From Mucilaginibacter sp. (GTDB taxonomy: Bacteria > Bacteroidota > Bacteroidia > Sphingobacteriales > Sphingobacteriaceae), in contig NZ_JANYGH010000019.1 of the NCBI RefSeq assembly GCF_025362475.1, positions 1-64,000 of the forward strand: a stretch of 64,000 nt of DNA, written 5' to 3'. Positions 1-64,000 of the stretch are shown one piece after another. Positions within the stretch are counted from its first letter, which is position 1. Every line of letters begins with the position of its first letter. The position numbers and the translations under genes are program-made. Under the pieces are notes generated by a model that ran no database searches, was not told the origin of the DNA, and saw only the letters and a program-made list of their open reading frames with translations.

Positions 1-53
1 AAGTACTTTTGCTCATGTTGGTTATTAAAGTGTGGTAACTCTAATATCAACAC

Positions 54-90
54 AAAAGGGGTGGCTTTTAGCTACCCCTTACTTTTTTTC
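54..90 (+). terminator. Rho-independent terminator of a gene left of the window
   Basis: A 10-bp stem (56-65 with 71-80, one G-T wobble) with a TTTTA loop is followed by a run of seven T at 83-89. It reads as a plus-strand terminator for a gene that ends before the window. Between it and the hemJ stop (212) I see only a degenerate repeat-like stretch (about 100-175). Confidence 0.6.
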
Positions 91-211
91 AAAAAATTCG
101 TTTACCGGACAACAGTGCACTGCGTTCAGGATGACAAAAAGTTTTTTTAGCAAATGCAGGTGGAATGACAAGCGATAGCGTTTGTTTTATCTCAACTCTA
201 ATGCCTTGATT

Positions 212-748
212 CTAACTTTTCTTCTCCCTGAACCGCTTATAAATCTTCACCGCTATCATCAATATTACTGCGAAAGCCACCAGCCCCACAACGCCAAATA
301 TCCAGCTGATTCCGTTTTTGAGAACTGCAAGGAAGACTATCGCGAAGAGAAATATAGTAGCCAGTTCATTCCAAAGGCGTAACTGGGTTGATGTCCATTT
401 AAATACGCCCTTGCGCATTTGCTTCATTTTGTTTTCGCAAATGTGATGGTATACGGCTAAGCCAACTACAAAAACCAATTTAATTTGAAGCCACGCCATG
501 AGTAGCCAACCTTGTTTAAGGTACACCATGGTTAAACCCGCAATAATGGTGATTAACATGGATGGCGTAGCGATGATATACCATAGCTTTCGCTCCATGA
601 TCTCGAACTGGGCAGATAGGATACTGCGGTCGGGTTCGGGCTTGTCTTGCGCTTCGGTATGATAAATAAAAAGGCGCACCATGTAAAACAGCCCCGCCAT
701 CCAGCAGACTACAAAAATGATATGAATGGCGAGAACGTATTGGTACAT
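212..748 (-). CDS. hemJ: HemJ-type protoporphyrinogen IX oxidase (CopD/UPF0093 family membrane protein)
   Basis: This is a 178-residue membrane protein with hydrophobic spans at about 1-27, 52-77, 82-102 and 128-168. His9 and Arg25 in the first span fit the conserved residues of the HemJ family, which oxidises protoporphyrinogen IX to protoporphyrin IX late in heme synthesis. Its place directly downstream of hemE on the same strand supports heme synthesis rather than another CopD-like role. The assignment rests on family appearance and context; length is normal for HemJ. An inverted repeat (about 757-842) fills the gap to hemE. Confidence 0.8.
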   Translation of the reverse strand: MYQYVLAIHIIFVVCWMAGLFYMVRLFIYHTEAQDKPEPDRSILSAQFEIMERKLWYIIATPSMLITIIAGLTMVYLKQGWLLMAWLQIKLVFVVGLAVYHHICENKMKQMRKGVFKWTSTQLRLWNELATIFLFAIVFLAVLKNGISWIFGVVGLVAFAVILMIAVKIYKRFREKKS

Positions 749-756
749 GAAGCAGA

Positions 757-842
757 GCCCCCTAACCCCCTAAAGGGGGAACTTTTTGATTTGCATTATT
801 TATTTTACCCCAACGATAACTCCCCCTTTAGGGGGTCGGGGG
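757..842. repeat. Palindromic intergenic repeat (CCCCCTAAAGGGGG type)
   Basis: C-rich and G-rich arms (about 760-781 and 820-842) flank an AT-rich centre of about 40 bp and can fold into a hairpin. It occupies the whole spacer between hemJ and hemE and reaches the hemE stop codon. A related C/G-rich stretch occurs near 50,615-50,675. It may also weaken read-through from hemE into hemJ. Confidence 0.6.
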
Positions 843-844
843 GC

Positions 845-1870
845 TTAATTCCTGTATTCCTTTATAATTTCTACCGCGTACTTTACATTATCAAAAGGGA
901 TATCGGGCATAATGCCATGACCCAGGTTGAAGATGAAGCCGGGCTCGTCTTTCATACGATCAAACAGGCGGTAGATGCGGTCTTTAATTACTTTTTTATC
1001 GGCGTATAATATATGCGGATCAAGGTTGCCCTGTACAGCTATGCCGGCAGGTAAACGCTTTTTAATATCCAGCAGATCAACATTCCAATCAATCGAGATC
1101 ACATCGGGTTTGGCTTCGGCCATAAGCGGCGCAAAAACCGAGCTGCCTTTGCAGAAGGAGATCACCGGGATATCTTTCCTGTTCAGCTTGCTGATGATCT
1201 GTTGAATGTAATAATGACTAAATTCTTTATAATCATCCCATGCCAGGGCCTGTGCCCAGCTATCGAAGATCTGTACGGCATTTACACCGGCTTCAATTTG
1301 CAGGTTAAGATAATCTGCCGTAACGGTGGCAATTTTTGATAACAGCTGATGGGCCATTGCAGGCTCATTATGCAGCATCAGTTTGGTGAGTTTAAAATCT
1401 TTTGATGATCCGCCTTCAACCAAATAACTCATCACGGTAAATGGCGCGCCTGCAAAACCTATAAGCGGGATGCTGCCATTTAAACGCTGCTGAATTACTT
1501 TAATGGCATCGGCCACATATTGCAGCTTGTCGCCCACATCGGTTTGCAGGTTATCGATGTCTTTTTGAGTACGTACCGGGTTGGCAAACTTAGGGCCAAC
1601 ACCCTGGTTAAAGCTCAGATCGCCACCCATGGCTTCGCCTGTAACCAATATATCCGAAAACAGGATAGCGCCATCAATACCCAATAAATTAACCGGCAGC
1701 ATAGTAACATCAGCAGCAAGCTCTGGTGTTTTGCACATTTCCAAAAAGGAATACTTGTTTTTGATATCCCAATATTCTTTCATGAAACGGCCAGCCTGGC
1801 GCATCATCCATACTGGCGGGCGTTCTGTTTTCTCGGAAAAAGCTGCCTTTATTAATAACGAATCTCTCAT
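845..1870 (-). CDS. hemE: Uroporphyrinogen decarboxylase
   Basis: HemE removes four carboxyl groups from uroporphyrinogen III to give coproporphyrinogen III in the cytoplasm. The 341-residue length is typical. The N-terminal signature PPVWMMRQAGR (residues 18-28) carries the substrate-binding arginines, and GFAGAPFTVMSYL near residue 140 is the second family hallmark. It sits between a TPR/two-component block and hemJ on the same strand as the other hem genes. Start chosen at the ATG giving MRDSLLIKAAF, usual for the family. Confidence 0.95.
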   Translation of the reverse strand: MRDSLLIKAAFSEKTERPPVWMMRQAGRFMKEYWDIKNKYSFLEMCKTPELAADVTMLPVNLLGIDGAILFSDILVTGEAMGGDLSFNQGVGPKFANPVRTQKDIDNLQTDVGDKLQYVADAIKVIQQRLNGSIPLIGFAGAPFTVMSYLVEGGSSKDFKLTKLMLHNEPAMAHQLLSKIATVTADYLNLQIEAGVNAVQIFDSWAQALAWDDYKEFSHYYIQQIISKLNRKDIPVISFCKGSSVFAPLMAEAKPDVISIDWNVDLLDIKKRLPAGIAVQGNLDPHILYADKKVIKDRIYRLFDRMKDEPGFIFNLGHGIMPDIPFDNVKYAVEIIKEYRN

Positions 1871-1883
1871 ATTTTTTAAAAGA

Positions 1884-1994
1884 GAGTCAAGAATTAAGAA
1901 TCAAGAGTTAAGACTTTTTGTAAGGAGCGATCATGGCCTGAGCCTATCCGCTATACATTTTCCAGTCTTGATTCTTGACTCTTGATTCTTAACC
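1884..1994. repeat. Inverted word repeat (TCAAGAATCAAGAGT type)
   Basis: Two arms (about 1884-1914 and 1965-1994) made of the reiterated word tcaaga(a/g)t in opposite orientation flank about 50 bp of other sequence, filling the hemE-TPR gene spacer. The same word recurs inside the ispG coding region near 47,690-47,715. Confidence 0.65.
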
Positions 1995-2519
1995 CTTATT
2001 TTTTGTTTTAATTTCCTTGTGAAGCTTGCTGATCACATCCTTCATTTTGGCTGTAATTTTATCATCATGCTGCTCGGCCAGTAGCAGGTAGGCATTGGCT
2101 TTTTCATAGTCGCCATGCCTTATACTAATATTGGCTACGGTAACCAATGCCGCCACATGATCATTTAATGACTGTAGCGGATATTGTGCCGCTGTTTCAT
2201 AATGCTTTTCGGCGGCTTCAAAATCCTGTTTATTAATGCAGATGCCACCGTAGATATACTCATAATAACCGCGACGTTTTTTACTAAGCCACCGCGGGTT
2301 ACTCATCTCCTTTAACAAGGCCTCGGCCCTGTCAAAATCCTTATGGTGAAAAAACTTAGCCGCAACCACCAGGGTGCCTTGCCTAAAGTAATCCCAGATT
2401 AATAAAATAATCATCAATACCGCTACCGCGGCCAACTCATAAATACCAAGGTACAGCAGTAAACCCAACGATAACAGGAAAATAAAGGCGATGAATATAC
2501 GTGTCCTGTTACTGAACAT
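1989..2519 (-). CDS. TPR-containing inner-membrane protein
   Basis: This 176-residue protein has two hydrophobic spans (about residues 8-24 and 28-44) and then a soluble part with TPR-like helical repeats (FDRAEALLKEM, DFEAAEKHYETA, DYEKANAYLLLAEQ). TPR proteins act as scaffolds; no enzyme motif is visible. Its start overlaps the stop of the response regulator gene (shared base at 2519), so it is co-transcribed and probably translationally coupled with the two-component system. Its function is unknown; a role linked to that sensor is inference. Confidence 0.8.
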   Translation of the reverse strand: MFSNRTRIFIAFIFLLSLGLLLYLGIYELAAVAVLMIILLIWDYFRQGTLVVAAKFFHHKDFDRAEALLKEMSNPRWLSKKRRGYYEYIYGGICINKQDFEAAEKHYETAAQYPLQSLNDHVAALVTVANISIRHGDYEKANAYLLLAEQHDDKITAKMKDVISKLHKEIKTKNKG

Positions 2520-3226
2520 TAATGCTGATTATCTGTAAATTTATAGCCCACACCGCGGATAGAGTGAAAATAAACCGGGTTTTTAGGATCTGGTTCAAAA
2601 TACTTGCGGAACGTAAGGATAAAGTTATCAATGGTACGTGTTGACGGATAAACATCATAGTTCCAAACAGTTTCCAATATCTGCTCACGAGATACCGCGT
2701 CATTCCTGCGCTCAATTAAAAGCTTAAGCAGCATGGTTTCTTTTTTGGTAAGCGGGGTGATTGATTCATCTTCATTAACCAGTTCAAACGAGTTAAAGTG
2801 AATGGTTTTTTCACCTATCTTATAGCTGTTAAACTCTTTAAGGTCATCACCTTTCAGGCTGCGTTTTACCAGGTTGTTTACCCTTAGTATCAATTCTTCC
2901 AGGTTAAACGGTTTGGTTAAATAATCGTCGGCACCTTTTTTAAGACCGGCAATTTTATCCTCGTTGGTATTTTTAGCAGTTAAAAACATGATAGGCACTT
3001 CGGTATTTTCCAGCCTGATAGTTTCAGCCACAACAAAGCCGTCAATCTCGGGCATCATCACATCCAATATCACCAGGTTAAAGCGCTCTTCTTTAAATAA
3101 CTGTAAAGCTTTTTTACCGTTTTTAGCTGTAGAAACTTTATAACCTTCCAGCTCCAGGTTAAGTTTGATGGCTTCTAACAAATGCTCTTCGTCTTCGGCT
3201 AATAAAATTCTCTTCTTGTTTTGCAT
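2519..3226 (-). CDS. OmpR-family response regulator
   Basis: The 235-residue protein has an N-terminal receiver domain (about 6-118) with the acidic pair E11-D12, phospho-acceptor D55 in VILDVMMPEIDG and K85 in FLTAKN, then a winged-helix DNA-binding domain (about 138-232) ending in RTIDNFILTFRKYF and SIRGVGYKF. It lies 10 bp downstream of its kinase and is followed by the TPR gene. It resembles the RprY-type regulators of Bacteroidota; its targets cannot be read from the sequence. Confidence 0.92.
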   Translation of the reverse strand: MQNKKRILLAEDEEHLLEAIKLNLELEGYKVSTAKNGKKALQLFKEERFNLVILDVMMPEIDGFVVAETIRLENTEVPIMFLTAKNTNEDKIAGLKKGADDYLTKPFNLEELILRVNNLVKRSLKGDDLKEFNSYKIGEKTIHFNSFELVNEDESITPLTKKETMLLKLLIERRNDAVSREQILETVWNYDVYPSTRTIDNFILTFRKYFEPDPKNPVYFHSIRGVGYKFTDNQH

Positions 3227-3236
3227 ATACTATAAT

Positions 3237-4112
3237 TTAGGTTAATCCAAAAACAACTTCAAAAACGCTGCCTGCCGGGCGGTTGTCTTTCACTCTGATG
3301 CTGGCATGGTGCTTATCAAGCACTTCTTTTACTATATAAAGGCCCAAGCCGGTACCCTTGGTATTGCGGGTATCTTCACTTCCTACACGGTAAAACTTGT
3401 CGAAAATACGGGGTTTTTCATCATCTGCTATTCCAATTCCATGATCGGCAACTTCAAGATAAATTTTATCGTCTTTGGAGAAGAGTTTAACTGCAACGGC
3501 CGAGCATGGGCTTGAGTATTTAACCGCATTTTCGATTAAATTGGTCACTACCGATGTAAGCGCGAACTTATCGCCGGTGATCTCAATCTTAGGTTCAATT
3601 TCGGCATCGATGATCTGCTGGTTGCAATCGCACTTGGTTACCTGCAGGCGGTTTACAATGCTATCTACCAATACCGATAGGTTAAAACTGGCTTTTGGAA
3701 AACTATATGAGCGGTTATCAATTTTTGATGCCAGCAGCATATTCTCAACCATATCGTCCAAACGCTCTACGTCATTCAGCGATTTACCAATAAAATCGAG
3801 TATTTGCTCCTTGGAGAGATTGCGTTTCTGAATGGTTTGCAGTAATATTTTGATAGATGCCAGCGGCGATTTCAACTCATGCGTTACCGATAACAAAAAG
3901 TTCTTTTTTTGCTCGGATAGCTTTTGCTGGCGGTTAAATGATTTGTGCAGGTTATAGGCCCCAATTACAAATACGGTTATAAACATGCAACCTTCGCCCA
4001 GTATCATACCGGTACGCTTTGGCTGCAGGGAAACCAGCATATACCCCCACCAAATCAGCTCGGCAACGGCATATATGATAAGCGCATAAAAAATTACAAA
4101 TGTCCTTTTCAT
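3237..4112 (-). CDS. Membrane sensor histidine kinase
   Basis: The 291-residue kinase has two N-terminal membrane spans (about 5-24 and 35-53), a short linker, a HisKA domain with H78 in SVTHELKSPLASIK, and a HATPase domain with N box NLIENAVKYSS, G1 DHGIGIADDEKP and G2 GTGLGLYIVKEV. The sensory part between the membrane spans is only about ten residues, so it likely senses the membrane or a partner protein rather than a periplasmic ligand. It is the partner of the response regulator 10 bp downstream. Confidence 0.93.
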   Translation of the reverse strand: MKRTFVIFYALIIYAVAELIWWGYMLVSLQPKRTGMILGEGCMFITVFVIGAYNLHKSFNRQQKLSEQKKNFLLSVTHELKSPLASIKILLQTIQKRNLSKEQILDFIGKSLNDVERLDDMVENMLLASKIDNRSYSFPKASFNLSVLVDSIVNRLQVTKCDCNQQIIDAEIEPKIEITGDKFALTSVVTNLIENAVKYSSPCSAVAVKLFSKDDKIYLEVADHGIGIADDEKPRIFDKFYRVGSEDTRNTKGTGLGLYIVKEVLDKHHASIRVKDNRPAGSVFEVVFGLT

Positions 4113-4117
4113 TACTT

Positions 4118-4242
4118 TGTTTTATTAGTTTTCAGTTTGCAGTGGGCAGTTGGTAGTATTCAGTTGGCAGTTTGAAGTTCTGTTTTTTTTGCGAACTGCG
4201 AGCTGCAAACTGAGAACTGCCAACTGAAAACTGCCCACCGGC
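4118..4242. repeat. Inverted word repeat (CAGTTGGCAG type)
   Basis: Left arm about 4130-4180 and right arm about 4194-4237 are built from the word cagttggcagtt and its reverse complement, with a poly-T centre. The repeat fills the complete spacer between the histidine kinase start and the hemL stop. No gene or clear promoter is seen in it. Confidence 0.65.
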
Positions 4243-5613
4243 TTACTTCCCGTTAAATACCAAATCAAGACTATCAAAAATAGCTCTTTTTGTTTTCTCT
4301 AAATCAATTTTAGTATGTGCCGATGATATAAAACCAACCTCATAACCCGATGGACCGAGGTAAATACCGCGGTTAATTAATTCACGATGAAACTTTTTAA
4401 ATTTCTCCATACTGGAGGCATCAATATCTTCGGCTTTACGAATATACTCTTTATCTGTAAAAGCAAACCAGAATATCGAACCGATGCCAAATACCTTGAA
4501 TTTATAATTGCGGGCGGTAGCAAAACGCTGTATAGCCTCGGTAAATTCTTCGGTTTTGTTGTTAAGGTCGCGGTAAAAACCCATACGTAATAGCTCACTC
4601 AACTGCGCAATACCCGCCGCCATAGCCACCGGGTTGCCCGATAGTGTACCAGCCTGGTAAACTGAACCTTCTGGCGATACATTACTCATGATAGCTGCCG
4701 ATGCGCCATAAGCGCCTACAGGCAAGCCACCACCTATAATTTTACCATAGGTGATAATATCCGGCTTGATCTGGTAATAGCCAGCCGCGCCTTCAAAGCC
4801 AACACGGAAACCCGATATCACTTCATCAAATATCAACACGGTGCCGTTTTGGGTACATAGCTCGCGTAAAAATTGCAGGTATTCTTTTTCCTGTAACAGC
4901 AAGCCGTTATTAGCCGGTACGGGTTCAATAATTACAGCGGCTATCTGGTCTTTAAAGTCCTCGAAAGCTTTTGTTAGTGCAGCTTTATCATTTAATGCCA
5001 CTACGATGGTTTCATCGGCAAAGGCTTTTGGTACGCCCGCAGAGGAGGTTTCGCCAAAGGTTACCAGGCCCGAGCCTGCTTTAACCAGCAGCGCATCTAC
5101 GTGCCCGTGATAGCAGCCTTCAAACTTTAATATCTTATCGCGTTTGGTGTAACCCCTGGCCAACCTGATGGCCGACATTACGGCTTCGGTACCCGAGCTT
5201 ACAAAACGGATCTTTTCAATAAATTTATTGTTCTTCAGTATCAGCTCGGCCAGTTCATTCTCCAGGGCCGTTGGCGCACCGAAGGACATGCCATGCTGCA
5301 TCACCTCAATTACCTTTTCCCGTACCTTAGTGTTGTTATGACCAAGGATGAGCGGTCCCCATGAACAGCAAAAATCAATAAACTCGTTACCGTCTGCATC
5401 CCAGATATGGCTGCCATCGCCCTTTTGTATAAACAGGGGTGTACCATATACTGATTTAAAAGCCCTTACCGGTGAGTTAACCCCACCAGGGAAATAGGTT
5501 TTGGCTTTCGCATACAATTCGGCAGATTTTTCCCTGCTGATATCGGGTTTACCGGTACTGTTTACAGGCTCATTAGTATCACCCGAAAACATCTTTTTTA
5601 TTGAATCTAACAT
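4243..5613 (-). CDS. hemL: Glutamate-1-semialdehyde 2,1-aminomutase
   Basis: HemL converts glutamate-1-semialdehyde to 5-aminolevulinate, the second step of the C5 pathway, using PLP. The PLP lysine is K291 in TYGKIIGGGLPVGAYG; FPGGVNSPVRAF (41-52), SSGTEAVMSAIRLARGYT and EVISGFR are family signatures. At 456 residues it carries an extra N-terminal stretch of about 25 residues (MLDSIKKMFSGDTNEPVNST) before the usual family start. Together with hemA (29,829-31,055) this shows the glutamyl-tRNA route. Confidence 0.95.
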   Translation of the reverse strand: MLDSIKKMFSGDTNEPVNSTGKPDISREKSAELYAKAKTYFPGGVNSPVRAFKSVYGTPLFIQKGDGSHIWDADGNEFIDFCCSWGPLILGHNNTKVREKVIEVMQHGMSFGAPTALENELAELILKNNKFIEKIRFVSSGTEAVMSAIRLARGYTKRDKILKFEGCYHGHVDALLVKAGSGLVTFGETSSAGVPKAFADETIVVALNDKAALTKAFEDFKDQIAAVIIEPVPANNGLLLQEKEYLQFLRELCTQNGTVLIFDEVISGFRVGFEGAAGYYQIKPDIITYGKIIGGGLPVGAYGASAAIMSNVSPEGSVYQAGTLSGNPVAMAAGIAQLSELLRMGFYRDLNNKTEEFTEAIQRFATARNYKFKVFGIGSIFWFAFTDKEYIRKAEDIDASSMEKFKKFHRELINRGIYLGPSGYEVGFISSAHTKIDLEKTKRAIFDSLDLVFNGK

Positions 5614-5675
5614 CTTTTTAAACTCTAAATTCTAATTTCTAAACTCTAATTTTTTAAAATCCTAAAGTTTAAAAT

Positions 5676-5763
5676 TTCCGTCATTGCGAGGTACGAAGCA
5701 ATCCCCGATTTGCAAATCCGCTCTGCATAGTTTGGGATTGCTTCGTGCCTCGCAATGACGGGT
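5676..5763. repeat. Palindromic repeat (CGTCATTGCGAGG family)
   Basis: The arms at about 5680-5706 (gtcattgcgaggtacgaagc...) and 5734-5761 (...gcttcgtgcctcgcaatgac) are nearly perfect reverse complements around a centre of about 27 bp, so the RNA or single strand folds into a long hairpin. A fragment of the same family is visible near 56,837-56,860. It lies between hemL and hemB and is flanked by AT-rich and CCTTT-rich word repeats (5612-5672 and 5780-5842). Confidence 0.75.
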
Positions 5764-5846
5764 TTATTTAATTTTTTATTTTAACCTTTCACCTTTGGCT
5801 TTTTCCCTTTGGCCTTTCACCTTTTGCCTTTCACCTTCAACCTCAA

Positions 5847-6830
5847 TTAAATCCATTTATTCTCCAAAACTTCCTTGGCATGATAAGTCAAAATAGCTGT
5901 AGCGCCTGCTCTGCGGATGCTGGTAAGCACCTCGGTTATGGCACGCTGCTCATTAAGCCAGCCGCGTTGTATGGCAGCTTTAATCATGGCATATTCGCCG
6001 CTTACGTTATAGGCAGCTACCGGCAATTCGGTATTATCTTTTATTAGTTTTATTACATCCAGGTAGGGCAGTGCCGGTTTTACCATTAAAAAGTCGGCGC
6101 CTTCCAGCTCGTCTAAATTGGCTTCTATCAATGCTTCACGCTGGTTGGCAGGATTCATCTGGTAGGTTTTTTTATCGCCAAATTTAGGTGCCGAATTTAA
6201 TGCATCCCTGAAAGGGCCATAAAACGCGCTTGCATACTTGGCGGAGTAAGACATGATAGAAACGTTTGTAAAGCCGTTTTCGTCCAACACATTGCGAATA
6301 TATCCTACCCGACCGTCCATCATATCTGATGGGGCAATAATATCCGCGCCGCATTGGGCATGAGCAAGGGCCATTTTACCCAATACTTCCAGCGTTTCGT
6401 CATTCTGGATCTCGCCATTTTTAACAATACCATCGTGACCGTCGCTGCTGTAGGGGTCCATCGCTACATCGGTAATTACACAAGCCTCCGGAAAGTTCTT
6501 CTTTACCTCGCGGATAGCCCGCAGGTACAAACTTTCTTCGCGGTGACTTTCGGTAGCCATGGTATCTTTTAAAGATTCATCGATATTAGGGAAAAGATCA
6601 AACGAATTTAAACCCAGTTTAAGGCAGCTTTCAATCTCGCGCAGCAAATTATCAATAGAATAACGATATATACCCGGCATGGAAGCAACTTCTGTTTTCT
6701 GGAATGTACCATCAACAATAAACAGCGGGAAAATCATGTTAGCCGCGCTAACATGCGTTTCCTGCACCATTTGGCGTATTACTTCACTTTTACGGTTTCT
6801 ACGTGGTCTTTGTAACATTTTTTGGTTCAT
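5847..6830 (-). CDS. hemB: Porphobilinogen synthase (delta-aminolevulinate dehydratase)
   Basis: HemB condenses two 5-aminolevulinate molecules into porphobilinogen. Schiff-base lysines are K198 (SYSAKYASAFYGPFRDA) and K251 (FLMVKPALPYLD). The metal-site segment DVAMDPYSSDGHDG (121-134) has Asp in place of the cysteines of zinc enzymes, so this is expected to be a magnesium-type enzyme; that is inference from the known split of the family. Length 327 is normal. It is in the hem block between hemL and the hemC-hemD fusion. Confidence 0.95.
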   Translation of the reverse strand: MNQKMLQRPRRNRKSEVIRQMVQETHVSAANMIFPLFIVDGTFQKTEVASMPGIYRYSIDNLLREIESCLKLGLNSFDLFPNIDESLKDTMATESHREESLYLRAIREVKKNFPEACVITDVAMDPYSSDGHDGIVKNGEIQNDETLEVLGKMALAHAQCGADIIAPSDMMDGRVGYIRNVLDENGFTNVSIMSYSAKYASAFYGPFRDALNSAPKFGDKKTYQMNPANQREALIEANLDELEGADFLMVKPALPYLDVIKLIKDNTELPVAAYNVSGEYAMIKAAIQRGWLNEQRAITEVLTSIRRAGATAILTYHAKEVLENKWI

Positions 6831-7000
6831 TAGTTCATTGGTTCATTAGTTTATTGGTCTTTTCAGGCTGATCCTGCATAAACCACTGAACTAAAGAGCC
6901 AACGAGCATTATATGATTTTTTGTTCCTTAATTCACGGATCCTAACACATTGGCAAAGCTTCTAAAAGCGATAACAATGAACCAGTGGACCAATGAACGT
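6826..7000. repeat. Word-repeat spacer (GGTTCATTAGTTCATT type)
   Basis: Reiterations of ggttcattag (about 6826-6866) are matched by reverse-complement words (atgaaccagtggaccaatgaac, about 6975-6997), leaving a spacer of about 110 bp. It fills most of the gap between hemB and the hemC-hemD gene. No gene is seen. Confidence 0.5.
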
Positions 7001-7001
7001 C

Positions 7002-8600
7002 TTATAATCCAAACACTGCTTCTGCCAGTCCAACTTCATCGGGTGAGTAGGGCAGCGTGTATTTTACACCCATTTCATCAAACTTTTTGCCGGTTGATTT
7101 ACCTATCGCCACCACTTTTTGGTATGGATCAAGCAGGTTACCGGCAAAATAAGCCTCTACGTTTGATGGACTGGTAAACACCATTACATCGGCGCCGCTG
7201 GCTTCCACATCTTCTTCAAGCACGGTTTCGTAAACCGGCAGATCAATAATCTTTGTATCGGCAGATAAACCCTGCTGGATACTCCTCATCGGGCTTTCGG
7301 CGCCGGGGAAAAGTACAATAGAACCATTGGCCAGTTTGGCAAATTCTTCGGCTACGTCGGCAGTATCGGTACCCTCGCCCACATAGTTGGTAAAGTAACC
7401 TTTACGGCGCAGCATCTCTTCAGATCCGCTGCCCATAACGCCAAACTTTACCTTTTTAGGAAATTGCGGGTTCAGCTGGAAGAAATACTCCACCGCGTTT
7501 TTACTGGAGAAAAACACCCAGTCGATATTTTTTAATATATAGGAGTCGAGTTTGGTCATCACCGGTACGGTGCGGATCAGGGAACGGGCTTCTATCTGAA
7601 TGCCCCGGTTTTCCATCGACTTTTTAAAATAGCTTTGATCAGATAGTTCTCTCGATATAAAAACTTTAAGCGGAAACTTCCTGTCTTTAGCAAACTTGGC
7701 TACTATCTTTTGAGCCAAACCTTCTGTAGTTGCGGCTTCTACAAACAAACGATCGGGAAATTCATCGCCCTCGTTGGCTTTAGATGTAAATACCTGGAAC
7801 ATGCCCTCATCCCTGCGGCAATAAACGCCCAGAGGCAGGTGGCAGCCACCGCCAAATAATTTAAGCACAGTACGTTCAACGGCTAACTCCTCGGCAACAT
7901 CCGGGTGGTGCAGGGCTTGCAGGGCCTCAAAAAGTTCATGATCTGTTTCGCGGATCTGGATAGCCAAAGCGCCCTGCGCAGGTGCAGGGATCAACTCGGC
8001 GGGGGTAAGCTCTTCTACATGAAACTCGCTCAGGTCGATACCTAAACGACTAACACCGGCTTTGGCCAGCATAATGGCATCATATTTTTCATCGCGCAGT
8101 TTGCCAATACGGGTAGGCACATTGCCACGCAGCTCCTCTATCTCCAGGTCGGGACGGTAAGCCAGCAGCTGGGCCTTACGCCTGTTGGATGATGTACCCA
8201 CGGTAGCACCGTATTTAACGGATAGCTTTTGGTGCACATCAACACAATCTTTCAATATCAACAACAGTTCAGAGGGGTCTTCCCGTTCTGAAACTGCTGC
8301 GATTATGAGTCCCGGAGGGTTTTCAGTTGGCAGGTCTTTATGCGAGTGAACCGCAAGATCAATAGTGCCAGCCAGTAATTCTTCTTCTAATTCTTTAGTG
8401 AAAAAACCCTTGCCTTCCAGCTTATCAAAGCTGAGGTTGAGGATGCGGTCGCCCTGGGTTTTAATGATTTTTAGTTCGGCTGTTATGTTTAAAGCAGCAA
8501 GGCTGTCTTTAACAAAATTAGCCTGCCATAGCGCTAAATCGCTACCTCTTGTTCCAATTATCAGTTTTCTGTCCAAAAGAATGTTTGTTTGCAGGTGCAA
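7002..8600 (-). CDS. hemC: Hydroxymethylbilane synthase / uroporphyrinogen-III synthase fusion
   Basis: The 532-residue protein joins two consecutive heme enzymes. Residues about 11-305 are porphobilinogen deaminase: IIGTRGSDLALWQA, HSHKDLPT (85-92) and the dipyrromethane-cofactor cysteine C253 in GGGCHLPLG. Residues about 313-532 match a HemD-type uroporphyrinogen-III synthase (poorly conserved family; FSSKNAVEYFF, FTSPSNVEAYF and AIGKSTGKKFDEMG fit). No separate hemD is present in the block, which supports the fusion. The single chain could pass unstable hydroxymethylbilane directly to the second domain. Confidence 0.92.
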   Translation of the reverse strand: MHLQTNILLDRKLIIGTRGSDLALWQANFVKDSLAALNITAELKIIKTQGDRILNLSFDKLEGKGFFTKELEEELLAGTIDLAVHSHKDLPTENPPGLIIAAVSEREDPSELLLILKDCVDVHQKLSVKYGATVGTSSNRRKAQLLAYRPDLEIEELRGNVPTRIGKLRDEKYDAIMLAKAGVSRLGIDLSEFHVEELTPAELIPAPAQGALAIQIRETDHELFEALQALHHPDVAEELAVERTVLKLFGGGCHLPLGVYCRRDEGMFQVFTSKANEGDEFPDRLFVEAATTEGLAQKIVAKFAKDRKFPLKVFISRELSDQSYFKKSMENRGIQIEARSLIRTVPVMTKLDSYILKNIDWVFFSSKNAVEYFFQLNPQFPKKVKFGVMGSGSEEMLRRKGYFTNYVGEGTDTADVAEEFAKLANGSIVLFPGAESPMRSIQQGLSADTKIIDLPVYETVLEEDVEASGADVMVFTSPSNVEAYFAGNLLDPYQKVVAIGKSTGKKFDEMGVKYTLPYSPDEVGLAEAVFGL

Positions 8601-8689
8601 ATTTAATTTTTTATAAGGATGATATAAACATCAATTACACTTATTAGTGGGAATTATAACAATATGACCTTTTTATGTGGTTTTTTGTT

Positions 8690-8830
8690 AAAGGTTAAAG
8701 GGGAAAGGTTAATGGGGGAAGGGAGAAGGGAAATAAAAAAGGGGCTGTCCTGCTGAGCCTGTCGAAGCATGTGGGCAAAGGCCTCTGCGCGCGCCCTTCG
8801 ACAAGCTCAGGGTGACAAGCCTTTTTAGAA
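8690..8830. repeat. Palindromic repeat, CCTGAGCCTGTCGAAG family, reverse orientation (copy 1)
   Basis: After a purine-rich run (8690-8740), a unit at about 8736-8826 has arms ctgctgagcctgtcgaag and cttcgacaagctcaggg around the centre catgtgggcaaaggcctctgcgcgcgcc. It is the reverse orientation of the copies at 42,116-42,205 and 42,350-42,437 and shares their centre sequence. It fills the spacer upstream of hemC. Confidence 0.8.
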
Positions 8831-8850
8831 TCCATTACATCACGCCCCTC

Positions 8851-9087
8851 TTACCCCACCAACGGCCTCGTCACTTTTTGCAGGCCGAATATAAATTCTA
8901 TTTGTTTTTCCAGATGACCGGTTAGTGTTTCCCATTCGCTAAACCGCTCGGGGCCTAATAAAATCTGGTTGGTTTCGGTATTCCAGTAGCCAGCGCTTTG
9001 GGGCAGCTGTGCCGATTCGGCAACCTGTATGCTGATCACCTGTTTACTTAACTTATCAAAAAAAGAGATCGTTTGCCGTAACGCCAT
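8851..9087 (-). CDS. Small protein of unknown function
   Basis: A 78-residue ORF on the minus strand with ordinary codon use and a mixed-charge, soluble composition (contains SAGYWNTETNQILLGPERFSEWETL). I do not recognise a family. It stands alone between the hem block and a divergent beta-helix lipoprotein gene, so context gives no hint. It could be a real small gene or chance; no signal peptide or membrane span is seen. Confidence 0.5.
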   Translation of the reverse strand: MALRQTISFFDKLSKQVISIQVAESAQLPQSAGYWNTETNQILLGPERFSEWETLTGHLEKQIEFIFGLQKVTRPLVG

Positions 9088-9286
9088 GGAGTTTTGTGAA
9101 GTATGAGCGAAGATAGGGTTTTAGATAGTCTGGTTACTCCCTAAAATCACTAATCCATAAACCAGTTGCATATATTTTAGTAACCATAATTCTAAAAGTA
9201 ACGTATAATCATCCGAAAAACAAAAAAACCCGAAATATGCTGATGCTTTGCATTCGGCATATTTTACTTCTACTTGAAATTTATAG

Positions 9287-10663
9287 ATGACAAATAAAAA
9301 CTCCCTGATCCGCATTATAGCCGGTGCACTGGTTTTATCATCCTTCGCGATGTGTACCAAAAGCATTAATAAAATTGATCAACCGCTTAGCCCGGCTCAG
9401 GGTGCCGAAGCCTCCAATTTACAAACCCAGGCCCCTGCCATCGCTACATATACTGTTCAGCCTTCTGAATGGATGGTTGATGGCACCAAGATAGCCGCAG
9501 GAACCATAGTGTATATCCCCGCAGGGAAAAGGGGTGCCCTGCTGCTTAAAAATTTTAAAGGAACGGCGGCAGCCCCCATTATCGTTGTTAACAAAGGCGG
9601 TAAAGTAACTTTTTCTACAGCTATTACTGCTTCGTACGGGTTTAAAACACAAAATTGCCAGTATTTTAAGATCCTCGGAAATGGGGTTTCAACTATTAAG
9701 TATGGCTTTGATGTAAACGGCGGCAATATCGGGATGACGATGGACGACCTGAGCACAGATTTTGAGATCGCCAATGTGGAAGTTCGTAATAGTGGATTCG
9801 CGGGTATTATGGCCAAAACCGACCCATCGTGCGACCCGGCAACATGGCGCGGTCATTTCACCATGAAAAATGTAATCATCCGCGATAACTACGTACACAA
9901 AACAGGTGGCGAAGGCTTGTATATAGGCAATTCCTTTTATGCCGATGGGGTATCGATTTCCTGCGGCAAGGTTTTACCTCATGATGTGGTGAATGCTAAG
10001 ATCTACAGAAACCTTACCGACTCTACCGGCAGCGAAGGCATTCAGGTTGGCAGCGCGACTTCCGGCTGCGAAATTTATGGTAACTTAGTTAAAACTCCGG
10101 GAATAAGTCCTTTTTCGGCCTACCAGGATAACGGCATCCAGATAGGGGAAGGTACCGGCGGCAAATGCTATAATAACCAGATCAGGAATGCGCCCGGTAA
10201 CGGCATTATCGTTCTCGGCCTTGGCGATAACCTGGTATTTAATAACTATATCATCAATTCAAAAAGCTACGGCATTTTTGCCGATTCAAGGTACACACCC
10301 GGGCCACATTTTCAGTTTATTAATAATACCATCGTTGCTTCCGTTTTGGGCGGTATCAAATTAAATTCCGAAACCATCCCAATGAATACCGTTATCAACA
10401 ACGTTATTATACAGGCAAACACCAGCCTCGCCATCATCAGAAAAAGCACCAGTGTTAAGCTTACAGCCTCCAATAATTATGTAAATGCAAATGTAAGCAC
10501 CTGTAAATTTGTGAATTACAATGCCGGCGATTTTCATTTGCTATCCTCATCCCCGCTTATCAACAAGGGCGCAAACGTTTTATCATACGGAGTAAGTTTT
10601 GATTATTATGGCATCAAACGCCCTAATGGAACTGCTTTTGATATTGGGGCTACGGAGTATTGA
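9287..10663 (+). CDS. Right-handed parallel beta-helix lipoprotein
   Basis: The 458-residue protein begins with a signal sequence and lipobox (ALVLSSFAMC, Cys24), so it should be a lipoprotein. After a linker it shows repeated Asn/Gly-rich rungs (NVIIRDNYVHKTGGEGLYIG, GCEIYGNLVKTPG, NNQIRNAPGNGIIVLG, NNYIINSKSYGIFAD, NNTIVASVLGGIK) typical of pectate-lyase-like beta-helices, and ends with FDIGATEY, a frequent C-terminus of such proteins. Such folds bind or cleave polysaccharides, but no catalytic residues can be assigned. It is monocistronic. Confidence 0.82.
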   Translation: MTNKNSLIRIIAGALVLSSFAMCTKSINKIDQPLSPAQGAEASNLQTQAPAIATYTVQPSEWMVDGTKIAAGTIVYIPAGKRGALLLKNFKGTAAAPIIVVNKGGKVTFSTAITASYGFKTQNCQYFKILGNGVSTIKYGFDVNGGNIGMTMDDLSTDFEIANVEVRNSGFAGIMAKTDPSCDPATWRGHFTMKNVIIRDNYVHKTGGEGLYIGNSFYADGVSISCGKVLPHDVVNAKIYRNLTDSTGSEGIQVGSATSGCEIYGNLVKTPGISPFSAYQDNGIQIGEGTGGKCYNNQIRNAPGNGIIVLGLGDNLVFNNYIINSKSYGIFADSRYTPGPHFQFINNTIVASVLGGIKLNSETIPMNTVINNVIIQANTSLAIIRKSTSVKLTASNNYVNANVSTCKFVNYNAGDFHLLSSSPLINKGANVLSYGVSFDYYGIKRPNGTAFDIGATEY

Positions 10664-10771
10664 TATGCAAGGTATATGACACAATTGGCAAAAATATAAA
10701 GTCATGCCGGATACTTGTTTCAGCATCCCATAGCACAGCTTACCGTTGTGACTTAGCACTTATGAGTTGTC

Positions 10772-11902
10772 TCACTCCTTCACCACAACCCCACCCTTCA
10801 TCACCAGCTTCACCACCTTCAAAACCTTTATATCCTCAACAGGATTACCAACAACAGCAACCAGATCCGCAAGGTAACCAATCTTAATATTTCCAACATC
10901 GGTCAACCCAAACACGGCAGCGTTGACCGATGTTGCAGAACGCAGCACATCCAATGGTTTCATGCCATATTCGGCCATTAATATCATTTCCTGTGCGTTA
11001 TCGCCGTGGCTGAACACACCAACATCGCCACCCATACAAATGGTAACACCGGCCTTTAGCGCTTCGGTAAAAATGTAGTGTTTTTGTTTAACAGCGGAAG
11101 GATCAGGGTCGATACCTTTCTTCCAGCCATGGTAACCCAATATTGATTCGGTTGCATTTATGGTTGGACAAAGCGCTATGCATTTTTCCTTCATCAGCTT
11201 AAATAGTTCCGGGGTGCCGCCATCGCCGTGTTCAATGGTGGTTACACCTGCAGCTATAGCCCGGCGCATGCCTTCTGTAGTTGATGAATGTACCGCGACT
11301 ATACGACCGCTGCTTTTGGCTACTTCCACGGCTACTTTCAGTTCATCTTCGGTAAAAGTTGGGGCGGCAGTATCGTTCATTCCCCAATGGTAATCAACGT
11401 ATATTTTTACCACATCGGCACCATGACCAATTTGCGATCGTACAACTTTGGTAATGCCATCTACCCCATCCGCTTCTTGCGCCCCTTTTATGAGCTCAGC
11501 TTCGGCAACTTCGCTTTTAGGACCATAACTACCTGTTGCCACAATAGCCCGGGTAGCCACCAGCATCCGCGGACCAGGGATTATACCTTTATTTATCGCT
11601 GACTTTAATCCCACATCATCATAAGCAGCTCCTTCGGTACCCAGATCACGCACCGTGGTAAAGCCGGCCATTAAAGTTGTGCGGGCGTGGTTAACGGCCC
11701 TTGCAGTACGCTCGGCCCGGCTTTCGTTAAGCACCTGGTCGTTCCATGGGGTTTCATTATAGGGGTGTAAAAAAAGATGCGAATGACCTTCTATCAACCC
11801 CGGCATCAGGGTGGCGCCTGCCAGGTTGATCACCCTGGTATTTGATGGTGCTTTGATAGCAGCGGGCTCACCTACTGCTTCAATATGGTCATCTTTTACC
11901 AA
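10772..11902 (-). CDS. Amidohydrolase (imidazolonepropionase-like), probably 5'-truncated
   Basis: The readable part has the metal-dependent amidohydrolase motifs: GLIEGHSHLF (first metal histidines), a candidate carboxylated lysine in VVKIYVDYHWG, IVAVHSS, TIEHGDG and CMGGDVGVF. Such enzymes hydrolyse cyclic amides or dipeptides. The only start near the front is TTG at 11,902. In-frame reading continues upstream to 12,056 with a signal-peptide-like stretch (LYIIVLIILYLPLFAQ) but no ATG, GTG or TTG before the stop at 12,062-12,064. The upstream frame ends at the prophage boundary, so the gene was probably cut by the insertion; the missing start may be at 26,179-26,198. Function after truncation is doubtful. 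Confidence 0.75.
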   Translation of the reverse strand: MVKDDHIEAVGEPAAIKAPSNTRVINLAGATLMPGLIEGHSHLFLHPYNETPWNDQVLNESRAERTARAVNHARTTLMAGFTTVRDLGTEGAAYDDVGLKSAINKGIIPGPRMLVATRAIVATGSYGPKSEVAEAELIKGAQEADGVDGITKVVRSQIGHGADVVKIYVDYHWGMNDTAAPTFTEDELKVAVEVAKSSGRIVAVHSSTTEGMRRAIAAGVTTIEHGDGGTPELFKLMKEKCIALCPTINATESILGYHGWKKGIDPDPSAVKQKHYIFTEALKAGVTICMGGDVGVFSHGDNAQEMILMAEYGMKPLDVLRSATSVNAAVFGLTDVGNIKIGYLADLVAVVGNPVEDIKVLKVVKLVMKGGVVVKE

Positions 11903-12057
11903 TACCCACCAACCGGCGTGTATCTGTACACCGTCAAAAACACGGTCGGGTTTAAGGAGGATGTAAGTTTCATTTTTATTAGTTTGTGCGAATAAGGGTA
12001 GGTATAGTATGATGAGTACTATTATGTATAGATCGTTTTTAAAAAAGTATATATATT

Positions 12058-12072
12058 GTAGTTAGAAAGGTA
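12058..12072 (-). repeat. Prophage end motif, left 1 (outermost)
   Basis: On the minus strand it reads TACCTTTCTAACTAC, one of six related copies of TAC(C/T)TTTTTAA(T/C)TAC at the two borders. It abuts the presumed TG terminus at 12,057. Interpreted as a transposase-binding site by analogy with the L/R sites of phage Mu. Confidence 0.6.
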
Positions 12073-12120
12073 TGAATTATAAAAAAGATATAGTAAAACC
12101 ATGAATGAATTAAAAATTCA

Positions 12121-12178
12121 AAAACATACTTTTTTAATTACTAAACAATCCTAATAAGTAATTAAAAAGGTATGTTTT
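12121..12178. repeat. 22-bp inverted repeat containing two prophage end motifs (left 2 and 3)
   Basis: Arms 12,121-12,142 and 12,157-12,178 are reverse complements with one mismatch around a 14-bp loop. Each arm contains a copy of the end motif (12,127-12,141 on plus, 12,158-12,172 on minus). The latter is identical to the copy at 25,987-26,001 in inverted orientation. The hairpin with its T-rich and A-rich arms also sits just behind the last cargo gene and could stop transcription. Confidence 0.65.
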
Positions 12179-12190
12179 AAATATATAAAC

Positions 12191-12919
12191 CTACTCTATT
12201 AAAGTTTTATCATTGAACATAGAAAGGTAGTTTTTACTCATTTCATCGCTCTTAATCAATAAGCTATCAGTAGCTAAATTACTGCGGACTGTAACTATAT
12301 CATTGTAATAAAAGTAACCTATATAAATCGAACAAAAAGCCGCAACCGAATTGCAAATTATTGTTACGGCATTAATACCATTTACATGAAAAGAAAGCCA
12401 TGCGGAGTAGCCAATTACGCTAACAAAGAGCATAAAAATCACAATTGGTATTAGCAAAAACATGATAGCACCAAATATGCTTTTTTTAGAGATGCTTAGT
12501 AATTCAATAAACAATGAAAACGGCAGCATATTGATACTATGAGCATTAAAGGTAAGAGCCTCCAAATCACGGACAGTCGGTTTTATCTTAAATAAAACAA
12601 ATCCAACCTGCTTTAAAATAACAATTAGATCGCGCCTCCGTGTTGCAATCAAACACCATTCAAGTAAAAAATATGAAATTAACACCGGTGCTACTGTCGT
12701 GATCGCTGCTTGGCCATGAATTGAAAAGCCCATTATTGATATATCTTTTATGGACGATGAAAAAAAGCAAAAACCTATCAACAATAATAAAAACAATGAT
12801 ATTTGATTACTACGCTTATTAAGTTCTTTTAAATTATCGTATCCCCTTTTATAGTATTCATTTAGTTTTGCCTCGTCGTTTTCCAAAATCAACGATTGTA
12901 TATCAATCAATGTCATCAT
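12191..12919 (-). CDS. Prophage cargo: multi-span membrane protein of unknown function
   Basis: The 242-residue protein has hydrophobic spans at about 40-60, 66-92, 128-178 and 188-210, preceded by a charged N-terminus with a coiled, Asn/Lys-rich helix. No known family is recognised. It is the last gene of the element, 17 bp behind a predicted secreted protein and immediately before the palindrome at the prophage border. Position at the far end of a Mu-like element, away from replication genes, is where lysogenic cargo or superinfection-exclusion genes are often found; that role is only inference. Confidence 0.7.
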   Translation of the reverse strand: MMTLIDIQSLILENDEAKLNEYYKRGYDNLKELNKRSNQISLFLLLLIGFCFFSSSIKDISIMGFSIHGQAAITTVAPVLISYFLLEWCLIATRRRDLIVILKQVGFVLFKIKPTVRDLEALTFNAHSINMLPFSLFIELLSISKKSIFGAIMFLLIPIVIFMLFVSVIGYSAWLSFHVNGINAVTIICNSVAAFCSIYIGYFYYNDIVTVRSNLATDSLLIKSDEMSKNYLSMFNDKTLIE

Positions 12920-12936
12920 AATAGGGCATTTAAATG

Positions 12937-13521
12937 TTATTGCTTTAACGGCGGCACGGGAAAGCTAATATTAGCGTCTTTGGTCACTTTGATAAACGGC
13001 GTTGCACCTACCCAATTAAACGTTATAAGATCGCCGAAACAATGCTTTTGAGCGGCTACACCTGGCTTTAATTGTACTTCACTGTTCCACTCGGCAGACA
13101 TAGGCCAATAGTTAATAAACAGATTGGCTAAGTCTGCAAACCTGCCATTTATAACCCCCGATTTAATACGCTCATCTTTATCTATTGCAAATTTTAAAAC
13201 CATCTTAGGCGGCTTTATTTTACCTATGTAAACTCCTTTTTTAGTTAGTATTTCAGTAAAATATCCTTTGCTATCGGGGGCATCTCCCAATGAATAATCC
13301 ATATTCATTTGCAAATAGGTTGATAGGTTGTCAGCGTAGTACATTTTAAAACCAACTAAACGGCTTAAAAATCGATTATTTGACTGTCTTGCGATGTCAT
13401 CTTGATGTGCTTTTTCCGCCGGTGTGCCATACATTTTTTCATCTTGCTTAGCAAAATTTTCATTTTGGGCACTGACGGCAATACTCCAAATTGTGATTAA
13501 TAAAGTATAAAATATTTTCAT
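12937..13521 (-). CDS. Prophage cargo: secreted protein of unknown function
   Basis: The 194-residue protein starts with a clear signal peptide (MKIFYTLLITIWSIAVSAQ, cleavage near residue 18-19) and a mature part with no recognised domain. It is followed after 17 bp by a membrane protein gene on the same strand and preceded by a strong hairpin (13,547-13,573) that separates it from the tail genes, so it probably has its own promoter. The pair looks like a host-affecting cargo module rather than virion parts. No toxin or enzyme motif is evident. Confidence 0.7.
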   Translation of the reverse strand: MKIFYTLLITIWSIAVSAQNENFAKQDEKMYGTPAEKAHQDDIARQSNNRFLSRLVGFKMYYADNLSTYLQMNMDYSLGDAPDSKGYFTEILTKKGVYIGKIKPPKMVLKFAIDKDERIKSGVINGRFADLANLFINYWPMSAEWNSEVQLKPGVAAQKHCFGDLITFNWVGATPFIKVTKDANISFPVPPLKQ

Positions 13522-13546
13522 AGTTGTAAATGATTCAGGTTAAGCA

Positions 13547-13573
13547 ATAAGGCCGCCATTACAGCGGCCTTAT
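13547..13573. terminator. Perfect 10-bp hairpin between tail operon and cargo genes
   Basis: ATAAGGCCGC (13,547-13,556) pairs perfectly with GCGGCCTTAT (13,564-13,573) around a 7-base loop. It lies downstream of the tail genes on the minus strand and just upstream of the secreted cargo gene. It likely terminates the late transcript, although the T run is short. Confidence 0.65.
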
Positions 13574-13579
13574 AAATCC

Positions 13580-13702
13580 TTATGCGGCCCCGGCAGCGGC
13601 TAACTCATAGAGCGCCCCACCGGCACATAAATAAATGTTCTCGACGTTAAATGCGTTCCCCTTGACATTCGCAATATAGGAACCCAGGGCATATTTTAAC
13701 CA
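13580..13702 (-). pseudogene. Possible remnant of a small phage structural protein
   Basis: A 40-codon open stretch directly after a TGA codon (minus strand, 13,703-13,705) encodes a Gly/Ala/Asn-rich peptide containing GSYIANVKGNAFNVENIYL and ends in ELAAAGAA at a TAA just before the hairpin. There is no start codon in the frame. It looks like the C-terminal end of a structural protein whose front is lost, which fits deletions elsewhere in the element. It could also be chance. Confidence 0.35.
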
Positions 13703-13784
13703 TCAATACCCAAATATATGAAACTTATTTAAAAACCTCTTAAAGGGCTTTTAACATCTATTTAAAGAACTATATAACCAGCTA

Positions 13785-14096
13785 TCACAGCCAGTTGTAA
13801 TGAGGTAATTTTTTTTGCAAGTATTTGCTATCTGCCTGATCTGTTTTTAACTTTTCGATGGCATCGCGCTCCCGCATAATTATTTGGGCCGTTGTTGTTT
13901 CGCCTAAATAAAACTCCCTGCTTAATGTTTCAATTGCTATATCATATCTCAACCCTTTTAACTTATAATGGTAGTACAAACGGCAAGCTATCGCGTAATC
14001 ACGCTGCTGTGTAAACACGCCTTTAACATGCTTATTTGTCGTACGCTCTAAAGGGTCGGTAAGTATAGAAGCAACTAACTGCTCACCTAAAGCCAT
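13785..14096 (-). CDS. Small helical phage protein, unknown function
   Basis: The 103-residue protein is basic and mostly helical, with an HTH-like stretch (LRYDIAIETLSREFYLGETTTAQIIMRERDAIEKL). Small proteins of this look occur in Bacteroidota mobile elements, but I cannot name a family. It follows the putative tail genes on the same strand. A regulatory or DNA-binding role is a guess from composition. Confidence 0.6.
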   Translation of the reverse strand: MALGEQLVASILTDPLERTTNKHVKGVFTQQRDYAIACRLYYHYKLKGLRYDIAIETLSREFYLGETTTAQIIMRERDAIEKLKTDQADSKYLQKKLPHYNWL

Positions 14097-14185
14097 TTAT
14101 ACAAAATATATTGATTGTGATTAGATCGGGAATAGGCGGCTATACGTTACGTACGACCACTAAAAACACATACAGTTTAAAAATA

Positions 14186-14863
14186 CTACCTCGCTTTTTC
14201 GGCCTCAAAGGCACGGATAAAATCCAAACTAATAACAAAAGTGCCGTAACTATCCTTTATAGCTGCTGGATACCTGCCAGTGTATCCTACGTCTTTAAAG
14301 GCGTGACTATCGGGCTCGTTTAACACAGATGAATGAGCACTATCGAAAGTATTCATAGCGTTGCACACTAATTGTAAATCGGTGGCTAATTGCGCGCTTA
14401 AATCTGTTTTAGTGTAATAGGTAAATAGGGCTTCAATTTGAGCGTCCGAATCGGTAACTTTTGAAATAACATCGGCGGTTAAGCCTAAAAGGTTTTTTCT
14501 TATTCCTTTAATATTCCCGTTGATGACATTATCTACTTGGTTTAGTGCCGTTTTTATGCCGGTTACGTTTGGTTTGGTGTCCATCAATTCAATGAACTTT
14601 GCCCGGTTTAAAGTAATTCCCGCTACCACTAAGGGGCCGGCAGCATCTACAATTTTGTTTATAGCAAAATCTTGAATCCATTCGCCAGTGTTGCGGCCGC
14701 TTATAGTCCAGGAAACAAGATTAAATATTTCGTCGAGGGTTACGGTTATACCAATCGCTTTAAATGCATCGTAAATAGATTGATACAGCGGGACTACCTT
14801 ATTTAATAAATTTTTCTCGATGGTAATGCGCTGCGTGTCTGTAAAAATTAATACTGGTGTCAT
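14186..14863 (-). CDS. Phage protein of unknown function (tail/baseplate region)
   Basis: The 225-residue soluble protein lies 20 bp downstream of the spike-like gene in the same operon. It has no signal peptide. The middle is helical and Asn/Ile-rich, with a Gly-poor C-terminus (DSYGTFVISLDFIRAFEAEKAR). I do not recognise the fold. Position suggests a baseplate or fibre-connecting role, but this is inference from gene order only. Confidence 0.6.
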   Translation of the reverse strand: MTPVLIFTDTQRITIEKNLLNKVVPLYQSIYDAFKAIGITVTLDEIFNLVSWTISGRNTGEWIQDFAINKIVDAAGPLVVAGITLNRAKFIELMDTKPNVTGIKTALNQVDNVINGNIKGIRKNLLGLTADVISKVTDSDAQIEALFTYYTKTDLSAQLATDLQLVCNAMNTFDSAHSSVLNEPDSHAFKDVGYTGRYPAAIKDSYGTFVISLDFIRAFEAEKAR

Positions 14864-14883
14864 GTTGTTTATTTATTTAGGGA

Positions 14884-15345
14884 TTATTTTAAAAGTTCGT
14901 TAATACGTATAATCAAATTGGTAATTGAAGTAACATCTTTAGGGGCAGCTATGGATAGCAAACCGGCAACCAGGTCTATCAATATTTTATTTAAGGTTTC
15001 AGACCCTTTACTCAACAAAATCCCGGTGTTATCTATCTTGTATTCGGTGCTTCCAACTTTTACGCGGTACAAAGCAATTTTATCACAAGCAATTACTATG
15101 TAATCATCATCATCAAGCTTACCGACTAAAATTGCCGAACTAACCTCGGGTAATATATCAAGGCTCTGACTATCGCTTACAATAGCGCGTAATCTTACGC
15201 CTGCCACAGGGATTTCATCTATTAATATGTCGCAAGTAAAATTATCACTGTCAACATCTGTTACGATGGCATCGTACAAAGTTGCGGGGCCGCCTCTGTG
15301 TGCCTCTGCTAAAAAACTCATTCTTAATTTTGCTATATCTTCCAT
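14884..15345 (-). CDS. Baseplate spike-like protein (gpV/Gp138-type OB fold)
   Basis: The 153-residue protein has an N-terminal beta-rich part of OB-fold style (VTDVDSDNFTCDILIDE, VAGVRLRAIV, SSAILVGKLDDDDYIVIAC) and a helical tail (residues about 120-153). This layout is that of short membrane-puncturing spike proteins at the tip of contractile tails. It is next to the putative hub protein, as usual. The call is based on pattern and order, not on a search. Confidence 0.55.
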   Translation of the reverse strand: MEDIAKLRMSFLAEAHRGGPATLYDAIVTDVDSDNFTCDILIDEIPVAGVRLRAIVSDSQSLDILPEVSSAILVGKLDDDDYIVIACDKIALYRVKVGSTEYKIDNTGILLSKGSETLNKILIDLVAGLLSIAAPKDVTSITNLIIRINELLK

Positions 15346-15368
15346 TTGAGTAATTATTTATTGATTGT

Positions 15369-16481
15369 TTAAATTGTTGGGACATCTAACCTGTAAGTTA
15401 TTGATACCATTCGTTTGCCTCCCTTTATACCAAATTGCACTTCGGTACCGGCGATAAAGTAAGTTCCCGAACGTGCGCCAGCATATTTATTATCTTTTAA
15501 AATCGCTTTCCACCCCGGTTTACAAAAGGGCTGTAAAAAGCTTGTCAACGTTCCCTCGTACCCGTCATATTTTAACTTTTTTAGGTAGGCGGCGGCGGTA
15601 AAGTTTAAGTATTCCTGATCGCGGGTATATGGGATAATTTTGTCCATAACCGCACCGCCAACATCGCCAGCTTCGTATAAAGTATGCTTTCCATCTTTTC
15701 CACGGGTTTTTAAACGAACACGTATTAAATTATCTTTCCCCAGTCGTCTTTTTAAATTAGGCTGATTTGTTGGGCAATTGTACCCGATGTTATAAATAAC
15801 TTCGGCAAGGCCGGTAAGGCTTTTATTGGGGCGGGTATCAACCATATTTCTACCCTCTTCAAGCCCAGCATAAAGCACATTGTCATCAAAATAAATTGTA
15901 AGCAACTGCTTTTCCTTTAGGTACTCTAGCACTTTTAAACCATTCCAATTAGGTATGTTAAAGCTGTCAAAACTCACCGAAGGTATTTCAGGGCTTAAAA
16001 CAATATCAGTTCCTTGTATTAGCCTGGACAAAATATCTTTAAGAGTGGTTTTCTTCCAATTAGCTAAAATATTTTGATTGCGTAGTTGCCAGGCATAACC
16101 CTCAATTTCAACTTCAAGGGGTACGGTTTGGTTTACCCTTCTAACAAACCCCCTAAATTCATTCCGTAAGTCACCGTTGTACCCTAAATCTATTGATACC
16201 TTGTCGCCCTCGTTAAATAGGTCTGCCGTTTCAACTGAACTTTTAGGCTGCTTGTTATCCAACTTAAACCCTGTTAATGCAGTTGTGACAGCAATTGCCT
16301 CGCTTATGTTATTTTGGACCTCATCGGTGTAAGTTGTTTTAGTTGGTATACTGGCTAAGGCAGGTATCTTAAGCTTTGCAGTGTCTACAATTACATGTAT
16401 ATTCTTTTTTATAACTAACTCGTTTACCCCTTTAAAATGGTAGTTACCTATCGTAATCACGCTGTTTAATACAAATGCCAT
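15369..16481 (-). CDS. Baseplate hub / late control D-like tail protein
   Basis: The 370-residue protein has a beta-rich N-terminus and a middle with DLFNEGDKVSIDLGYNGDL and FRGFVRRVNQTVPLEVEIEGYAW, the pattern of gp27/gpD-type hub proteins, in which a tube-like domain measures displacement and binds the spike. Length and place between the tape-measure side and the spike gene agree. It would form the centre of a contractile tail baseplate. Confidence 0.6.
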   Translation of the reverse strand: MAFVLNSVITIGNYHFKGVNELVIKKNIHVIVDTAKLKIPALASIPTKTTYTDEVQNNISEAIAVTTALTGFKLDNKQPKSSVETADLFNEGDKVSIDLGYNGDLRNEFRGFVRRVNQTVPLEVEIEGYAWQLRNQNILANWKKTTLKDILSRLIQGTDIVLSPEIPSVSFDSFNIPNWNGLKVLEYLKEKQLLTIYFDDNVLYAGLEEGRNMVDTRPNKSLTGLAEVIYNIGYNCPTNQPNLKRRLGKDNLIRVRLKTRGKDGKHTLYEAGDVGGAVMDKIIPYTRDQEYLNFTAAAYLKKLKYDGYEGTLTSFLQPFCKPGWKAILKDNKYAGARSGTYFIAGTEVQFGIKGGKRMVSITYRLDVPTI

Positions 16482-16493
16482 ATTTTCGAGTGG

Positions 16494-17099
16494 TTAATTT
16501 TGGTAAAGACTAAAAATATTGTCACTTTTCATTTGCATAGCAAAATCACGCACGCCGATTACTTTAGGCTTTTCGGGTATGCTTAATTTGTAAATGAGTA
16601 CATGGTCGTTAGCGTGCAGAAAGATGTCTGATATCGCCGATTTTAAGCGTACTGTTTGATTGAACGCAAACACATCGTTCAGCGCCTTTAATTTTTCGTC
16701 GGGGAACTGGTCATACTGGCCAATTACAAATCCCTTGATGTTAATTACCCAATCCTTATTACCAATAATCTCTTTTACCGAGCCGTTTAACTCTGTCATT
16801 TCAGTTTCCACTACGGTTTTCTCCCGGTCAAAGCCAATCACAGCAAATGGGAAGTTATAGTCCACGCCATTTACTTCAATGGTTATCGGGCAAAACACTT
16901 CCCGGCCTATCATGTCCGATTGCCCATAAAGCGGCGTGCCGTATAGGTTAGTAGTTTTTTTAGTAATAGGCTGTGGCCTGCCGCCCTCTACCTCAATAGG
17001 CGCAGGCGGGAAACCCGGCACGTACGCGGGCTTGTAGCCGTGTATTTGCTGAAACAAATCGGCTATATTAAAAACTGTGTTTAAAGTTGGTTGGCTCAT
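16494..17099 (-). CDS. Phage tail protein (DUF6046-like)
   Basis: The 201-residue protein contains GYKPAYVPGFPPAP near its N-terminus and a beta-rich core (FCPITIEVNGVDYNFPFAVIGFDREKTVVETEM). Proteins with this look follow the tape measure in Bacteroidota Mu-like phages. Its start overlaps the stop of the tape-measure gene by one base (TAATG), indicating translational coupling. Likely a tail-tip or tail-completion component. Confidence 0.6.
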   Translation of the reverse strand: MSQPTLNTVFNIADLFQQIHGYKPAYVPGFPPAPIEVEGGRPQPITKKTTNLYGTPLYGQSDMIGREVFCPITIEVNGVDYNFPFAVIGFDREKTVVETEMTELNGSVKEIIGNKDWVINIKGFVIGQYDQFPDEKLKALNDVFAFNQTVRLKSAISDIFLHANDHVLIYKLSIPEKPKVIGVRDFAMQMKSDNIFSLYQN

Positions 17100-18811
17100 T
17101 AGTTTGGATTTACTGCCGCGTTGCCGCTGTTAATTACCTGGTTAAACATTTCAATAAAAATTGCCCGTATATCGGCCGCTCCCTCGGTAACACTGGCGGC
17201 ATGTAGCGTAATTTCGTCAATACCCATTTTTGCGATATTGATAGTAAGGTTTCGCACACCGCCACCGGAAATACCTTTAGATGAGTCGGCCACACCGGCA
17301 GGCGTACCACCTCCCGGTGTGTTTTTAAAGTCCAGCTTGCCGTCCATCCAACTTGGTCTTTTGGGCTTGCCGTCTTCGTCTAACCCCGCCATATCATTGG
17401 CGCGGTTCCAAACGTGCATTTTTCTTATGCCATCAAGCCTTTTACCTGCCTCGGTGTCGTCGCCCCATGATGACCACGCTTTCCGGTATTCCCCTTTGTT
17501 TTTTAAATCATTATAGCGCTTAAAGCGCTCATAAACATCAGTTATGCCCAACATGGCAGTTTGTGTCCAATAAACAACATCTTCAAAGGTGCGGCGCAAT
17601 ACATTAAATACACCGCTTACGGTTTCCATTGTGTTGGCGGTATTGCTGGCGTAATCTTTATTATATTTATTTAACCCTGCATAGGCATATCCAACAACCC
17701 CGATAACTGCCAGCGGCCAGTATGCTGCTGTCTCTAACACACCTGTCCAAATAGCTGCGCGTTCCGTCCATCCGGTGTATAATATCCATGCACCAGTCAT
17801 AGCGCCAATACCAGCCGCTATACTATACATCAAACTGTCATTCCCAATAATTCCATTTAAAAATGTAGCTATGCCGCCCAGTGCTGGCAATAGGCGCGTA
17901 CCAATCGTTCCGGCAAGTGTATCTAATGCCCCGGTAAAAGCCATCCATTTACCTGTCGGCGTTTGGCCCATCCGTTCCATACCTTTGTAAAATCTTCCCA
18001 TCGGCCCGGTTGCATATTCTAATGCACCAGCTACGTCCCTAAAAGATATTTTACCCTTTTCAACATCTTTACTTAGTTGGGCAATACTTTTGCCCGTTTT
18101 TTCGCTCAATGCCTGTAGCGGGTTAAAACCTGCATCGGTAAATTGTAACACCTCCTGTCCGCGCAACTTACCGGCTGCGGCTGTTTGAGCATATGCCAGG
18201 CTTAAACTTTTCATGTGTTCCACCTTTCCCATTGATATATCACCCAACATCCGTAGCGACGGCATTATATTTTTGGCCGATACGCCAAAACCTAACATAG
18301 TTTTAGCCTCGTCAAAAACTTCATTGCCGTAAATGGTATCGGTGGCAAAGCCCATAAGGTTTTTATGAAGTTCATCGCCCTGTTTTTTACCTGCCATAAC
18401 TTCAAAACTAGTACTGGCCATTTGACGTTCCATACCGGCTTTTAAAGTAGTTACAGCTAACCCAGCCATTGCGCCCAGACCGGCAGTTAACAAACCGGCT
18501 CGTAAAAAGCCACCACTGCCAAAACCGCCGCCGCTACTATGGCCTACGCCTGCGTTATGTAAGTGGTCGCGCTGGCGTTCTAAATCGGCTATCTCCCGGT
18601 TTGCCCTTCTAATTTGGCTCATATCTAATGATATATTGCGGGTGCGGGTTAAATCATCTATTCGCTGCCCTAACTGGTCGGCAGATCGGCCAACGCGGTT
18701 AAAACCCGCATTCATTCGGGTAAATGCGCCTTCGGTATTTGCAGATAATTGCCGCATAGGGCCCGACATATTATCCCTGATCTTTACAAGAAATTCAACT
18801 ATGTTAGCCAT
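17099..18811 (-). CDS. Tail tape measure protein
   Basis: The 570-residue protein begins with a coiled-coil region (about 1-85), a Gly-rich hinge (GGGFGSGGFLRAG), a tape-measure core (about 110-300, with FEVMAGKKQGDELHKNLMGFA and RGQEVLQFTDAGFNPLQALSEKTG) and strongly hydrophobic helices (about 330-400) that would insert in the host membrane. It sets tail length and guides DNA. At this size the tail would be short. The gene overlaps its upstream neighbour by 13 bp. Confidence 0.85.
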   Translation of the reverse strand: MANIVEFLVKIRDNMSGPMRQLSANTEGAFTRMNAGFNRVGRSADQLGQRIDDLTRTRNISLDMSQIRRANREIADLERQRDHLHNAGVGHSSGGGFGSGGFLRAGLLTAGLGAMAGLAVTTLKAGMERQMASTSFEVMAGKKQGDELHKNLMGFATDTIYGNEVFDEAKTMLGFGVSAKNIMPSLRMLGDISMGKVEHMKSLSLAYAQTAAAGKLRGQEVLQFTDAGFNPLQALSEKTGKSIAQLSKDVEKGKISFRDVAGALEYATGPMGRFYKGMERMGQTPTGKWMAFTGALDTLAGTIGTRLLPALGGIATFLNGIIGNDSLMYSIAAGIGAMTGAWILYTGWTERAAIWTGVLETAAYWPLAVIGVVGYAYAGLNKYNKDYASNTANTMETVSGVFNVLRRTFEDVVYWTQTAMLGITDVYERFKRYNDLKNKGEYRKAWSSWGDDTEAGKRLDGIRKMHVWNRANDMAGLDEDGKPKRPSWMDGKLDFKNTPGGGTPAGVADSSKGISGGGVRNLTINIAKMGIDEITLHAASVTEGAADIRAIFIEMFNQVINSGNAAVNPN

Positions 18812-19104
18812 ATCTTTTTATTTAGGTCTACAATTGCTTTATCTGTTAATAACTCTGTATCGCCGCCCAACCAGCCAACTTCAATTACTTTTCTTAAATA
18901 CATTGTTTCGTCAAGCTTTAACTTTCCGCTTTTGGTTAGCTTCTTAACTATCTTAAATACCTCCTTTTCGGTCGGCTCCCTTACATAGGCTTTTTTATTA
19001 TTGGCCTCTAACACGGTCATTTTACTGCCGTGTTCACTTTGCCACGCTGCCAGCATTTCGGGCGTTACGGCGGTAGTTTTAATTCTTGTTGATATTCCAA
19101 ACAT
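18799..19104 (-). CDS. Tail assembly chaperone-like protein
   Basis: The 101-residue protein directly precedes and overlaps the tape-measure gene, the fixed place of tail assembly chaperones. Sequence features such as AYVREPTEKEV and GWLGGDTELLTD resemble such proteins of Bacteroidota phages. It would keep the tape measure soluble before tail assembly. I did not find a clear slippery site for the frameshift that is common in this gene pair. Confidence 0.6.
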   Translation of the reverse strand: MFGISTRIKTTAVTPEMLAAWQSEHGSKMTVLEANNKKAYVREPTEKEVFKIVKKLTKSGKLKLDETMYLRKVIEVGWLGGDTELLTDKAIVDLNKKIWLT

Positions 19105-19136
19105 GCTTGTGGTTGTTGTTTAATGCTTTAATAACC

Positions 19137-20015
19137 TTATAATAATTTACCGTCCCAAACCGTAGGCAATCGGTCGTGCTTTTCAAAATACTTTGCTTTA
19201 TAAACTTCGGGCGCAAACTCTCTAAGCAGTTGTATACCGCCTGCCACATGTCGATGTATATCATCGTAGCTTAAATTCAAAGAGAGGCGTAAGCTATTGG
19301 GAACATCGCAGGTAAGCAATTGGGGTTTTATTGTGGAATACTTAACAGCATTCATAATAAAATTGAGCGATTCGGTATCGGCACCCAATGCCAATAGGCC
19401 GGTAGCATACTGATTATCCATTTTACCAACTGCAATGGCGTTGTTAACTATTGCCAGGGTATCGGCTGTGTGATTTGAATTTGAGAGAATTGTCGGGTGG
19501 TGTTGTGTTGCAAGGGCTATTAAAGTATGCGGGTTAAGGTCTGCCAGTTTTATAGGCTCATCGTTGGTATCATATAATTGAACACCTAAAGCCTCGTCAT
19601 TAGCACCAACATCGCAACATGAAAACTCAACCGCTTTTGTTTTTGTAAAGGTTAACCCCGTTTGTCCCGGTAGCTTATCCTCTTGTCTATCGCTCCATTC
19701 CAATGGCAGAGCGCCAAGGCTTAACATATTGAGCGTTCCATCTTCATACATACCATAAACAATCATGGCAAACGGGTTGCTTTCGCTAAATCCCAAAGCA
19801 CAAGTAATTGCGTCTCCCTCTCTTTTCACATCGACAGCCCGGCCCAATGGGATTTTTTTGTCATACGGCCCCGGCGAATTGTCGTTCTTATGCATCCAAA
19901 AAAGAAGTGGATTCTTTAAAAACTGCGTAAGATCAACGCCGCTGGTTAAAACACGGTATAAATAAGAATTGATAGCGCTTGTGGTAACTATATACCGTTT
20001 GGATGTTATTTTCAT
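19137..20015 (-). CDS. Prohead (scaffold) protease with an unrelated-looking C-terminus
   Basis: Residues 1 to about 150 match an HK97-type prohead serine protease: His42 in LLFWMHKN, PLGRAVDVKREGD, Ser99 in NMLSLGALPLEW and the ending VEFSCCDVGANDEALG. The protease cleaves scaffold and capsid precursors. Residues about 160-292 are low in recognisable features and end in EFAPEVYKAKYFEKHDRLP, not typical for the family tail. As no capsid gene follows, the ORF may be an in-frame fusion made by deletion of head genes. The deletion is inference. Confidence 0.65.
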   Translation of the reverse strand: MKITSKRYIVTTSAINSYLYRVLTSGVDLTQFLKNPLLFWMHKNDNSPGPYDKKIPLGRAVDVKREGDAITCALGFSESNPFAMIVYGMYEDGTLNMLSLGALPLEWSDRQEDKLPGQTGLTFTKTKAVEFSCCDVGANDEALGVQLYDTNDEPIKLADLNPHTLIALATQHHPTILSNSNHTADTLAIVNNAIAVGKMDNQYATGLLALGADTESLNFIMNAVKYSTIKPQLLTCDVPNSLRLSLNLSYDDIHRHVAGGIQLLREFAPEVYKAKYFEKHDRLPTVWDGKLL

Positions 20016-20399
20016 TTGGGAAAAATCAATGTTTAAATTATGGTAGCAAAGCTACCATAATTTAAAACAGATAACCCAAAACAATTAGCGCACATTGGTA
20101 TTAACTAATTGATATACTGTTAGTTATAAAACGAAATTCGGCTAATATTTTTAGTTTACAATCCACTTAAAAAGTGTAAAAAACTGCATATACCCCCCTT
20201 ACTTCGAGTGGGTTTTTACACATTTAACGGGGTGTTTAATACAAAACCAAAGCCGGGGCATTTGTTCCATTTTTACAACTACAAACACCTATAACAACAA
20301 AAAACCCCTCTGTAAACAGGGGGGTATATGCAATTATTATGGCCATACATTATATAAAAAGTACCTCTACATAGCTTTAAAGGCACTTTTTAGGAAAAA
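20016..20399. other. 384-bp non-coding gap with a 14-bp perfect inverted repeat
   Basis: No ORF is seen here, although intact Mu-like phages usually carry terminase and portal genes at about this place. TGCATATACCCCCC (20,185-20,198) and its exact reverse complement (20,319-20,332) bracket 120 bp, and an internal hairpin (about 20,304-20,324, CCCCTCTG/CAGGGGGG with a TAAA loop) sits against the right arm. It may be a deletion scar, a small inserted element or a transcription control site. Confidence 0.55.
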
Positions 20400-20639
20400 T
20401 CAAACTAAAACGTCAATCATCAAGCTTAAATTATACAATTCATCTTCGGCGCTATGGCTAATTTGATTAGGATTGCTCACCAAAGCCCCGGCATAATTGA
20501 TATACGCTTTAATAAGCATCTCGCGTATATTAACCGCTTCCGTCTCTATGGTTATCAGTTTCTTAAACGCGTTTACTCTTTTTGTATCCGCTTCGCTTAG
20601 CTGCCTTGGCTGCGTTGGCGGTTTTAGTTGATGTTCCAT
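20400..20639 (-). CDS. Small phage protein of unknown function
   Basis: This 79-residue ORF starts 1 bp after the GemA-like gene stop, so it belongs to the early operon. It has a Pro/Gln-rich, basic N-terminus and two helices. No family is recognised. It is the last gene before the 384-bp non-coding gap. Confidence 0.5.
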   Translation of the reverse strand: MEHQLKPPTQPRQLSEADTKRVNAFKKLITIETEAVNIREMLIKAYINYAGALVSNPNQISHSAEDELYNLSLMIDVLV

Positions 20640-20640
20640 A

Positions 20641-21111
20641 TCAAACGGTTTGTAATTTTAATTCGTTTAAAAGTTCGTTTACTGCCTTGTCGGCTTCTTT
20701 GTTCAGCTTGGTTTTTTTATTGTTTCTCACTATACCCTCAAACTGGCGGTGTACCTTTTTGAGTTCATCTAATGTCATTTCGTTAAGTGGCTTTTTAACC
20801 GCTCCGCGCTCTTTAATAAATAGGTTAAGCTTAACGGGATTTAATTTTTTATCCTCGGCGGTATCGCCGTATATAATACCCGCTTTATAACCAAGCGAGA
20901 ATATAAGCCGCTTTTGCTTTTCCAACGGGTCGTAATTTGCCAGCTTGCCTATAAGGTCGCGCGCTTCGTCTATGTACAGTTCCTTTGCACTGGTAGTACG
21001 GCCACCGCTATAGGCCGAAACTATTTTAGCCTTTTCGCTTTTTTCACAAACGCCTATGTTTTGCAACATCACGTTTATTTTTATTATTTGGGCTTTTGTT
21101 GCTTTTGTCAT
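20641..21111 (-). CDS. GemA / Mu gp16-like protein
   Basis: The 156-residue protein is basic and helical. An N-terminal part (AQIIKINVMLQNIG) and a central part with KRLIFSLGYKAGI fit the GemA (Mu gp16) regulator family of Mu-like phages, which is implicated in modulating host gene expression and lysogeny. It lies four genes downstream of MuB, within the early region, as in Mu relatives. The family call is moderate because the sequences are diverse. Confidence 0.55.
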   Translation of the reverse strand: MTKATKAQIIKINVMLQNIGVCEKSEKAKIVSAYSGGRTTSAKELYIDEARDLIGKLANYDPLEKQKRLIFSLGYKAGIIYGDTAEDKKLNPVKLNLFIKERGAVKKPLNEMTLDELKKVHRQFEGIVRNNKKTKLNKEADKAVNELLNELKLQTV

Positions 21112-21115
21112 GGCT

Positions 21116-21535
21116 TTAGTTATTTTCAGGAGTGTATATCACTTTTCCGTATTTGTCAAGCTTAACCAGGTTTGCGTTAAGCATTCTTGCCGCGGCTGTA
21201 TTTTGATTAATCAAAATTGTTTGCAGTAACCTGGTGCCATTGGTGTGGCCGCCGTTTAAAAACAACAATCCGGTAAGCGCGTTGCTGTGTGCCATAATCG
21301 GGGCCGATACCGGCGCAGCTTTGGCGTTAATTTTTTTGGCAAGGTCTATTTTCATACCTATGGTATTAACACCTAATTCTTTTAGCTGCTGGTAAACCGA
21401 TAGGTTTTTGTTATCAAGCATGGCATACAAAAGCACCTCGGTACATACCTCGGGCAATTTGTATTTAATGCTTATTTCCCTTGCTTCGTTCACGTAAGTT
21501 TCAACTTCATTAACTATGGTGTCTATTACTATCAT
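21116..21535 (-). CDS. Early-region phage protein, unknown function
   Basis: The 139-residue protein is helical and soluble (VNEVETYVNEAREISIKY, LLQTILINQNTAAARMLNA). Its start overlaps the stop of the HTH gene upstream by 4 bp and it ends 4 bp before the GemA-like gene, so it is tightly operonic. No known family is recognised. Confidence 0.55.
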   Translation of the reverse strand: MIVIDTIVNEVETYVNEAREISIKYKLPEVCTEVLLYAMLDNKNLSVYQQLKELGVNTIGMKIDLAKKINAKAAPVSAPIMAHSNALTGLLFLNGGHTNGTRLLQTILINQNTAAARMLNANLVKLDKYGKVIYTPENN

Positions 21536-21846
21536 TTTGGTGTACTTTTAAATTGTTTTAAATATTGTTCGGAAGGGTTTATAATCTGTTGGGCTATTTC
21601 GGGGTAATGGTCGCTTAAGTACGCTTTAAAGTCCTCTACCACTTCAGCACGGCTTACTCCCATTCCTAATATTATTAGTTGCCGTTCCATCCGCTTATCA
21701 CTTTGCAGGGCTTTCCAATTGTATTTTTTTATCCATCGGCGCACCTGCTTTTCATGTACGCCCGCTTCGGTGGCAGCGGCAAGGGCGGTGTAACCCTTAT
21801 CTATAAATAACCCCCTTGCCTTGTTGTATTGATCTGTTTTGTACAT
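21532..21846 (-). CDS. Helix-turn-helix phage protein (small terminase-like HTH)
   Basis: The 104-residue protein opens with an HTH (YTALAAATEAGVHEKQVRRWIKKYNW, given in two parts: residues about 18-31 and 32-44) like those in small terminase subunits and Mu-like early regulators. No large terminase is visible in the element, so a regulatory or host-factor role is as likely as packaging. It follows MuB after a 54-bp gap and overlaps the next gene by 4 bp. Confidence 0.55.
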   Translation of the reverse strand: MYKTDQYNKARGLFIDKGYTALAAATEAGVHEKQVRRWIKKYNWKALQSDKRMERQLIILGMGVSRAEVVEDFKAYLSDHYPEIAQQIINPSEQYLKQFKSTPK

Positions 21847-21900
21847 GGCTAAAGTGTTATAATGCCCCTCTAATGTTTTTTAGCTTTTTTTTGTAATTAC

Positions 21901-22737
21901 TCATGCCGCATCCCTTTCGTTTACAATGGCGTTATAAAGCAACCGGTAGTTTGATAGCTTGCAAAAATCTTTAATGGTATCATCATCGGTTACGCCGTTG
22001 GCTTTGCATATGGCGGCTATTTCTGCCTTTGATGGTTTGGTTAATTCATTCCAGTTAACTACCCGGCTATAAAATTCAGGGTACCCTGTTTTATCCTTTT
22101 CTACTGCCTTTTCTACATTCTTTTTAAAATATTCACAACCGGCCATTAAAATACCAGCGCTGTAAAGCGTTGCATTGCGGATGTCGTGCAAATCCAATAA
22201 AACATTGGTAGACAATTTACCGGCTTCGTCAATTATCAGCAAAGGCGGCTCGCTATGTTGGTTAAGCTGCTTACAAATAAGTTTTACCATTTCGTAAACC
22301 GACCCCATAAAGTTGTGGCCCATTTCCGATAGCACTTCATATAAAAATTGCTTCCTGTTCATGCTGTTTTTACACTGCACGTAGTAAACATTTCTTTCCC
22401 GGTTGTAATAATCCTTTAGCGCCTCTGTTTTGCCCGCACCAGTAAACCCTATTACAGCATTTAAAAGGCTTTTGCTTTGGGTTTCCCTACAGGTATTTTG
22501 TACACTGTTAAAGTTTACCGTGCCCAAAATTTTAAAGTCGGTACCGGCTTTTAGATGGCTTATAATGCCTTTTAATATTTCGTCTGATAATTGGTCGTGT
22601 TGGCCGTTTTCTATGAAGCTTAAAACCGCTCCCGATACTTCAAGCTTCTTTGCAAGCTTATTTTTGCTCATTCCTTTTTGCCCGGCAAAATCGTTGATAA
22701 GCTGGCGCGCTTCTTTCATTAATTTTTCTTTTTGCAT
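21901..22737 (-). CDS. MuB-type AAA ATPase, target-DNA activator
   Basis: The 278-residue protein has an N-terminal HTH (about 23-45, MSKNKLAKKLEVSGAV) and an AAA domain with Walker A GFTGAGKT (97-104) and Walker B LLIIDE (166-171). This is the layout of Mu B, which binds target DNA, is activated by ATP and delivers targets to the MuA transpososome. It starts 77 bp downstream of the transposase gene on the same strand. Confidence 0.88.
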   Translation of the reverse strand: MQKEKLMKEARQLINDFAGQKGMSKNKLAKKLEVSGAVLSFIENGQHDQLSDEILKGIISHLKAGTDFKILGTVNFNSVQNTCRETQSKSLLNAVIGFTGAGKTEALKDYYNRERNVYYVQCKNSMNRKQFLYEVLSEMGHNFMGSVYEMVKLICKQLNQHSEPPLLIIDEAGKLSTNVLLDLHDIRNATLYSAGILMAGCEYFKKNVEKAVEKDKTGYPEFYSRVVNWNELTKPSKAEIAAICKANGVTDDDTIKDFCKLSNYRLLYNAIVNERDAA

Positions 22738-22814
22738 CTTTGGTTTACTTTAGTTTAAATGGTATTTAATTACTGTTTAAATGGCTGTTAGGCTGGCGGG
22801 CTTAACAGCTTTTT

Positions 22815-24950
22815 TTATACTCTTTGCGTTCCTACTACTTCAAGTGTGGCAGCTACTATATTTTTCTTTGCGTGCCTTTCCTGTGCTTTTTTTTTCTGCT
22901 TATCAATGATTTTAATATTTGACGCTACAGGCTCGTAAGGCACTACTTTTTGCTGATTGATATTTTTTTGCTGGTAGATATATTCTAAGTCCTTTTGTGT
23001 TTCGGCATTGTTATACAATTCCTTATTAACTTTAAAAGGGTCTAATAACTCCGCAAAATCCGCGTCATTTTCGGCAGCTTTAAGCATGATATCATTAGCT
23101 TTTCTTTTGGCGGTAGCGGTCATAGCCTCATTGTGGCTACTTTGTTTGATGATGTTTAATACATCACCTTCTGTTTGATTGGCTTTGGCTTGTACAATGT
23201 GTATTTTGGGTTTACACTCACATATATAATCGCCGTTCAGATCAAACAGGTGAACGCTTTTAAGATCGTTTTCATCGTAGAATACATTAACCTTTTGATT
23301 ATTGTACTTTAGTCCTAAATCGTGACTATACAGATCATATATGTGCGTTTGCTTTTTAATATCAAACTGTATTTCGCTTTTAACAACCTTAATTTGTTTG
23401 GAGTGCCAAAACATTACTGCTAAATCAGCCTCACATATTGCGGCGATATTGGGCTTTTCGCTCTCGTTAAAGGCATCAAACGGCGCGAGCCTATCATCTA
23501 CAGGTTTGTTATTGTAAATACTGATTAGTTCAACCATTATCGTTACAATCGATTCATAGTTGTAAAAACCTTTAGCTTTTTTGATGTCGTTAAGATGTTT
23601 GGTATCAATGCGCCCATTGTCCCGCCGTGATCTAATCCCCTCGCCAATGTAGCCATCTATCATCCGTTGGCAACTTGATTGTAAGGTATTTATAACGCGT
23701 TCTATATTGCCTTTTTGCTGCGGCTCTCCTTTGGTGGTAGTGGTAAGGCGGCAACCTCTAATCTCTAAACGTTCCTTTAACGTTTTATACTCGCTGGTTT
23801 TAGTTACACTGGCCTGATCGCACATCAATTCATAAGGCAATAAGCTTTCCCGGTAAAAGGCCATTTTAAAGGCTGCAAACCAGTTAAATCTATCTTCACT
23901 TTCTGCGAAATCGTAACCGACAATCTTACCGCTCATTACATCCATTATTAAGAATATATTCAGCTTTATATCTTTCGTTCCAGCTTCATTTCTACTAAAA
24001 ATTTGAATGGGTGTACCGTCTCCATAATACAAGTCACCGGCGTAAATAGCCTTTTCACGGCGGGTATGCGGTTTTACAGTGCGTTTGAAAAAATCGGGAT
24101 TGCGGAAAACAGCAAGTGTATTTTTTACCTCTTGGCGCGATAAGTATTTACTTACCGTATCATACTTAACCGGCTTTTGTTTTTTAGCCAGGCATTCGGC
24201 AAAAAGCAATTCGTGTATTTGCTTATGGGTGTACTGGTTGCCATCCATATAGTATTTTGTAATGGTGCCTTTATGCCAGTCGGTAAGCTTTACAAGATAT
24301 TCGCGGGGCTTGCAGGCAAACGCATGTAATAGGTTAAGCCCGTTTTTAGGTATATCGTTTATCTTTTGCCTGAATTTTTCGGGATTTTTTAAAGAGTGTT
24401 TTATATCGGCACAATTCAAATAAGCTTCGTGCAGTTCTGATATTTTATAACCAACAACCTGACCGCGACCTGCTTTCAGATCGGCGCAGCAAAGCAAAAC
24501 GGCATGTGTTTTTGATAACTCAATTACTTTGGCACGTTTTACATTTTCCTTTTTACCGCTGATTTGTTTATTATAAAAAGCGCAATGCTTTGTATAACCA
24601 TCGGTGGCGGCCCCCTTTATACAGCGGGTTAAAGTATCTTCTTTAAACTCAATTTGCTGTTGTTGGGTGTAGGACTTTTCTAATGCAGCATCGTGCTTTA
24701 TTTGATCGATTAAAGTGGCGACCGGTGGCAACGCATACTTTAAAATTGTTTGTTTTGGAATAGTAGAATACAGAATATTAATTTTCCTACCGTCCAAAGG
24801 GTCCGGCTGATTTATCCATGATATCGACTTTTCTGTAGCGTTTGACCGCATACAGTTTGCTAAAATACTTTTGGACGTAATTTTATCACCAGTTAGTTTT
24901 ATTAGTTCGCTAACAGAAATTAATACTTCTTTATAACCTTGCCTTTTCAT
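22815..24950 (-). CDS. MuA-type DDE transposase
   Basis: The 711-residue protein has an N-terminal DNA-binding part (about 1-280) and an RNase-H-like catalytic core with the DDE triad at D311 (GDGTPIQIF), D378 (LMCDQASV) and E417 (GNIERVINTL), then a Mu-transposase C-terminal beta domain (about 500-570) and a charged tail that would contact MuB. The ORF is intact with no frameshift. It should bind the 15-bp end motifs at both borders and carry out integration and replicative transposition. Confidence 0.92.
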   Translation of the reverse strand: MKRQGYKEVLISVSELIKLTGDKITSKSILANCMRSNATEKSISWINQPDPLDGRKINILYSTIPKQTILKYALPPVATLIDQIKHDAALEKSYTQQQQIEFKEDTLTRCIKGAATDGYTKHCAFYNKQISGKKENVKRAKVIELSKTHAVLLCCADLKAGRGQVVGYKISELHEAYLNCADIKHSLKNPEKFRQKINDIPKNGLNLLHAFACKPREYLVKLTDWHKGTITKYYMDGNQYTHKQIHELLFAECLAKKQKPVKYDTVSKYLSRQEVKNTLAVFRNPDFFKRTVKPHTRREKAIYAGDLYYGDGTPIQIFSRNEAGTKDIKLNIFLIMDVMSGKIVGYDFAESEDRFNWFAAFKMAFYRESLLPYELMCDQASVTKTSEYKTLKERLEIRGCRLTTTTKGEPQQKGNIERVINTLQSSCQRMIDGYIGEGIRSRRDNGRIDTKHLNDIKKAKGFYNYESIVTIMVELISIYNNKPVDDRLAPFDAFNESEKPNIAAICEADLAVMFWHSKQIKVVKSEIQFDIKKQTHIYDLYSHDLGLKYNNQKVNVFYDENDLKSVHLFDLNGDYICECKPKIHIVQAKANQTEGDVLNIIKQSSHNEAMTATAKRKANDIMLKAAENDADFAELLDPFKVNKELYNNAETQKDLEYIYQQKNINQQKVVPYEPVASNIKIIDKQKKKAQERHAKKNIVAATLEVVGTQRV

Positions 24951-24975
24951 TAATTAGGGATTTAAAGTAAAAGGT

Positions 24976-25173
24976 TTATCCAATTCGTTTTAATAGACTA
25001 TTTTTCTTTTCAGATAGGTCGGCCACAATTTCTAATACTGCTAATTCGACTAAAGGATTATCGGATTTATCATTTAACCAGTTAGATACTGTAATTCTGT
25101 TAACACCTGCTTTTTCGGCTATTATTTTAGCGTAACCGTGAGGTATTTTAGACTTTAATTCTTTGCGTGTCAT
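24976..25173 (-). CDS. Small HTH DNA-binding protein (Ner/Cro-like)
   Basis: I start the gene at the ATG at 25,173 (MTRKELKSKIPHGY), giving 65 residues; an upstream in-frame start at 25,230 would add a hydrophobic stretch overlapping the operator. A helix-turn-helix (AKIIAEKAGVNRITVSNWLN) fills most of it. It is first in the leftward operon, divergent from the repressor gene, the place of Mu Ner or a Cro-type regulator. Confidence 0.75.
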   Translation of the reverse strand: MTRKELKSKIPHGYAKIIAEKAGVNRITVSNWLNDKSDNPLVELAVLEIVADLSEKKNSLLKRIG

Positions 25174-25203
25174 AACTTTTATTAGTTTTGTTATTGAATA
25201 ATG

Positions 25204-25255
25204 AACAAATATTGACATTAATAATAACAATTACAACATTTAAATAATATTTGTT
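25204..25255. promoter_or_regulatory. Operator-like inverted repeat in the repressor/early divergent promoter region
   Basis: AACAAATATT (25,204-25,213) and its perfect reverse complement AATATTTGTT (25,246-25,255) lie in the 98-bp AT-rich gap between the small HTH gene and the divergent repressor gene, with further AATAACAA half-site-like words between. This is where both regulators should bind. No clean TAnnTTTG box was seen, so promoter positions are open. Confidence 0.55.
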
Positions 25256-25271
25256 ATTTAAAATATCATTT

Positions 25272-25961
25272 ATGGGAAATCCGGGTTTACAAATTAAGAA
25301 GCTAAGGCAGTATTTTAATTTAACGCAAGATCAATTCGCTGTCATTTCGGGAACTAAGCGTAATAGCATAGCTATGATTGAATCCGGCAGGAATAAGCCA
25401 ACTTTTGAACTTATAGCAGATATTTCGACCGTTTTTAATCTTAGTGCTGACTTTTTTTTAAGCGATGACAACCCAGCCGCTTTTGAATCTGCATTTGAAT
25501 TTATCACAATCAAGAAAAAAGGCATTGAAAATAACAAATCAGAAGACATTTTAAATGTTACAGTAAAGCATAGTAATGATGTTACAGTAAACCGTAAAAA
25601 GGATAAAAAGAATAAAGAATTAAGCTTACTAATCGACGATATGAGCACCGACGATATAAACCAATCCTTAGTGAAAGTGGCTCAATCAAATCTATTATAT
25701 ATCGAATTTCATTTGATGGATATTGAACTAAACTTAAAGTTGCTGCGTGAAAAATTAACCGGTGATAAGTTTGATAGAAAACAATATGATGAATCGCTTA
25801 AAAAGATTACAAATGCCTGTAAGACACTAAAAAATGTAATCAAAAGCGGTTACACAAGTAACGCCGCTATAGTAGGCTTTTTACTCAACCAAGACGAACT
25901 AATGCGGGGATTACTTGATAATATTCGCGAATTATCGAAAGATTTGTACCTAAATAATTAG
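25272..25961 (+). CDS. Prophage repressor-like XRE-family protein
   Basis: The 229-residue protein (ATG at 25,272; the upstream in-frame TTG at 25,251 lies inside the operator repeat) has an N-terminal XRE HTH (LQIKKLRQYFNLTQDQFAV, then SGTKRNSIAMIESGRNKPT) and a long helical C-terminus (about 110-229) without peptidase motifs. It is the only plus-strand gene of the element, divergent from the transposition operon, as expected for the lysogeny repressor. Lack of a LexA-type peptidase domain suggests control that does not rely on self-cleavage. Confidence 0.82.
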   Translation: MGNPGLQIKKLRQYFNLTQDQFAVISGTKRNSIAMIESGRNKPTFELIADISTVFNLSADFFLSDDNPAAFESAFEFITIKKKGIENNKSEDILNVTVKHSNDVTVNRKKDKKNKELSLLIDDMSTDDINQSLVKVAQSNLLYIEFHLMDIELNLKLLREKLTGDKFDRKQYDESLKKITNACKTLKNVIKSGYTSNAAIVGFLLNQDELMRGLLDNIRELSKDLYLNN

Positions 25962-25986
25962 GCAAATGGTACACATGCCGCTTTCC

Positions 25987-26057
25987 TACCTTTTTAATTA
26001 CTTTATTATGGTAGTGAAATTGAACCAAATAGTAGATAACCTACTTTTTTAACTACC
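25987..26057 (+). repeat. Prophage end motifs, right 3 and right 2
   Basis: TACCTTTTTAATTAC at 25,987-26,001 and TACTTTTTTAACTAC at 26,043-26,057 are two direct copies of the 15-bp end motif, 56 bp apart. The first is identical to the inverted copy at 12,158-12,172 on the other border. They lie in the 345-bp gene-free stretch between repressor and sigma factor. Confidence 0.65.
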
Positions 26058-26081
26058 ACTTTATTTTACTCCTCAAAAATA

Positions 26082-26117
26082 AAAAACCGCTCTGATTATC
26101 TCAAAACGGCCTTTTTC
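26082..26117 (+). terminator. Weak terminator-like element behind the repressor
   Basis: AAAAAACCG and CGGCCTTTTT are near-complementary and end in a T run. The stem is short and the loop long (about 18 nt), so this is only a possible terminator for the repressor transcript. Confidence 0.3.
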
Positions 26118-26154
26118 GTACAGATTTCGGACTTTTTTATATTCTCTTTATTCC

Positions 26155-26169
26155 TACTTTTTAAAATAC
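26155..26169 (+). repeat. Prophage end motif, right 1 (outermost)
   Basis: TACTTTTTAAAATAC matches the 15-bp end motif less well than the other copies. It is 4 bp from the inferred border at 26,173, which is followed by TATAT, the same five bases that precede the left border. Confidence 0.5.
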
Positions 26170-26173
26170 CCCC

Positions 26174-26198
26174 TATATATGGTTAGTATTTTCTTCAT
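26174..26198 (-). pseudogene. Candidate detached 5' end of the amidohydrolase gene
   Basis: On the minus strand ATG AAG AAA ATA CTA ACC AT (26,198 to 26,179) is followed by ATATA. Joined to the left flank at 12,056 with one copy of the 5-bp repeat, it gives an uninterrupted frame MKKILTIYIYFFKND leading into the amidohydrolase signal-like stretch. This is the only ATG in the stretch up to the sigma gene (26,307) that opens into that frame. TA-rich sequence could produce this by chance. Confidence 0.4.
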
Positions 26199-26306
26199 TA
26201 TAAATAAAGATAGCTTACTTTATAGGATTAAAAACAGCGCCCAACAATTAAAAAATATTTCATACCCCATGCAACCATTTAGCCTCTGCTTCCATCTTAA
26301 TTTTAA

Positions 26307-26879
26307 ATGATGTTTTTGGAACCTAAATATACTCTTGAACAATTGGTGGACCGCTGCAAAACCGGCGACCGCAAAGCACAGGAATTGTTGTATAAACAAT
26401 TGGCTGGCAAAATGCTGGCTGTGTGCATGCGCTACGCTACCGACAGAATGGAGGCCGAAGACATGTTGCAGAATGGGTTTATAAAGGTATTTCAAAAAAT
26501 GGTTGACTATAGAGGGGAAGGTTCGTTTGAAGGCTGGGTAAGGCGCATTATGGTACACAGCTCCATTGAATACTATCGCAAGCATCATAAAATGATGCAG
26601 ATGGTTGATATGGGCGATGCAGATACAGAGCCTTCAGTTAACCCGATAGCCGCTGCAAACCTGGATGCCAGGGTGCTGATGGAACTGATACAACAACTGG
26701 CGCCGGGTTACCGCATTGTATTTAACCTGTACGCGTTGGAAGGTTATTCGCACAAGGAAATTGCCGATATCATAGGCATTACAGAAGGAGCTTCAAAATC
26801 GCAGCTATCAAGGGCGCGCACAATATTAAAAGAACAAATTGCAAAAATGGAGGGTAAAAGTTATGGATATGCAGGATAA
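26307..26879 (+). CDS. ECF-type RNA polymerase sigma factor
   Basis: The 190-residue protein has sigma-70 region 2 (about 25-90, with RMEAEDMLQNGFIKVFQKM) and region 4 (about 125-180, with LPGYR-like APGYRIVFNLYALEGYSHKEIADI and SKSQLSRARTILKEQ described in parts). Such sigma factors respond to envelope signals in Bacteroidota. Its 3' end overlaps the start of a membrane protein gene, which is the usual place of an anti-sigma or co-regulated partner. ATG at 26,310 is an equal start choice. Confidence 0.9.
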   Translation: MMFLEPKYTLEQLVDRCKTGDRKAQELLYKQLAGKMLAVCMRYATDRMEAEDMLQNGFIKVFQKMVDYRGEGSFEGWVRRIMVHSSIEYYRKHHKMMQMVDMGDADTEPSVNPIAAANLDARVLMELIQQLAPGYRIVFNLYALEGYSHKEIADIIGITEGASKSQLSRARTILKEQIAKMEGKSYGYAG

Positions 26880-27651
26880 GGATCTGGATAAATTGTTTCA
26901 ATCGGCATTGGACGGTTATGAGATAGAGCCATCTGCAAAAGTGTGGAGCGGCATTACCGAAGAATTAAATGCAGGTAAACGTAAAAGATCACTGGCACCT
27001 TTCCTGAGCGTTGCCGCGGGTGTAATATTATTAGCAACCGCCGGGCTGCTATTTATCCCGAAGGAAGTTAAGGTAACCAAATCAAAAGCTGATGGAGTGG
27101 CTGCTATTAAACAATCATTAAAACCCGCTGCCCCGGTTGCTGCAACTGTTGCTGATGCACAGCCTGCTAATCAGCCAAACAAAAAGAACGTGATTGCAGT
27201 TATAGCCCCGGCAAATAGTTTAGCAGGCATCAAAATATATAAAGCACGCAGGAAACCGGTTATCGAAAAAACAATTATCGCCGGGCCGGCGCAAACACAG
27301 GATATAGTTAAGCAGAATGATCAGCCGGTGTTAGCTTCGGCTACGCATAAGCAGGAAGTAATAAAGCCCGTTGTACCGGATACGGCAACCAAAATAATGG
27401 CAAAACATATTGAGGAGGTCCCGGTTTTTGCAAGTACACCGCAGGTAATACCAACACAGGTTGCTACTGCCAATAAACAAGCGCCTGCCAAAAAACACAA
27501 AATCCGCAGTTTGGGCGATGTGTTTAATGTAATGATAGCGGCTGTTGATAAACGCAAAGACAAGATTATTGAATTTAGCAATACCGATGGTGACGATGCT
27601 ACCATAACAGGCGTAAACCTGGGCATCATTAAAGTGAAGAAAGAAAAATAA
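26863..27651 (+). CDS. Single-span membrane protein, putative anti-sigma partner
   Basis: Starting at ATG 26,863 (overlapping the sigma gene by 17 bp) the protein has about 262 residues: an acidic cytoplasmic N-terminus (DKDLDKLFQSALDGYEIEPSAKVW), one membrane span (FLSVAAGVILLATAGLLFI) and a Pro/Ala/Lys-rich periplasmic tail of low complexity. Layout and position suggest it holds the sigma factor at the membrane, though no zinc or FecR motif is seen. The barrel gene follows after 30 bp. Confidence 0.75.
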   Translation: MDMQDKDLDKLFQSALDGYEIEPSAKVWSGITEELNAGKRKRSLAPFLSVAAGVILLATAGLLFIPKEVKVTKSKADGVAAIKQSLKPAAPVAATVADAQPANQPNKKNVIAVIAPANSLAGIKIYKARRKPVIEKTIIAGPAQTQDIVKQNDQPVLASATHKQEVIKPVVPDTATKIMAKHIEEVPVFASTPQVIPTQVATANKQAPAKKHKIRSLGDVFNVMIAAVDKRKDKIIEFSNTDGDDATITGVNLGIIKVKKEK

Positions 27652-27681
27652 AATCTAAAGAAAAATATATACACAAATAAT

Positions 27682-28509
27682 ATGAAACGCCTTATTTTCA
27701 CAGCAATGCTATGCATTGCCGCAAGCTATAGCTTTGCCCAAACCACCCCAACCGACTCAACTAAAAGCACCACAGATACCGTTGTTACAAAAAAAGGATT
27801 AAAAGTAAAATTTGGTGTTGGCCAGGATGTGCCTTATGTATCGGTAAATGACAATGATACTACCTACCACCAGCACTCAAAAGCACCCGGCTTTTCCTTT
27901 GGTATTACCTTTTCAAGGATCGATCTTGGTTTTGCCACCTTGATTGATAACGGCAGCTTTACGTTATCTGATAAAAACAAGTTCCTGAGTTATCGCCAGG
28001 CCAAAACCGCCAACTTTGGTTTTGATGTGGTACAGTTCGGCTATCGTTTCAACAGTGCCTTTAAAATCTATGTTTCCGGCGGGTTCGACTGGACCAACAT
28101 CCGCCTGCGCCAGGATATTACCATACAACGCAACGCGCCGGTTTTAACCTTCGTGCCGGATAGCATCCACTTCAGCAAAAACCGCTTTTCATCAAGCTAC
28201 TTGCGCATACCACTGTCGTTTTACTACCGCAGTCATGAGGATAGCCGGGGCAACTATTTCCGCCTGGTGGCCGGGCCAGAGGTTGGCATCTTGCTGAACG
28301 GTCGGGTAAAACAGATAAGTGATGAACGTGGCAAGCAAAAGTTTGATGATGATTATCACTTTGCCAAACTGCGTAAAGGAGTGTTCGTCCGCATGGGTTA
28401 TGGCATCATGGGTATTTACGCCAAATACTACTTTAACGATATGTTTGAGAACAGCCCCGATCAGCAAGGCTTAAAGAACTTCTCATTTGGATTGACGCTG
28501 GGATTCTAA
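27682..28509 (+). CDS. Outer-membrane beta-barrel protein (PorT-like)
   Basis: The 275-residue protein has a signal peptide (MKRLIFTAMLCIAASYSFAQ) and a beta-rich mature part of alternating hydrophobic strands ending in aromatic residues, closing with FSFGLTLGF, a C-terminal aromatic barrel signal. It resembles the PorT/outer-membrane beta-barrel families of Bacteroidota. It is the third gene of the sigma factor operon and may be its regulatory target or sensor. Confidence 0.8.
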   Translation: MKRLIFTAMLCIAASYSFAQTTPTDSTKSTTDTVVTKKGLKVKFGVGQDVPYVSVNDNDTTYHQHSKAPGFSFGITFSRIDLGFATLIDNGSFTLSDKNKFLSYRQAKTANFGFDVVQFGYRFNSAFKIYVSGGFDWTNIRLRQDITIQRNAPVLTFVPDSIHFSKNRFSSSYLRIPLSFYYRSHEDSRGNYFRLVAGPEVGILLNGRVKQISDERGKQKFDDDYHFAKLRKGVFVRMGYGIMGIYAKYYFNDMFENSPDQQGLKNFSFGLTLGF

Positions 28510-28606
28510 TACACACGAATTTCACGAATTAGGTCGAATGTTCACAAATCCGCTTGTAGCAAAAATTTGTGAAATTCGCTTTGGTTCGTGAAATTCGTGT
28601 GTATTA
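28507..28606. repeat. 22-bp perfect inverted repeat (ACACGAATTTCACGAA type)
   Basis: Arms 28,507-28,528 and 28,585-28,606 are exact reverse complements with a 56-bp centre that holds further shortened copies of the word. The left arm begins with the TAA stop codon of the barrel gene. More copies of the word continue to about 28,650. It can act as a terminator-like hairpin. Confidence 0.8.
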
Positions 28607-28662
28607 AATTCGTGTCAATCAAATTTGTGTAATTCGCCTCAATTCGTGCCATTAGTGTTTAC

Positions 28663-28670
28663 TATCTTTG
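28663..28670 (+). promoter_or_regulatory. -7 promoter box TATCTTTG
   Basis: It matches the Bacteroidota TAnnTTTG element and ends 6 bp before the ATG of the ABC ATPase gene, so transcription should start at or next to the start codon. No good -33 TTG at the usual spacing is seen. Confidence 0.55.
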
Positions 28671-28676
28671 CCTACG

Positions 28677-29675
28677 ATGTCAGACACTCCTTTTTTGCAG
28701 GCAATTGCGGTAAGTAAAATATATCCCGGTAAACAGATGGCCGGTGTTAAAACCACGGATATAACTATTGAGCCGGGCAAAATAACGGCTATTATAGGCG
28801 AAAGCGGCAGCGGAAAAAGCACTTTATTACGGTTACTTTACGGCTTGCTTTCCCCGGATCAAGGCACGGTTCTGTTTAAAGGTGAACGCATCTGGGGGCC
28901 CGAAGAAAAACTGATCCCCGGTCATGACGCCATGAAAATGGTTACCCAGCATACCGATGATTTGAACTTGTTTGCCAAAGTTTGGGATAACGTTGCCGCT
29001 ATGTTGCCGGCAACCGATCTGAAAGCCAAACAGCAAAAAACCGAACATGTATTAAAGCAGCTTAATATGGCCCACATGGCCGATAAGCGCGTGGCCGACT
29101 TAAGTGGCGGCGAGAAGCAAAGGGTGGCCATTGCAAGGGCTATAATTACCCGTCCGCAGGTGTTATTGCTTGATGAGCCCTTTAACCAGGTGGATACTTC
29201 ATTTCGCGAGGGATTGCAGCATGATATCAGGCAGATAGTAAAGGAAATTGGCCTAACTGTAATCATGGTATCGCATGACCCGGCAGAAGTGCTCTCCATG
29301 GCTGATAAGTTGGTGGTCATCAAAAACGGGCAGATTGTAGAGCAGGGTCCTCCTAAAACACTCTACCAAACTCCACAGAACTTGTATACTGCGCAACTGC
29401 TTAGCAACTGCAATATACTTACTGCCCCCGAAGCCAAAAGCTGCGACATTAAAGCCACTAAAGATTATGTGGTGGTTTACCCTGAATGGATTAAAATAAA
29501 GCTCATCACCAAAACAAAAAACTGGACCATTAAGGAGGTGCTCTTTAAAGGTTCTTACGAAGATCTGATCCTCCAAAATGGCGACATTCTGCTGCGCGTT
29601 ATAAACGACGTGCCTGGTGGTTATAACGAAGGGGATCTGGTATCTGTACGGGTTGGAAAATGGCTGGAATATTAG
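28677..29675 (+). CDS. ABC transporter ATP-binding protein without adjacent permease
   Basis: The protein (332 residues from ATG 28,677; TTG at 28,668 is an in-frame alternative) has Walker A GESGSGKST, Q-loop, signature LSGGEKQRVAIARA, Walker B VLLLDEP and the switch His in VIMVSHDP. A C-terminal part of about 90 residues (from TAPEAK on) looks like a TOBE-type regulatory or substrate-associated domain, as in import ATPases. No permease or binding protein is nearby, so the substrate is unknown. Confidence 0.88.
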   Translation: MSDTPFLQAIAVSKIYPGKQMAGVKTTDITIEPGKITAIIGESGSGKSTLLRLLYGLLSPDQGTVLFKGERIWGPEEKLIPGHDAMKMVTQHTDDLNLFAKVWDNVAAMLPATDLKAKQQKTEHVLKQLNMAHMADKRVADLSGGEKQRVAIARAIITRPQVLLLDEPFNQVDTSFREGLQHDIRQIVKEIGLTVIMVSHDPAEVLSMADKLVVIKNGQIVEQGPPKTLYQTPQNLYTAQLLSNCNILTAPEAKSCDIKATKDYVVVYPEWIKIKLITKTKNWTIKEVLFKGSYEDLILQNGDILLRVINDVPGGYNEGDLVSVRVGKWLEY

Positions 29676-29828
29676 GAAGATTGACCACGGGCACTACTTT
29701 TTTCACTACGCCCGCGATAAATTAGTTTTAGGAATAGCCAATACATCTGCTGATAATCTCAGCACACACATTTAATTTGAGCAAAAGCTTGCCTTAAAAA
29801 ATCGGTTATAAAAGGTAAGGGTAACCTA

Positions 29829-31055
29829 TCAATTTTCGTTGATCAATATATCCTTAGCCATAATCATAGGCACACTGATATATTTTTTCTCCATGTAATT
29901 GATCACCTTCTCCAGTATCTCGCGCGATTGCTGATCCATACCCTGTACCTCATCGGCAAATACGGAATTGATGGCGGTGTTGCGGATCTCCTTGATTTTT
30001 TCGGGTACCTGGCGCATGGCTACTTCAATACGGCGTTGTTTTAACTGGGTTAAAAACTCGGCAATATTTTGTTCAATAATACCTTCGGCGTGTACCAGTT
30101 CATGGTAACGTTCCTGCAGGTTGTGTTTGGCAACCTCGTTTAATGAATGTACCTCGATAAAGTTAACGGGAAATTGCTCCAGCACTTCGGGCGCGGTATC
30201 GTTAGGAATGGCAAGGTCAACTATCGTTTTTTTGCCTGCTTCACCGTTTAACAGTGTTTTGTATATTTCGGTAGTAATGATAGGCTCAACAGCCGATGTG
30301 CAGGTAATAATGGCATCAAAGCCTTTACTATATGTTTTTAAAGCTTCTAAATCAAAAGCTTCGCCGTTCAAATCATCAGCCAGTTGCTGTGCTTTTGATA
30401 CCGTACGGTTAAAAACAGCAAAGTTGCTGAATTTATGCTTTTGCAGGTATTTTGAAATATTGCGGTTGGTTTCGCCGGCACCTATGATAAGTACACGGGC
30501 ATTGGAGCAAAGATTAAGATCTTTAAGCTTGCGGTAAGCTAACGAAACAACCGAAATTGGATTTTTTGAAATATTAGTGTGGGTATAAACCTCTTTTGCC
30601 GTTTTTACCACACAATTCATGATCATGCGCATGCCATCACCGGTTAAACCAGCCTCTTTGCAATGCTCATAAGCTTTACGCAACTGAGCAAGTATCTCCT
30701 TTTCGCCAACTATCAAACTCTCCAATGAGCATGAAGTGCGCAAAAGGTGAACCATGGCTTCCTGGTCTTCATAAATAGAAGCGCCATCCATAAACGTACT
30801 TAACGAACTTTCACACAGCTCGGTATTAAAGGCTTCAATAAACCGTTTAGCAAAATCCTTATCAACCACCTGTGGGGTAGTCATAACAAATTCCACACGG
30901 TTACATGTAGCCAGATAAAAGATTTCTGGTATCCCAAATTGAGTTTTAACCTGTTGAAGTTTTTCCGTCAGATTTTCCTGGCATACCACCAATCTACCTA
31001 TTTCCTTCAGTTCAATCTGTTTGTGTGTAAAAGCAATAACCTTTAAATACTTCAA
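29829..31055 (-). CDS. hemA: Glutamyl-tRNA reductase
   Basis: HemA reduces glutamyl-tRNA to glutamate-1-semialdehyde with NADPH, the first committed step of C5 heme synthesis. The catalytic cysteine is C51 in YLATCNRVEF; VGEKEILAQLRKAYE and the nucleotide-binding RVLIIGAGETNRNI are family hallmarks. Length 408 is normal. It lies on the same strand as the other hem genes but about 21 kb upstream of hemC, with the prophage and other accessory genes in between. Confidence 0.95.
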   Translation of the reverse strand: MKYLKVIAFTHKQIELKEIGRLVVCQENLTEKLQQVKTQFGIPEIFYLATCNRVEFVMTTPQVVDKDFAKRFIEAFNTELCESSLSTFMDGASIYEDQEAMVHLLRTSCSLESLIVGEKEILAQLRKAYEHCKEAGLTGDGMRMIMNCVVKTAKEVYTHTNISKNPISVVSLAYRKLKDLNLCSNARVLIIGAGETNRNISKYLQKHKFSNFAVFNRTVSKAQQLADDLNGEAFDLEALKTYSKGFDAIITCTSAVEPIITTEIYKTLLNGEAGKKTIVDLAIPNDTAPEVLEQFPVNFIEVHSLNEVAKHNLQERYHELVHAEGIIEQNIAEFLTQLKQRRIEVAMRQVPEKIKEIRNTAINSVFADEVQGMDQQSREILEKVINYMEKKYISVPMIMAKDILINEN

Positions 31056-31221
31056 AGCAGTTTTAAATTTGACCGAACAAAAATATCACTATAAAAGCGG
31101 AGCAATGTCAACACTTTGTCAAAGAGGAGTATTTAGAATTGTTATAAATTAGGAGAAATGACCCGAAAACAACATTAAAACTGCTTAAAACAATATTTAA
31201 CAAAATATTGTATATTGAGTA

Positions 31222-31605
31222 ATGCGTTTGATAAAAAATATGAGCCTTTTGATATTGATAATTGGCTATACTTTTACAGGCGTTAATCATTTCAGAAATC
31301 CGGCTTCTTATTATCCAATTATTCCGCATTATTTGCCCTACCCCGTATTGATAAACATACTGGCAGGTGTATTTGAAATAGTATTTGCCATGATGCTGAT
31401 ATCACACAAAACAAGGCCATGGGCTGTTTATGGTACTATATTAATGCTGGCAGCTTTTTTGCCGGTTCATATTGGGATGGTAGCTAATGCGCCTTTTAAA
31501 TTAGGTAACATAACCGTAACACCATTTATTGCCTGGGCACGTTTAACTTTACAACCGGTATTGATGTTGTGGGTTGCGTGGCATACAAAAACATCATTAA
31601 ACTAA
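31222..31605 (+). CDS. DoxX-like integral membrane protein
   Basis: The 127-residue protein consists of four hydrophobic spans and carries the DoxX-type features GYTFTGVNHFRNP near the first span and NILAGVFEIVFAMML in the second. The biochemical role of this family is not settled. It is divergent from hemA. A start at the internal ATG (MSLLILIIG) is possible. Confidence 0.75.
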   Translation: MRLIKNMSLLILIIGYTFTGVNHFRNPASYYPIIPHYLPYPVLINILAGVFEIVFAMMLISHKTRPWAVYGTILMLAAFLPVHIGMVANAPFKLGNITVTPFIAWARLTLQPVLMLWVAWHTKTSLN

Positions 31606-31695
31606 ATAATTAACATATGATTTCCCGCACATACGCTTGCTGATTTTCATTGAATCTTCTCGCCCTTACGGAAAAATCAAGATATATATACTATT

Positions 31696-33222
31696 ATGGA
31701 TCTGCAAAGTGTTGAAATGCGTAACCTGGAAGTACAGGATTACCAGGAATTAAAAAAATCGATGAAGTCGGCCTATATAGATATGGATGAGGACTATTGG
31801 GACGCCAATTCCATAAAAAAGCTCATCAGGATATTTCCCGAAGGGCAGATCTGTGTAACGGTTAACGGGGTGGTGGTAGGTTGCGCGCTTGCCATTATGG
31901 TTGATTACCAAAAGTTTGGCGATAACCATACCTACAAACAAATCACCGGGGATAGTACTTTTAAAACCCATACCGATAAGGGCGATGTATTATATGGTAT
32001 TGATATATTTATACATCCCAATTATCGCGGCCTGCGTTTAGCCCGCCGCCTTTATGATGCCCGCAAGGCCCTGTGCGAAAAGCTGAACCTGAAAAGTATC
32101 ATTGCCGGCGGCCGCATCCCCAATTATCAAAAATTCCAGAACGACCTTACGCCGCGCCAATACATTGATAAGGTAAAGTATAAAGAGATCTATGATCCCA
32201 CCCTTTCTTTTCAGCTGGCGAATGATTTCCATGTACGTAAGGTATTGAAGAACTATTTACCAGAGGATAGCCGGTCAAAAGGTTTTGCTACGCTGATAGA
32301 GTGGAACAATGTGTATTATGAGGAAATCAGCTCGGCCATTAATCAAAAAACAGTAGTACGCATTGGCCTGGTACAATGGCAGATGCGCCCCTATAGCAAC
32401 ATCAGCGAATTGCTGAAACATGCCGAATACTTTGTTGACGCCGTGAGCGATTACCAGGCAGATTTTATACTATTCCCCGAATTGTTTGGCACACCACTAA
32501 TGGCCGATTACAACCACATGGATTCGGCAAAGGCCATGCGCGAGCTGGCCAAGTACACCCAGCCCATTATAGAGGAGTTTTCAAAATTGGCGGTATCCTA
32601 CAACGTGAACATTATAGCGGGCAGCATGCCTACAATTTTCGAGGAATCGTTGTACAATGTATCCTATCTTTTCAGGCGCAATGGTAGCATGGAAGAGGTT
32701 TACAAGATTCACCCTACCCCGGCCGAGATCAGCTCATGGGGTATCCGGGGTGGCGATGAAGTGAGGGTTTTTGAAACCGATGCCGGTAAAATAGGTATCC
32801 TGATTTGTTATGATGTGGAGTTTCCCGAATTATCACGCATATTGGCCAGCCAGGATATGCAGATCCTGTTTGTTCCGTTTTTAACCGATACGCAGAACGG
32901 CTATAACCGGGTTAAATTTTGCTCGCAGGCCCGCGCTGTTGAAAATGAATGTTATGTAGCCATTGCCGGCTGTGTAGGTAACCTGCCCAATGTAAACAAC
33001 ATGGGTATCAGCTACGCGCAATCGGCAGTATTTACACCATCTGATTTTGGTTTCCCTACCAACGGCATCCAATCAGAAGCCACACCCAACAGCGAAATGA
33101 TTGTAATTGCCGATGTGGACCTATCCTTACTGGATGAGCTTCATGAGTACGGCAGCGTACAAAATTTAAAAGACAGGCGCACCGATCTTTATAATATTAC
33201 TTTTAATGGAAAAAAGGTGTAA
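31696..33222 (+). CDS. GNAT acetyltransferase / carbon-nitrogen hydrolase fusion
   Basis: The 508-residue protein joins a GNAT N-acetyltransferase domain (about 1-205; IDIFIHPNYRGLRLARRLYDA is the acetyl-CoA site) to a nitrilase-fold amidohydrolase (about 220-508) with the Glu-Lys-Cys triad in LFPELFG, YKIHPTP and LICYDVEFPE. Fusions of this type are known in Bacteroidota; the substrate is not. The hydrolase could act on an amide while the first domain acylates an amine of the same pathway. Confidence 0.9.
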   Translation: MDLQSVEMRNLEVQDYQELKKSMKSAYIDMDEDYWDANSIKKLIRIFPEGQICVTVNGVVVGCALAIMVDYQKFGDNHTYKQITGDSTFKTHTDKGDVLYGIDIFIHPNYRGLRLARRLYDARKALCEKLNLKSIIAGGRIPNYQKFQNDLTPRQYIDKVKYKEIYDPTLSFQLANDFHVRKVLKNYLPEDSRSKGFATLIEWNNVYYEEISSAINQKTVVRIGLVQWQMRPYSNISELLKHAEYFVDAVSDYQADFILFPELFGTPLMADYNHMDSAKAMRELAKYTQPIIEEFSKLAVSYNVNIIAGSMPTIFEESLYNVSYLFRRNGSMEEVYKIHPTPAEISSWGIRGGDEVRVFETDAGKIGILICYDVEFPELSRILASQDMQILFVPFLTDTQNGYNRVKFCSQARAVENECYVAIAGCVGNLPNVNNMGISYAQSAVFTPSDFGFPTNGIQSEATPNSEMIVIADVDLSLLDELHEYGSVQNLKDRRTDLYNITFNGKKV

Positions 33223-33259
33223 TAACATGTTGTGATTGGCTGTTAACTTAGCGTAATTA

Positions 33260-33814
33260 TTATACTTCCACAGCCATTTTAGCCTTCTTTTTGTGATGCC
33301 TGTAAACACGTTTAAACCTTGGAGTCTTCGCTTCAACTTTGGAATATGATGTTAAAACCCCGCCTTTTGAGGTGACACTAATTAATAATCCACCCGATAA
33401 AAGCACTATGTTTTTTATAATATACTGACCAAGTAAAGTTGGCACAAAAATATGGGTAAAGGTTTCGTGGGGAAAAAACACCAATGGTAAAAAGGTACCC
33501 ATCATCTGGAAATACAGCAAAACCAATGTTAAGCTTAGCCACCTTTTTAAAATAAAGCCCAAGCCTATGGTACATTCCCAAACAGCTAATAGGGGTAATG
33601 CGGCTGCCGGCTTCACCAAACCCAGGGTAAGCGTTTCAATAGTTCTGCCTGCAATGTCTTCAGCCGGACTTAGCCCCGGGAAAAACTTAAGCACACCAAA
33701 CCATATAAATACCAGGCCCAATGAAACCCTGAGGATGGTTAATCCATTCCTGGCTTTCCAATCTGCCATTTTTATTTCTGCCTTAACAAAAAAATGTATC
33801 AGCTTCTTTATCAT
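33260..33814 (-). CDS. DoxX/YkgB-like membrane protein
   Basis: The 184-residue protein has four or so hydrophobic spans (about 26-45, 70-90, 95-115, 130-148), with ILRVSLGLVFIWFGVLKFFPGL, a motif frequent in DoxX/DoxD-type and YkgB-like proteins, and a strongly basic C-terminal tail (RFKRVYRHHKKKAKM) in the cytoplasm. Function is unknown. It is convergent with the GNAT-nitrilase gene. Confidence 0.75.
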   Translation of the reverse strand: MIKKLIHFFVKAEIKMADWKARNGLTILRVSLGLVFIWFGVLKFFPGLSPAEDIAGRTIETLTLGLVKPAAALPLLAVWECTIGLGFILKRWLSLTLVLLYFQMMGTFLPLVFFPHETFTHIFVPTLLGQYIIKNIVLLSGGLLISVTSKGGVLTSYSKVEAKTPRFKRVYRHHKKKAKMAVEV

Positions 33815-33966
33815 CTTACTTAATCTCGGGGTACAACTTCATTTAGGCTGACGGCATTTGTAACAAAAATGTTCAGTTGTTAAATATAGTTTAAAACCTC
33901 AGATTTTATAAAAATAATACAATTGTCTAAACCAGCCCTTATCGTCCGGTTACATCATAAATATCT

Positions 33967-34587
33967 TTATGGCTTCAGAGTCTCCGCGGACTTCTTGGAA
34001 AGAAGATCTTTTTGCTTAAAATACAGTTTCAGCAAGTCATCAAGATCGCCATATTTATATTCCTTGTTTTTTATCTTCTCTGACAGGTCCGGGCGATCAT
34101 CAAGTAAGGGACTTAATACCTCAGCAAAGTTCTTTCGGTCCAAATTGGTTATATGGTCAGGATCGGGTCCATAATAATAATCGATATCATAACGGTTAGC
34201 CATGTAAACACCGGCAGGTCCGTTAAAATTTGTAGTCCGGTACCGGGCGTAAAGTTTTACAGCTTTATCAAAAACAACTTTCAGAATAGGATACTGCTCT
34301 GTTTCCTTTGCGTGAGAAACAACAAAACTGTCAGCTTTCATCACAAAAGAACTGAACTGCGCGGTCTTTACCTTTTGTCGCTGATCGTCGGGTGTTAACT
34401 TAAAAAAAACATGATCTCCAACGGTGGTGAACGGGCTTATGGTTGGCGGCGTCCATTTAATTAAGCCTATCGATTTCACATTTTGCAGGTCGTAAATACA
34501 ACCGGGAATATAATCGCCATATTTTTGGCCGTACGTAGTAAGCGTTATTGTGCAAAGTAAAATGGTGTATATGATATAACGACGCAT
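33967..34587 (-). CDS. Secreted protein of unknown function
   Basis: I choose the ATG at 34,587 because it opens a signal peptide (MRRYIIYTILLCTITLTTYG); the longer upstream reading has no coding character. The mature part of about 185 residues is basic and Tyr-rich, with no recognised domain. It is divergent from the radical SAM gene and stands alone. Confidence 0.65.
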   Translation of the reverse strand: MRRYIIYTILLCTITLTTYGQKYGDYIPGCIYDLQNVKSIGLIKWTPPTISPFTTVGDHVFFKLTPDDQRQKVKTAQFSSFVMKADSFVVSHAKETEQYPILKVVFDKAVKLYARYRTTNFNGPAGVYMANRYDIDYYYGPDPDHITNLDRKNFAEVLSPLLDDRPDLSEKIKNKEYKYGDLDDLLKLYFKQKDLLSKKSAETLKP

Positions 34588-34717
34588 AAAGTTAGGGTTG
34601 TTTAAACTTGATAAGATGAAGATATTATTATTTATCAATAAATAAACATACCTGCCATACATTCTGTAAATCATTATAGGCTATTACAGTAACACATGCA
34701 TTTGCTTATCAATTCAC

Positions 34718-34725
34718 TATCTTTG
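34718..34725 (+). promoter_or_regulatory. -7 promoter box TATCTTTG
   Basis: It matches TAnnTTTG and lies 7 bp before the ATG of the radical SAM gene, predicting a leaderless or very short-leader mRNA. A TTTG at 34,701-34,704 is closer than the usual -33 spacing. Confidence 0.55.
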
Positions 34726-34732
34726 CGGCATA

Positions 34733-35683
34733 ATGCAATTAACAGGAGAAACAACATCAACGTGGGAGAAGGGCTATAACAACTATGGCCCGTGGCTTAA
34801 GGAGAAATATAAGGGCCATCGTGTATTTAAGGTAATTGTTGATGGCGGCTTTACCTGCCCCAACCGCGATGGCAGCAAAGGCTATGGTGGTTGTACGTAT
34901 TGCAACGTAGATTCTTTTACCCCATCGGTTAGCCGTAATGCCCCTACTGTGCGCGAGCAGGTGATACAAGGGATGGAGCGCGCCCGTACGGGTAATAAGG
35001 CCGATAAATTTATTATATACTTTCAGCCCAATACCAATACCTATGCGCCAACGCATTATTTAAAAATGATGTATGACGAGGCCCTGAGCTATGGCACCGA
35101 AGATATTGTTGGCCTGAGCATTGGCACCCGCCCGGATTGTATTGACGCGGAAAAAATAGCCCTGCTGGAAAGCTATACCGACAGGTTTGATGTCGACCTG
35201 GAAATGGGTATGGAATCTATTTATGACGAAACCCTGGGCCAGATTAACCGTGGATGCAACCACGAGGAATTAGTGAAAGCCCTAAAACTGGTTGAGAACA
35301 GTAAACTTGATGTGTGTGTACATACCATTTTTGGTTTCCCATGGGAAACGCATGAAATGATGCTGAAATACGCCGACGAGATTAACCGTTTCCCGCAGAT
35401 AAAATTTGTAAAATTCCATCACCTGCATATTGTAGAAGGCTCGGTAATGGGTGTTAAATATAAGCGTGAACCTTTTAAGGTATTCACCATTGATGAATAT
35501 GCCGACTTTTTGTGCGAGTTATTACCACGCGTTCGCCCGGATATCGTGATCCAAAGGCTCTTCGGCCTTAGCGACCGTGAACTGCTGATAGCCCCCAACT
35601 GGGGATTAAAAAAATCAGAGATCCAATACTATATCGACCAAAGGATATTGAGCCGCGGTGTGGTGCAGGGAAGTGCATTATAA
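34733..35683 (+). CDS. TIGR01212/YhcC-type radical SAM protein
   Basis: The 316-residue protein has a cysteine cluster C42, C54, C57 (TCPNRDGSKGYGGCTYCN) that binds the [4Fe-4S] cluster; the long C-x11-C-x2-C spacing is typical of the YhcC family rather than the classic CxxxCxxC. GLSIGTRPDCI and VGLSIG-type strands follow. The E. coli relative has been linked to glutamate metabolism and cell morphology only loosely; the reaction is unknown. Monocistronic. Confidence 0.88.
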   Translation: MQLTGETTSTWEKGYNNYGPWLKEKYKGHRVFKVIVDGGFTCPNRDGSKGYGGCTYCNVDSFTPSVSRNAPTVREQVIQGMERARTGNKADKFIIYFQPNTNTYAPTHYLKMMYDEALSYGTEDIVGLSIGTRPDCIDAEKIALLESYTDRFDVDLEMGMESIYDETLGQINRGCNHEELVKALKLVENSKLDVCVHTIFGFPWETHEMMLKYADEINRFPQIKFVKFHHLHIVEGSVMGVKYKREPFKVFTIDEYADFLCELLPRVRPDIVIQRLFGLSDRELLIAPNWGLKKSEIQYYIDQRILSRGVVQGSAL

Positions 35684-35685
35684 TA

Positions 35686-35811
35686 AATAGCTGCCGGAGT
35701 TTAGCGCAGCGTAACTCGTGGCCAACCTAATTTAAGCTTTCATTGATTATACTTGAGTTAAGCATTTGCAAATTAAGCTGAAAGCTTAGTTGTAAATACC
35801 ACGGATAACAA
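35686..35811. other. Intergenic stretch with a repeat-like remnant
   Basis: The sequence ccggagtttagcgcagcgtaactcg (about 35,695-35,719, in which gagtt pairs with aactc) looks like a degenerate intergenic repeat. Otherwise I see nothing between the convergent genes. Confidence 0.3.
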
Positions 35812-36684
35812 TTACTTATGGTAGTAGTATCTATACATTTTCTCCATTTTTTTATTGACATAAAAAATAGAAGTGTACAGGGTGCCGTCAGTATTATAAA
35901 TTAATTTGTCTGTGTATTGAGTTTTCTGAAATCCAACCGTTTCAAATCCAATGATTTCAACACATTGATTGTACCAGTTGAATTTATAGGTGCACCAATA
36001 TTCTTCCTCCTGCCTCGGTTTTAATTTGCTGATATTGATGATTTTATCGCCATTGGCTGTACTGTCTGTCTGCATGTTAAAGCTGTAGTCGGGAGTATCC
36101 TTTTTATAAAAATAATCTATAGTTTCCAGCTTGTTTTCATCATTATACCTTGCCATATTGGCAACATAAGGAAGCTGATTACCGGTTGTTTTAGTGATAC
36201 GATATAATCTTCCTATGGCGTCGTATTCTCTTTTCTCTTTGTTAACAAATAAGGTGTCTGTGTTGTAGTTTACGTGGTTTTCTAACCTTCCTACCGTATC
36301 ATAGGTATATTCATGAATAAGGTTAAAGCCTTTGCGATAAAACTTATTCTTCGAGTAAAAATATTCTACTTTTTTATTTATCAAGCCGAAATCATAATAG
36401 GTGTACACATTTTTCTTATCTAAAAAATTCTCGTTGTCAAAATGCACCTGATCTGTTAATTGGCCTTCTTTGTTATAGTTAAAATTTACTGCGCCTATAT
36501 AGGTTGAGTCGGCGATGCCTTTGCGGTTCAGCCTATACTCGTAACTTTCCCTGCGTACAATTTTGTTTGCTATTATAAATTTATCAGGAAACTGGTCTAT
36601 CCCCAGAAATTGTTCAATGATTTCCTGCGCCTGCAGGTTATTAAATAAAATAATGAAAAACAGCGAGAGTAAAGTTTGGCGCAT
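35812..36684 (-). CDS. Secreted protein with RHS/YD-like repeats
   Basis: The 290-residue protein has a signal peptide (MRQTLLSLFFIILFNNLQAQ) and a beta-rich body with repeated phrases such as YNKEGQLTDQVHF, YTYDTVGRLENHVNY and YDAIGRLYRITKTTG, like the tyrosine-aspartate repeats of RHS proteins. In Bacteroidota, short proteins of this type are common and uncharacterised. It is monocistronic and far too short to be a full RHS toxin. Confidence 0.7.
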   Translation of the reverse strand: MRQTLLSLFFIILFNNLQAQEIIEQFLGIDQFPDKFIIANKIVRRESYEYRLNRKGIADSTYIGAVNFNYNKEGQLTDQVHFDNENFLDKKNVYTYYDFGLINKKVEYFYSKNKFYRKGFNLIHEYTYDTVGRLENHVNYNTDTLFVNKEKREYDAIGRLYRITKTTGNQLPYVANMARYNDENKLETIDYFYKKDTPDYSFNMQTDSTANGDKIINISKLKPRQEEEYWCTYKFNWYNQCVEIIGFETVGFQKTQYTDKLIYNTDGTLYTSIFYVNKKMEKMYRYYYHK

Positions 36685-36848
36685 AAAGTTTGGTATGCGG
36701 CAAAATAATGAAATTTCAAGTAGTTAACCAAAGTCATTTGACAAACTTATTCCCCGCTTAGTACGTTTAAGGGCATTGTAACCTTTGGTATTAGTTTTGT
36801 TAACTTATGGTTGAAAAAACTGATTGAATTTTCTAATTTATAATTGTT

Positions 36849-38081
36849 TTGTCACAAAGAGCGCAACAAAATTATATTCCGGCCTTAACTGGCGTACGTG
36901 CAATGGCTGCCTACCTGGTGTTCATATCGCACTTTGCTTACGTTTTTGATGAAAAATTTCCTCACTCTGTGCAACGCTTTTTTAATGAGTTCCACATCGG
37001 GGTTACTATTTTCTTTGTGCTTTCGGGCTTTTTAATCGCTTTCCGTTATTTCGATAGTTTCAAACTTACTAAAAACTGGTTTAAGCAATACCTAAAAAAC
37101 CGGGTGGCCCGTATTTACCCCATGTACGCTATTTTAACCATTGGGGCTTTTGTCGCCTATTACTTTACCAATAACCAAATAGTTACCGCCGGGCACAACC
37201 CTATTGTGATGTTTTTGATGAACATCGTTTTTTTGCGGGGCTTTTTTGATCAGTTTAAATTTACGGGAATTGCACAGGGCTGGTCGCTCACAGTAGAGGA
37301 ATGTTTTTACTTTTCGGCACCGTTTATTTTCCTGGTAGCCACCAAATACAAAAAGTTTTATATCCAACCCATCGCGGTTACCGCTTTAGGTGCGGTACTG
37401 GTATTGATATGCAGTCATGTAAACTGGTATGGCTTTTTCGGCAACTTTACATTTATGATGCTTTACACCTTTTTGGGCCGGTGTTTTGAGTTTTTTGCCG
37501 GGATACAGCTGGCGCTCATTGTGCGCAAGCAAAAACTGGACGGGAGCAGCAAGAAGAAATTTACCTACCTGGGTTTTTTTATGATCTTCTTCTGCGTTTG
37601 GATCATGTCTACCCTACCCATCCCTGCCGGGCAGGAAGCAGGTTTACATAACCCTTTTGGTATCATCACCAATAATTACTTGCTGGCTTTATCAATTGCG
37701 CTGTTCTTTTACGGCATACTTACCGAAACCACGGTGCTTAAAAAAATACTGGCCAACCCGTTTGTGGAGTTACTGGGCAAAAGCTCATACATATTTTACC
37801 TGGTACACCTGGGTTACATGTATAACTTTTTGCATTATAGTTTTAACTGGCTAAATGATTACACATTTGAGCTTTATGATAAGTGGGGACTTAACTGGCA
37901 CTCACCCTTTGAGTACGATAGTTTAAACCTTCTTTACGCTTTTCTCGTTTTAAATGTAATATCAATCACTTTGTTTAAACTTATTGAGGAACCGCTCAAC
38001 CATTATATTCGCAGATCAGATTTCCTGATCAGGAATAAGCGGTATAATCCCGAAAATGAGTCGGCAAAGATCAGTGCATAA
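36849..38081 (+). CDS. Acyltransferase 3 family membrane protein
   Basis: The 410-residue protein has about ten membrane spans and opens with YIPALTGVRAMAAYLVFISHFAY, the conserved front of acyltransferase-3 proteins (with H27 as the likely catalytic His), which O-acylate polysaccharides or lipids across the inner membrane. The front is encoded before the first ATG, so TTG at 36,849 is the probable start. It precedes two CE7-type esterases, which could reverse such acylations. Confidence 0.85.
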   Translation: MSQRAQQNYIPALTGVRAMAAYLVFISHFAYVFDEKFPHSVQRFFNEFHIGVTIFFVLSGFLIAFRYFDSFKLTKNWFKQYLKNRVARIYPMYAILTIGAFVAYYFTNNQIVTAGHNPIVMFLMNIVFLRGFFDQFKFTGIAQGWSLTVEECFYFSAPFIFLVATKYKKFYIQPIAVTALGAVLVLICSHVNWYGFFGNFTFMMLYTFLGRCFEFFAGIQLALIVRKQKLDGSSKKKFTYLGFFMIFFCVWIMSTLPIPAGQEAGLHNPFGIITNNYLLALSIALFFYGILTETTVLKKILANPFVELLGKSSYIFYLVHLGYMYNFLHYSFNWLNDYTFELYDKWGLNWHSPFEYDSLNLLYAFLVLNVISITLFKLIEEPLNHYIRRSDFLIRNKRYNPENESAKISA

Positions 38082-38090
38082 TCATTATTT

Positions 38091-39425
38091 ATGGCGATCA
38101 ATTTAAAAAAATACATACTCGTTGCTTTGGCAATAACCACCTTTCAGCATGCTTTTGCTCAGCATGATTCTCCGAAGGGAAAAACCCCGGCAGTAGTTAA
38201 AGAAGATGAGGGAACTGTATCAACCGTATTAAACATCAATAATAAAGAAGGCATTTTTAGTTCAACCGCATCATTTACTTTTGATGTTAAAAACACTTAT
38301 GATACCGAGCAGACGGGCACCATATCATACGTGCTTACCGACGAAAAAGGCGTAAAAGTTAAAGCCCTGAATAAAACGGTAAAAATTGGCAAGAATAGCG
38401 ATGAGCGCTACAATTTTGAGATACCAACATTAAAAACCGGGTTTTACAAACTGAATATGATGATCAACGTATCTGATTATGATGATACTACCCGCCGCGC
38501 TTTTGGTATCAGGGCCGATGATATTAAGTCGGCTTACCCAAAACCAGCAGATTTTGACAGCTTTTGGAAAACGGCCAAGGCCGAACTGGCCAAGGTAAAA
38601 CCTCAGTTTAAAGTAACCGAACAGCCATCGCAAAACACCGATAACCGCCGGGTTTTCCTTATCGAGATGAAATCATTAGACAACCTCACCATCCGCGGAT
38701 GGATGACCTTGCCTAAAACAAGCAACAAAAGCAAAAAATTTTCGGTACTATTGGGTTTGCCGGGTTACCAGGTGGTGCTTAAGCCCATTGTTGGTAAAGA
38801 TGATGACCTGGCTATCATCACCCTCAATACCCGCGGCCAGGGTAACAGCCGCGATGTGATCCATACCGAACGCGATGCCTTTATCTCCTACAACATTGAG
38901 GATAAAAACAAATATGTGATGCGTGGCGTAATTATGGATTGCGTACGTGCCGTTGATTTTATTTACTCGCGCCCCGAGCTACGGCATGACCAAATCCTGG
39001 CTACAGGTGGTAGTATGGGCGGATATTTGGCCATAGCGCTTGCAGGTTTAGATAACAGGATAACTATTTGCTCGGCACAAAACCCCATTTTAAGCGATGT
39101 TCACAACCTGGTGGGCACAACTGAATGGCCCATGAATGATATCAGAAAATATGTTGCCGGAAAGCCCGATGTAACATTCGACCAGGTTTTACACAACATG
39201 GAATATTACGATACCAAAAACTTTGCTACAGATGTTAAATGCCCTACACTGCTGGGTTTAGGCCTGCTTGATCCATATGTACCGCCCAGCAATGGTTACG
39301 CTGTTTATAACTCTTTAAATACCGATAAAAAAGTGATGGTTTATAAAGACCTGGGGCACGAGGTGAGTCAGAAATATAAAGATTATGAAGGCAGCTGGAT
39401 GCGCGACACCTTTGGCTTATTTTAA
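38091..39425 (+). CDS. CE7-type (acetyl xylan esterase-like) alpha/beta hydrolase, copy 1
   Basis: The 444-residue protein has a signal peptide (ends near AFAQ, residue 24), an Ig-like beta domain (about 40-145) and an AXE1-type hydrolase (about 150-444). PADFDSFW opens the domain; the triad is Ser308 in GGSMGGY, Asp in GLLDPYVPP and His in DLGHEV. CE7 enzymes remove acetyl groups from sugars or antibiotics in the cell envelope. A barrel gene separates it from a close paralog. Confidence 0.85.
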   Translation: MAINLKKYILVALAITTFQHAFAQHDSPKGKTPAVVKEDEGTVSTVLNINNKEGIFSSTASFTFDVKNTYDTEQTGTISYVLTDEKGVKVKALNKTVKIGKNSDERYNFEIPTLKTGFYKLNMMINVSDYDDTTRRAFGIRADDIKSAYPKPADFDSFWKTAKAELAKVKPQFKVTEQPSQNTDNRRVFLIEMKSLDNLTIRGWMTLPKTSNKSKKFSVLLGLPGYQVVLKPIVGKDDDLAIITLNTRGQGNSRDVIHTERDAFISYNIEDKNKYVMRGVIMDCVRAVDFIYSRPELRHDQILATGGSMGGYLAIALAGLDNRITICSAQNPILSDVHNLVGTTEWPMNDIRKYVAGKPDVTFDQVLHNMEYYDTKNFATDVKCPTLLGLGLLDPYVPPSNGYAVYNSLNTDKKVMVYKDLGHEVSQKYKDYEGSWMRDTFGLF

Positions 39426-39434
39426 CCTACACCT

Positions 39435-40301
39435 ATGAATAAAACTATGACCATTAATAAAACCTTATCCAAATACCTGTTTGCCGCTGTTATACTGCTA
39501 ACGTTAACGCATAACAACAGTTTTGCCGATGGCTTCCCCGTTAGACCGGGCAGGTTCTCTTTATCACCATCGGTAAGTTACTTTTTTGCCAACAAGCAAT
39601 GGGATAGCGTAAGCCATAAAAAAGCTTTTGATGATGGAGGTCGTTTCCAATCATTCAGCTATTCACTATACTCAGAATATGGCTTGAGCCGTAAGTTTAC
39701 GCTTTCGGCATTGGTGCCCTTTATTATGAACGATTTTAGGACCAATACCAATGGCAGCTTTAAAAGTTCGGGGTTCCAGGATATAGAAATTGGTGTAAAA
39801 TACTACCTGGCCAATATTAATTACAAATACTATTTCAGCATAAAAGCATCGGGTATTATACCGGCATACACCAATACAAAGCTTGGCTATCAACAAGCCG
39901 GTGCCGAACTTAAGCTGGCCTTTGCAGGCAGCGGGCATTTATTTGGCAAGCAAAGTTATTTTGTTTTAGAAAACGGCGTACGTGAATATTTTGGAACCGA
40001 ATCTGTTTTTCAGGATAGATATAATGCAACCTACGGTTTAACACTGGATAAAAACTTTCATGAGCAGGTATCAGTTAGTGTTGGTGGTTTTTATGCAACC
40101 AGCCAAAACAAGCAGTTTGATTTAACAAACCCCAATAACAGTAAAAACTTTGCCTTTAACCAGGTATCGTTAAGTTACGGGCATGCATTCAGTAAAAGCT
40201 TATCGCTATTTTTAACCGGAGGTACTTTTATCACCGGCCGTAATACTGGCGCGGGCAGCAGTGCCTCCGTATCACTAAACTACCGTATTGATACCAGGTA
40301 A
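39435..40301 (+). CDS. Outer-membrane beta-barrel protein between two esterases
   Basis: The 288-residue protein has a signal peptide (cleavage near NNSFA, residue 31) and a mature part of amphipathic beta strands (YYFSIKASGIIPAY, YFVLENGVREYFG, QVSVSVGGFYAT, SLSLFLTGGTFITG), ending in SVSLNYRID. It looks like a transporter- or porin-like barrel. The 9-bp gap to the first esterase and 33-bp gap to the second indicate one operon. ATG at 39,447 is an alternative start. Confidence 0.8.
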   Translation: MNKTMTINKTLSKYLFAAVILLTLTHNNSFADGFPVRPGRFSLSPSVSYFFANKQWDSVSHKKAFDDGGRFQSFSYSLYSEYGLSRKFTLSALVPFIMNDFRTNTNGSFKSSGFQDIEIGVKYYLANINYKYYFSIKASGIIPAYTNTKLGYQQAGAELKLAFAGSGHLFGKQSYFVLENGVREYFGTESVFQDRYNATYGLTLDKNFHEQVSVSVGGFYATSQNKQFDLTNPNNSKNFAFNQVSLSYGHAFSKSLSLFLTGGTFITGRNTGAGSSASVSLNYRIDTR

Positions 40302-40334
40302 GCTGGTATTGATTACCTATCACAATAAAATATC

Positions 40335-41645
40335 ATGACCAGCCTAAAACCTTACATTGCTGTACTTGGCTTAACCTGCCTTTTAATTATCAACCGGGCC
40401 AACGGCAAAACTCCCGTTCACAAGATTGATGACGAAGTTTCAACCACGCTTATTGCAGGCAGTAAAGATGCCATTTTCAGCAACCGGGCCAGCTATACAT
40501 TTAACGTAAAAAATGCAACGGATGCCCCGCAAACTGGCACGGTATCATATATTGCTACCACCCCTGCCGGCGTTACTGTGGCCAAAGAAACAAGGCAGGT
40601 AAAATTATCAAAGCACAGCAGCGCGGGTTATGATTTTACAATACCAGCTCAAAAACCAGGATTTTATAAAATAAATTTCATGGTGAACGTATCTGATTAT
40701 GACGATACTACCCGCCGCGTTTTTGGCATCCGGCCAGATGAGATCCAATCGGAGCACGGTCGCCCGGCTGATTTTGACAGCTTTTGGCAAAGCACTAAAG
40801 CCGAATTAGCAGCGGTTAAGCCCGATTTTAAAATGATCGAAAAGACCGATCAATCGACAGAGAACCGCAAGGTATACCTCATCGAGATGAAATCATTGGA
40901 TAATATTACTGTTCGCGGTTGGCTTACTATCCCTAAAACAACGGTTAAAAATAAAAGGTTCACCACGTTTTTAGCTTTGCCCGGTTACCAAGTTGATTTA
41001 AAGCCCATGCTGGGTCAGGATGATGACATTGCCATACTTGCCCTTAACGTACGCGGGCAAGGCAACAGCCGCGACGTGATACACCCTAAAAGACTGGAAT
41101 TTATCAGTCTTAACGTAGAGGACAAAAATAAATATGTGCTTCGCGGCGCCATTATGGATTGTATCCGTGCGATTGATTTCATCAACTCGCGCCCGGAGCT
41201 TGATCCCAAACGCGTTGAAGTATCAGGTGGCAGTATGGGTGGTTTCCTGGCGGCGGCCGTAGCCGGCTTGGATAGCCGCGCCCAACTCATCTCCTCACAA
41301 AACCCTATCCTCAGCGATATCCGTAACCTTACCGACCAGGACGACTGGCCCATGTACGACCTGCGGAAGTACGCCGGCGAAAAGGGATATAAATTTGATA
41401 AGATCCTGGACAACCTGGATTACTTCGATATCAAGAACTTTGCCCAGAATATACAAACCCCGATCCTTTTAGGCATCGGCCTGCTTGATCACCTGGCGCC
41501 TCCCAACAACGAGTACGCCTTCTACAACCTCATCAACAAAAAATACCGCGACATCATGGTTTTTAAAGACCTTGGCCACGAAGTACCCATGGTTTATGTT
41601 CTTGAAGAAGGACATAGGATGAGGGATAAGTTTGGGCTGTTTTAG
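40335..41645 (+). CDS. CE7-type (acetyl xylan esterase-like) alpha/beta hydrolase, copy 2
   Basis: The 436-residue protein is a close paralog of the gene at 38,091 over its entire length, with the same blocks (FYKI/LN followed by MVNVSDYDDTTRRVFGI, RPADFDSFW, YLIEMKSLDN, ALNVRGQGNSRDVIH). Triad: Ser in GGSMGGF, Asp in GLLDHLAPP, His in DLGHEV. The signal sequence is less clear (ends near NG of INRANG). The duplicate flanks the barrel, so the operon has arisen by tandem duplication. Confidence 0.85.
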   Translation: MTSLKPYIAVLGLTCLLIINRANGKTPVHKIDDEVSTTLIAGSKDAIFSNRASYTFNVKNATDAPQTGTVSYIATTPAGVTVAKETRQVKLSKHSSAGYDFTIPAQKPGFYKINFMVNVSDYDDTTRRVFGIRPDEIQSEHGRPADFDSFWQSTKAELAAVKPDFKMIEKTDQSTENRKVYLIEMKSLDNITVRGWLTIPKTTVKNKRFTTFLALPGYQVDLKPMLGQDDDIAILALNVRGQGNSRDVIHPKRLEFISLNVEDKNKYVLRGAIMDCIRAIDFINSRPELDPKRVEVSGGSMGGFLAAAVAGLDSRAQLISSQNPILSDIRNLTDQDDWPMYDLRKYAGEKGYKFDKILDNLDYFDIKNFAQNIQTPILLGIGLLDHLAPPNNEYAFYNLINKKYRDIMVFKDLGHEVPMVYVLEEGHRMRDKFGLF

Positions 41646-41663
41646 GAAAACCAGAAGTAAATA

Positions 41664-41727
41664 AAAAAGAGGCCTGTCATCCTGAGCCTGTCGAAGGATG
41701 CGCGCAGAGGCTTTTGACTACATGCTT
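41664..41727 (+). repeat. Left half of the CCTGAGCCTGTCGAAG palindrome (copy 2), upstream of the GIY-YIG gene
   Basis: The sequence follows the full copies (aaaaagaggcctgtc, ctgagcctgtcgaagg, cgcgcagaggc, ctacatgctt) up to the middle, then changes into unique DNA where the second arm cgacaagctcagcagg should come. The GIY-YIG gene begins 30 bp further on. Confidence 0.75.
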
Positions 41728-41757
41728 AACATCGGCTGTTATTTAGATCATTATCAT

Positions 41758-42048
41758 ATGAACCATTATCATGTCTATATTTTGCTTTGCAGCGATGGCT
41801 CATATTATACGGGCATTACCAATAATATGGAGAGAAGGCTTATCGAACATCAATCGGGAGAAAATAAAGACTGCTATACTTTTAAGCGGAGACCTGTAAA
41901 GCTGGTCTTTAATGAAGTATTTAACGATGTTAATCACGCAATTGCATTTGAAAAACAAGTTAAAGGTTGGCGGCGAGCAAAAAAAGAGGCCATTATAAAC
42001 GGGAACTGGGATTTATTACCGGAATTATCAAAGGCAAAAGGCCTGTAA
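41758..42048 (+). CDS. GIY-YIG nuclease-domain protein (YhbQ-like)
   Basis: From ATG 41,758 the protein has 96 residues and is a bare GIY-YIG domain: YHVYILLCSDGSYYTGITNNMERRLIEH has the two motif tyrosines and the catalytic Arg, followed by the conserved Glu in AFEKQVKGWRRAKKE and an Asn near the end (INGNW). The longer reading from 41,698 starts inside the repeat. The last codons and stop (AAA GGC CTG TAA) are made by the next repeat copy. Single-domain proteins like this are common in Bacteroidota; the target is unknown. Confidence 0.85.
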   Translation: MNHYHVYILLCSDGSYYTGITNNMERRLIEHQSGENKDCYTFKRRPVKLVFNEVFNDVNHAIAFEKQVKGWRRAKKEAIINGNWDLLPELSKAKGL

Positions 42049-42100
42049 CCCTGACTTTGAAGGGCGTGCGTGGAGGTCTTTGCGCACATGTTTTGACGAA
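42037..42100 (+). repeat. Degenerate half-copy of the palindrome behind the GIY-YIG gene
   Basis: aaaggcctgtaaccctgact..., ttgaagggcgtgcgtggaggtc and gcgcacatgttttgacga follow the left arm and centre of the full copies with many changes and lack the right arm. It overlaps the 3' end of the nuclease gene. Confidence 0.65.
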
Positions 42101-42115
42101 TTATTGTATAGCGTA

Positions 42116-42205
42116 AAAAGCCTGTCACCCTGAGCCTGTCGAAGGGCGCGCGTAGAGGCCTTAGCCTACATGCTTCGACAAGCTCAGCAGGACAGCCCTT
42201 TTTTT
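42116..42205 (+). repeat. Full palindrome, CCTGAGCCTGTCGAAG family (copy 3)
   Basis: Arms gcctgtcaccctgagcctgt and cttcgacaagctcagcagga are imperfect reverse complements around gggcgcgcgtagaggccttagcctacatg. A T run follows on the plus strand, so it could also terminate transcription. Confidence 0.8.
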
Positions 42206-42258
42206 TATTATCATTTTATTCTTCAATATATATCGAAATTTTAAAACTCCTCATATAG

Positions 42259-42437
42259 TGTTTGTAAACGTAAGCACATTCTAAAAAGGCCTGTCCTCTT
42301 TTTAAATCATCATTTCATCTTCATGTTTGTAAACGTAAGTACATTTTAAAAGGGCCTGTCACCCTGAGCCTGTCGAAGGGCGCGCGCAGAGGCCTTTGCC
42401 CACATGCTTCGACAAGCTCAGCAGGACAGCCCTCTTT
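42259..42437 (+). repeat. 37-bp direct repeat, one copy with and one without the palindrome (copy 4)
   Basis: 42,259-42,295 and 42,324-42,360 match at 34 of 37 bases (tgtttgtaaacgtaag...ggcctgtc). The second continues into a complete palindrome unit (to 42,437, ending ggacagccctctttt), while the first goes directly from ggcctgtc to ctctttt. The first therefore looks like the second minus the palindromic core. Confidence 0.75.
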
Positions 42438-42451
42438 TAACCTTCCCCCTC

Positions 42452-44188
42452 CTACAACAAATCCTTTAGGTGTTTATAATTAGCTTTAACGGTATCTAAC
42501 ACCTCGTCCATATGTCCGTTGAGCATGAGTTTGGTCATTGATACGGCCATGCCTGCTACTTGTTTAAGTTCTATTTTGGGAGGCATGGCCAGCGCGTTAG
42601 GATCTGTGAATATGTTGAGCAATGCGGGGCCGTTAAAGGCCAGGGCATCGCTGATAGCCTGCTTTACCTGGCTGGGTTCTGTAACGTTGATGCCTTTAAT
42701 ACCCATGGCCTGGGCAACCAGTGCGAAATCGGGATTGTACATGTCTGTTTGCCAATCGGGCAAACCGGCCACTTCCATTTCCAATTTTACCATTCCTAAT
42801 GAGCGGTTATTAAAAACGACGATCTTAACAGGTAATTTGTATTGAACGATAGTTGCCAGGTCGCCCAGCATCATTGATAAACCTCCATCCCCACAAAGCG
42901 CGATAACCTGCTGACCGGGGCGTGCCAGGGCTGCGCCAATAGCCTGCGGCATGGCATTAGCCATAGAGCCATGATTAAAAGAACCTATCATTTTGCGCTT
43001 ACCTGTAGCGTTAATATAGCGGGATCCCCACACACATGACATACCTGTATCCACCGTAAAAATCGCATTATCAGTGGCAAACTTATCCAATATGCTGGCC
43101 ACATACTCGGGATGGATCTTGTCGGTTTCCCCGCTATCGCTAACATAGGTTTGCATTTTATCCTTTACATCAGCGTAAATTTTTAATTGCGCCTTAAGAA
43201 AGCTGTCATCTTTTTTTTGGCTAACCAATGGCAGCAGCGCCGTAAGGGTATCTTTTATGGTTCCGCATAAACCTACATCAACTTTGGCCCTGCGCCCAAT
43301 ACGCTCTGGTTTGGTATCAACCTGCACAATTTTGCAATCGCCGGGCATAAATGGCGTATATGGAAAATCGGTACCCAAAAGAATCAGCAGGTCCGACTCA
43401 TGCATACTATGATAGGCCGATGGCAGACCCAATAAGCCGGTCATGCCCACTTCGTTGGGGTTGTCATACTGAATATCCATCTTAGCCCTAAAAGAGTAAG
43501 CTACCGTTGCCTGCAGCTTTTGCGATAGCGCGACTACTTCGTCATGGGCATCGGCCGCGCCAATACCACAAAATATAGTGATCTTATGAAACTGGTTAAA
43601 CATTGCGGCCAGTTGCTGCAGATCTGCATCATTTGGCCTGATAACCGGGATAGGATTAAAGTTTTGAGTGGCAGAATCTATTTCAACGGCATCCATGCTC
43701 GTTACATCTCCCGGCAAGCCAATTACCGCAACACCCTTTTGATGTATCGCGCTTTGTATCGCAGCCTGCAGCATCCGCGGCAATTGCCGGGGCGTAGTAG
43801 CTACCTGATTATAGTAACTGCAATCTTCAAATAGCTTAATGGTATTGGTTTCCTGGAAATAGTCGGTACCAAACTCAAAGCTGGCTATAGTTGAGGCGAT
43901 AGCAATAACCGGCGCACCTGAACGATATGCATCATACAAACCATTAACGAGATGTACATGACCCGGCCCGCTGCTGCCAGCACAACAGGCAAGACCGTTC
44001 AGCTGTGCCTCGGCACCTGCGGCATAGGCCCCGGCTTCCTCGTGCCTCACGTGAATCCATTGAATACTTTCTTCGCGCCTTACCGCATCATTTACCTCGT
44101 TCAGGCTGTCGCCCGTAACCGCGTATATTCTTTTAATACCGGCATTTACCAGCATCTCTACCAGTTGGTCTGCAACTTTCTTTGCCAT
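42452..44188 (-). CDS. Pyruvate oxidase/dehydrogenase-like TPP-dependent enzyme
   Basis: From ATG 44,188 (MAKKVADQLVEMLVNAGIKRIYAVTGDS) the protein has 578 residues with the three domains of the acetolactate-synthase/POX family: N-terminal Pyr domain with the catalytic Glu in RHEEAGAYAAGAEAQL, central FAD/nucleotide domain, and C-terminal TPP domain with ALCGDGGLSMMLGDLATIVQYKLPVKIVVFNN. Best fit is a PoxB-like pyruvate:quinone oxidoreductase giving acetate and CO2 at the membrane. The ORF can be read 25 codons further up, without support. Confidence 0.85.
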   Translation of the reverse strand: MAKKVADQLVEMLVNAGIKRIYAVTGDSLNEVNDAVRREESIQWIHVRHEEAGAYAAGAEAQLNGLACCAGSSGPGHVHLVNGLYDAYRSGAPVIAIASTIASFEFGTDYFQETNTIKLFEDCSYYNQVATTPRQLPRMLQAAIQSAIHQKGVAVIGLPGDVTSMDAVEIDSATQNFNPIPVIRPNDADLQQLAAMFNQFHKITIFCGIGAADAHDEVVALSQKLQATVAYSFRAKMDIQYDNPNEVGMTGLLGLPSAYHSMHESDLLILLGTDFPYTPFMPGDCKIVQVDTKPERIGRRAKVDVGLCGTIKDTLTALLPLVSQKKDDSFLKAQLKIYADVKDKMQTYVSDSGETDKIHPEYVASILDKFATDNAIFTVDTGMSCVWGSRYINATGKRKMIGSFNHGSMANAMPQAIGAALARPGQQVIALCGDGGLSMMLGDLATIVQYKLPVKIVVFNNRSLGMVKLEMEVAGLPDWQTDMYNPDFALVAQAMGIKGINVTEPSQVKQAISDALAFNGPALLNIFTDPNALAMPPKIELKQVAGMAVSMTKLMLNGHMDEVLDTVKANYKHLKDLL

Positions 44189-44275
44189 GTTGTTTTGGTT
44201 ATTGTTATAAACCAAACCCGTTATTGCTATAAGAGTTTTTAAAATTGTAAATTGCTTCGTCAAATAATCAAACCC

Positions 44276-44593
44276 ATGGGACGCATAGTAATAGTAGCTT
44301 ACAAACCCAAACCCGGCAAAGGCGAAGCGCTAAAGGAATTGACCAAAACGCATGTACCCCGCCTAAAGGCAGAAGGGCTGGTGACTGACCGCGAAGCGGT
44401 AATTATGGAAGCTACCGATGGCACCATAGTAGAAGTCTTTGAGTGGCTATCTGCCGAAGCTATACAACAGGCTCACCAAAACAAAGTAGTGCATCAGCTA
44501 TGGGCCGAATACGCCGAAGTATGTGATTATGTAAACCTTAGCAGCCTCGCCGAAGCCGGTAATATGTTTGCAGAGTTTAATAGTGTGGATTAA
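44276..44593 (+). CDS. ABM-like dimeric alpha/beta-barrel protein
   Basis: From ATG 44,276 the protein has 105 residues; IVIVAYKPKPGKGEALKELTKTHVPRLKAEGLV and GTIVEVFEWLS suggest the ferredoxin-like fold of antibiotic biosynthesis monooxygenase/EthD-type proteins. No cofactor residue can be named. It is divergent from the TPP enzyme (87 bp between starts). Confidence 0.6.
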   Translation: MGRIVIVAYKPKPGKGEALKELTKTHVPRLKAEGLVTDREAVIMEATDGTIVEVFEWLSAEAIQQAHQNKVVHQLWAEYAEVCDYVNLSSLAEAGNMFAEFNSVD

Positions 44594-44715
44594 CCTATCT
44601 ATTAAAATGCATCATGCTTTTATTAACATACGGCACAACAAAGCTGCTATCTCGTTGTTATTGGGTTTCGGTATTTACAAACAACATCGATATCATCAAA
44701 CAAATATTACATACC

Positions 44716-45111
44716 ATGAAATTTAAACTTGTACTAATTGGGGTAATTTTCACCTTTTGCGGGTCGGAACTGCGGGCGCTGGTCCAAACAAAAAAAGATA
44801 CGGCCAACACAGCGGTTGCTGCGCCGCGTAATGAAGTATTACCGGAGTTTCCGGGAGGGCAGGGAAAACTTGCTGAGTTTATCAAATCAAAACTGCACCC
44901 GGTAAAAGGATTAGCAGGAAAAAAAGTAGTCGTTTATTTTGTGGTGGAAAAGAGCGGCAAACTAAACCATGTTAAAGTTATAAAAGGACTTACTCCCGAG
45001 GCGAATAAAGAAGCGGTACGGGTTATTAAGCTTTCGCCAAAGTGGAAACCTGGTTCGTTAAATGGTGTTATCCGCAGAGCATCCTTCAGCGCACCGGTTG
45101 TTTTTATTTAG
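44716..45111 (+). CDS. TonB C-terminal domain protein
   Basis: From ATG 44,716 (MKFKLVLIGVIFTFCGSELRAL, signal peptide) the protein has 131 residues and a TonB-like C-terminal domain: LPEFPGGQGKLAEFIKSKL, VYFVVEKSGKLNHVKVIKG and SPKWKPGSLNGV. With no membrane anchor beyond the signal, it is a periplasmic energy-transducer-like protein rather than a true TonB. A terminator hairpin follows 16 bp after its stop. Confidence 0.8.
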   Translation: MKFKLVLIGVIFTFCGSELRALVQTKKDTANTAVAAPRNEVLPEFPGGQGKLAEFIKSKLHPVKGLAGKKVVVYFVVEKSGKLNHVKVIKGLTPEANKEAVRVIKLSPKWKPGSLNGVIRRASFSAPVVFI

Positions 45112-45127
45112 CGAAGTATGGAAAGCT

Positions 45128-45162
45128 AAAAAGGCAAACTTGTAGTAAGTCTGCCTTTTTTT
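45128..45162. terminator. Bidirectional terminator hairpin
   Basis: AAAAAGGCA pairs with TGCCTTTTT, with an inner ACTT/AAGT stem and a run of T on both strands. It closes the TonB-domain gene on the plus strand and would also end a minus-strand transcript from the promoter at 45,497. Confidence 0.7.
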
Positions 45163-45382
45163 CATATGTCCATATATAGCGAAGCCTGCAAAGGCTGGTA
45201 GTTTTTGTATTAAATTAACCGCTGAAAGAATAAATATTTTCTTGGGGTCAACAAAATCCTGGTGTTTCCGATGGGTGCAAAATAACTATGCATTTGCGAT
45301 TGTAACCTGCCCCAAAGTAATCCATTACTTCATAGTATTTGTTTAAATATATAATTTGCGTTTAGTCGAATCCTTAAATTAA

Positions 45383-45472
45383 TTACCTGTAAATGATGGT
45401 CAAAATTTGATAGGTTTCGAAGTAAATTTGTAGTAACCTACTTTTTATTAATTCGATGCTTTGCTTTTTCAT
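45383..45472 (-). CDS. Possible 29-residue microprotein in a gene-poor region
   Basis: In the 517-bp stretch without annotated genes (45,112-45,628) an ATG 24 bp below a good promoter box opens a 29-codon frame: MKKQSIELIKSRLLQIYFET then YQILTIIYR. It is basic and could form one amphipathic helix. Coding is uncertain; the transcript may instead be a non-coding RNA. Confidence 0.25.
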   Translation of the reverse strand: MKKQSIELIKSRLLQIYFETYQILTIIYR

Positions 45473-45496
45473 GTCCCTTGTGTTGATTTGATACAT

Positions 45497-45527
45497 CAAA
45501 GGTACGGTCGATATGGAGGCCCATCAA
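45497..45527 (-). promoter_or_regulatory. Complete Bacteroidota-type promoter (TTG-N20-TACCTTTG)
   Basis: On the minus strand TTG (45,527-45,525) is followed after 20 bp by TACCTTTG (45,504-45,497), a full match to the -33/-7 consensus. It points into the gene-less stretch toward the hairpin at 45,128-45,162, predicting a transcript of about 360 nt. Confidence 0.55.
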
Positions 45528-45628
45528 TCTCAATAAATCGGTTTTAACAACCAATTTTTCCGAATGCATATTATTACCGTCAGGCAATAGTCATAACGGG
45601 GGTTTTGAACTTCAAAACAGGAATATTT

Positions 45629-46546
45629 TTATTGAAGTTGCTTAAACTCCGAAGGGTTATTACCGGCAAAGCGTTTGAAAAAACGACTGAAGTGCGAGCT
45701 ATTGTCGAAGTTTAATCGCTCGGCAATTTCCTTAATACTCAGGCCCGATGACGATAACAGGTATTGTGCTTCCAGGTACAGACGGTTATGGATCACATGC
45801 AGGGCATTTTGTCCGGTTTCTCCCTTTACTATCTCGGTTAAATATTTAGCAGATATGAATAAGGCATCCGCGTACTCCTGTACCGTTTTAAGGGTTAAAA
45901 ACTGATCTTCAACTAATTTTCTAAACTTATAAACCAATTGATACTGCTTACTCAGGTGGCGGGTAGAGTGCAGCAAACAATTTTCGCAGGCACGGTTCAT
46001 TTCATACAGCAGATCTGTGAGTAGCAGCCTGAGTATCTGCAAATGGAAAGCACCTTTTTCCCGGCTCTCATCGCTCATTTTTTCGTAAAGCGATTTTAAG
46101 GATGCACAACTTTTTTGTGACAGACCATATATTGGCGGATACTCAGGATTTACCTCCAACAGATTATTCAGAATGTTTTCTTTAAGAAGATTATTGAGCA
46201 GGAACTCCTTTTTAAACATTACCTGGTACAAAAGCAGATCGGCAGAAGCATCTTCAAAAGAAGTGATAAATGCAGGCGACACCAAATGAATAGAATTTGG
46301 ATAAACCTCAAATACAAAATGCCCGATTGTTTTTTTACAACTGCCCCTAAGGCACAAAATAACCGAGTAGTAATCTGTTTTAATAGGTAAGCCGTATGTT
46401 AAACCCGGCTCGTTGCTTACTATAGCAAAGTCATCCTGGTTCCAGCCATCATTAACAATTCCAAAATCAGTGTTGTTATTATTAACCAATTCCAGGTGCC
46501 GCTTAAGCGTTAAGGGGATGGTTGAAACAGTGATCTTGTCGCTCAT
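45629..46546 (-). CDS. AraC-family transcriptional regulator
   Basis: The 305-residue protein has a cupin-like N-terminal ligand domain (about 20-150) and a C-terminal double HTH (about 205-303) with VQEYADALFISAKYLTEIVK and IKEIAERLNFDNSSHFSRFF (each a recognition region). It lies 18 bp downstream of ispG on the same strand and may be co-transcribed by read-through; its ligand and targets are unknown. Confidence 0.9.
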   Translation of the reverse strand: MSDKITVSTIPLTLKRHLELVNNNNTDFGIVNDGWNQDDFAIVSNEPGLTYGLPIKTDYYSVILCLRGSCKKTIGHFVFEVYPNSIHLVSPAFITSFEDASADLLLYQVMFKKEFLLNNLLKENILNNLLEVNPEYPPIYGLSQKSCASLKSLYEKMSDESREKGAFHLQILRLLLTDLLYEMNRACENCLLHSTRHLSKQYQLVYKFRKLVEDQFLTLKTVQEYADALFISAKYLTEIVKGETGQNALHVIHNRLYLEAQYLLSSSGLSIKEIAERLNFDNSSHFSRFFKRFAGNNPSEFKQLQ

Positions 46547-46564
46547 AAATTATGGTTTGCCCAA

Positions 46565-48628
46565 TTATTCCTGCTCTATCCAGTTACCATCTTCTTTAAT
46601 GATACCAATCAGCTCATCAAGCGCGTTGGCCGCGCTAATGTTTTTCTTCACTGCTTCTTTACCACGGTAAAGGGTGATCTTATCCGTACCAGAGCCTACG
46701 TAACCATAATCAGCATCGGCCATTTCGCCGGGACCATTTACGATACAGCCCATAATACCAATCTTCAAACCCTTTAAGTGACTTGTACGGCTGCGGATCA
46801 TCTGCGTAGTGATCATCAGATCAAACAAAGTACGCCCACAACTTGGGCAGCTGATATATTCTGTTTTGGAAATGCGCGAACGGGTAGCCTGCAAAATACC
46901 AAAAGCGGTAGAGGTAATGATGTTGGATGGAAGTTCGGGCGCATCAATCCAGATGCCATCACCAAAACCATCAACCAGCAAAGCACCTAAATCGGTAGCT
47001 GCGTACAGTTGTAGTTTAGTAGTGAGGTCCGTTGTGTTTTCTCCATGATCCATAGTCGATGGACCATGGTCGCTTTCAAACTTATAGCTTCTTTTCACTA
47101 TCACCGGTACATCCAGCCCCAGCTCTTCCAGTTTAAAGAAAAATGCACGCTGATCGGCCATACCATTAAGCGCGTTTGTTTCCAGTACAAATACCAGCGA
47201 CTTATCAAAAGGCAATGCGCCAAACTCGTCCGAATCAATATCGGCAGGTAAAATCCTAACCAGGTTTAATGTGGATGTATGATCTGTTGCCTCAATATAT
47301 TCCTTTAGCGTAAATAGCGGATGGCAGTTGGTTTTATCGGCCAGCTTTTGCCAGGTATTAAAATTATAAAGCTGCTTTAAGTTACCGGGTAGGTTAAACG
47401 ATGGCAATTCATCGGCCAGGTAAACAAAATCAACCGACTGCTCGGCCATGTTGTATTTATCCAGCAATGGAGAATACAGGTATCCGGCATCAGCCAAAAT
47501 AGATGGGGCCTTCAGGTTCTTTTCCGATAGATCGATCACTACCCTGGGTACCATATGGCCGCCAATAAAAGCATTAGCCTCGTAAGTATGGCGCTTTTTG
47601 TATTCGTAAGGGTTGTGGGTTGCGGGTTGCGAGGTGCTGGGCTCGGGTGTGCTTTGCCCATAGTTCATGGTCAATCCCGCAAGCTCTTCTTGACTCTTGA
47701 TTCTTGACTCCTGATTCTTTCTTTCCGTGTAACGGCGAACTAATTCAATAGCCACCGGTGCTTCCGCTTCGGGCTCTTCGGTTAAAGAAACGCGAACTGT
47801 ATCGCCAAGGCCATCTTCTAACAAAGTACCTATGCCTACTGCCGATTTGATGCGACCATCCTCGCCGTCGCCGGCTTCGGTTACGCCAAGGTGCAGCGGG
47901 TAGTTCATACCTTCGGCAACCATGGTTTCAACCAGTAAACGGTATGCCTGAACCATTACCTGCGGATTGCTCGATTTCATGCTGATCACCAGGTTATAGT
48001 AGTTCAGCGCCTCGCACATCCGCATAAATTCCATAGCCGATTCAACCATACCTTGCGGGGTATCGCCATAGCGGCTCATGATCCTGTCGCTCAGCGAACC
48101 GTGGTTGGTACCTATGCGCATAGCGGTACCATATTCTTTACAGATGTTTACTAATGGCGCAAATTTCTGGTAAATGCGGTCCAGTTCGCCCTGGTATTCC
48201 AGGTCAGTATAATCTATCTGGTCAAATTTCTTTTTATCGGCATAGTTGCCGGGGTTTACACGTACCTTTTCAACAATACGGGCGGCCACTTCGGCAGCGT
48301 TTGGGGTAAAGTGGATATCGGCAACCAGGGGTACATTATATCCACGGGCACGAAGCTGCTTTTTAATTTCGGCCAGGTTTTTGGCTTCCTTAATGCTGGG
48401 CGCGGTAATGCGCACATACTCGCAACCGGCATCAACCATCCGGATAGATTGCTCCACTGTACCCATGGTATCCATAGTATCGGTAGTAGTCATGCTTTGT
48501 ATGCGGATGGGATTATTACCCCCCATAGGCACATCGCCAATGTTCACCTCGCGGGTAACAAAACGCGAATATTCGGTTAACGAATTACAATAACGGCCTT
48601 GCAGTAATTTAACAGCATCAGTATTCAT
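46565..48628 (-). CDS. ispG: 4-hydroxy-3-methylbut-2-en-1-yl diphosphate synthase, long form
   Basis: IspG makes HMBPP from MEcPP in the non-mevalonate isoprenoid pathway with a [4Fe-4S] cluster; ligands are in YISCPSCGRTLFD and IMGCIVNGPGE. The front (VPMGGNNPIRIQSMTTTDT) is typical. At 687 residues this is the long three-domain type of Bacteroidota and plants. Two stretches look like intergenic repeat words read in frame: residues about 303-345 (KNQESRIKSQEELAG and the STPEPSTSQPATHNP stretch) and about 521-531 (SDHGPSTMDHG). Both lie in the insert region rather than the catalytic ends. A TAAATTTG box lies upstream at 48,651-48,658. Confidence 0.93.
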   Translation of the reverse strand: MNTDAVKLLQGRYCNSLTEYSRFVTREVNIGDVPMGGNNPIRIQSMTTTDTMDTMGTVEQSIRMVDAGCEYVRITAPSIKEAKNLAEIKKQLRARGYNVPLVADIHFTPNAAEVAARIVEKVRVNPGNYADKKKFDQIDYTDLEYQGELDRIYQKFAPLVNICKEYGTAMRIGTNHGSLSDRIMSRYGDTPQGMVESAMEFMRMCEALNYYNLVISMKSSNPQVMVQAYRLLVETMVAEGMNYPLHLGVTEAGDGEDGRIKSAVGIGTLLEDGLGDTVRVSLTEEPEAEAPVAIELVRRYTERKNQESRIKSQEELAGLTMNYGQSTPEPSTSQPATHNPYEYKKRHTYEANAFIGGHMVPRVVIDLSEKNLKAPSILADAGYLYSPLLDKYNMAEQSVDFVYLADELPSFNLPGNLKQLYNFNTWQKLADKTNCHPLFTLKEYIEATDHTSTLNLVRILPADIDSDEFGALPFDKSLVFVLETNALNGMADQRAFFFKLEELGLDVPVIVKRSYKFESDHGPSTMDHGENTTDLTTKLQLYAATDLGALLVDGFGDGIWIDAPELPSNIITSTAFGILQATRSRISKTEYISCPSCGRTLFDLMITTQMIRSRTSHLKGLKIGIMGCIVNGPGEMADADYGYVGSGTDKITLYRGKEAVKKNISAANALDELIGIIKEDGNWIEQE

Positions 48629-48772
48629 GCAGCGGATAATTAATAAGCTGCAAATTTAATGATTATGTTGGGGATTAAGTTGTTTGGATGTAAATCATCA
48701 ATTAATAGGCGGTTAAGTTATCATATGATTTAAATATATATTTTAGAGGCATAATTACCTACACTATTCACA

Positions 48773-49603
48773 ATGAAAAAAAGTCTTTTTCCTGTTTTGG
48801 TATTAGCGCTGCTTGTTGCCTGTAAAAGTAGCACCAAACAATCAACAAAAGATTCTACAACTACTCCACTTGAGGTCGCCCCCAAAATAGATATCGAAAA
48901 TATTAAGTCGAAAATACAAGGCACGTGGGTAAAGAAGGCTTATATTGATAAGGTTATAGAAACAAAATCGCCGTTAGCTGCCGTAGATGAAGCATCAGAT
49001 CTAACAACCTTTGTTATTAATACCGATGACATAAAGGGAGATAGTCTTAAAGTGCTTGCCGGATGGGGGAATCACGATGGCAGCGAATTGACACTCAAAT
49101 TTAAAGCAGGTAAACAACCTTCTTCAATCATTTTTGGAGCCGGTGAATTAGGTTTATCATCGGTAAATGGCGCGAATATTTTAACCTATTACCGCCTAGA
49201 TGAAAAAAGTAAAAAAACAATTGCCACCCAATATATTAAAGCACTATCTCAAAAACCGAATGAATTGGGAGAAGGCACTTACTATCTCGTCAACAAAGGA
49301 CTTATTGCCGGCGATTATACCATGACCGATAGTTTGGGCGTAATTTCAAAAATCAATTTTGATCCTCATGGAAAAGTAAGTAGCTTTTTGGGTTATAAAA
49401 CTTACAACATTAATATAGATCTTAACTCTGATGTGATGGACAACCTGGACGAAATAGGATTCGACTCATTCAGCAAAGATCCTAAATCGTACTCCTTTAA
49501 AATAGATGCTGATACCTTAAAGCTTTACGATACCCGGCCAAATGCCGATTCCACAGAATTGGTTTTGGATAAGTTGAAGTATAGGTTGGTGAGGGTGAGA
49601 TAA
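48773..49603 (+). CDS. Lipoprotein of unknown function
   Basis: The 276-residue protein has a signal and lipobox (VLALLVAC, Cys17) followed by a Ser/Thr/Lys-rich linker. The mature domain (about 40-276) has mixed alpha/beta character without known motifs. It is divergent from ispG and monocistronic. Likely outer-membrane anchored. Confidence 0.75.
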   Translation: MKKSLFPVLVLALLVACKSSTKQSTKDSTTTPLEVAPKIDIENIKSKIQGTWVKKAYIDKVIETKSPLAAVDEASDLTTFVINTDDIKGDSLKVLAGWGNHDGSELTLKFKAGKQPSSIIFGAGELGLSSVNGANILTYYRLDEKSKKTIATQYIKALSQKPNELGEGTYYLVNKGLIAGDYTMTDSLGVISKINFDPHGKVSSFLGYKTYNINIDLNSDVMDNLDEIGFDSFSKDPKSYSFKIDADTLKLYDTRPNADSTELVLDKLKYRLVRVR

Positions 49604-49694
49604 TAGTTATTTAGCAAGCTGCTCAACATTTACTTTATCACCTTATCATTAAACACAATTGTAATGATTAAATAAAATTCTTTAAATTTGATTA

Positions 49695-49910
49695 ATGACA
49701 ACTCAATTCATTACTAACGATAAAGGCGAGAAAACCGCAGTCATTATTCCAATAAGCGAATATGAAGATTTGTTGCATCAGCATCATTTAAACCTCGAAT
49801 TAACCGATGAGTATAAAACAATGATGGATAGAATGCTCGATGAGGAAGATAGCGGAAAAGCCGAATATATTTCGTTTCAGAATATTAAAAATCGGTTTCT
49901 CCCCAAATGA
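49695..49910 (+). CDS. Type II antitoxin-like protein (Phd/RelB style), orphaned
   Basis: The 71-residue acidic protein begins with a beta-strand/helix front (FITNDKGEKTAVIIPISEYEDLL) typical of Phd/YefM-type antitoxins and has a helical C-terminus for toxin binding. The toxin start overlaps its stop by four bases (ATGA), the usual operon layout, but that frame ends after ten codons. So the partner is broken and the antitoxin stands alone. Confidence 0.75.
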   Translation: MTTQFITNDKGEKTAVIIPISEYEDLLHQHHLNLELTDEYKTMMDRMLDEEDSGKAEYISFQNIKNRFLPK

Positions 49911-49939
49911 GCTATGAGATTATTTTCAGGCTTAAATAG
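49907..49939 (+). pseudogene. Remnant of a RelE/ParE-type toxin gene
   Basis: The frame ATG at 49,907 reads MSYEIIFRLK and then TAG (49,937-49,939). The first strand fits the front of ParE/RelE-family toxins, and it overlaps the antitoxin stop. No continuation is seen in any frame before the RDD gene (stop at 49,957), so most of the toxin gene has been deleted. Confidence 0.6.
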
Positions 49940-49956
49940 GAAATTTTCAACCTCCC

Positions 49957-50568
49957 TCAAAACAACCGTTCCTTAATTACCACCGTACCCGCCATCATAT
50001 CATGCAGGCATTGCTGCTGCTTGTTAAAAAAGGCTAACAGGTAACCGATAAAAAACGTCATTACCGAAAATATTTTGCAAAGGTTACGGGCTATGGCCTT
50101 GCCTGCGCTGATGCGATCGCCATGCATATCCACTACTTTTATTTTAAGCATCTGCTTGCCAAAAGTGGCCTGGCTTGCCGAGCTTTCCATTACAACATGG
50201 TAAATGAATTTGGCGACGGGCACACAGGCCAGCAAGCTAAGGCTAACTACAATACGGTTCTCTTTATCCTGCATAAATACAATCACTACCACAAAAATAA
50301 TGATCACAAATACGCCGAAAACAATAAACCAATCTAAAAAAGAAGCCAGCAACCGCTGATCAAAACTGCCAAAGTATTGCATTAGCAAGGGTGGTTTGGC
50401 AAAGCCTAAAAGCTCCCTTAGTTCGGCAATTTCCTGGGCTTCTTTATAATCATCCATTTCGGGAGTTTTCACAAAGTCGCCCGGCTTTATTTTTTTAGCC
50501 TTGAGCTCATCCATGCTGAATGGGCCTTCGGGTTTGCCATTAATAACTAAAATATAGGACTGGGGCAT
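49957..50568 (-). CDS. RDD-family membrane protein with N-terminal GYF-like domain
   Basis: The 203-residue protein has an N-terminal GYF_2-like domain (about 3-48, YILVINGKPEGPFSMDEL with KPGDFVKTPEM) and an RDD membrane domain (about 65-200, RLLASFLDWFIVFGVFVI and KVVDMHGDRISAGKAIARN). RDD proteins are linked to transport, possibly as ion antiporters; a GYF-like front suggests protein binding. Monocistronic. Confidence 0.85.
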   Translation of the reverse strand: MPQSYILVINGKPEGPFSMDELKAKKIKPGDFVKTPEMDDYKEAQEIAELRELLGFAKPPLLMQYFGSFDQRLLASFLDWFIVFGVFVIIIFVVVIVFMQDKENRIVVSLSLLACVPVAKFIYHVVMESSASQATFGKQMLKIKVVDMHGDRISAGKAIARNLCKIFSVMTFFIGYLLAFFNKQQQCLHDMMAGTVVIKERLF

Positions 50569-50587
50569 ATTAAAGGGCTTTTTTTAT

Positions 50588-50875
50588 TGGAATAAGAAAA
50601 AGAGGAAATGTTACACGCCCCCTCTAAATCTCCCCCGGTTGGGGAGACTTTTTAGTCCTCCTTTCAGGGGAAAGTTGTAATGCTGTTAAGTTAAGGTTTT
50701 TACCTGCTCCAGGGGAGCAAAAGCTTTGTAGAAAAACATAAATAATAATTAGCGTGCCAGAGGTACGCTACATAATGGGCCGCACCTCTGGAGCGGAAAA
50801 TATCCTATTTGATTTTTCTACAAAGCTTAAACCTCTCTGAGGTCTTGTCTCCTCAACTTAATAGCTTTAAGGAGG
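50588..50875. repeat. Composite nested palindromic repeat
   Basis: In the 320-bp gap between RDD and MBL genes a 16-bp perfect inverted repeat (50,721-50,736 with 50,813-50,828) encloses a second one (ccagaggtacgc and gcacctctgg). Outside it gctgttaagttaagg and cctcaacttaatagc pair again. A C/G-rich repeat (50,615-50,675) precedes it. No gene is seen here. Confidence 0.75.
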
Positions 50876-50888
50876 TTTTGGCGCGAGC

Positions 50889-51884
50889 CTACATAAACCT
50901 CTTCCACCACTCAGAATTGTACTCTCCCTTAACCTCGGCAGGTTTGCCAGGCTCAGGTACAAAAAGCTTGATGTTTTTATCTTTGGCTAACTTCTCCAGT
51001 CGTTCGGCCGGTTCATACCAGGCATGGGGCGCCAGGTTAAAAGTGCCGTAATGTATGGGCATCATCAGTTTGCCTTTTAGGGCGATATGGGCGTTTGAAG
51101 CATGATCTGGCCCCATGTGAATATCCGGCCAGAATTTTCCGTAGGCGCCAACTTCAAGCATAGTCAAATCAAACGGACCAAAGGCATCACCAATCTCCGC
51201 AAAACTTGGCGACCAGCCAGAATCGGCACCAAAGTAGATATTATGCCTTGGCCCTTTTATTACAAAACTCGCCCATAGGGTTTCATTGCGGTTAACCACC
51301 CCCCTGCCCGAAAAATGCCTTGCCGGAACCGAGGTTACTACAATATCGTTATCAATCATCACGCTATCGCCCCAATCCATCTCAGTTATAAAATTTTTAA
51401 CAATCCCCCATTGTTCAAGGTATGTACTTACGCCTACAGAGCAATAGAATGGTATGGTTCTGCCGGCAAAGAATTTTATAGTTTCCTTATCCAGGTGATC
51501 ATAATGATCATGTGACAGAATAACCGCATCCAAGTGCGGCAGATCATTTAACGCGATGGGCGGTTTAAAAAAGCGCTTAGGCCCGAAGAATTTGGAGAAA
51601 GATGCCCTATCACCCCAAACAGGATCCGTAAGGATCCGTTTACCATCAATTTCAATTAATATACTGGAATGGCCTACCCATGTAATGCGCAGGCCGCTTG
51701 CAGGCCGTGTATTATAAACGTTCACATCGGTTTTAAAAGGCCCTATTTGATTCTTGGGCGAGTTCTCGGCCTTGTTGCCCATGTACTCCCTCAAAATAGG
51801 AATCAGCTTGCCAAAACCGGCTTCATCCGTAGGGATAACGTTGATATATTTTCCAGCCTTTTTGTTTGATCCATCTAAACTCAT
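50889..51884 (-). CDS. Metallo-beta-lactamase-fold hydrolase (UlaG/NAPE-PLD-like)
   Basis: The 331-residue protein has the MBL metal motif LSHDHYDHLD, ITWVGHSSILIEIDGKRILTDPVWGDRA at the front, ARHFSGRG, FGADSGWSP, DHASNAHIAL and IHYGTFNLA, the pattern of UlaG/NAPE-PLD-type hydrolases that act on lactones or phosphodiesters. No signal peptide is seen. The substrate is unknown. The 250 bp upstream hold no gene. Confidence 0.88.
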   Translation of the reverse strand: MSLDGSNKKAGKYINVIPTDEAGFGKLIPILREYMGNKAENSPKNQIGPFKTDVNVYNTRPASGLRITWVGHSSILIEIDGKRILTDPVWGDRASFSKFFGPKRFFKPPIALNDLPHLDAVILSHDHYDHLDKETIKFFAGRTIPFYCSVGVSTYLEQWGIVKNFITEMDWGDSVMIDNDIVVTSVPARHFSGRGVVNRNETLWASFVIKGPRHNIYFGADSGWSPSFAEIGDAFGPFDLTMLEVGAYGKFWPDIHMGPDHASNAHIALKGKLMMPIHYGTFNLAPHAWYEPAERLEKLAKDKNIKLFVPEPGKPAEVKGEYNSEWWKRFM

Positions 51885-52139
51885 AAAACAATTATAGTAC
51901 TAATCTTTATTACGATGTAATTAACGCAATAAAGTTACGTTTGGTTGGACCCATGCTGTTTTTATTTACGCAGGAATGATATTTATTTCGATATAAAGGA
52001 ATTTATCAGCAATCATTTCAAATGGATACCATAGTAATAATTAGCCCTATATTTAATAACCAAGCACCCGCCCGATGGCAAGGATGACCATGCCCCCTTG
52101 GTAATGGGTCATGAGACATAAGATGGTACGAGCATACAA

Positions 52140-52544
52140 TTACATGCCCGGTTTTTTTGCAGAACTAATTAGATTTACATCAATAAGTTCTAAAGATTTA
52201 ACCATGTATTGAACTGTCTCTTTGTATTTCTTAAAATGAGGGGTTTCTATATGTATTTTGTATGCGGCGGTGTCGGCATATATTTCAAGGATGGTGATAT
52301 GCGAGGGATTGCTTTTGTCAGCAACAGCGTAATACGTTAGCACACCAGGCTCAACACGTACAGCCGTAGCCATTTGTTCTTTTAACGCAGTGTTATATTG
52401 TTCCAGCTGCGATGGATCAACTTGAATTTTCGCCAATCTAACCATTTGATTTTTTTGTTGGGCCATAGCTTTTATACTAAAAGAAAGCGTGACTATACAG
52501 ATGGTAACAATCCAAATTAGTCCAATTTTACTATTTAACCGCAT
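52140..52544 (-). CDS. Exported ABM-domain protein (putative quinol monooxygenase)
   Basis: I choose ATG 52,544 because it opens a signal-like front (MRLNSKIGLIWIVTICIVTL and on to AMAQ); 134 residues follow. The mature part (MVRLAKIQVDPSQLEQY, RVEPGVLTYYAV, HITILEIYADTAAYKIHIET) is an antibiotic-biosynthesis-monooxygenase fold, a small cofactor-free or heme-linked dimer. Export to the periplasm is unusual for the fold but seen in Bacteroidota. Confidence 0.8.
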   Translation of the reverse strand: MRLNSKIGLIWIVTICIVTLSFSIKAMAQQKNQMVRLAKIQVDPSQLEQYNTALKEQMATAVRVEPGVLTYYAVADKSNPSHITILEIYADTAAYKIHIETPHFKKYKETVQYMVKSLELIDVNLISSAKKPGM

Positions 52545-52723
52545 TTTAATAATGTTTTTAAACGCTTTAATATTATGGAGCGCATTTTCTTTTATAAATA
52601 TAATCATAAAAATTAAGCTGAGGCAAACCACTTTATGTTATAAATCAAACCATCAAAAGCCGAGGTACGAGCAAGGTTTATAAAATCTTTTTTTTGATCG
52701 GCCCATAAAATGCCCCGATCTTA

Positions 52724-52731
52724 TAGATTTG
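52724..52731 (+). promoter_or_regulatory. -7 promoter box TAGATTTG
   Basis: TAGATTTG matches TAnnTTTG and ends 4 bp before the start codon of the pentapeptide gene, so the mRNA should start near the ATG. Confidence 0.5.
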
Positions 52732-52735
52732 CAAA

Positions 52736-53305
52736 ATGCAACACATCGAGGACGAAACTTTTACCAAAACCCCGGCTACACAGCTCACTGGCCGTAACCG
52801 CACCTATGAAAACTGTAAATTCATTTCCTGCGATCTCTCCCATGCCAACCTCAATGGTGTAATTTTTATTGATTGCGTGTTTGACGGCTGCAACCTGGCC
52901 CTTGCCGATGCAGGCGATACCGGTTTTCAGAACATCCAATTTAAGCACTGCAAACTCGTTGGATTGAACTTTGGCAAGGCCCGCGATTTTTTGTTTGAGG
53001 TGAATTTTGAAGGTTGCATTCTTGATAATGCCATCTTTTATAAAAAGAAGAACAAAAAGGCTCTTTTTAAAGATTGCTCCATGACCGAAACAGACCTCAC
53101 CGAAGCCGACCTCACCGAAGTCAAATTCATCAACTGCAACCTTAACCGGGCGTTTTTTAGCCGCACCGTATTGAAAGCTGCCGATCTGCGCAGCTCCTAC
53201 AATTACACTATCGATCCGGATGATAATATGATCAAAAAAGCCATGTTCTCTATCCACGGTTTGCCTGGCCTGCTGGCTAAATACGATATTAAAATTGAGG
53301 GATAA
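52736..53305 (+). CDS. Pentapeptide-repeat protein
   Basis: The 189-residue protein is almost entirely A(D/N)LXX-type pentapeptides (SHANLNGVIFIDCVFDGCNL, DLTEADLTEVKFINCNLNRAF), which fold into a right-handed quadrilateral helix. Related proteins mimic DNA and protect gyrase (Qnr-type), but most are uncharacterised; acidic overall charge allows such a role without proving it. Monocistronic. Confidence 0.85.
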   Translation: MQHIEDETFTKTPATQLTGRNRTYENCKFISCDLSHANLNGVIFIDCVFDGCNLALADAGDTGFQNIQFKHCKLVGLNFGKARDFLFEVNFEGCILDNAIFYKKKNKKALFKDCSMTETDLTEADLTEVKFINCNLNRAFFSRTVLKAADLRSSYNYTIDPDDNMIKKAMFSIHGLPGLLAKYDIKIEG

Positions 53306-53351
53306 TATTCTGAAGTATATTTAGTTATATTTATTCTTCAGGATAAACCTT

Positions 53352-54059
53352 ATGCGAAAAATTGTACTGCTTGTTGCGATGTTAATTGGTGTGCGTGCGG
53401 CCCACGCTCAAGACGATAAAGCCATTTGTAATCACATCAACCAACTTAATACTGCTGTACTAAACGGATCAATTAAAAGGCCAGATGCTGCTAAACAATT
53501 TAAATTACTAATCCGGCAACTTACTCAAAACAGGCATGTACCAGAGGCGTTGGATAACTGGGCATTTCCGCTCCGCGGTTATAACTATCATGCCATAGGA
53601 GGCAATGGAAGCGGCTATTCCGATAAGGGTTATAATTACCTGGATGGAAACAAACATGCGGCACACCCGGCCCATGACATATTTATTAACGATAAAAACC
53701 AGGATTGCATAGACGATAAAACCGGCAAAACTGTTGATGTAGTAGCTGTTGATTATGGCATTGTGATAGCTTGCAGCGATACCTGGCAAACCAACAGCAG
53801 CTTACGTGGCGGAAAATATATTTGGATATACGATAATTACGGTGACATTACCTATTACGCACACAACAACAACATTTTTGTAAAGCCCGGCGACGAAATT
53901 AAAGCAGGTCAAAAAATTGCCGAAGTCGGCCGTACCGGCTACAACGCTTATAAAAAACGGTCTCCTACGCATTTGCATTTTTCAGCCTTTAAACTGGTGA
54001 ATGACTTACCAGTCCCTTTCAATCCCTATCAGCAACTAAAAAAAGCCAAAACGTTATGA
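53352..54059 (+). CDS. Secreted M23 (LytM-like) peptidase
   Basis: The 235-residue protein has a signal peptide (MRKIVLLVAMLIGVRAAHAQ) and an M23 domain: HPAHDIF (HxxxD) and THLHFSAF (HxH) bind zinc, and TYYAHNNNIFVKPGDEIKAGQKIAEVGRTG (in parts) is the conserved core. All zinc ligands are present, so it should cleave peptidoglycan crosslinks or another Gly-rich target. Its stop overlaps the start of a DUF4846 gene (ATGA), indicating a coupled pair. Confidence 0.88.
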   Translation: MRKIVLLVAMLIGVRAAHAQDDKAICNHINQLNTAVLNGSIKRPDAAKQFKLLIRQLTQNRHVPEALDNWAFPLRGYNYHAIGGNGSGYSDKGYNYLDGNKHAAHPAHDIFINDKNQDCIDDKTGKTVDVVAVDYGIVIACSDTWQTNSSLRGGKYIWIYDNYGDITYYAHNNNIFVKPGDEIKAGQKIAEVGRTGYNAYKKRSPTHLHFSAFKLVNDLPVPFNPYQQLKKAKTL

Positions 54060-54817
54060 AAGTTTTTTTAATGCTGATACTGTTTGGGTTGGTAACAGGC
54101 CCGGTAAAAACGGATAACGTGGTAACCCGTTTTAAAACGCCTGCCGGTTACCGGCAAAGCCCGGCAGCACTTGGTAGTTTTGGTGCATGGTTACAGGCTT
54201 TGCCCCTTAAGCCCTATGGCTCGCAATGTTTAACCTACCAGGGTAAAGTGGCGCGTACAGAAGCCTACACCGCCGGCATTGTGGATATAAGTGTGGGCAA
54301 ATACGACCTGCAGCAATGTGCCGACGCTGTAATGCGCCTGCGTGGCGAATACCTGTTTAGCCAAAAGAAATACAAAGATATCTCCTTCAATTTTACCAGT
54401 GGTTTCCGTTGCGATTTTGTGCATTATGCCGATGGGTATCGTTATAGTAAAGACCGCTGGGTACTAAAAGCAAAAAAGGATTACAGCTACCCTAACTTTT
54501 TGAATTATATGACTTTGGTTTTCAGTTATGCAAGTACGCTCTCCCTGCAAAAGGAACTAAAAACTGTTCAAAACCCCAACAACGTTAAAACCGGCGATGT
54601 ATTTATAAAAGGAGGCTCGCCGGGGCATTGCTTTATGGTGATGAATGTGGTGGAGAATGCCGCTCATCATAAAAAATTCCTGCTGGCCCAAAGCTATATG
54701 CCCGCCCAAAGCATCCAGTTGCTGCAATACCAGGAAGATCCCTGGTTTAGCCTTGATGAGCCTGCTTATATCCTGTATGGCGCACTTGTTAGCCCCACTT
54801 ATTTGAAACAATTTTAG
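54056..54817 (+). CDS. Secreted DUF4846 family protein
   Basis: The 253-residue protein has a short signal peptide (MKVFLMLILFGLVTGPVKT) and DUF4846 features (GSFGAWLQALPLKPYGS, VGKYDLQQCADAVMRLRGEYL, FTSGFRCDF, FIKGGSPGHCFMVMNV). The family is uncharacterised; the late GGSPGHCF motif resembles an active-site loop with Cys and His. Translational coupling to an M23 peptidase suggests a shared envelope function. Confidence 0.82.
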   Translation: MKVFLMLILFGLVTGPVKTDNVVTRFKTPAGYRQSPAALGSFGAWLQALPLKPYGSQCLTYQGKVARTEAYTAGIVDISVGKYDLQQCADAVMRLRGEYLFSQKKYKDISFNFTSGFRCDFVHYADGYRYSKDRWVLKAKKDYSYPNFLNYMTLVFSYASTLSLQKELKTVQNPNNVKTGDVFIKGGSPGHCFMVMNVVENAAHHKKFLLAQSYMPAQSIQLLQYQEDPWFSLDEPAYILYGALVSPTYLKQF

Positions 54818-54938
54818 TAAGCCTGCTCATTTATTGCTTTGCATTTTGGGTAGTTTTACCAGGGAGCCGGTTATCCTGATAAAACATTAAAATCCACTTA
54901 TCCACGGCCGTAGCTAAAACGGCATAAAGATTGCCGTT

Positions 54939-55220
54939 GTGAATACATTATATTTATTGATATCTATCATGATAGAATTCCTGACCGACGGCCTCCATAT
55001 TTTTGTTATTGTAATGATTGCGGGCTTCATTATATTTGGCACAATGGCCCTAAACGGAAAGTTTGACCATTGGGATTCCCGCTTTATTCAGAAAGCCCAA
55101 CACATTTTTAACCGGGTAGGCCGGTATTTTTACAGAAACCGTAAAAGGGAAAAGCTCCACAAAAAGGATGATTACGAAGACCGCCGCCATGAGCACCACA
55201 GAACGAAGAAAATTGGATGA
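54939..55220 (+). CDS. Small single-pass membrane protein with charged tail
   Basis: A 93-residue ORF with a hydrophobic front (about 3-38, with IVMIAGFIIFGTMAL) and a very basic, His/Arg/Lys-rich tail (about 65-93). A start at ATG 54,969 (MIEFL) is equally possible. I recognise no family. Confidence 0.55.
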   Translation: MNTLYLLISIMIEFLTDGLHIFVIVMIAGFIIFGTMALNGKFDHWDSRFIQKAQHIFNRVGRYFYRNRKREKLHKKDDYEDRRHEHHRTKKIG

Positions 55221-55265
55221 TAAAATAACCAGGTAAATTATAATTATCCAGTTTAAAGGCTACAT

Positions 55266-55772
55266 CTATACTATCCGGGCGAATGCATCAATATTGTTCT
55301 CAACATACCCTCTGATGATTTTGGTTTCGTCGTCCATTATTTCATAAAACTCGTTGTCGATACTTTCAAACTCAGGGTACTGTTTATACATATTTGAGAA
55401 ATCTTCATTAGTATTCAGTTTAAGTAATTCATCCTTTTTAAGCAAAAAAAAGTGCATGGCTTTATCAACGGTTGCAGCAAGCTTCTCGGCACCCCAAAGC
55501 CGGATGTTATTACTAAATGCTTTATTTAAAATATAACTATGACCATTAAATATCAACTGCAAAAAGCCTCCGTTAACTACCTGCCCATATAAATTGTTAA
55601 ATAAGATTAGCGTTTGTTGTTTTAGATAAAAAAATCCGGCAATTTCCGAAACATCTCCGGTTTGCATTAAATCATAATACTTGTCAATAAAAAGGAACAA
55701 GAAATCCCAGGCATCGTCGCCAGCATTTTCAAGTTCGGCTTTTGTAACAACAGGTAATATTTTTTTAACCAT
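55266..55772 (-). CDS. DMP19/DUF4375-like protein
   Basis: The 168-residue cytoplasmic protein contains QTLILFNNLYGQVVNGGFLQLIFN, the N-G-G-F region typical of DUF4375 (DMP19-like, DNA-mimic-related) proteins, and an acidic C-terminus. Function is not established for the family beyond one reported DNA mimic. It lies 10 bp downstream of the aldo/keto reductase gene, so both may share a transcript. Confidence 0.7.
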   Translation of the reverse strand: MVKKILPVVTKAELENAGDDAWDFLFLFIDKYYDLMQTGDVSEIAGFFYLKQQTLILFNNLYGQVVNGGFLQLIFNGHSYILNKAFSNNIRLWGAEKLAATVDKAMHFFLLKKDELLKLNTNEDFSNMYKQYPEFESIDNEFYEIMDDETKIIRGYVENNIDAFARIV

Positions 55773-55782
55773 AATTTTATGC

Positions 55783-56802
55783 TTACCTTTTTTCTACCCT
55801 ATCATAAAACCCACCAAAGGAGTTATTTTTAACTGCATCTTCATTAAAAAAGTCGCCCGGAAAACCAAGTTCAATAGCACTGGCGTCACTCAGGCGTTTC
55901 ATTTGTTCGGCGCTTAGGGTAACATCAACAGCTTTCAGGTTATCCAGCAATTGATTCACTTTGGTAGCACCCACAATCGGGATACATGAAAAATATTGCT
56001 GGCGGGTCCAGTTTAGGGCTACATGGCTTTCGGATACTCCCAACTCTCTAGCAATATCCATTCCAACTTTGGTGATCGCTTCACTGCGGGCATCCAGTCT
56101 TTTACTTTCGGGCTTTATGCGGCCTTTATCGCCTTTTAAGTATTTACCTGTTAATGCTCCACCGGCCAAAGGAGCCCATGGTGTAACCGTCATCCCAAAA
56201 TGTTTAGCCATCGGGATCAGTTCACGCTCGGCCGTACGGGCCAGCAGGCTGTACTCTACCTGTAAAGCTATGAACTGGCTCCAGCCCATCAGTTCGGCCA
56301 TGGTATTGCCTTTGGCTACTACCCAGGCGGGGGTATCACTTATGGCAGCATAGGTCACCTTGCCTTGCTTTATCAAATCATCCAGGGCACGCAATACTTC
56401 ATCAATGGGTGTAATGTTATCCCAGATGTGGAGGTACAAAACATCAATAAAATCAGTTTTAAGGCGTTTAAGGCTTTCCTCCACGCTGCGCATCATGTTT
56501 TTACGGTTATTGCCGGATGCATTGGGATTAGTTATGTTATCCTTTAGGGTATACTTGGTAGCGAGTACAAAATAATCCCGGTCGTGGTTACTCATATAGT
56601 CGCCAATGATCTTCTCGCTGGTACCCAGTTTATACATATTGGCGGTATCCAGGAAATTGCCACCCGCATTGGCGTAGGCATCCATAATATCAAAGCTGGT
56701 TGCCGCATCGGCACCCCAGCCGGCTTCGGTACCGAAACCCATGGTACCAAGACATAGTTCAGAAACTTTAAGGCCCGAGCGGCCGAGTAATTTGTAGTTC
56801 AT
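55783..56802 (-). CDS. Aldo/keto reductase
   Basis: The 339-residue NADPH-dependent TIM-barrel enzyme has the motifs LDTANMYKLGTSEKIIGDYM (catalytic Asp and Tyr), VLYLHIWD (His in place) and IPIVGATKVNQL with the catalytic Lys in FVLATKYTL. It resembles the YajO/Tas-like group, with unknown carbonyl substrate. A repeat fragment (56,837-56,860) lies upstream. Confidence 0.9.
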   Translation of the reverse strand: MNYKLLGRSGLKVSELCLGTMGFGTEAGWGADAATSFDIMDAYANAGGNFLDTANMYKLGTSEKIIGDYMSNHDRDYFVLATKYTLKDNITNPNASGNNRKNMMRSVEESLKRLKTDFIDVLYLHIWDNITPIDEVLRALDDLIKQGKVTYAAISDTPAWVVAKGNTMAELMGWSQFIALQVEYSLLARTAERELIPMAKHFGMTVTPWAPLAGGALTGKYLKGDKGRIKPESKRLDARSEAITKVGMDIARELGVSESHVALNWTRQQYFSCIPIVGATKVNQLLDNLKAVDVTLSAEQMKRLSDASAIELGFPGDFFNEDAVKNNSFGGFYDRVEKR

Positions 56803-56925
56803 AGATGATGATTTTAATAAGTAAGTACAACATATGTCATTGCGGAAGAGGAGCGCAGCATGGCATACCTATTTGAAACAATAACAAAAGTGCTTTGTAA
56901 TATTAAGGAATACAAATGTATTGCC

Positions 56926-57252
56926 ATGAAAATTATAACCCTCCATTCGCCCATTCATATTCATGAATTATTTAACATTTTGCATCACAAGCTTAACCCG
57001 CTTTTCAAGGAGTGCAGGCATAGTGATATTTCGTTTACCATAAGCGGAAAAGATGAAGTTCTGGAAATAAGTCAGCCGGATTTATATGAAGGTGTTTTGT
57101 TCAGCCTGAGCATACACGGTTCCGAACTGTGGATAACCAGAAATGAGCATTATGTAGATGATGTAAACTCGCTGACCATTGAATCAATCCTGAATAGATT
57201 ATTTAAGGATGTAGCTGGCAGCCGGGGTACCGACCTGGTGCAGGAGGGCTAA
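56926..57252 (+). CDS. Small protein of unknown function
   Basis: From ATG 56,926 (MKIITLHSPIHIHELFNIL) the protein has 108 residues. The upstream reading to 56,860 runs into a repeat fragment and is less likely. It is soluble, with alternating strands and helices (ISFTISGKDEVLEISQP, LSIHGSELWITRNEHY) and no recognised family. It is 42 bp upstream of the MscS gene on the same strand. Confidence 0.55.
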   Translation: MKIITLHSPIHIHELFNILHHKLNPLFKECRHSDISFTISGKDEVLEISQPDLYEGVLFSLSIHGSELWITRNEHYVDDVNSLTIESILNRLFKDVAGSRGTDLVQEG

Positions 57253-57294
57253 AAAAATGGAATATATTTTTTAGCTTTAGCATAAAAACCACTT

Positions 57295-58923
57295 ATGCGC
57301 AATATTTATTACCTGCTGATAATCTTTTTAATAGCATCCGTAACAGTTAGCGCGCAAACTGCCACCAAAGGCAAAACAATACAGACTATTCCCCCGGGCG
57401 AACCGGTAATTATAAACCGTGATACCCTTTTTAAATTTTATGCTGGGCAAGGCCTATTTGAACCGGCAGAAAGAGCCGCCATTGTAACCAAACGCATTGA
57501 GGCACTGGTAAACCGGATAGATTTTAACCCCGATTCGCTTACTTTAAAAAATGATTCCACCCTCTCGGTAATCAACTACAACTCGCAAATTGTGCTGGCA
57601 GTAAATAATAAGGATGCCACCTATACCGAGTTGAACCGCCCGCAGCTTGCTGCCAGCTATTTAAATATCCTTAAAACAAAGCTGGGCAATTATTTTACAA
57701 GCAATAATACACAAACAGTTGTTACCAATATCCTGGAAGCTATTGCAGTTATCGTATTGCTAATAGTGTTGATATGGGCACTTTTTAAGGGTTCGAGATG
57801 GGTAAAGCTCAAATTACTTAAGGCCTGGGAAACCCGTATAGATAAGCTGGCGGCACAGGGCGCGCCGGTTGTTTATGCACATCGCCTTTTACCATTAGTT
57901 ACCGGCTTGCTGAGAATAGTGCGGGTTATCATGATCATTATATTGGTTTACCTGGCGCTGCCGGTGCTGTTTTTTATCTTTCCATCATCAAAACCTATTG
58001 CGGTACAGTTGCTGGGCTATGTGGTAACGCCATTTAAAAGTATACTGCTGGCTATTGTTCATTATATCCCCAACCTGCTTACCATAACGGTTATTTACGT
58101 AGTAACCCGTTATATTGTTAAACTGGTAAAATTTATAGCCAATGAAATAGCACAGGGAAACTTTACCATTAATGGTTTTTATGCCGAGTGGGCCCTGCCT
58201 ACCTATAACATTATCAGGGTACTGTTATTCGCGTTTATGTTTGTGGTGATCTTCCCTTACCTGCCCGGGTCCGACTCCAAGATTTTCCAGGGGGTTACCG
58301 TGTTTTTGGGCATCTTGTTTTCGCTGGGATCTTCATCGGCCATTTCAAATATGGTAGCGGGCATTGTGCTTACCTATATGCGCCCCTACAAAATTGGCGA
58401 CCGGATAAAAGTAGGTGAAGTTATGGGCGATGTGATAGAGAAAAACTTATTGGTAACCCGCCTGCGTACCATCAAGAACGAAGATATCACCATACCTAAC
58501 GCAACCATATTAAGCGGGCATACCGTTAATTACTCAACTGTAGCAAAAACCATGGGGCTGGTATTAAACACTACCGTTACTATTGGGTATGATGTGCCCT
58601 GGCAAACCGTACATAACCTGCTCATCAGCGCTGCCGAAGCTACAGAAGGTATCATGGCCGATAAAAAACCTTTTGTGCTGCAAACCGGGCTGAATGATTT
58701 TAATGTGAGTTACCAGCTAAACGCTTACACTGCTTTATCAAACCAAATGGCCGCAATTTATTCCCGCCTGCATCAAAACATACAGGATAAGTTTAACGAA
58801 GCCGGTGTCGAGATCATGTCGCCGCATTATACCTCATTGAGAGATGGTAACCATATCCAGATTCCGGAAGGATATTTGGAAGAAGGGTATAGTAAGCCGG
58901 GGTTTAAGGTGGAGGGAAAGTAA
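57295..58923 (+). CDS. MscS-family mechanosensitive channel
   Basis: The 542-residue protein has a signal peptide (ends VTVSAQ, residue 20), a periplasmic front (about 25-140), four or five membrane spans (about 145-360) and the MscS pore and beta domain: LGSSSAISNMVAGIVLTYMRPYKIGDRIKVGEVMGDV and IPNATILSGHTVNYS, given here in parts. It relieves osmotic pressure or has a signalling role. It lies downstream of a small unknown gene. Confidence 0.88.
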   Translation: MRNIYYLLIIFLIASVTVSAQTATKGKTIQTIPPGEPVIINRDTLFKFYAGQGLFEPAERAAIVTKRIEALVNRIDFNPDSLTLKNDSTLSVINYNSQIVLAVNNKDATYTELNRPQLAASYLNILKTKLGNYFTSNNTQTVVTNILEAIAVIVLLIVLIWALFKGSRWVKLKLLKAWETRIDKLAAQGAPVVYAHRLLPLVTGLLRIVRVIMIIILVYLALPVLFFIFPSSKPIAVQLLGYVVTPFKSILLAIVHYIPNLLTITVIYVVTRYIVKLVKFIANEIAQGNFTINGFYAEWALPTYNIIRVLLFAFMFVVIFPYLPGSDSKIFQGVTVFLGILFSLGSSSAISNMVAGIVLTYMRPYKIGDRIKVGEVMGDVIEKNLLVTRLRTIKNEDITIPNATILSGHTVNYSTVAKTMGLVLNTTVTIGYDVPWQTVHNLLISAAEATEGIMADKKPFVLQTGLNDFNVSYQLNAYTALSNQMAAIYSRLHQNIQDKFNEAGVEIMSPHYTSLRDGNHIQIPEGYLEEGYSKPGFKVEGK

Positions 58924-59029
58924 TGATCGTTCATATCTAAATGGCATGCAGGGAAGCCCTTTCGTCCACATTGTTTTATTGCGAGAATAATTAAAACATT
59001 ATATTAGCAGTGAACAGTAAAGCCAGAGA

Positions 59030-59836
59030 ATGCAATTATCGCCAACACCTTTGCTATCATCCATCGTTAAACACTATTTAATTATAGATGGCGGAGAGGC
59101 TGTAAACCTGAACTACCGGTTATTTTCGGACGGTAACCCAGGAATAGTTTTTCACTTTAAAGACCCTTTATACCGGCACGACAAAAACAACCTTTTACAC
59201 TTACAGCCCCGGTGTTTTGTATATGGACAAATAACCAATTACAACAGCATCACATCCCATGGCAAACTGGGGATGCTGGTGGTGGTATTACAACCCTATG
59301 CCTTATTTACCCTTTTGCACATTGCAGCCTGCGAACTAAACAATAACATTATCAGCCTGGCTGATATCTTCGGCGGGGAAGCGGAGTATCTTGAGGAACA
59401 AATTTTGAATGTCCCCCATATCACCAACGCCATTTCTATAATTGAAAAATTTTTGATAGCCCGGTTAACAACCATCAAAAACTCTGATGCTGTTATGCAA
59501 ATGGCATTAAGTACCATTTACAAAAACAAAGGTATGCTTACCGTTGAAAGCCTATTAAAAAGCATCCCGGTAACGGAAAGGCAATTAGAGCGTAAATTCA
59601 GCGAGCATATTGGTACCTCCCCAAAGAGGTTTGCCGATATTATTAAATTTCAACACTTTTTAAAACAGCTGCAAAAACATCCCTCCGGAAAAACCATTAC
59701 CGAACTTAGCTACGCCTGCGGGTATTACGACCAGGCACACCTCAATAATTATTTTAAGAAAAATACCGGCGTAACTCCACTGCAATACAAGGCGAATAAC
59801 CACCTCCTGGCTATTAACTTTATGCCTGTAAACTGA
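59030..59836 (+). CDS. AraC-family transcriptional regulator
   Basis: The 268-residue protein has an N-terminal ligand domain (about 15-150, DUF6597-like, with FSDGNPGIVFHF) and a C-terminal AraC HTH pair (about 165-260; LKSIPVTERQLERKFSEHIG and ITELSYACGYYDQAHLNNYF). It is 85 bp upstream of a nitrilase-fold hydrolase on the same strand, a likely target. Confidence 0.9.
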   Translation: MQLSPTPLLSSIVKHYLIIDGGEAVNLNYRLFSDGNPGIVFHFKDPLYRHDKNNLLHLQPRCFVYGQITNYNSITSHGKLGMLVVVLQPYALFTLLHIAACELNNNIISLADIFGGEAEYLEEQILNVPHITNAISIIEKFLIARLTTIKNSDAVMQMALSTIYKNKGMLTVESLLKSIPVTERQLERKFSEHIGTSPKRFADIIKFQHFLKQLQKHPSGKTITELSYACGYYDQAHLNNYFKKNTGVTPLQYKANNHLLAINFMPVN

Positions 59837-59921
59837 TAGCATTTTGTCGGTTTTTTACAATGCCGAAGTTGAGAATGCTCTTAATTTTGAGGTGATAAAA
59901 ATTAATTGTCACCTATAAAAA

Positions 59922-60863
59922 ATGGAAAATTTTAAAGTTGCTACGGCACAGTTTGAAAGCAAAAGCGGCGACAAGGCTTATAATCTGGAAATAATTAAAC
60001 AACTAACTGCCCAGGCCGCTGCGCAGGGGGCAAAAGCAATTGCGTTTCACGAATGCTGCATAACGGGGTACTCGTTTGCCATGAACTTTACAAAACAACA
60101 AATGCTGGATTTGGCAGAACCCATTCCAGATGGATCAAGCGTTGCTCAACTAACGGAGTATGCGAAGTTGTTTGACATTGCCATTTTAGCCGGCCTTTTT
60201 GAAAAAGACGATACAGGTACCGTTTTTAAAGCCTATGTATGTGTAGATAAAACCGGGCTTATTGCTAAACACCGCAAACTGCACCCTTTTATTAACCCGC
60301 ATATTACCGCAGGCAACACTTACACGGTATTTGACCTTTACGGCTGGAAATGCGGTATACTTATTTGTTACGACAATAACATCATTGAAAATGTACGGGC
60401 AACAACACTGCTGGGCGCCCAGGTTATTTTTATGCCACATGTTACCATGTGTACCCCATCAACCAGGCCGGGTGCCGGCTTTGTTGACCCTGAATTATGG
60501 AAAGATAAAGAAGCCAACAGCGAATTGCTGCGCAAAGAGTTTGATGGATTAAAGGGCCGGCAATGGCTGATGAAATGGCTGCCTGCGCGTGCTTACGACA
60601 ATGCCATTTACGCCGTATTTAGTAATCTTATTGGGATGGATGGCGAGCAGTTGAAGAATGGTTGCTCGATGATTGTTGACCCTTACGGCGACATTATGGC
60701 CGAATGCCGATCATTAGCCAATGAACTGGTTATTGCCGAGCTTACGCCCGACGCGTTGGTTAAGGCAGGTGGTTATCGCTACATTAACGCCCGCAAGCCC
60801 GAATTATACCGGGACATTATTGGGATGCCTCATAACAGCGAGCAAAAGGTTGTTTGGTTGTAA
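59922..60863 (+). CDS. Nitrilase-fold carbon-nitrogen hydrolase
   Basis: The 313-residue protein has the Glu-Lys-Cys triad in AFHECCITGYSF, AKHRKLHPF and ILICYDNNIIEN, and the typical FKVATAQFESKSGDKAYNL front. Members cleave nitriles, amides or carbamoyl groups in the cytoplasm. It is paired with the AraC gene upstream. It differs from the nitrilase domain at 31,696 and is not fused. A terminator follows. Confidence 0.88.
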   Translation: MENFKVATAQFESKSGDKAYNLEIIKQLTAQAAAQGAKAIAFHECCITGYSFAMNFTKQQMLDLAEPIPDGSSVAQLTEYAKLFDIAILAGLFEKDDTGTVFKAYVCVDKTGLIAKHRKLHPFINPHITAGNTYTVFDLYGWKCGILICYDNNIIENVRATTLLGAQVIFMPHVTMCTPSTRPGAGFVDPELWKDKEANSELLRKEFDGLKGRQWLMKWLPARAYDNAIYAVFSNLIGMDGEQLKNGCSMIVDPYGDIMAECRSLANELVIAELTPDALVKAGGYRYINARKPELYRDIIGMPHNSEQKVVWL

Positions 60864-60941
60864 TGATTATAGAGTTGGGCGTTGTGTAAGGGAAGGTGAT
60901 AATTAATAAAACAAGGCCCTATAATATTCCCTCAAACAAAA

Positions 60942-60965
60942 AGAGACGCATTTTCATGCGTCTCT
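60942..60965. terminator. Bidirectional terminator between convergent genes
   Basis: AGAGACGCA (60,942-60,950) and TGCGTCTCT (60,957-60,965) form a perfect 9-bp stem with a TTTTCA loop, flanked by A-rich and T-rich runs. It ends both the nitrilase transcript and that of the desaturase. Confidence 0.8.
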
Positions 60966-60986
60966 CTTTAATATTTTTATAAACCC

Positions 60987-61967
60987 TTATCCGTTTATCC
61001 AGCTGAATTTGTATTCAAGCATTGGATTTTTCATACGGTCGGCTACACGTACCAGGCGGTTGGGTAGGTTCATGATATAATCACGGGCCTTTTCGCCGGC
61101 TTCGTTCAGGTCGGGAGTGCTTTCAATATGCCAGTCTTCTATCAGTTCTTTTAGTATATCCACATAGTCAATGGCTGTGTAGATGCCTAAACGTTGGGCC
61201 GCATCGGTAAAGTGACCAAAGGTTTGGCCAATTTTTAAACCAACTTCGCGCAGAAAATGAGCCGGCATTACAATTTTTTTACGCATCATATCCTCAAAGG
61301 CAATCATAGCCTCATTGGGGTCAACTTCAAAAATCTTTTCAATAAAGTATTTGTAAGCTTTTGCATGGCGGGCCTCATCACCGGCAATTACACCACACAT
61401 TTTTGATAGCAGAGTATCGCCATCTTTTTTAGCCTGTGAAGCCACACGCCTGTGCGATACGTTTGTTGCAAGCTCCTGGAAAGAGGTATATATAAAGTTA
61501 CGGTAAGGATCGGTTCCGGTACCAATATCAAAGCCATCGGCAATTAAATACTGGGTTGAAACCTCCATCATACGCATATTTACACGACCAGAAAGGTAAA
61601 GGTATTTGTTCAGCAAATCACCGTGGCGGTTCTCTTCGGCTGTCCAGTGGCGGGTCCATTTCATCCAGCCACCAGCTTCGTCTTTTGATACCCCATCAAC
61701 CATGGTAAGCCATGATTCATAAGTTGGTAATGCTTCTTTAGTAATTGTATCGCCCACTAAAACCGCAATAAGGTCATAGCTAAGTCCCTGGGCGCTTTCC
61801 TGTAATTCCTTAATTTCATTAAAAAAAGTATCTCTTGAAGAATCAGGCAAAAAATCTGATGGTTGCCAAATAGTATCTACAGGCTTTAAAAAATCATACA
61901 TCTTTTCGAGCATGAATTTTTCAATATGGCTCATTACTTCCCTGCGCTTTTCTACAAAAAATTCCAT
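60987..61967 (-). CDS. Acyl-ACP desaturase (ferritin-like di-iron)
   Basis: The 326-residue soluble enzyme has the di-iron motifs EENRHG (111-116) and DEARHA (197-202), as in plant-type stearoyl-ACP 9-desaturases and the DesA group. It introduces a double bond in acyl-ACP using O2 and ferredoxin-type electrons. Length and front agree. It has a TACCTTTG box upstream. Confidence 0.92.
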   Translation of the reverse strand: MEFFVEKRREVMSHIEKFMLEKMYDFLKPVDTIWQPSDFLPDSSRDTFFNEIKELQESAQGLSYDLIAVLVGDTITKEALPTYESWLTMVDGVSKDEAGGWMKWTRHWTAEENRHGDLLNKYLYLSGRVNMRMMEVSTQYLIADGFDIGTGTDPYRNFIYTSFQELATNVSHRRVASQAKKDGDTLLSKMCGVIAGDEARHAKAYKYFIEKIFEVDPNEAMIAFEDMMRKKIVMPAHFLREVGLKIGQTFGHFTDAAQRLGIYTAIDYVDILKELIEDWHIESTPDLNEAGEKARDYIMNLPNRLVRVADRMKNPMLEYKFSWING

Positions 61968-61984
61968 AACAAATTATTAATGTT

Positions 61985-61992
61985 CAAAGGTA
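61985..61992 (-). promoter_or_regulatory. -7 promoter box TACCTTTG of the desaturase gene
   Basis: The minus-strand box lies 17 bp upstream of the ATG at 61,967. It is identical to the one at 45,497-45,504. No clear TTG at the usual spacing. Confidence 0.5.
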
Positions 61993-62017
61993 ACATTTAA
62001 AGCCTAATAATGTTACA

Positions 62018-63154
62018 TCATTTTGATGCTTTATAACCAATAGCATCCTGCATACAGCCAGGTAAATTACCCATTAATGGCTTGCCGGCAAATATAGAAA
62101 ACGTGCCATTATAATCCCAAAGCATCCCCGGTATGTCCAATTTTTTTAAGGCCAGTCTTACTGCTTTAATATACCGGCATCGGCTATCAACATCGGCGTA
62201 TTTATTATAAGCGCCATACTCGCCGCAAATAACCGGCACATCATATTTATTAGCCCAGGTTTTCGCTATCCGTAGTTTATCGTTTACCGATTGCTCGTTG
62301 CCATCGCGTTTATACAGCTCATAATTAATTTCGCCGCTTGTACCCTTCGCTTTAGGGTTGAGGACTGGAAAATTTTCCGCATTATAAGGAAATGATACCC
62401 CGGTTGTTGCCACCTGGTTCCCTACCCACTCAGCTCCCTGGTGGGTAAAAAAGAAAGGTTCATAAAAGTGGAAGGTATGGATGATATTCTCATCTGCAAG
62501 CCTTACAAACCGGCTCAGCTCATATATACTATTGTAGTTTGATGCACCTATAATAAAAGTGTGTGTTTTATCAATCTTACGTATGGCGGTTACTATGTTA
62601 TAAATCGCATCTTTCCACACATTGGGATCCATGTGGGGCGGTTCATTATACAACTCAAAAAAAACGTCGTTGGCGTTGGTATATTGATACCTTTTAGCCA
62701 GTTTTACCCATAAATCAATAATTTTAAGAGTCTCCGCGCGGTAGCTGGCGTCTGTTAATTTTCCGTCATGATAATCCAATATCAATTTAAATCCGTATCT
62801 ATGACATTGCTTAACTACTTTATCAATGTATCCCAGTATTTCCTCAGCAGGTACCCTTGCTGATTCAAAGAATGTAAAAGCTATGGGTAGCCTTATACTT
62901 TTAAAACCAAGCCTTTTTAACAGCAAAAAATCAGCGTCTTTTATAGCCCCCTGTTCAAGTGGTTTTTTGCTCCAGGTTTGCTCCAGCCACGAAAAACTAA
63001 TCCCATTATTTAAGGAGTATGACCTTTTAAAAGCCAGTGCACGCAACCCTTCCTTTTTTGGACTACTTTTTGCAACAACGCAATTTGTTGTTATGGACAA
63101 TAATATTAACAAAAAGTTTATGAATTGCGTAAAACATATAAATTTGTTTTTCAT
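62018..63154 (-). CDS. Secreted glycoside hydrolase family 5-like enzyme
   Basis: From ATG 63,154 (MKNKFICFTQFINFLLILLS, signal peptide) the enzyme has 378 residues. It has GH5 signatures: LDYHDGKL, VFFELYNEPPH (acid/base Glu) and VICGEYGAY (nucleophile Glu), with IHTFHFYEPF between. GH5 cleaves beta-1,4-glucans or mannans; substrate is open. The longer ORF start at 63,184 adds ten residues before the signal peptide. Confidence 0.88.
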   Translation of the reverse strand: MKNKFICFTQFINFLLILLSITTNCVVAKSSPKKEGLRALAFKRSYSLNNGISFSWLEQTWSKKPLEQGAIKDADFLLLKRLGFKSIRLPIAFTFFESARVPAEEILGYIDKVVKQCHRYGFKLILDYHDGKLTDASYRAETLKIIDLWVKLAKRYQYTNANDVFFELYNEPPHMDPNVWKDAIYNIVTAIRKIDKTHTFIIGASNYNSIYELSRFVRLADENIIHTFHFYEPFFFTHQGAEWVGNQVATTGVSFPYNAENFPVLNPKAKGTSGEINYELYKRDGNEQSVNDKLRIAKTWANKYDVPVICGEYGAYNKYADVDSRCRYIKAVRLALKKLDIPGMLWDYNGTFSIFAGKPLMGNLPGCMQDAIGYKASK

Positions 63155-63223
63155 CACATTGCCCTTAAACCCATTAACCCGCATAGGCCTTAATTTTAAT
63201 TTATAATTTCAAGATAGCGAATA

Positions 63224-64000
63224 ATGTTTGTTCAGATCACCAAAGAAGAATTAATAAAAGAGACCTCAAAAAAAGCATGGTACCAGACCAACAACATCGT
63301 TTGGACGATTATATTTCTTTACCCCCTCTTTAGTATAGTTGATTTTATATACACACAGGATATCTGGATACAATTTTTTATTGTACGTATTATTACCTGT
63401 TTAATAATATATGGCCTGCATAGTTATATCCAGTATAAAAAGTACGATTACCGCATATTACTTCACGTTGCCATGCTGTTGTTATCTGTTACATCGGCAG
63501 TGCTTTGTAACATAGTAACGGTACAAAGCTTAAATATCTATTACTCCCTTTTTGCCACGCTGATATTATTCTTTAACCTGCAGGTATTTTGGGAACCTGT
63601 TAACTCCATCATTCAGTTTTTATTAGCCATATTATTGCTTGCCATATTTTTCAACTTGCAGCATGAGTTTAACCTGGATATTGTGATTAACAATGGTGGT
63701 CAATTATTTTTCATCATTTCAGTGATATCATGCCTTATACCAAATACCCGTTTCAAGGTGATGCAGCGGGAGGTTAGATCGCAAATATTGATTGAAAAAT
63801 CAAATGAACAATTAAAGCAACAAAACGCCTCTATCAATGAGAAAAACAACCTTATTGATATGCAGTATGAGCAGTTGCGCAAGCTTGATGGGCAAAAGAA
63901 CAGCTTCATCAACATTGCAGGCCATGATCTTAAAAACCTCATTGGGTCCATTGTGATGAGTAATAACATGATCAAGGAGGAAGACTACCGGTTAAGTAAT
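63224..64000 (+). CDS. Sensor histidine kinase, N-terminal part (cut by window end)
   Basis: From ATG 63,224 (MFVQITKEELIKETSKKAWYQ) an open frame of 259 codons runs to the window end without a stop. It has six hydrophobic spans (about 25-170), a coiled-coil linker (about 185-225) and the HisKA box FINIAGHDLKNLIGSIVMSN with the phospho-acceptor His. The ATPase domain lies beyond the window. A DK in place of the usual HE-P after the His is a common variant of 'HDLKN' kinases. Confidence 0.85.
   Translation, partial: MFVQITKEELIKETSKKAWYQTNNIVWTIIFLYPLFSIVDFIYTQDIWIQFFIVRIITCLIIYGLHSYIQYKKYDYRILLHVAMLLLSVTSAVLCNIVTVQSLNIYYSLFATLILFFNLQVFWEPVNSIIQFLLAILLLAIFFNLQHEFNLDIVINNGGQLFFIISVISCLIPNTRFKVMQREVRSQILIEKSNEQLKQQNASINEKNNLIDMQYEQLRKLDGQKNSFINIAGHDLKNLIGSIVMSNNMIKEEDYRLSN

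Follow-up and report, generated by a model that had tools for sequence, protein, structure and literature searches.

The window analysed here, a stretch of 64,000 nucleotides from a Mucilaginibacter sp. genome, contains a gene for a small GIY-YIG nuclease surrounded by copies of a palindromic repeat. This arrangement raises the question of whether the nuclease and the repeat belong together and, if so, what the enzyme might do to the repeat. Sequence comparison shows the nuclease-repeat pair to be real and sequence-specific. The gene lies amid its own repeat, and we consider it rather probable that predicted nicking of the repeat's hairpins by the nuclease drives repeat spread and turnover.

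The nuclease gene and its repeat

The nuclease gene (41758..42048, plus strand) encodes a protein of 96 amino acids with a single domain, GIY-YIG (Pfam, 67 bits). Pfam finds no Y1 transposase domain in this protein, and a search with NCBIfam profiles matched no family. Its homologues share the ATG at 41758 as protein start, and an earlier start at 41698 was corrected; the stretch 41698-41757, which is partly derived from the repeat, therefore lies outside the conserved protein. Invariant among 14 homologues are Y6, Y16, R26, H30 and E64 (numbered without the first Met), which we take to be the conserved catalytic-type residues. The AlphaFold2 model of the protein has a mean pLDDT of 91, and the closest solved relatives in sequence and fold are the UPF0213/YhbQ-type proteins 1zg2 and 1ywl, followed by SLX1. 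Homologue searches, some of which used the query without the first Met (41761-42045, 95 amino acids), found a single nuclease of this clade in the organism's own 6.45 Mb draft genome; some relatives hold two (loci L069 and L070). At G113:C1:2472617-2476512 there are eight GIY-YIG matches, the first seven spaced by exactly 358 bp, which form a tandem array of a small nuclease gene. The homologue at G082:C6:1028918-1029192 appears as two overlapping partial matches and is probably disrupted; its genome nevertheless keeps 37 class I arm matches (loop classes are defined below).

Repeat copies are present in the window beyond chance, with 10 arm matches at up to three mismatches compared with 1.19 expected. 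The two full copies that the initial annotation had placed after the gene are found on the plus strand at 42115..42204 (tag to tag 42123-42194) and 42349..42438 (93% identical to the former), and the reversed copy that it had also described, a full member of family A, lies at 8746..8817 on the minus strand. A remnant at 42259..42320 (plus strand) consists of the joined flanks of a copy from which both hairpins are missing, and its left joint lies directly behind the TGTC tag. Rfam lists four matches, the best with an E-value of 0.058 and all far under the gathering scores.

The copies that adjoin the gene are decayed. The left copy (41667..41729, plus strand) retains the left arm and the centre; divergence starts 7 nt inside the right arm, after CATGCTT at about 41729, and the segment 41667-41756 is 64% identical to the reference copy over 90 nt. 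Its TGTC-tagged hairpin unit (41675..41699, plus strand) reads TGTC-ATCC-TGAG-CCTGTC-GAA-GGAT. At the other end of the gene, a degenerate copy (42037..42100, plus strand), in which the tag has decayed to TGTA, does supply the last codons and the stop as initially described, providing from about 42037 the triplets GGC CTG TAA with the stop at 42046-42048. Two half-copies do flank the gene, but each is a left half and both point the same way; the gene therefore does not interrupt a single palindrome.

Two units arranged as an inverted dimer make up a full copy, and a unit is laid out as TGTC, a 4-nt stem, TGAG, a specifier of 6 or 7 nt, GAA and the stem complement. The stem differs between the two units of a window dimer but is self-complementary in each of them, and the unit itself is therefore palindromic, not only the dimer. 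In 63 distinct units (one per locus, drawn from 89), Watson-Crick pairing is found 57, 59 and 61 times at stem positions 2, 3 and 4, compared with shuffled maxima of 35, 31 and 54; the outermost pair, pair 1, has no covariation in this set (34 vs 35.3 shuffled). The stem of the hairpin thus shows compensatory changes. Folded as DNA strands, the three window dimers have z-scores of -2.0 to -2.9 (-2.75 for 42115..42204, -2.03 for 42358-42428 and -2.89 for the reversed copy), two single units fold weakly (-0.57 for the unit of the left copy, and -1.66), and a control stretch without repeats gives -1.87. The tag is TGTC in 327 and CGTC in 12 of 339 units near 93 nuclease genes, as found with a search pattern that demanded one of these two tags and left others uncounted.

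Family A, the family of these copies, has 48 forward and 48 reverse exact arm matches in the 6.45 Mb draft genome, with none for a reversed-pattern control, and the forward and reverse arms are mostly paired at a distance of 43-46 bp, forming head-to-head dimers. We read 42 dimers, 24 of which belong to a longer subfamily (mean identity 0.92 over 150-bp segments) and 18 to a shorter one (0.79). The repeat is dispersed through intergenic DNA: outside the window, 0 of 39 copies lie inside an open frame of at least 150 amino acids (about 400 bp inspected on each side for most), and several copies show T-runs outside the arm. One A-family copy (G000:C13, L006 714) is located 182 bp upstream of a gene for an exonuclease/GIY-YIG fusion, and an A dimer (G000:C72:44176) about 360 bp downstream of uvrC. 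For a family of about 48 copies in 6.45 Mb, either placement would be unusual by chance, and proximity to a GIY-YIG domain thus extends beyond the cognate gene.

Pairing of nucleases and palindromes

To the nuclease-repeat link proposed by the initial annotation, loci from related genomes lend strong support. Among the best 80 matches, chosen by protein similarity alone, 76 have a hairpin tagged TGTC or CGTC within 200 bp of the nuclease gene, and 58 have one on both sides. The enrichment is confined to the immediate vicinity: the adjacent 150-bp bins contain a unit at 69 of 79 and 64 of 80 of these loci, compared with 0-2 of 74-78 loci for bins at 1-3 kb. Of the remaining four loci, L143 has a unit 207 bp away, and the flanks of L100, L127 and L138 hold, by eye, palindromes with an altered tag or loop. 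The correlation of nuclease clade with repeat type, described below, and the occurrence of several pairs in one genome point in the same direction.

The organism's own genome encodes UvrC, the exonuclease fusion, four single-domain GIY-YIG proteins and one fragment, the last two groups representing four divergent GIY-YIG types. Each of these five genes, the fragment included, is flanked within 300 bp by its own palindrome starting with GTCAT: family A at C63 (the 48 + 48 exact arm matches), family B at C57 (12 exact matches genome-wide), family C at C44 (108 matches genome-wide) and family D at C52 and at the C27 fragment (33 matches with up to three mismatches). Patterns of the other three families are absent within 1 kb of the five genes in all 15 combinations (for family C, among 100 of the 108 matches, which cover all relevant contigs), and reversed-pattern controls for all families gave 0. 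A match to the A arm with two mismatches at the C44 locus sits within the C-type repeat of that locus. In the window itself, a C-type repeat start (TGTCATCCTGAACGCAGTG) at 111-136 ends early.

A further abundant palindrome family that carries a tag, family E, is represented in the window by the dimer CGTCATTGCGAGGTACGAAGCAATC at 5679-5760 and has 101 genome matches with at most two mismatches; no GIY-YIG gene was found beside family E palindromes in this genome. The orphan family E and the A copies near uvrC and the fusion gene argue against a simple rule of one enzyme for one repeat. A RAYT-like Y1_Tnp gene (L006 2344-2883) adjoins the exonuclease/GIY-YIG fusion gene, and upstream of this gene pair there are GTAGAGACGC palindromes, whose tag differs from TGTC.

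By loop sequence, the repeat units divide into classes I (CNNGTC), II (CGNAGTC) and III (GNNCTC), with a few of class Ib. Mapped onto a nuclease tree of 93 non-redundant sequences (80 + 22 loci minus 9 duplicates; four rows without a class and one fitting none), loop class requires 16 changes compared with a shuffled mean of 45.1, and 0 of 200 shuffles was as low, in agreement with the expected match of nuclease clade and repeat type. The association persists among close relatives: 19 Weeksellaceae loci require 2 changes vs 7.8 shuffled and 12 Chryseobacterium loci 2 vs 5.3 (0 of 500 shuffles as low in both cases), and in Epilithonimonas caeni two nucleases, one of class I and one of class III, are each accompanied by hairpins of their own. 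Host kinship is therefore no explanation for the matching. Within 20 Mucilaginibacter loci there is no tree signal (5 changes vs 5.8; 80 of 500 shuffles as low). The nearest units on the two sides of a gene are of the same class at 52 of 58 loci. Class I arm matches range from 0 to 96 per genome in 151 genomes of the family; a count of at least five is reached by all 8 genomes that have a class I nuclease locus but by only 21 of the 143 others, the loop class of the nuclease being known only in genomes with fetched loci. These 21 genomes count against the pairing.

Among the columns of the nuclease alignment, column 93, near the C-terminus, is the most informative on loop class, and loop class is largely predicted by the residue at this position. 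Arg93 is present in 14 of 15 class III nucleases and 1 of 73 others, Cys93 in 30 of 32 class II nucleases and 1 of 56 others. L114, located within the class III clade, has Ser93 and class I hairpins. Of the nucleases unlabelled in the tree, L127 has Arg93 and, by eye, a class III hairpin in its flanks, L106 has Arg93 and a GAG...CTC stem that closes a longer loop, and L100 and L138 have Asn93 and Lys93. In sign tests on a tree built without the protein tail, an average of 3.9 of 4 well-supported independent pairs agree for class III and Arg, with none opposite (p 0.125), and 3 of 5 for class II and Cys (p 0.25); these pairs are too few for significance.

Fixed genes and changing repeats

Among the best 80 loci, 68 locus pairs share the same flanking genes on both sides and 13 on one side; this synteny extends, for type I, over Chryseobacterium, Epilithonimonas and Elizabethkingia and, for type II, over Flavobacterium. 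The nuclease gene is inherited at fixed loci within several genera. An insertion sequence, considered as another candidate, is contradicted by the single clade gene in the genome and by this synteny.

The repeats behave differently at orthologous sites. We compared two spacers that contain A dimers with 22 loci of related species; nine loci were read, four were one-sided, and nine with overlong gaps were left out (L196, L199, L200, L201, L204, L208, L209, L217 and L218). The first spacer holds none of these families in G194 (167 bp vs 337) and a D-type palindrome in G188. The second holds none of them in G136, CGTCATTGCGAG types in G170 and G186, a C-like palindrome in G194, B-like palindromes in G177 and G162, and an A-type together with another TGTCATGCTGAG palindrome in G166. 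Such replacement of one palindrome family by another, or by none, amounts to turnover. Target-site duplications and exact insertion boundaries were not readable in the compared spacers, because these are too diverged. Spread driven by the nuclease, which the initial annotation had raised as a possibility, gains indirect support from this turnover, from the avoidance of long frames by all 39 copies and from the approximately 92% identity of the 24 longer dimers, although movement itself is inferred.

Related systems and alternative explanations

The combination of an enzyme gene at fixed loci, clade-matched tagged palindromes alongside it and dispersed inverted dimers resembles REP/REPIN-RAYT systems, with a GIY-YIG domain in place of Y1 and a TGTC tag in place of GTAG. 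A second likeness is to the Ssn family, reportedly described by Chenal, Veyrier and colleagues (Nature Communications, 2025) as site-specific single-stranded GIY-YIG nucleases. Ssn is said to cut only single-stranded DNA, at its own sequence, with NTS repeats beside the genes, and an effect on natural transformation in Neisseria is reported to be part of this work. As the family is reported, the likeness extends to a small protein with a single GIY-YIG domain, a cognate repeat that adjoins the gene and has many genomic copies, and specificity that depends on the homologue; the window nuclease has the single domain, and its repeat both adjoins the gene and is dispersed. Set beside Ssn as reported, the genome of the window has four types together, inverted dimers, and families that turn over at orthologous sites. 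The best reading is that the window nuclease is a site-specific GIY-YIG nuclease of the kind reported as Ssn, and RAYT-like; the new part, which we infer, is the RAYT-like role in repeat spread. The statement in the initial annotation that the pairing had no established description is probably wrong in view of Ssn. A literature search, with most subscription papers and all of bioRxiv outside its scope, returned no paper pairing GIY-YIG genes with such repeats among the matches listed.

The repeats also resemble those of a wider group. According to a 2013 survey, CGTC-tagged palindromes with TGTC and CCTC variants are found in five phyla and apparently lack a dedicated transposase (PMC3733652). 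As described there, this CGTC REP superfamily shares with the window repeats the CGTC/TGTC tag, a short hairpin, mostly head-to-head dimers and intergenic location, and is characterized by AT first and second stem pairs, a 4-5 nt loop and a CCA tail, whereas in the window units the second stem pair varies, the loop is larger and the CCA tail is missing. Pair 1 is A-T in 52 and pair 2 T-A in 32 of 89 units, and the loop is longer.

Of 44 records of plasmid-borne GIY-YIG loci found, we read 12. In Azospirillum lipoferum and Rhizobium CIAT894 the GIY-YIG gene is flanked on either side by textbook CGTC repeats, and Spirosoma, Planktothrix, two Methylobacterium, Sphingomonas parapaucimobilis and Sinorhizobium have, by eye, related palindromes starting with TGTC, CCTC or GTTC. 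AT stem pairs, a 4-5 nt loop and a CCA tail are present, by eye, at L186 and L189, and the Azospirillum and Rhizobium repeats fit the CGTC REP superfamily of the survey (PMC3733652). In Azospirillum lipoferum 4B the GIY-YIG gene and its CGTC repeats (L186 1489-1782) lie inside the suf operon, in the gap between sufB and sufC, and in Planktothrix agardhii (L192) the gene, with TGTCATTCTGAG repeats, has an MmeI-type restriction enzyme on one side and the DISARM helicase gene drmA on the other. Four of the 12 plasmid loci are without such a repeat, namely two yazA/UPF0213 orthologues, Cupriavidus and Sphingomonas paeninsulae; the two yazA orthologues belong to a conserved operon, where no repeats were seen, while the window nuclease has different neighbours. 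Homologues without a repeat, which the initial annotation had named as evidence against the link, are therefore encountered outside the clade.

Other explanations have to be weighed against repeat spread by the nuclease. The pair might control DNA exchange by cutting incoming or exposed single strands at the repeats, with the repeats themselves spreading by other means. This would account for the same pairing and specificity data and for a gene at fixed loci, as expected for a host function, and would agree with the reported effect of Ssn on natural transformation; alone, however, it leaves both the turnover of whole families at orthologous spacers and the switching of loop classes together with the nuclease unexplained, and we regard it as rather unlikely. 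Highly improbable, in our view, is a homing endonuclease gene inserted in its own palindromic target, with the half-copies representing the two parts of the split site. Of 17 loci that have exactly one hairpin on each side within 300 bp, 15 do show hairpins that enclose the gene with their tags outward, and L042 and L043 have inverted repeats of 32-37 nt (95-97%) around it; yet each of the two half-copies in the window is a left half and both face the same way, the genome has one clade nuclease despite about 48 targets, homologues remain at the fixed syntenic loci described above, and homing does not multiply palindromes.

The nuclease might also be a bystander to ordinary intergenic palindromes or terminators, or to repeats moved by the genome's Y1 transposase. 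The absence of examined copies from long frames and the T-runs outside several arms would be compatible with terminators, and a Y1_Tnp gene is present, with an A-family copy upstream of its neighbour gene. We give this explanation hardly any credence, since it conflicts with the proximity, the clade matching and the association with the loop residue, and the palindromes near the Y1 gene carry a different tag.

We therefore return to spread by the nuclease itself. The 96-amino-acid protein is predicted to recognise the TGTC-tagged hairpin units of its own repeat and would nick these units in single-stranded form, at the TGTC tag or close to it. Tagged inverted dimers could then be copied to new sites through cutting and repair, and nicking would likely drive both the spread and the turnover of the repeats. 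Such a system would work like REP/RAYT, with a GIY-YIG enzyme replacing the Y1 transposase. More tentatively, and with somewhat less than even confidence, we speculate that the mobility enzymes missing for CGTC/TGTC-tagged palindromes are single-domain GIY-YIG nucleases, which would form an independent counterpart of REP/RAYT with several orthogonal pairs in one genome and a specificity switched by one C-terminal residue.

With residue 93 and the hairpin loop named, the question becomes testable with one small protein and synthetic oligonucleotides. A GIY-YIG gene beside CGTC-type repeats addresses the apparent lack of a dedicated transposase noted in the survey (PMC3733652). If the proposal is true, these nucleases would give REP-like repeats a second enzyme system, unrelated to the first, and would be a source of small sequence-specific hairpin nucleases.
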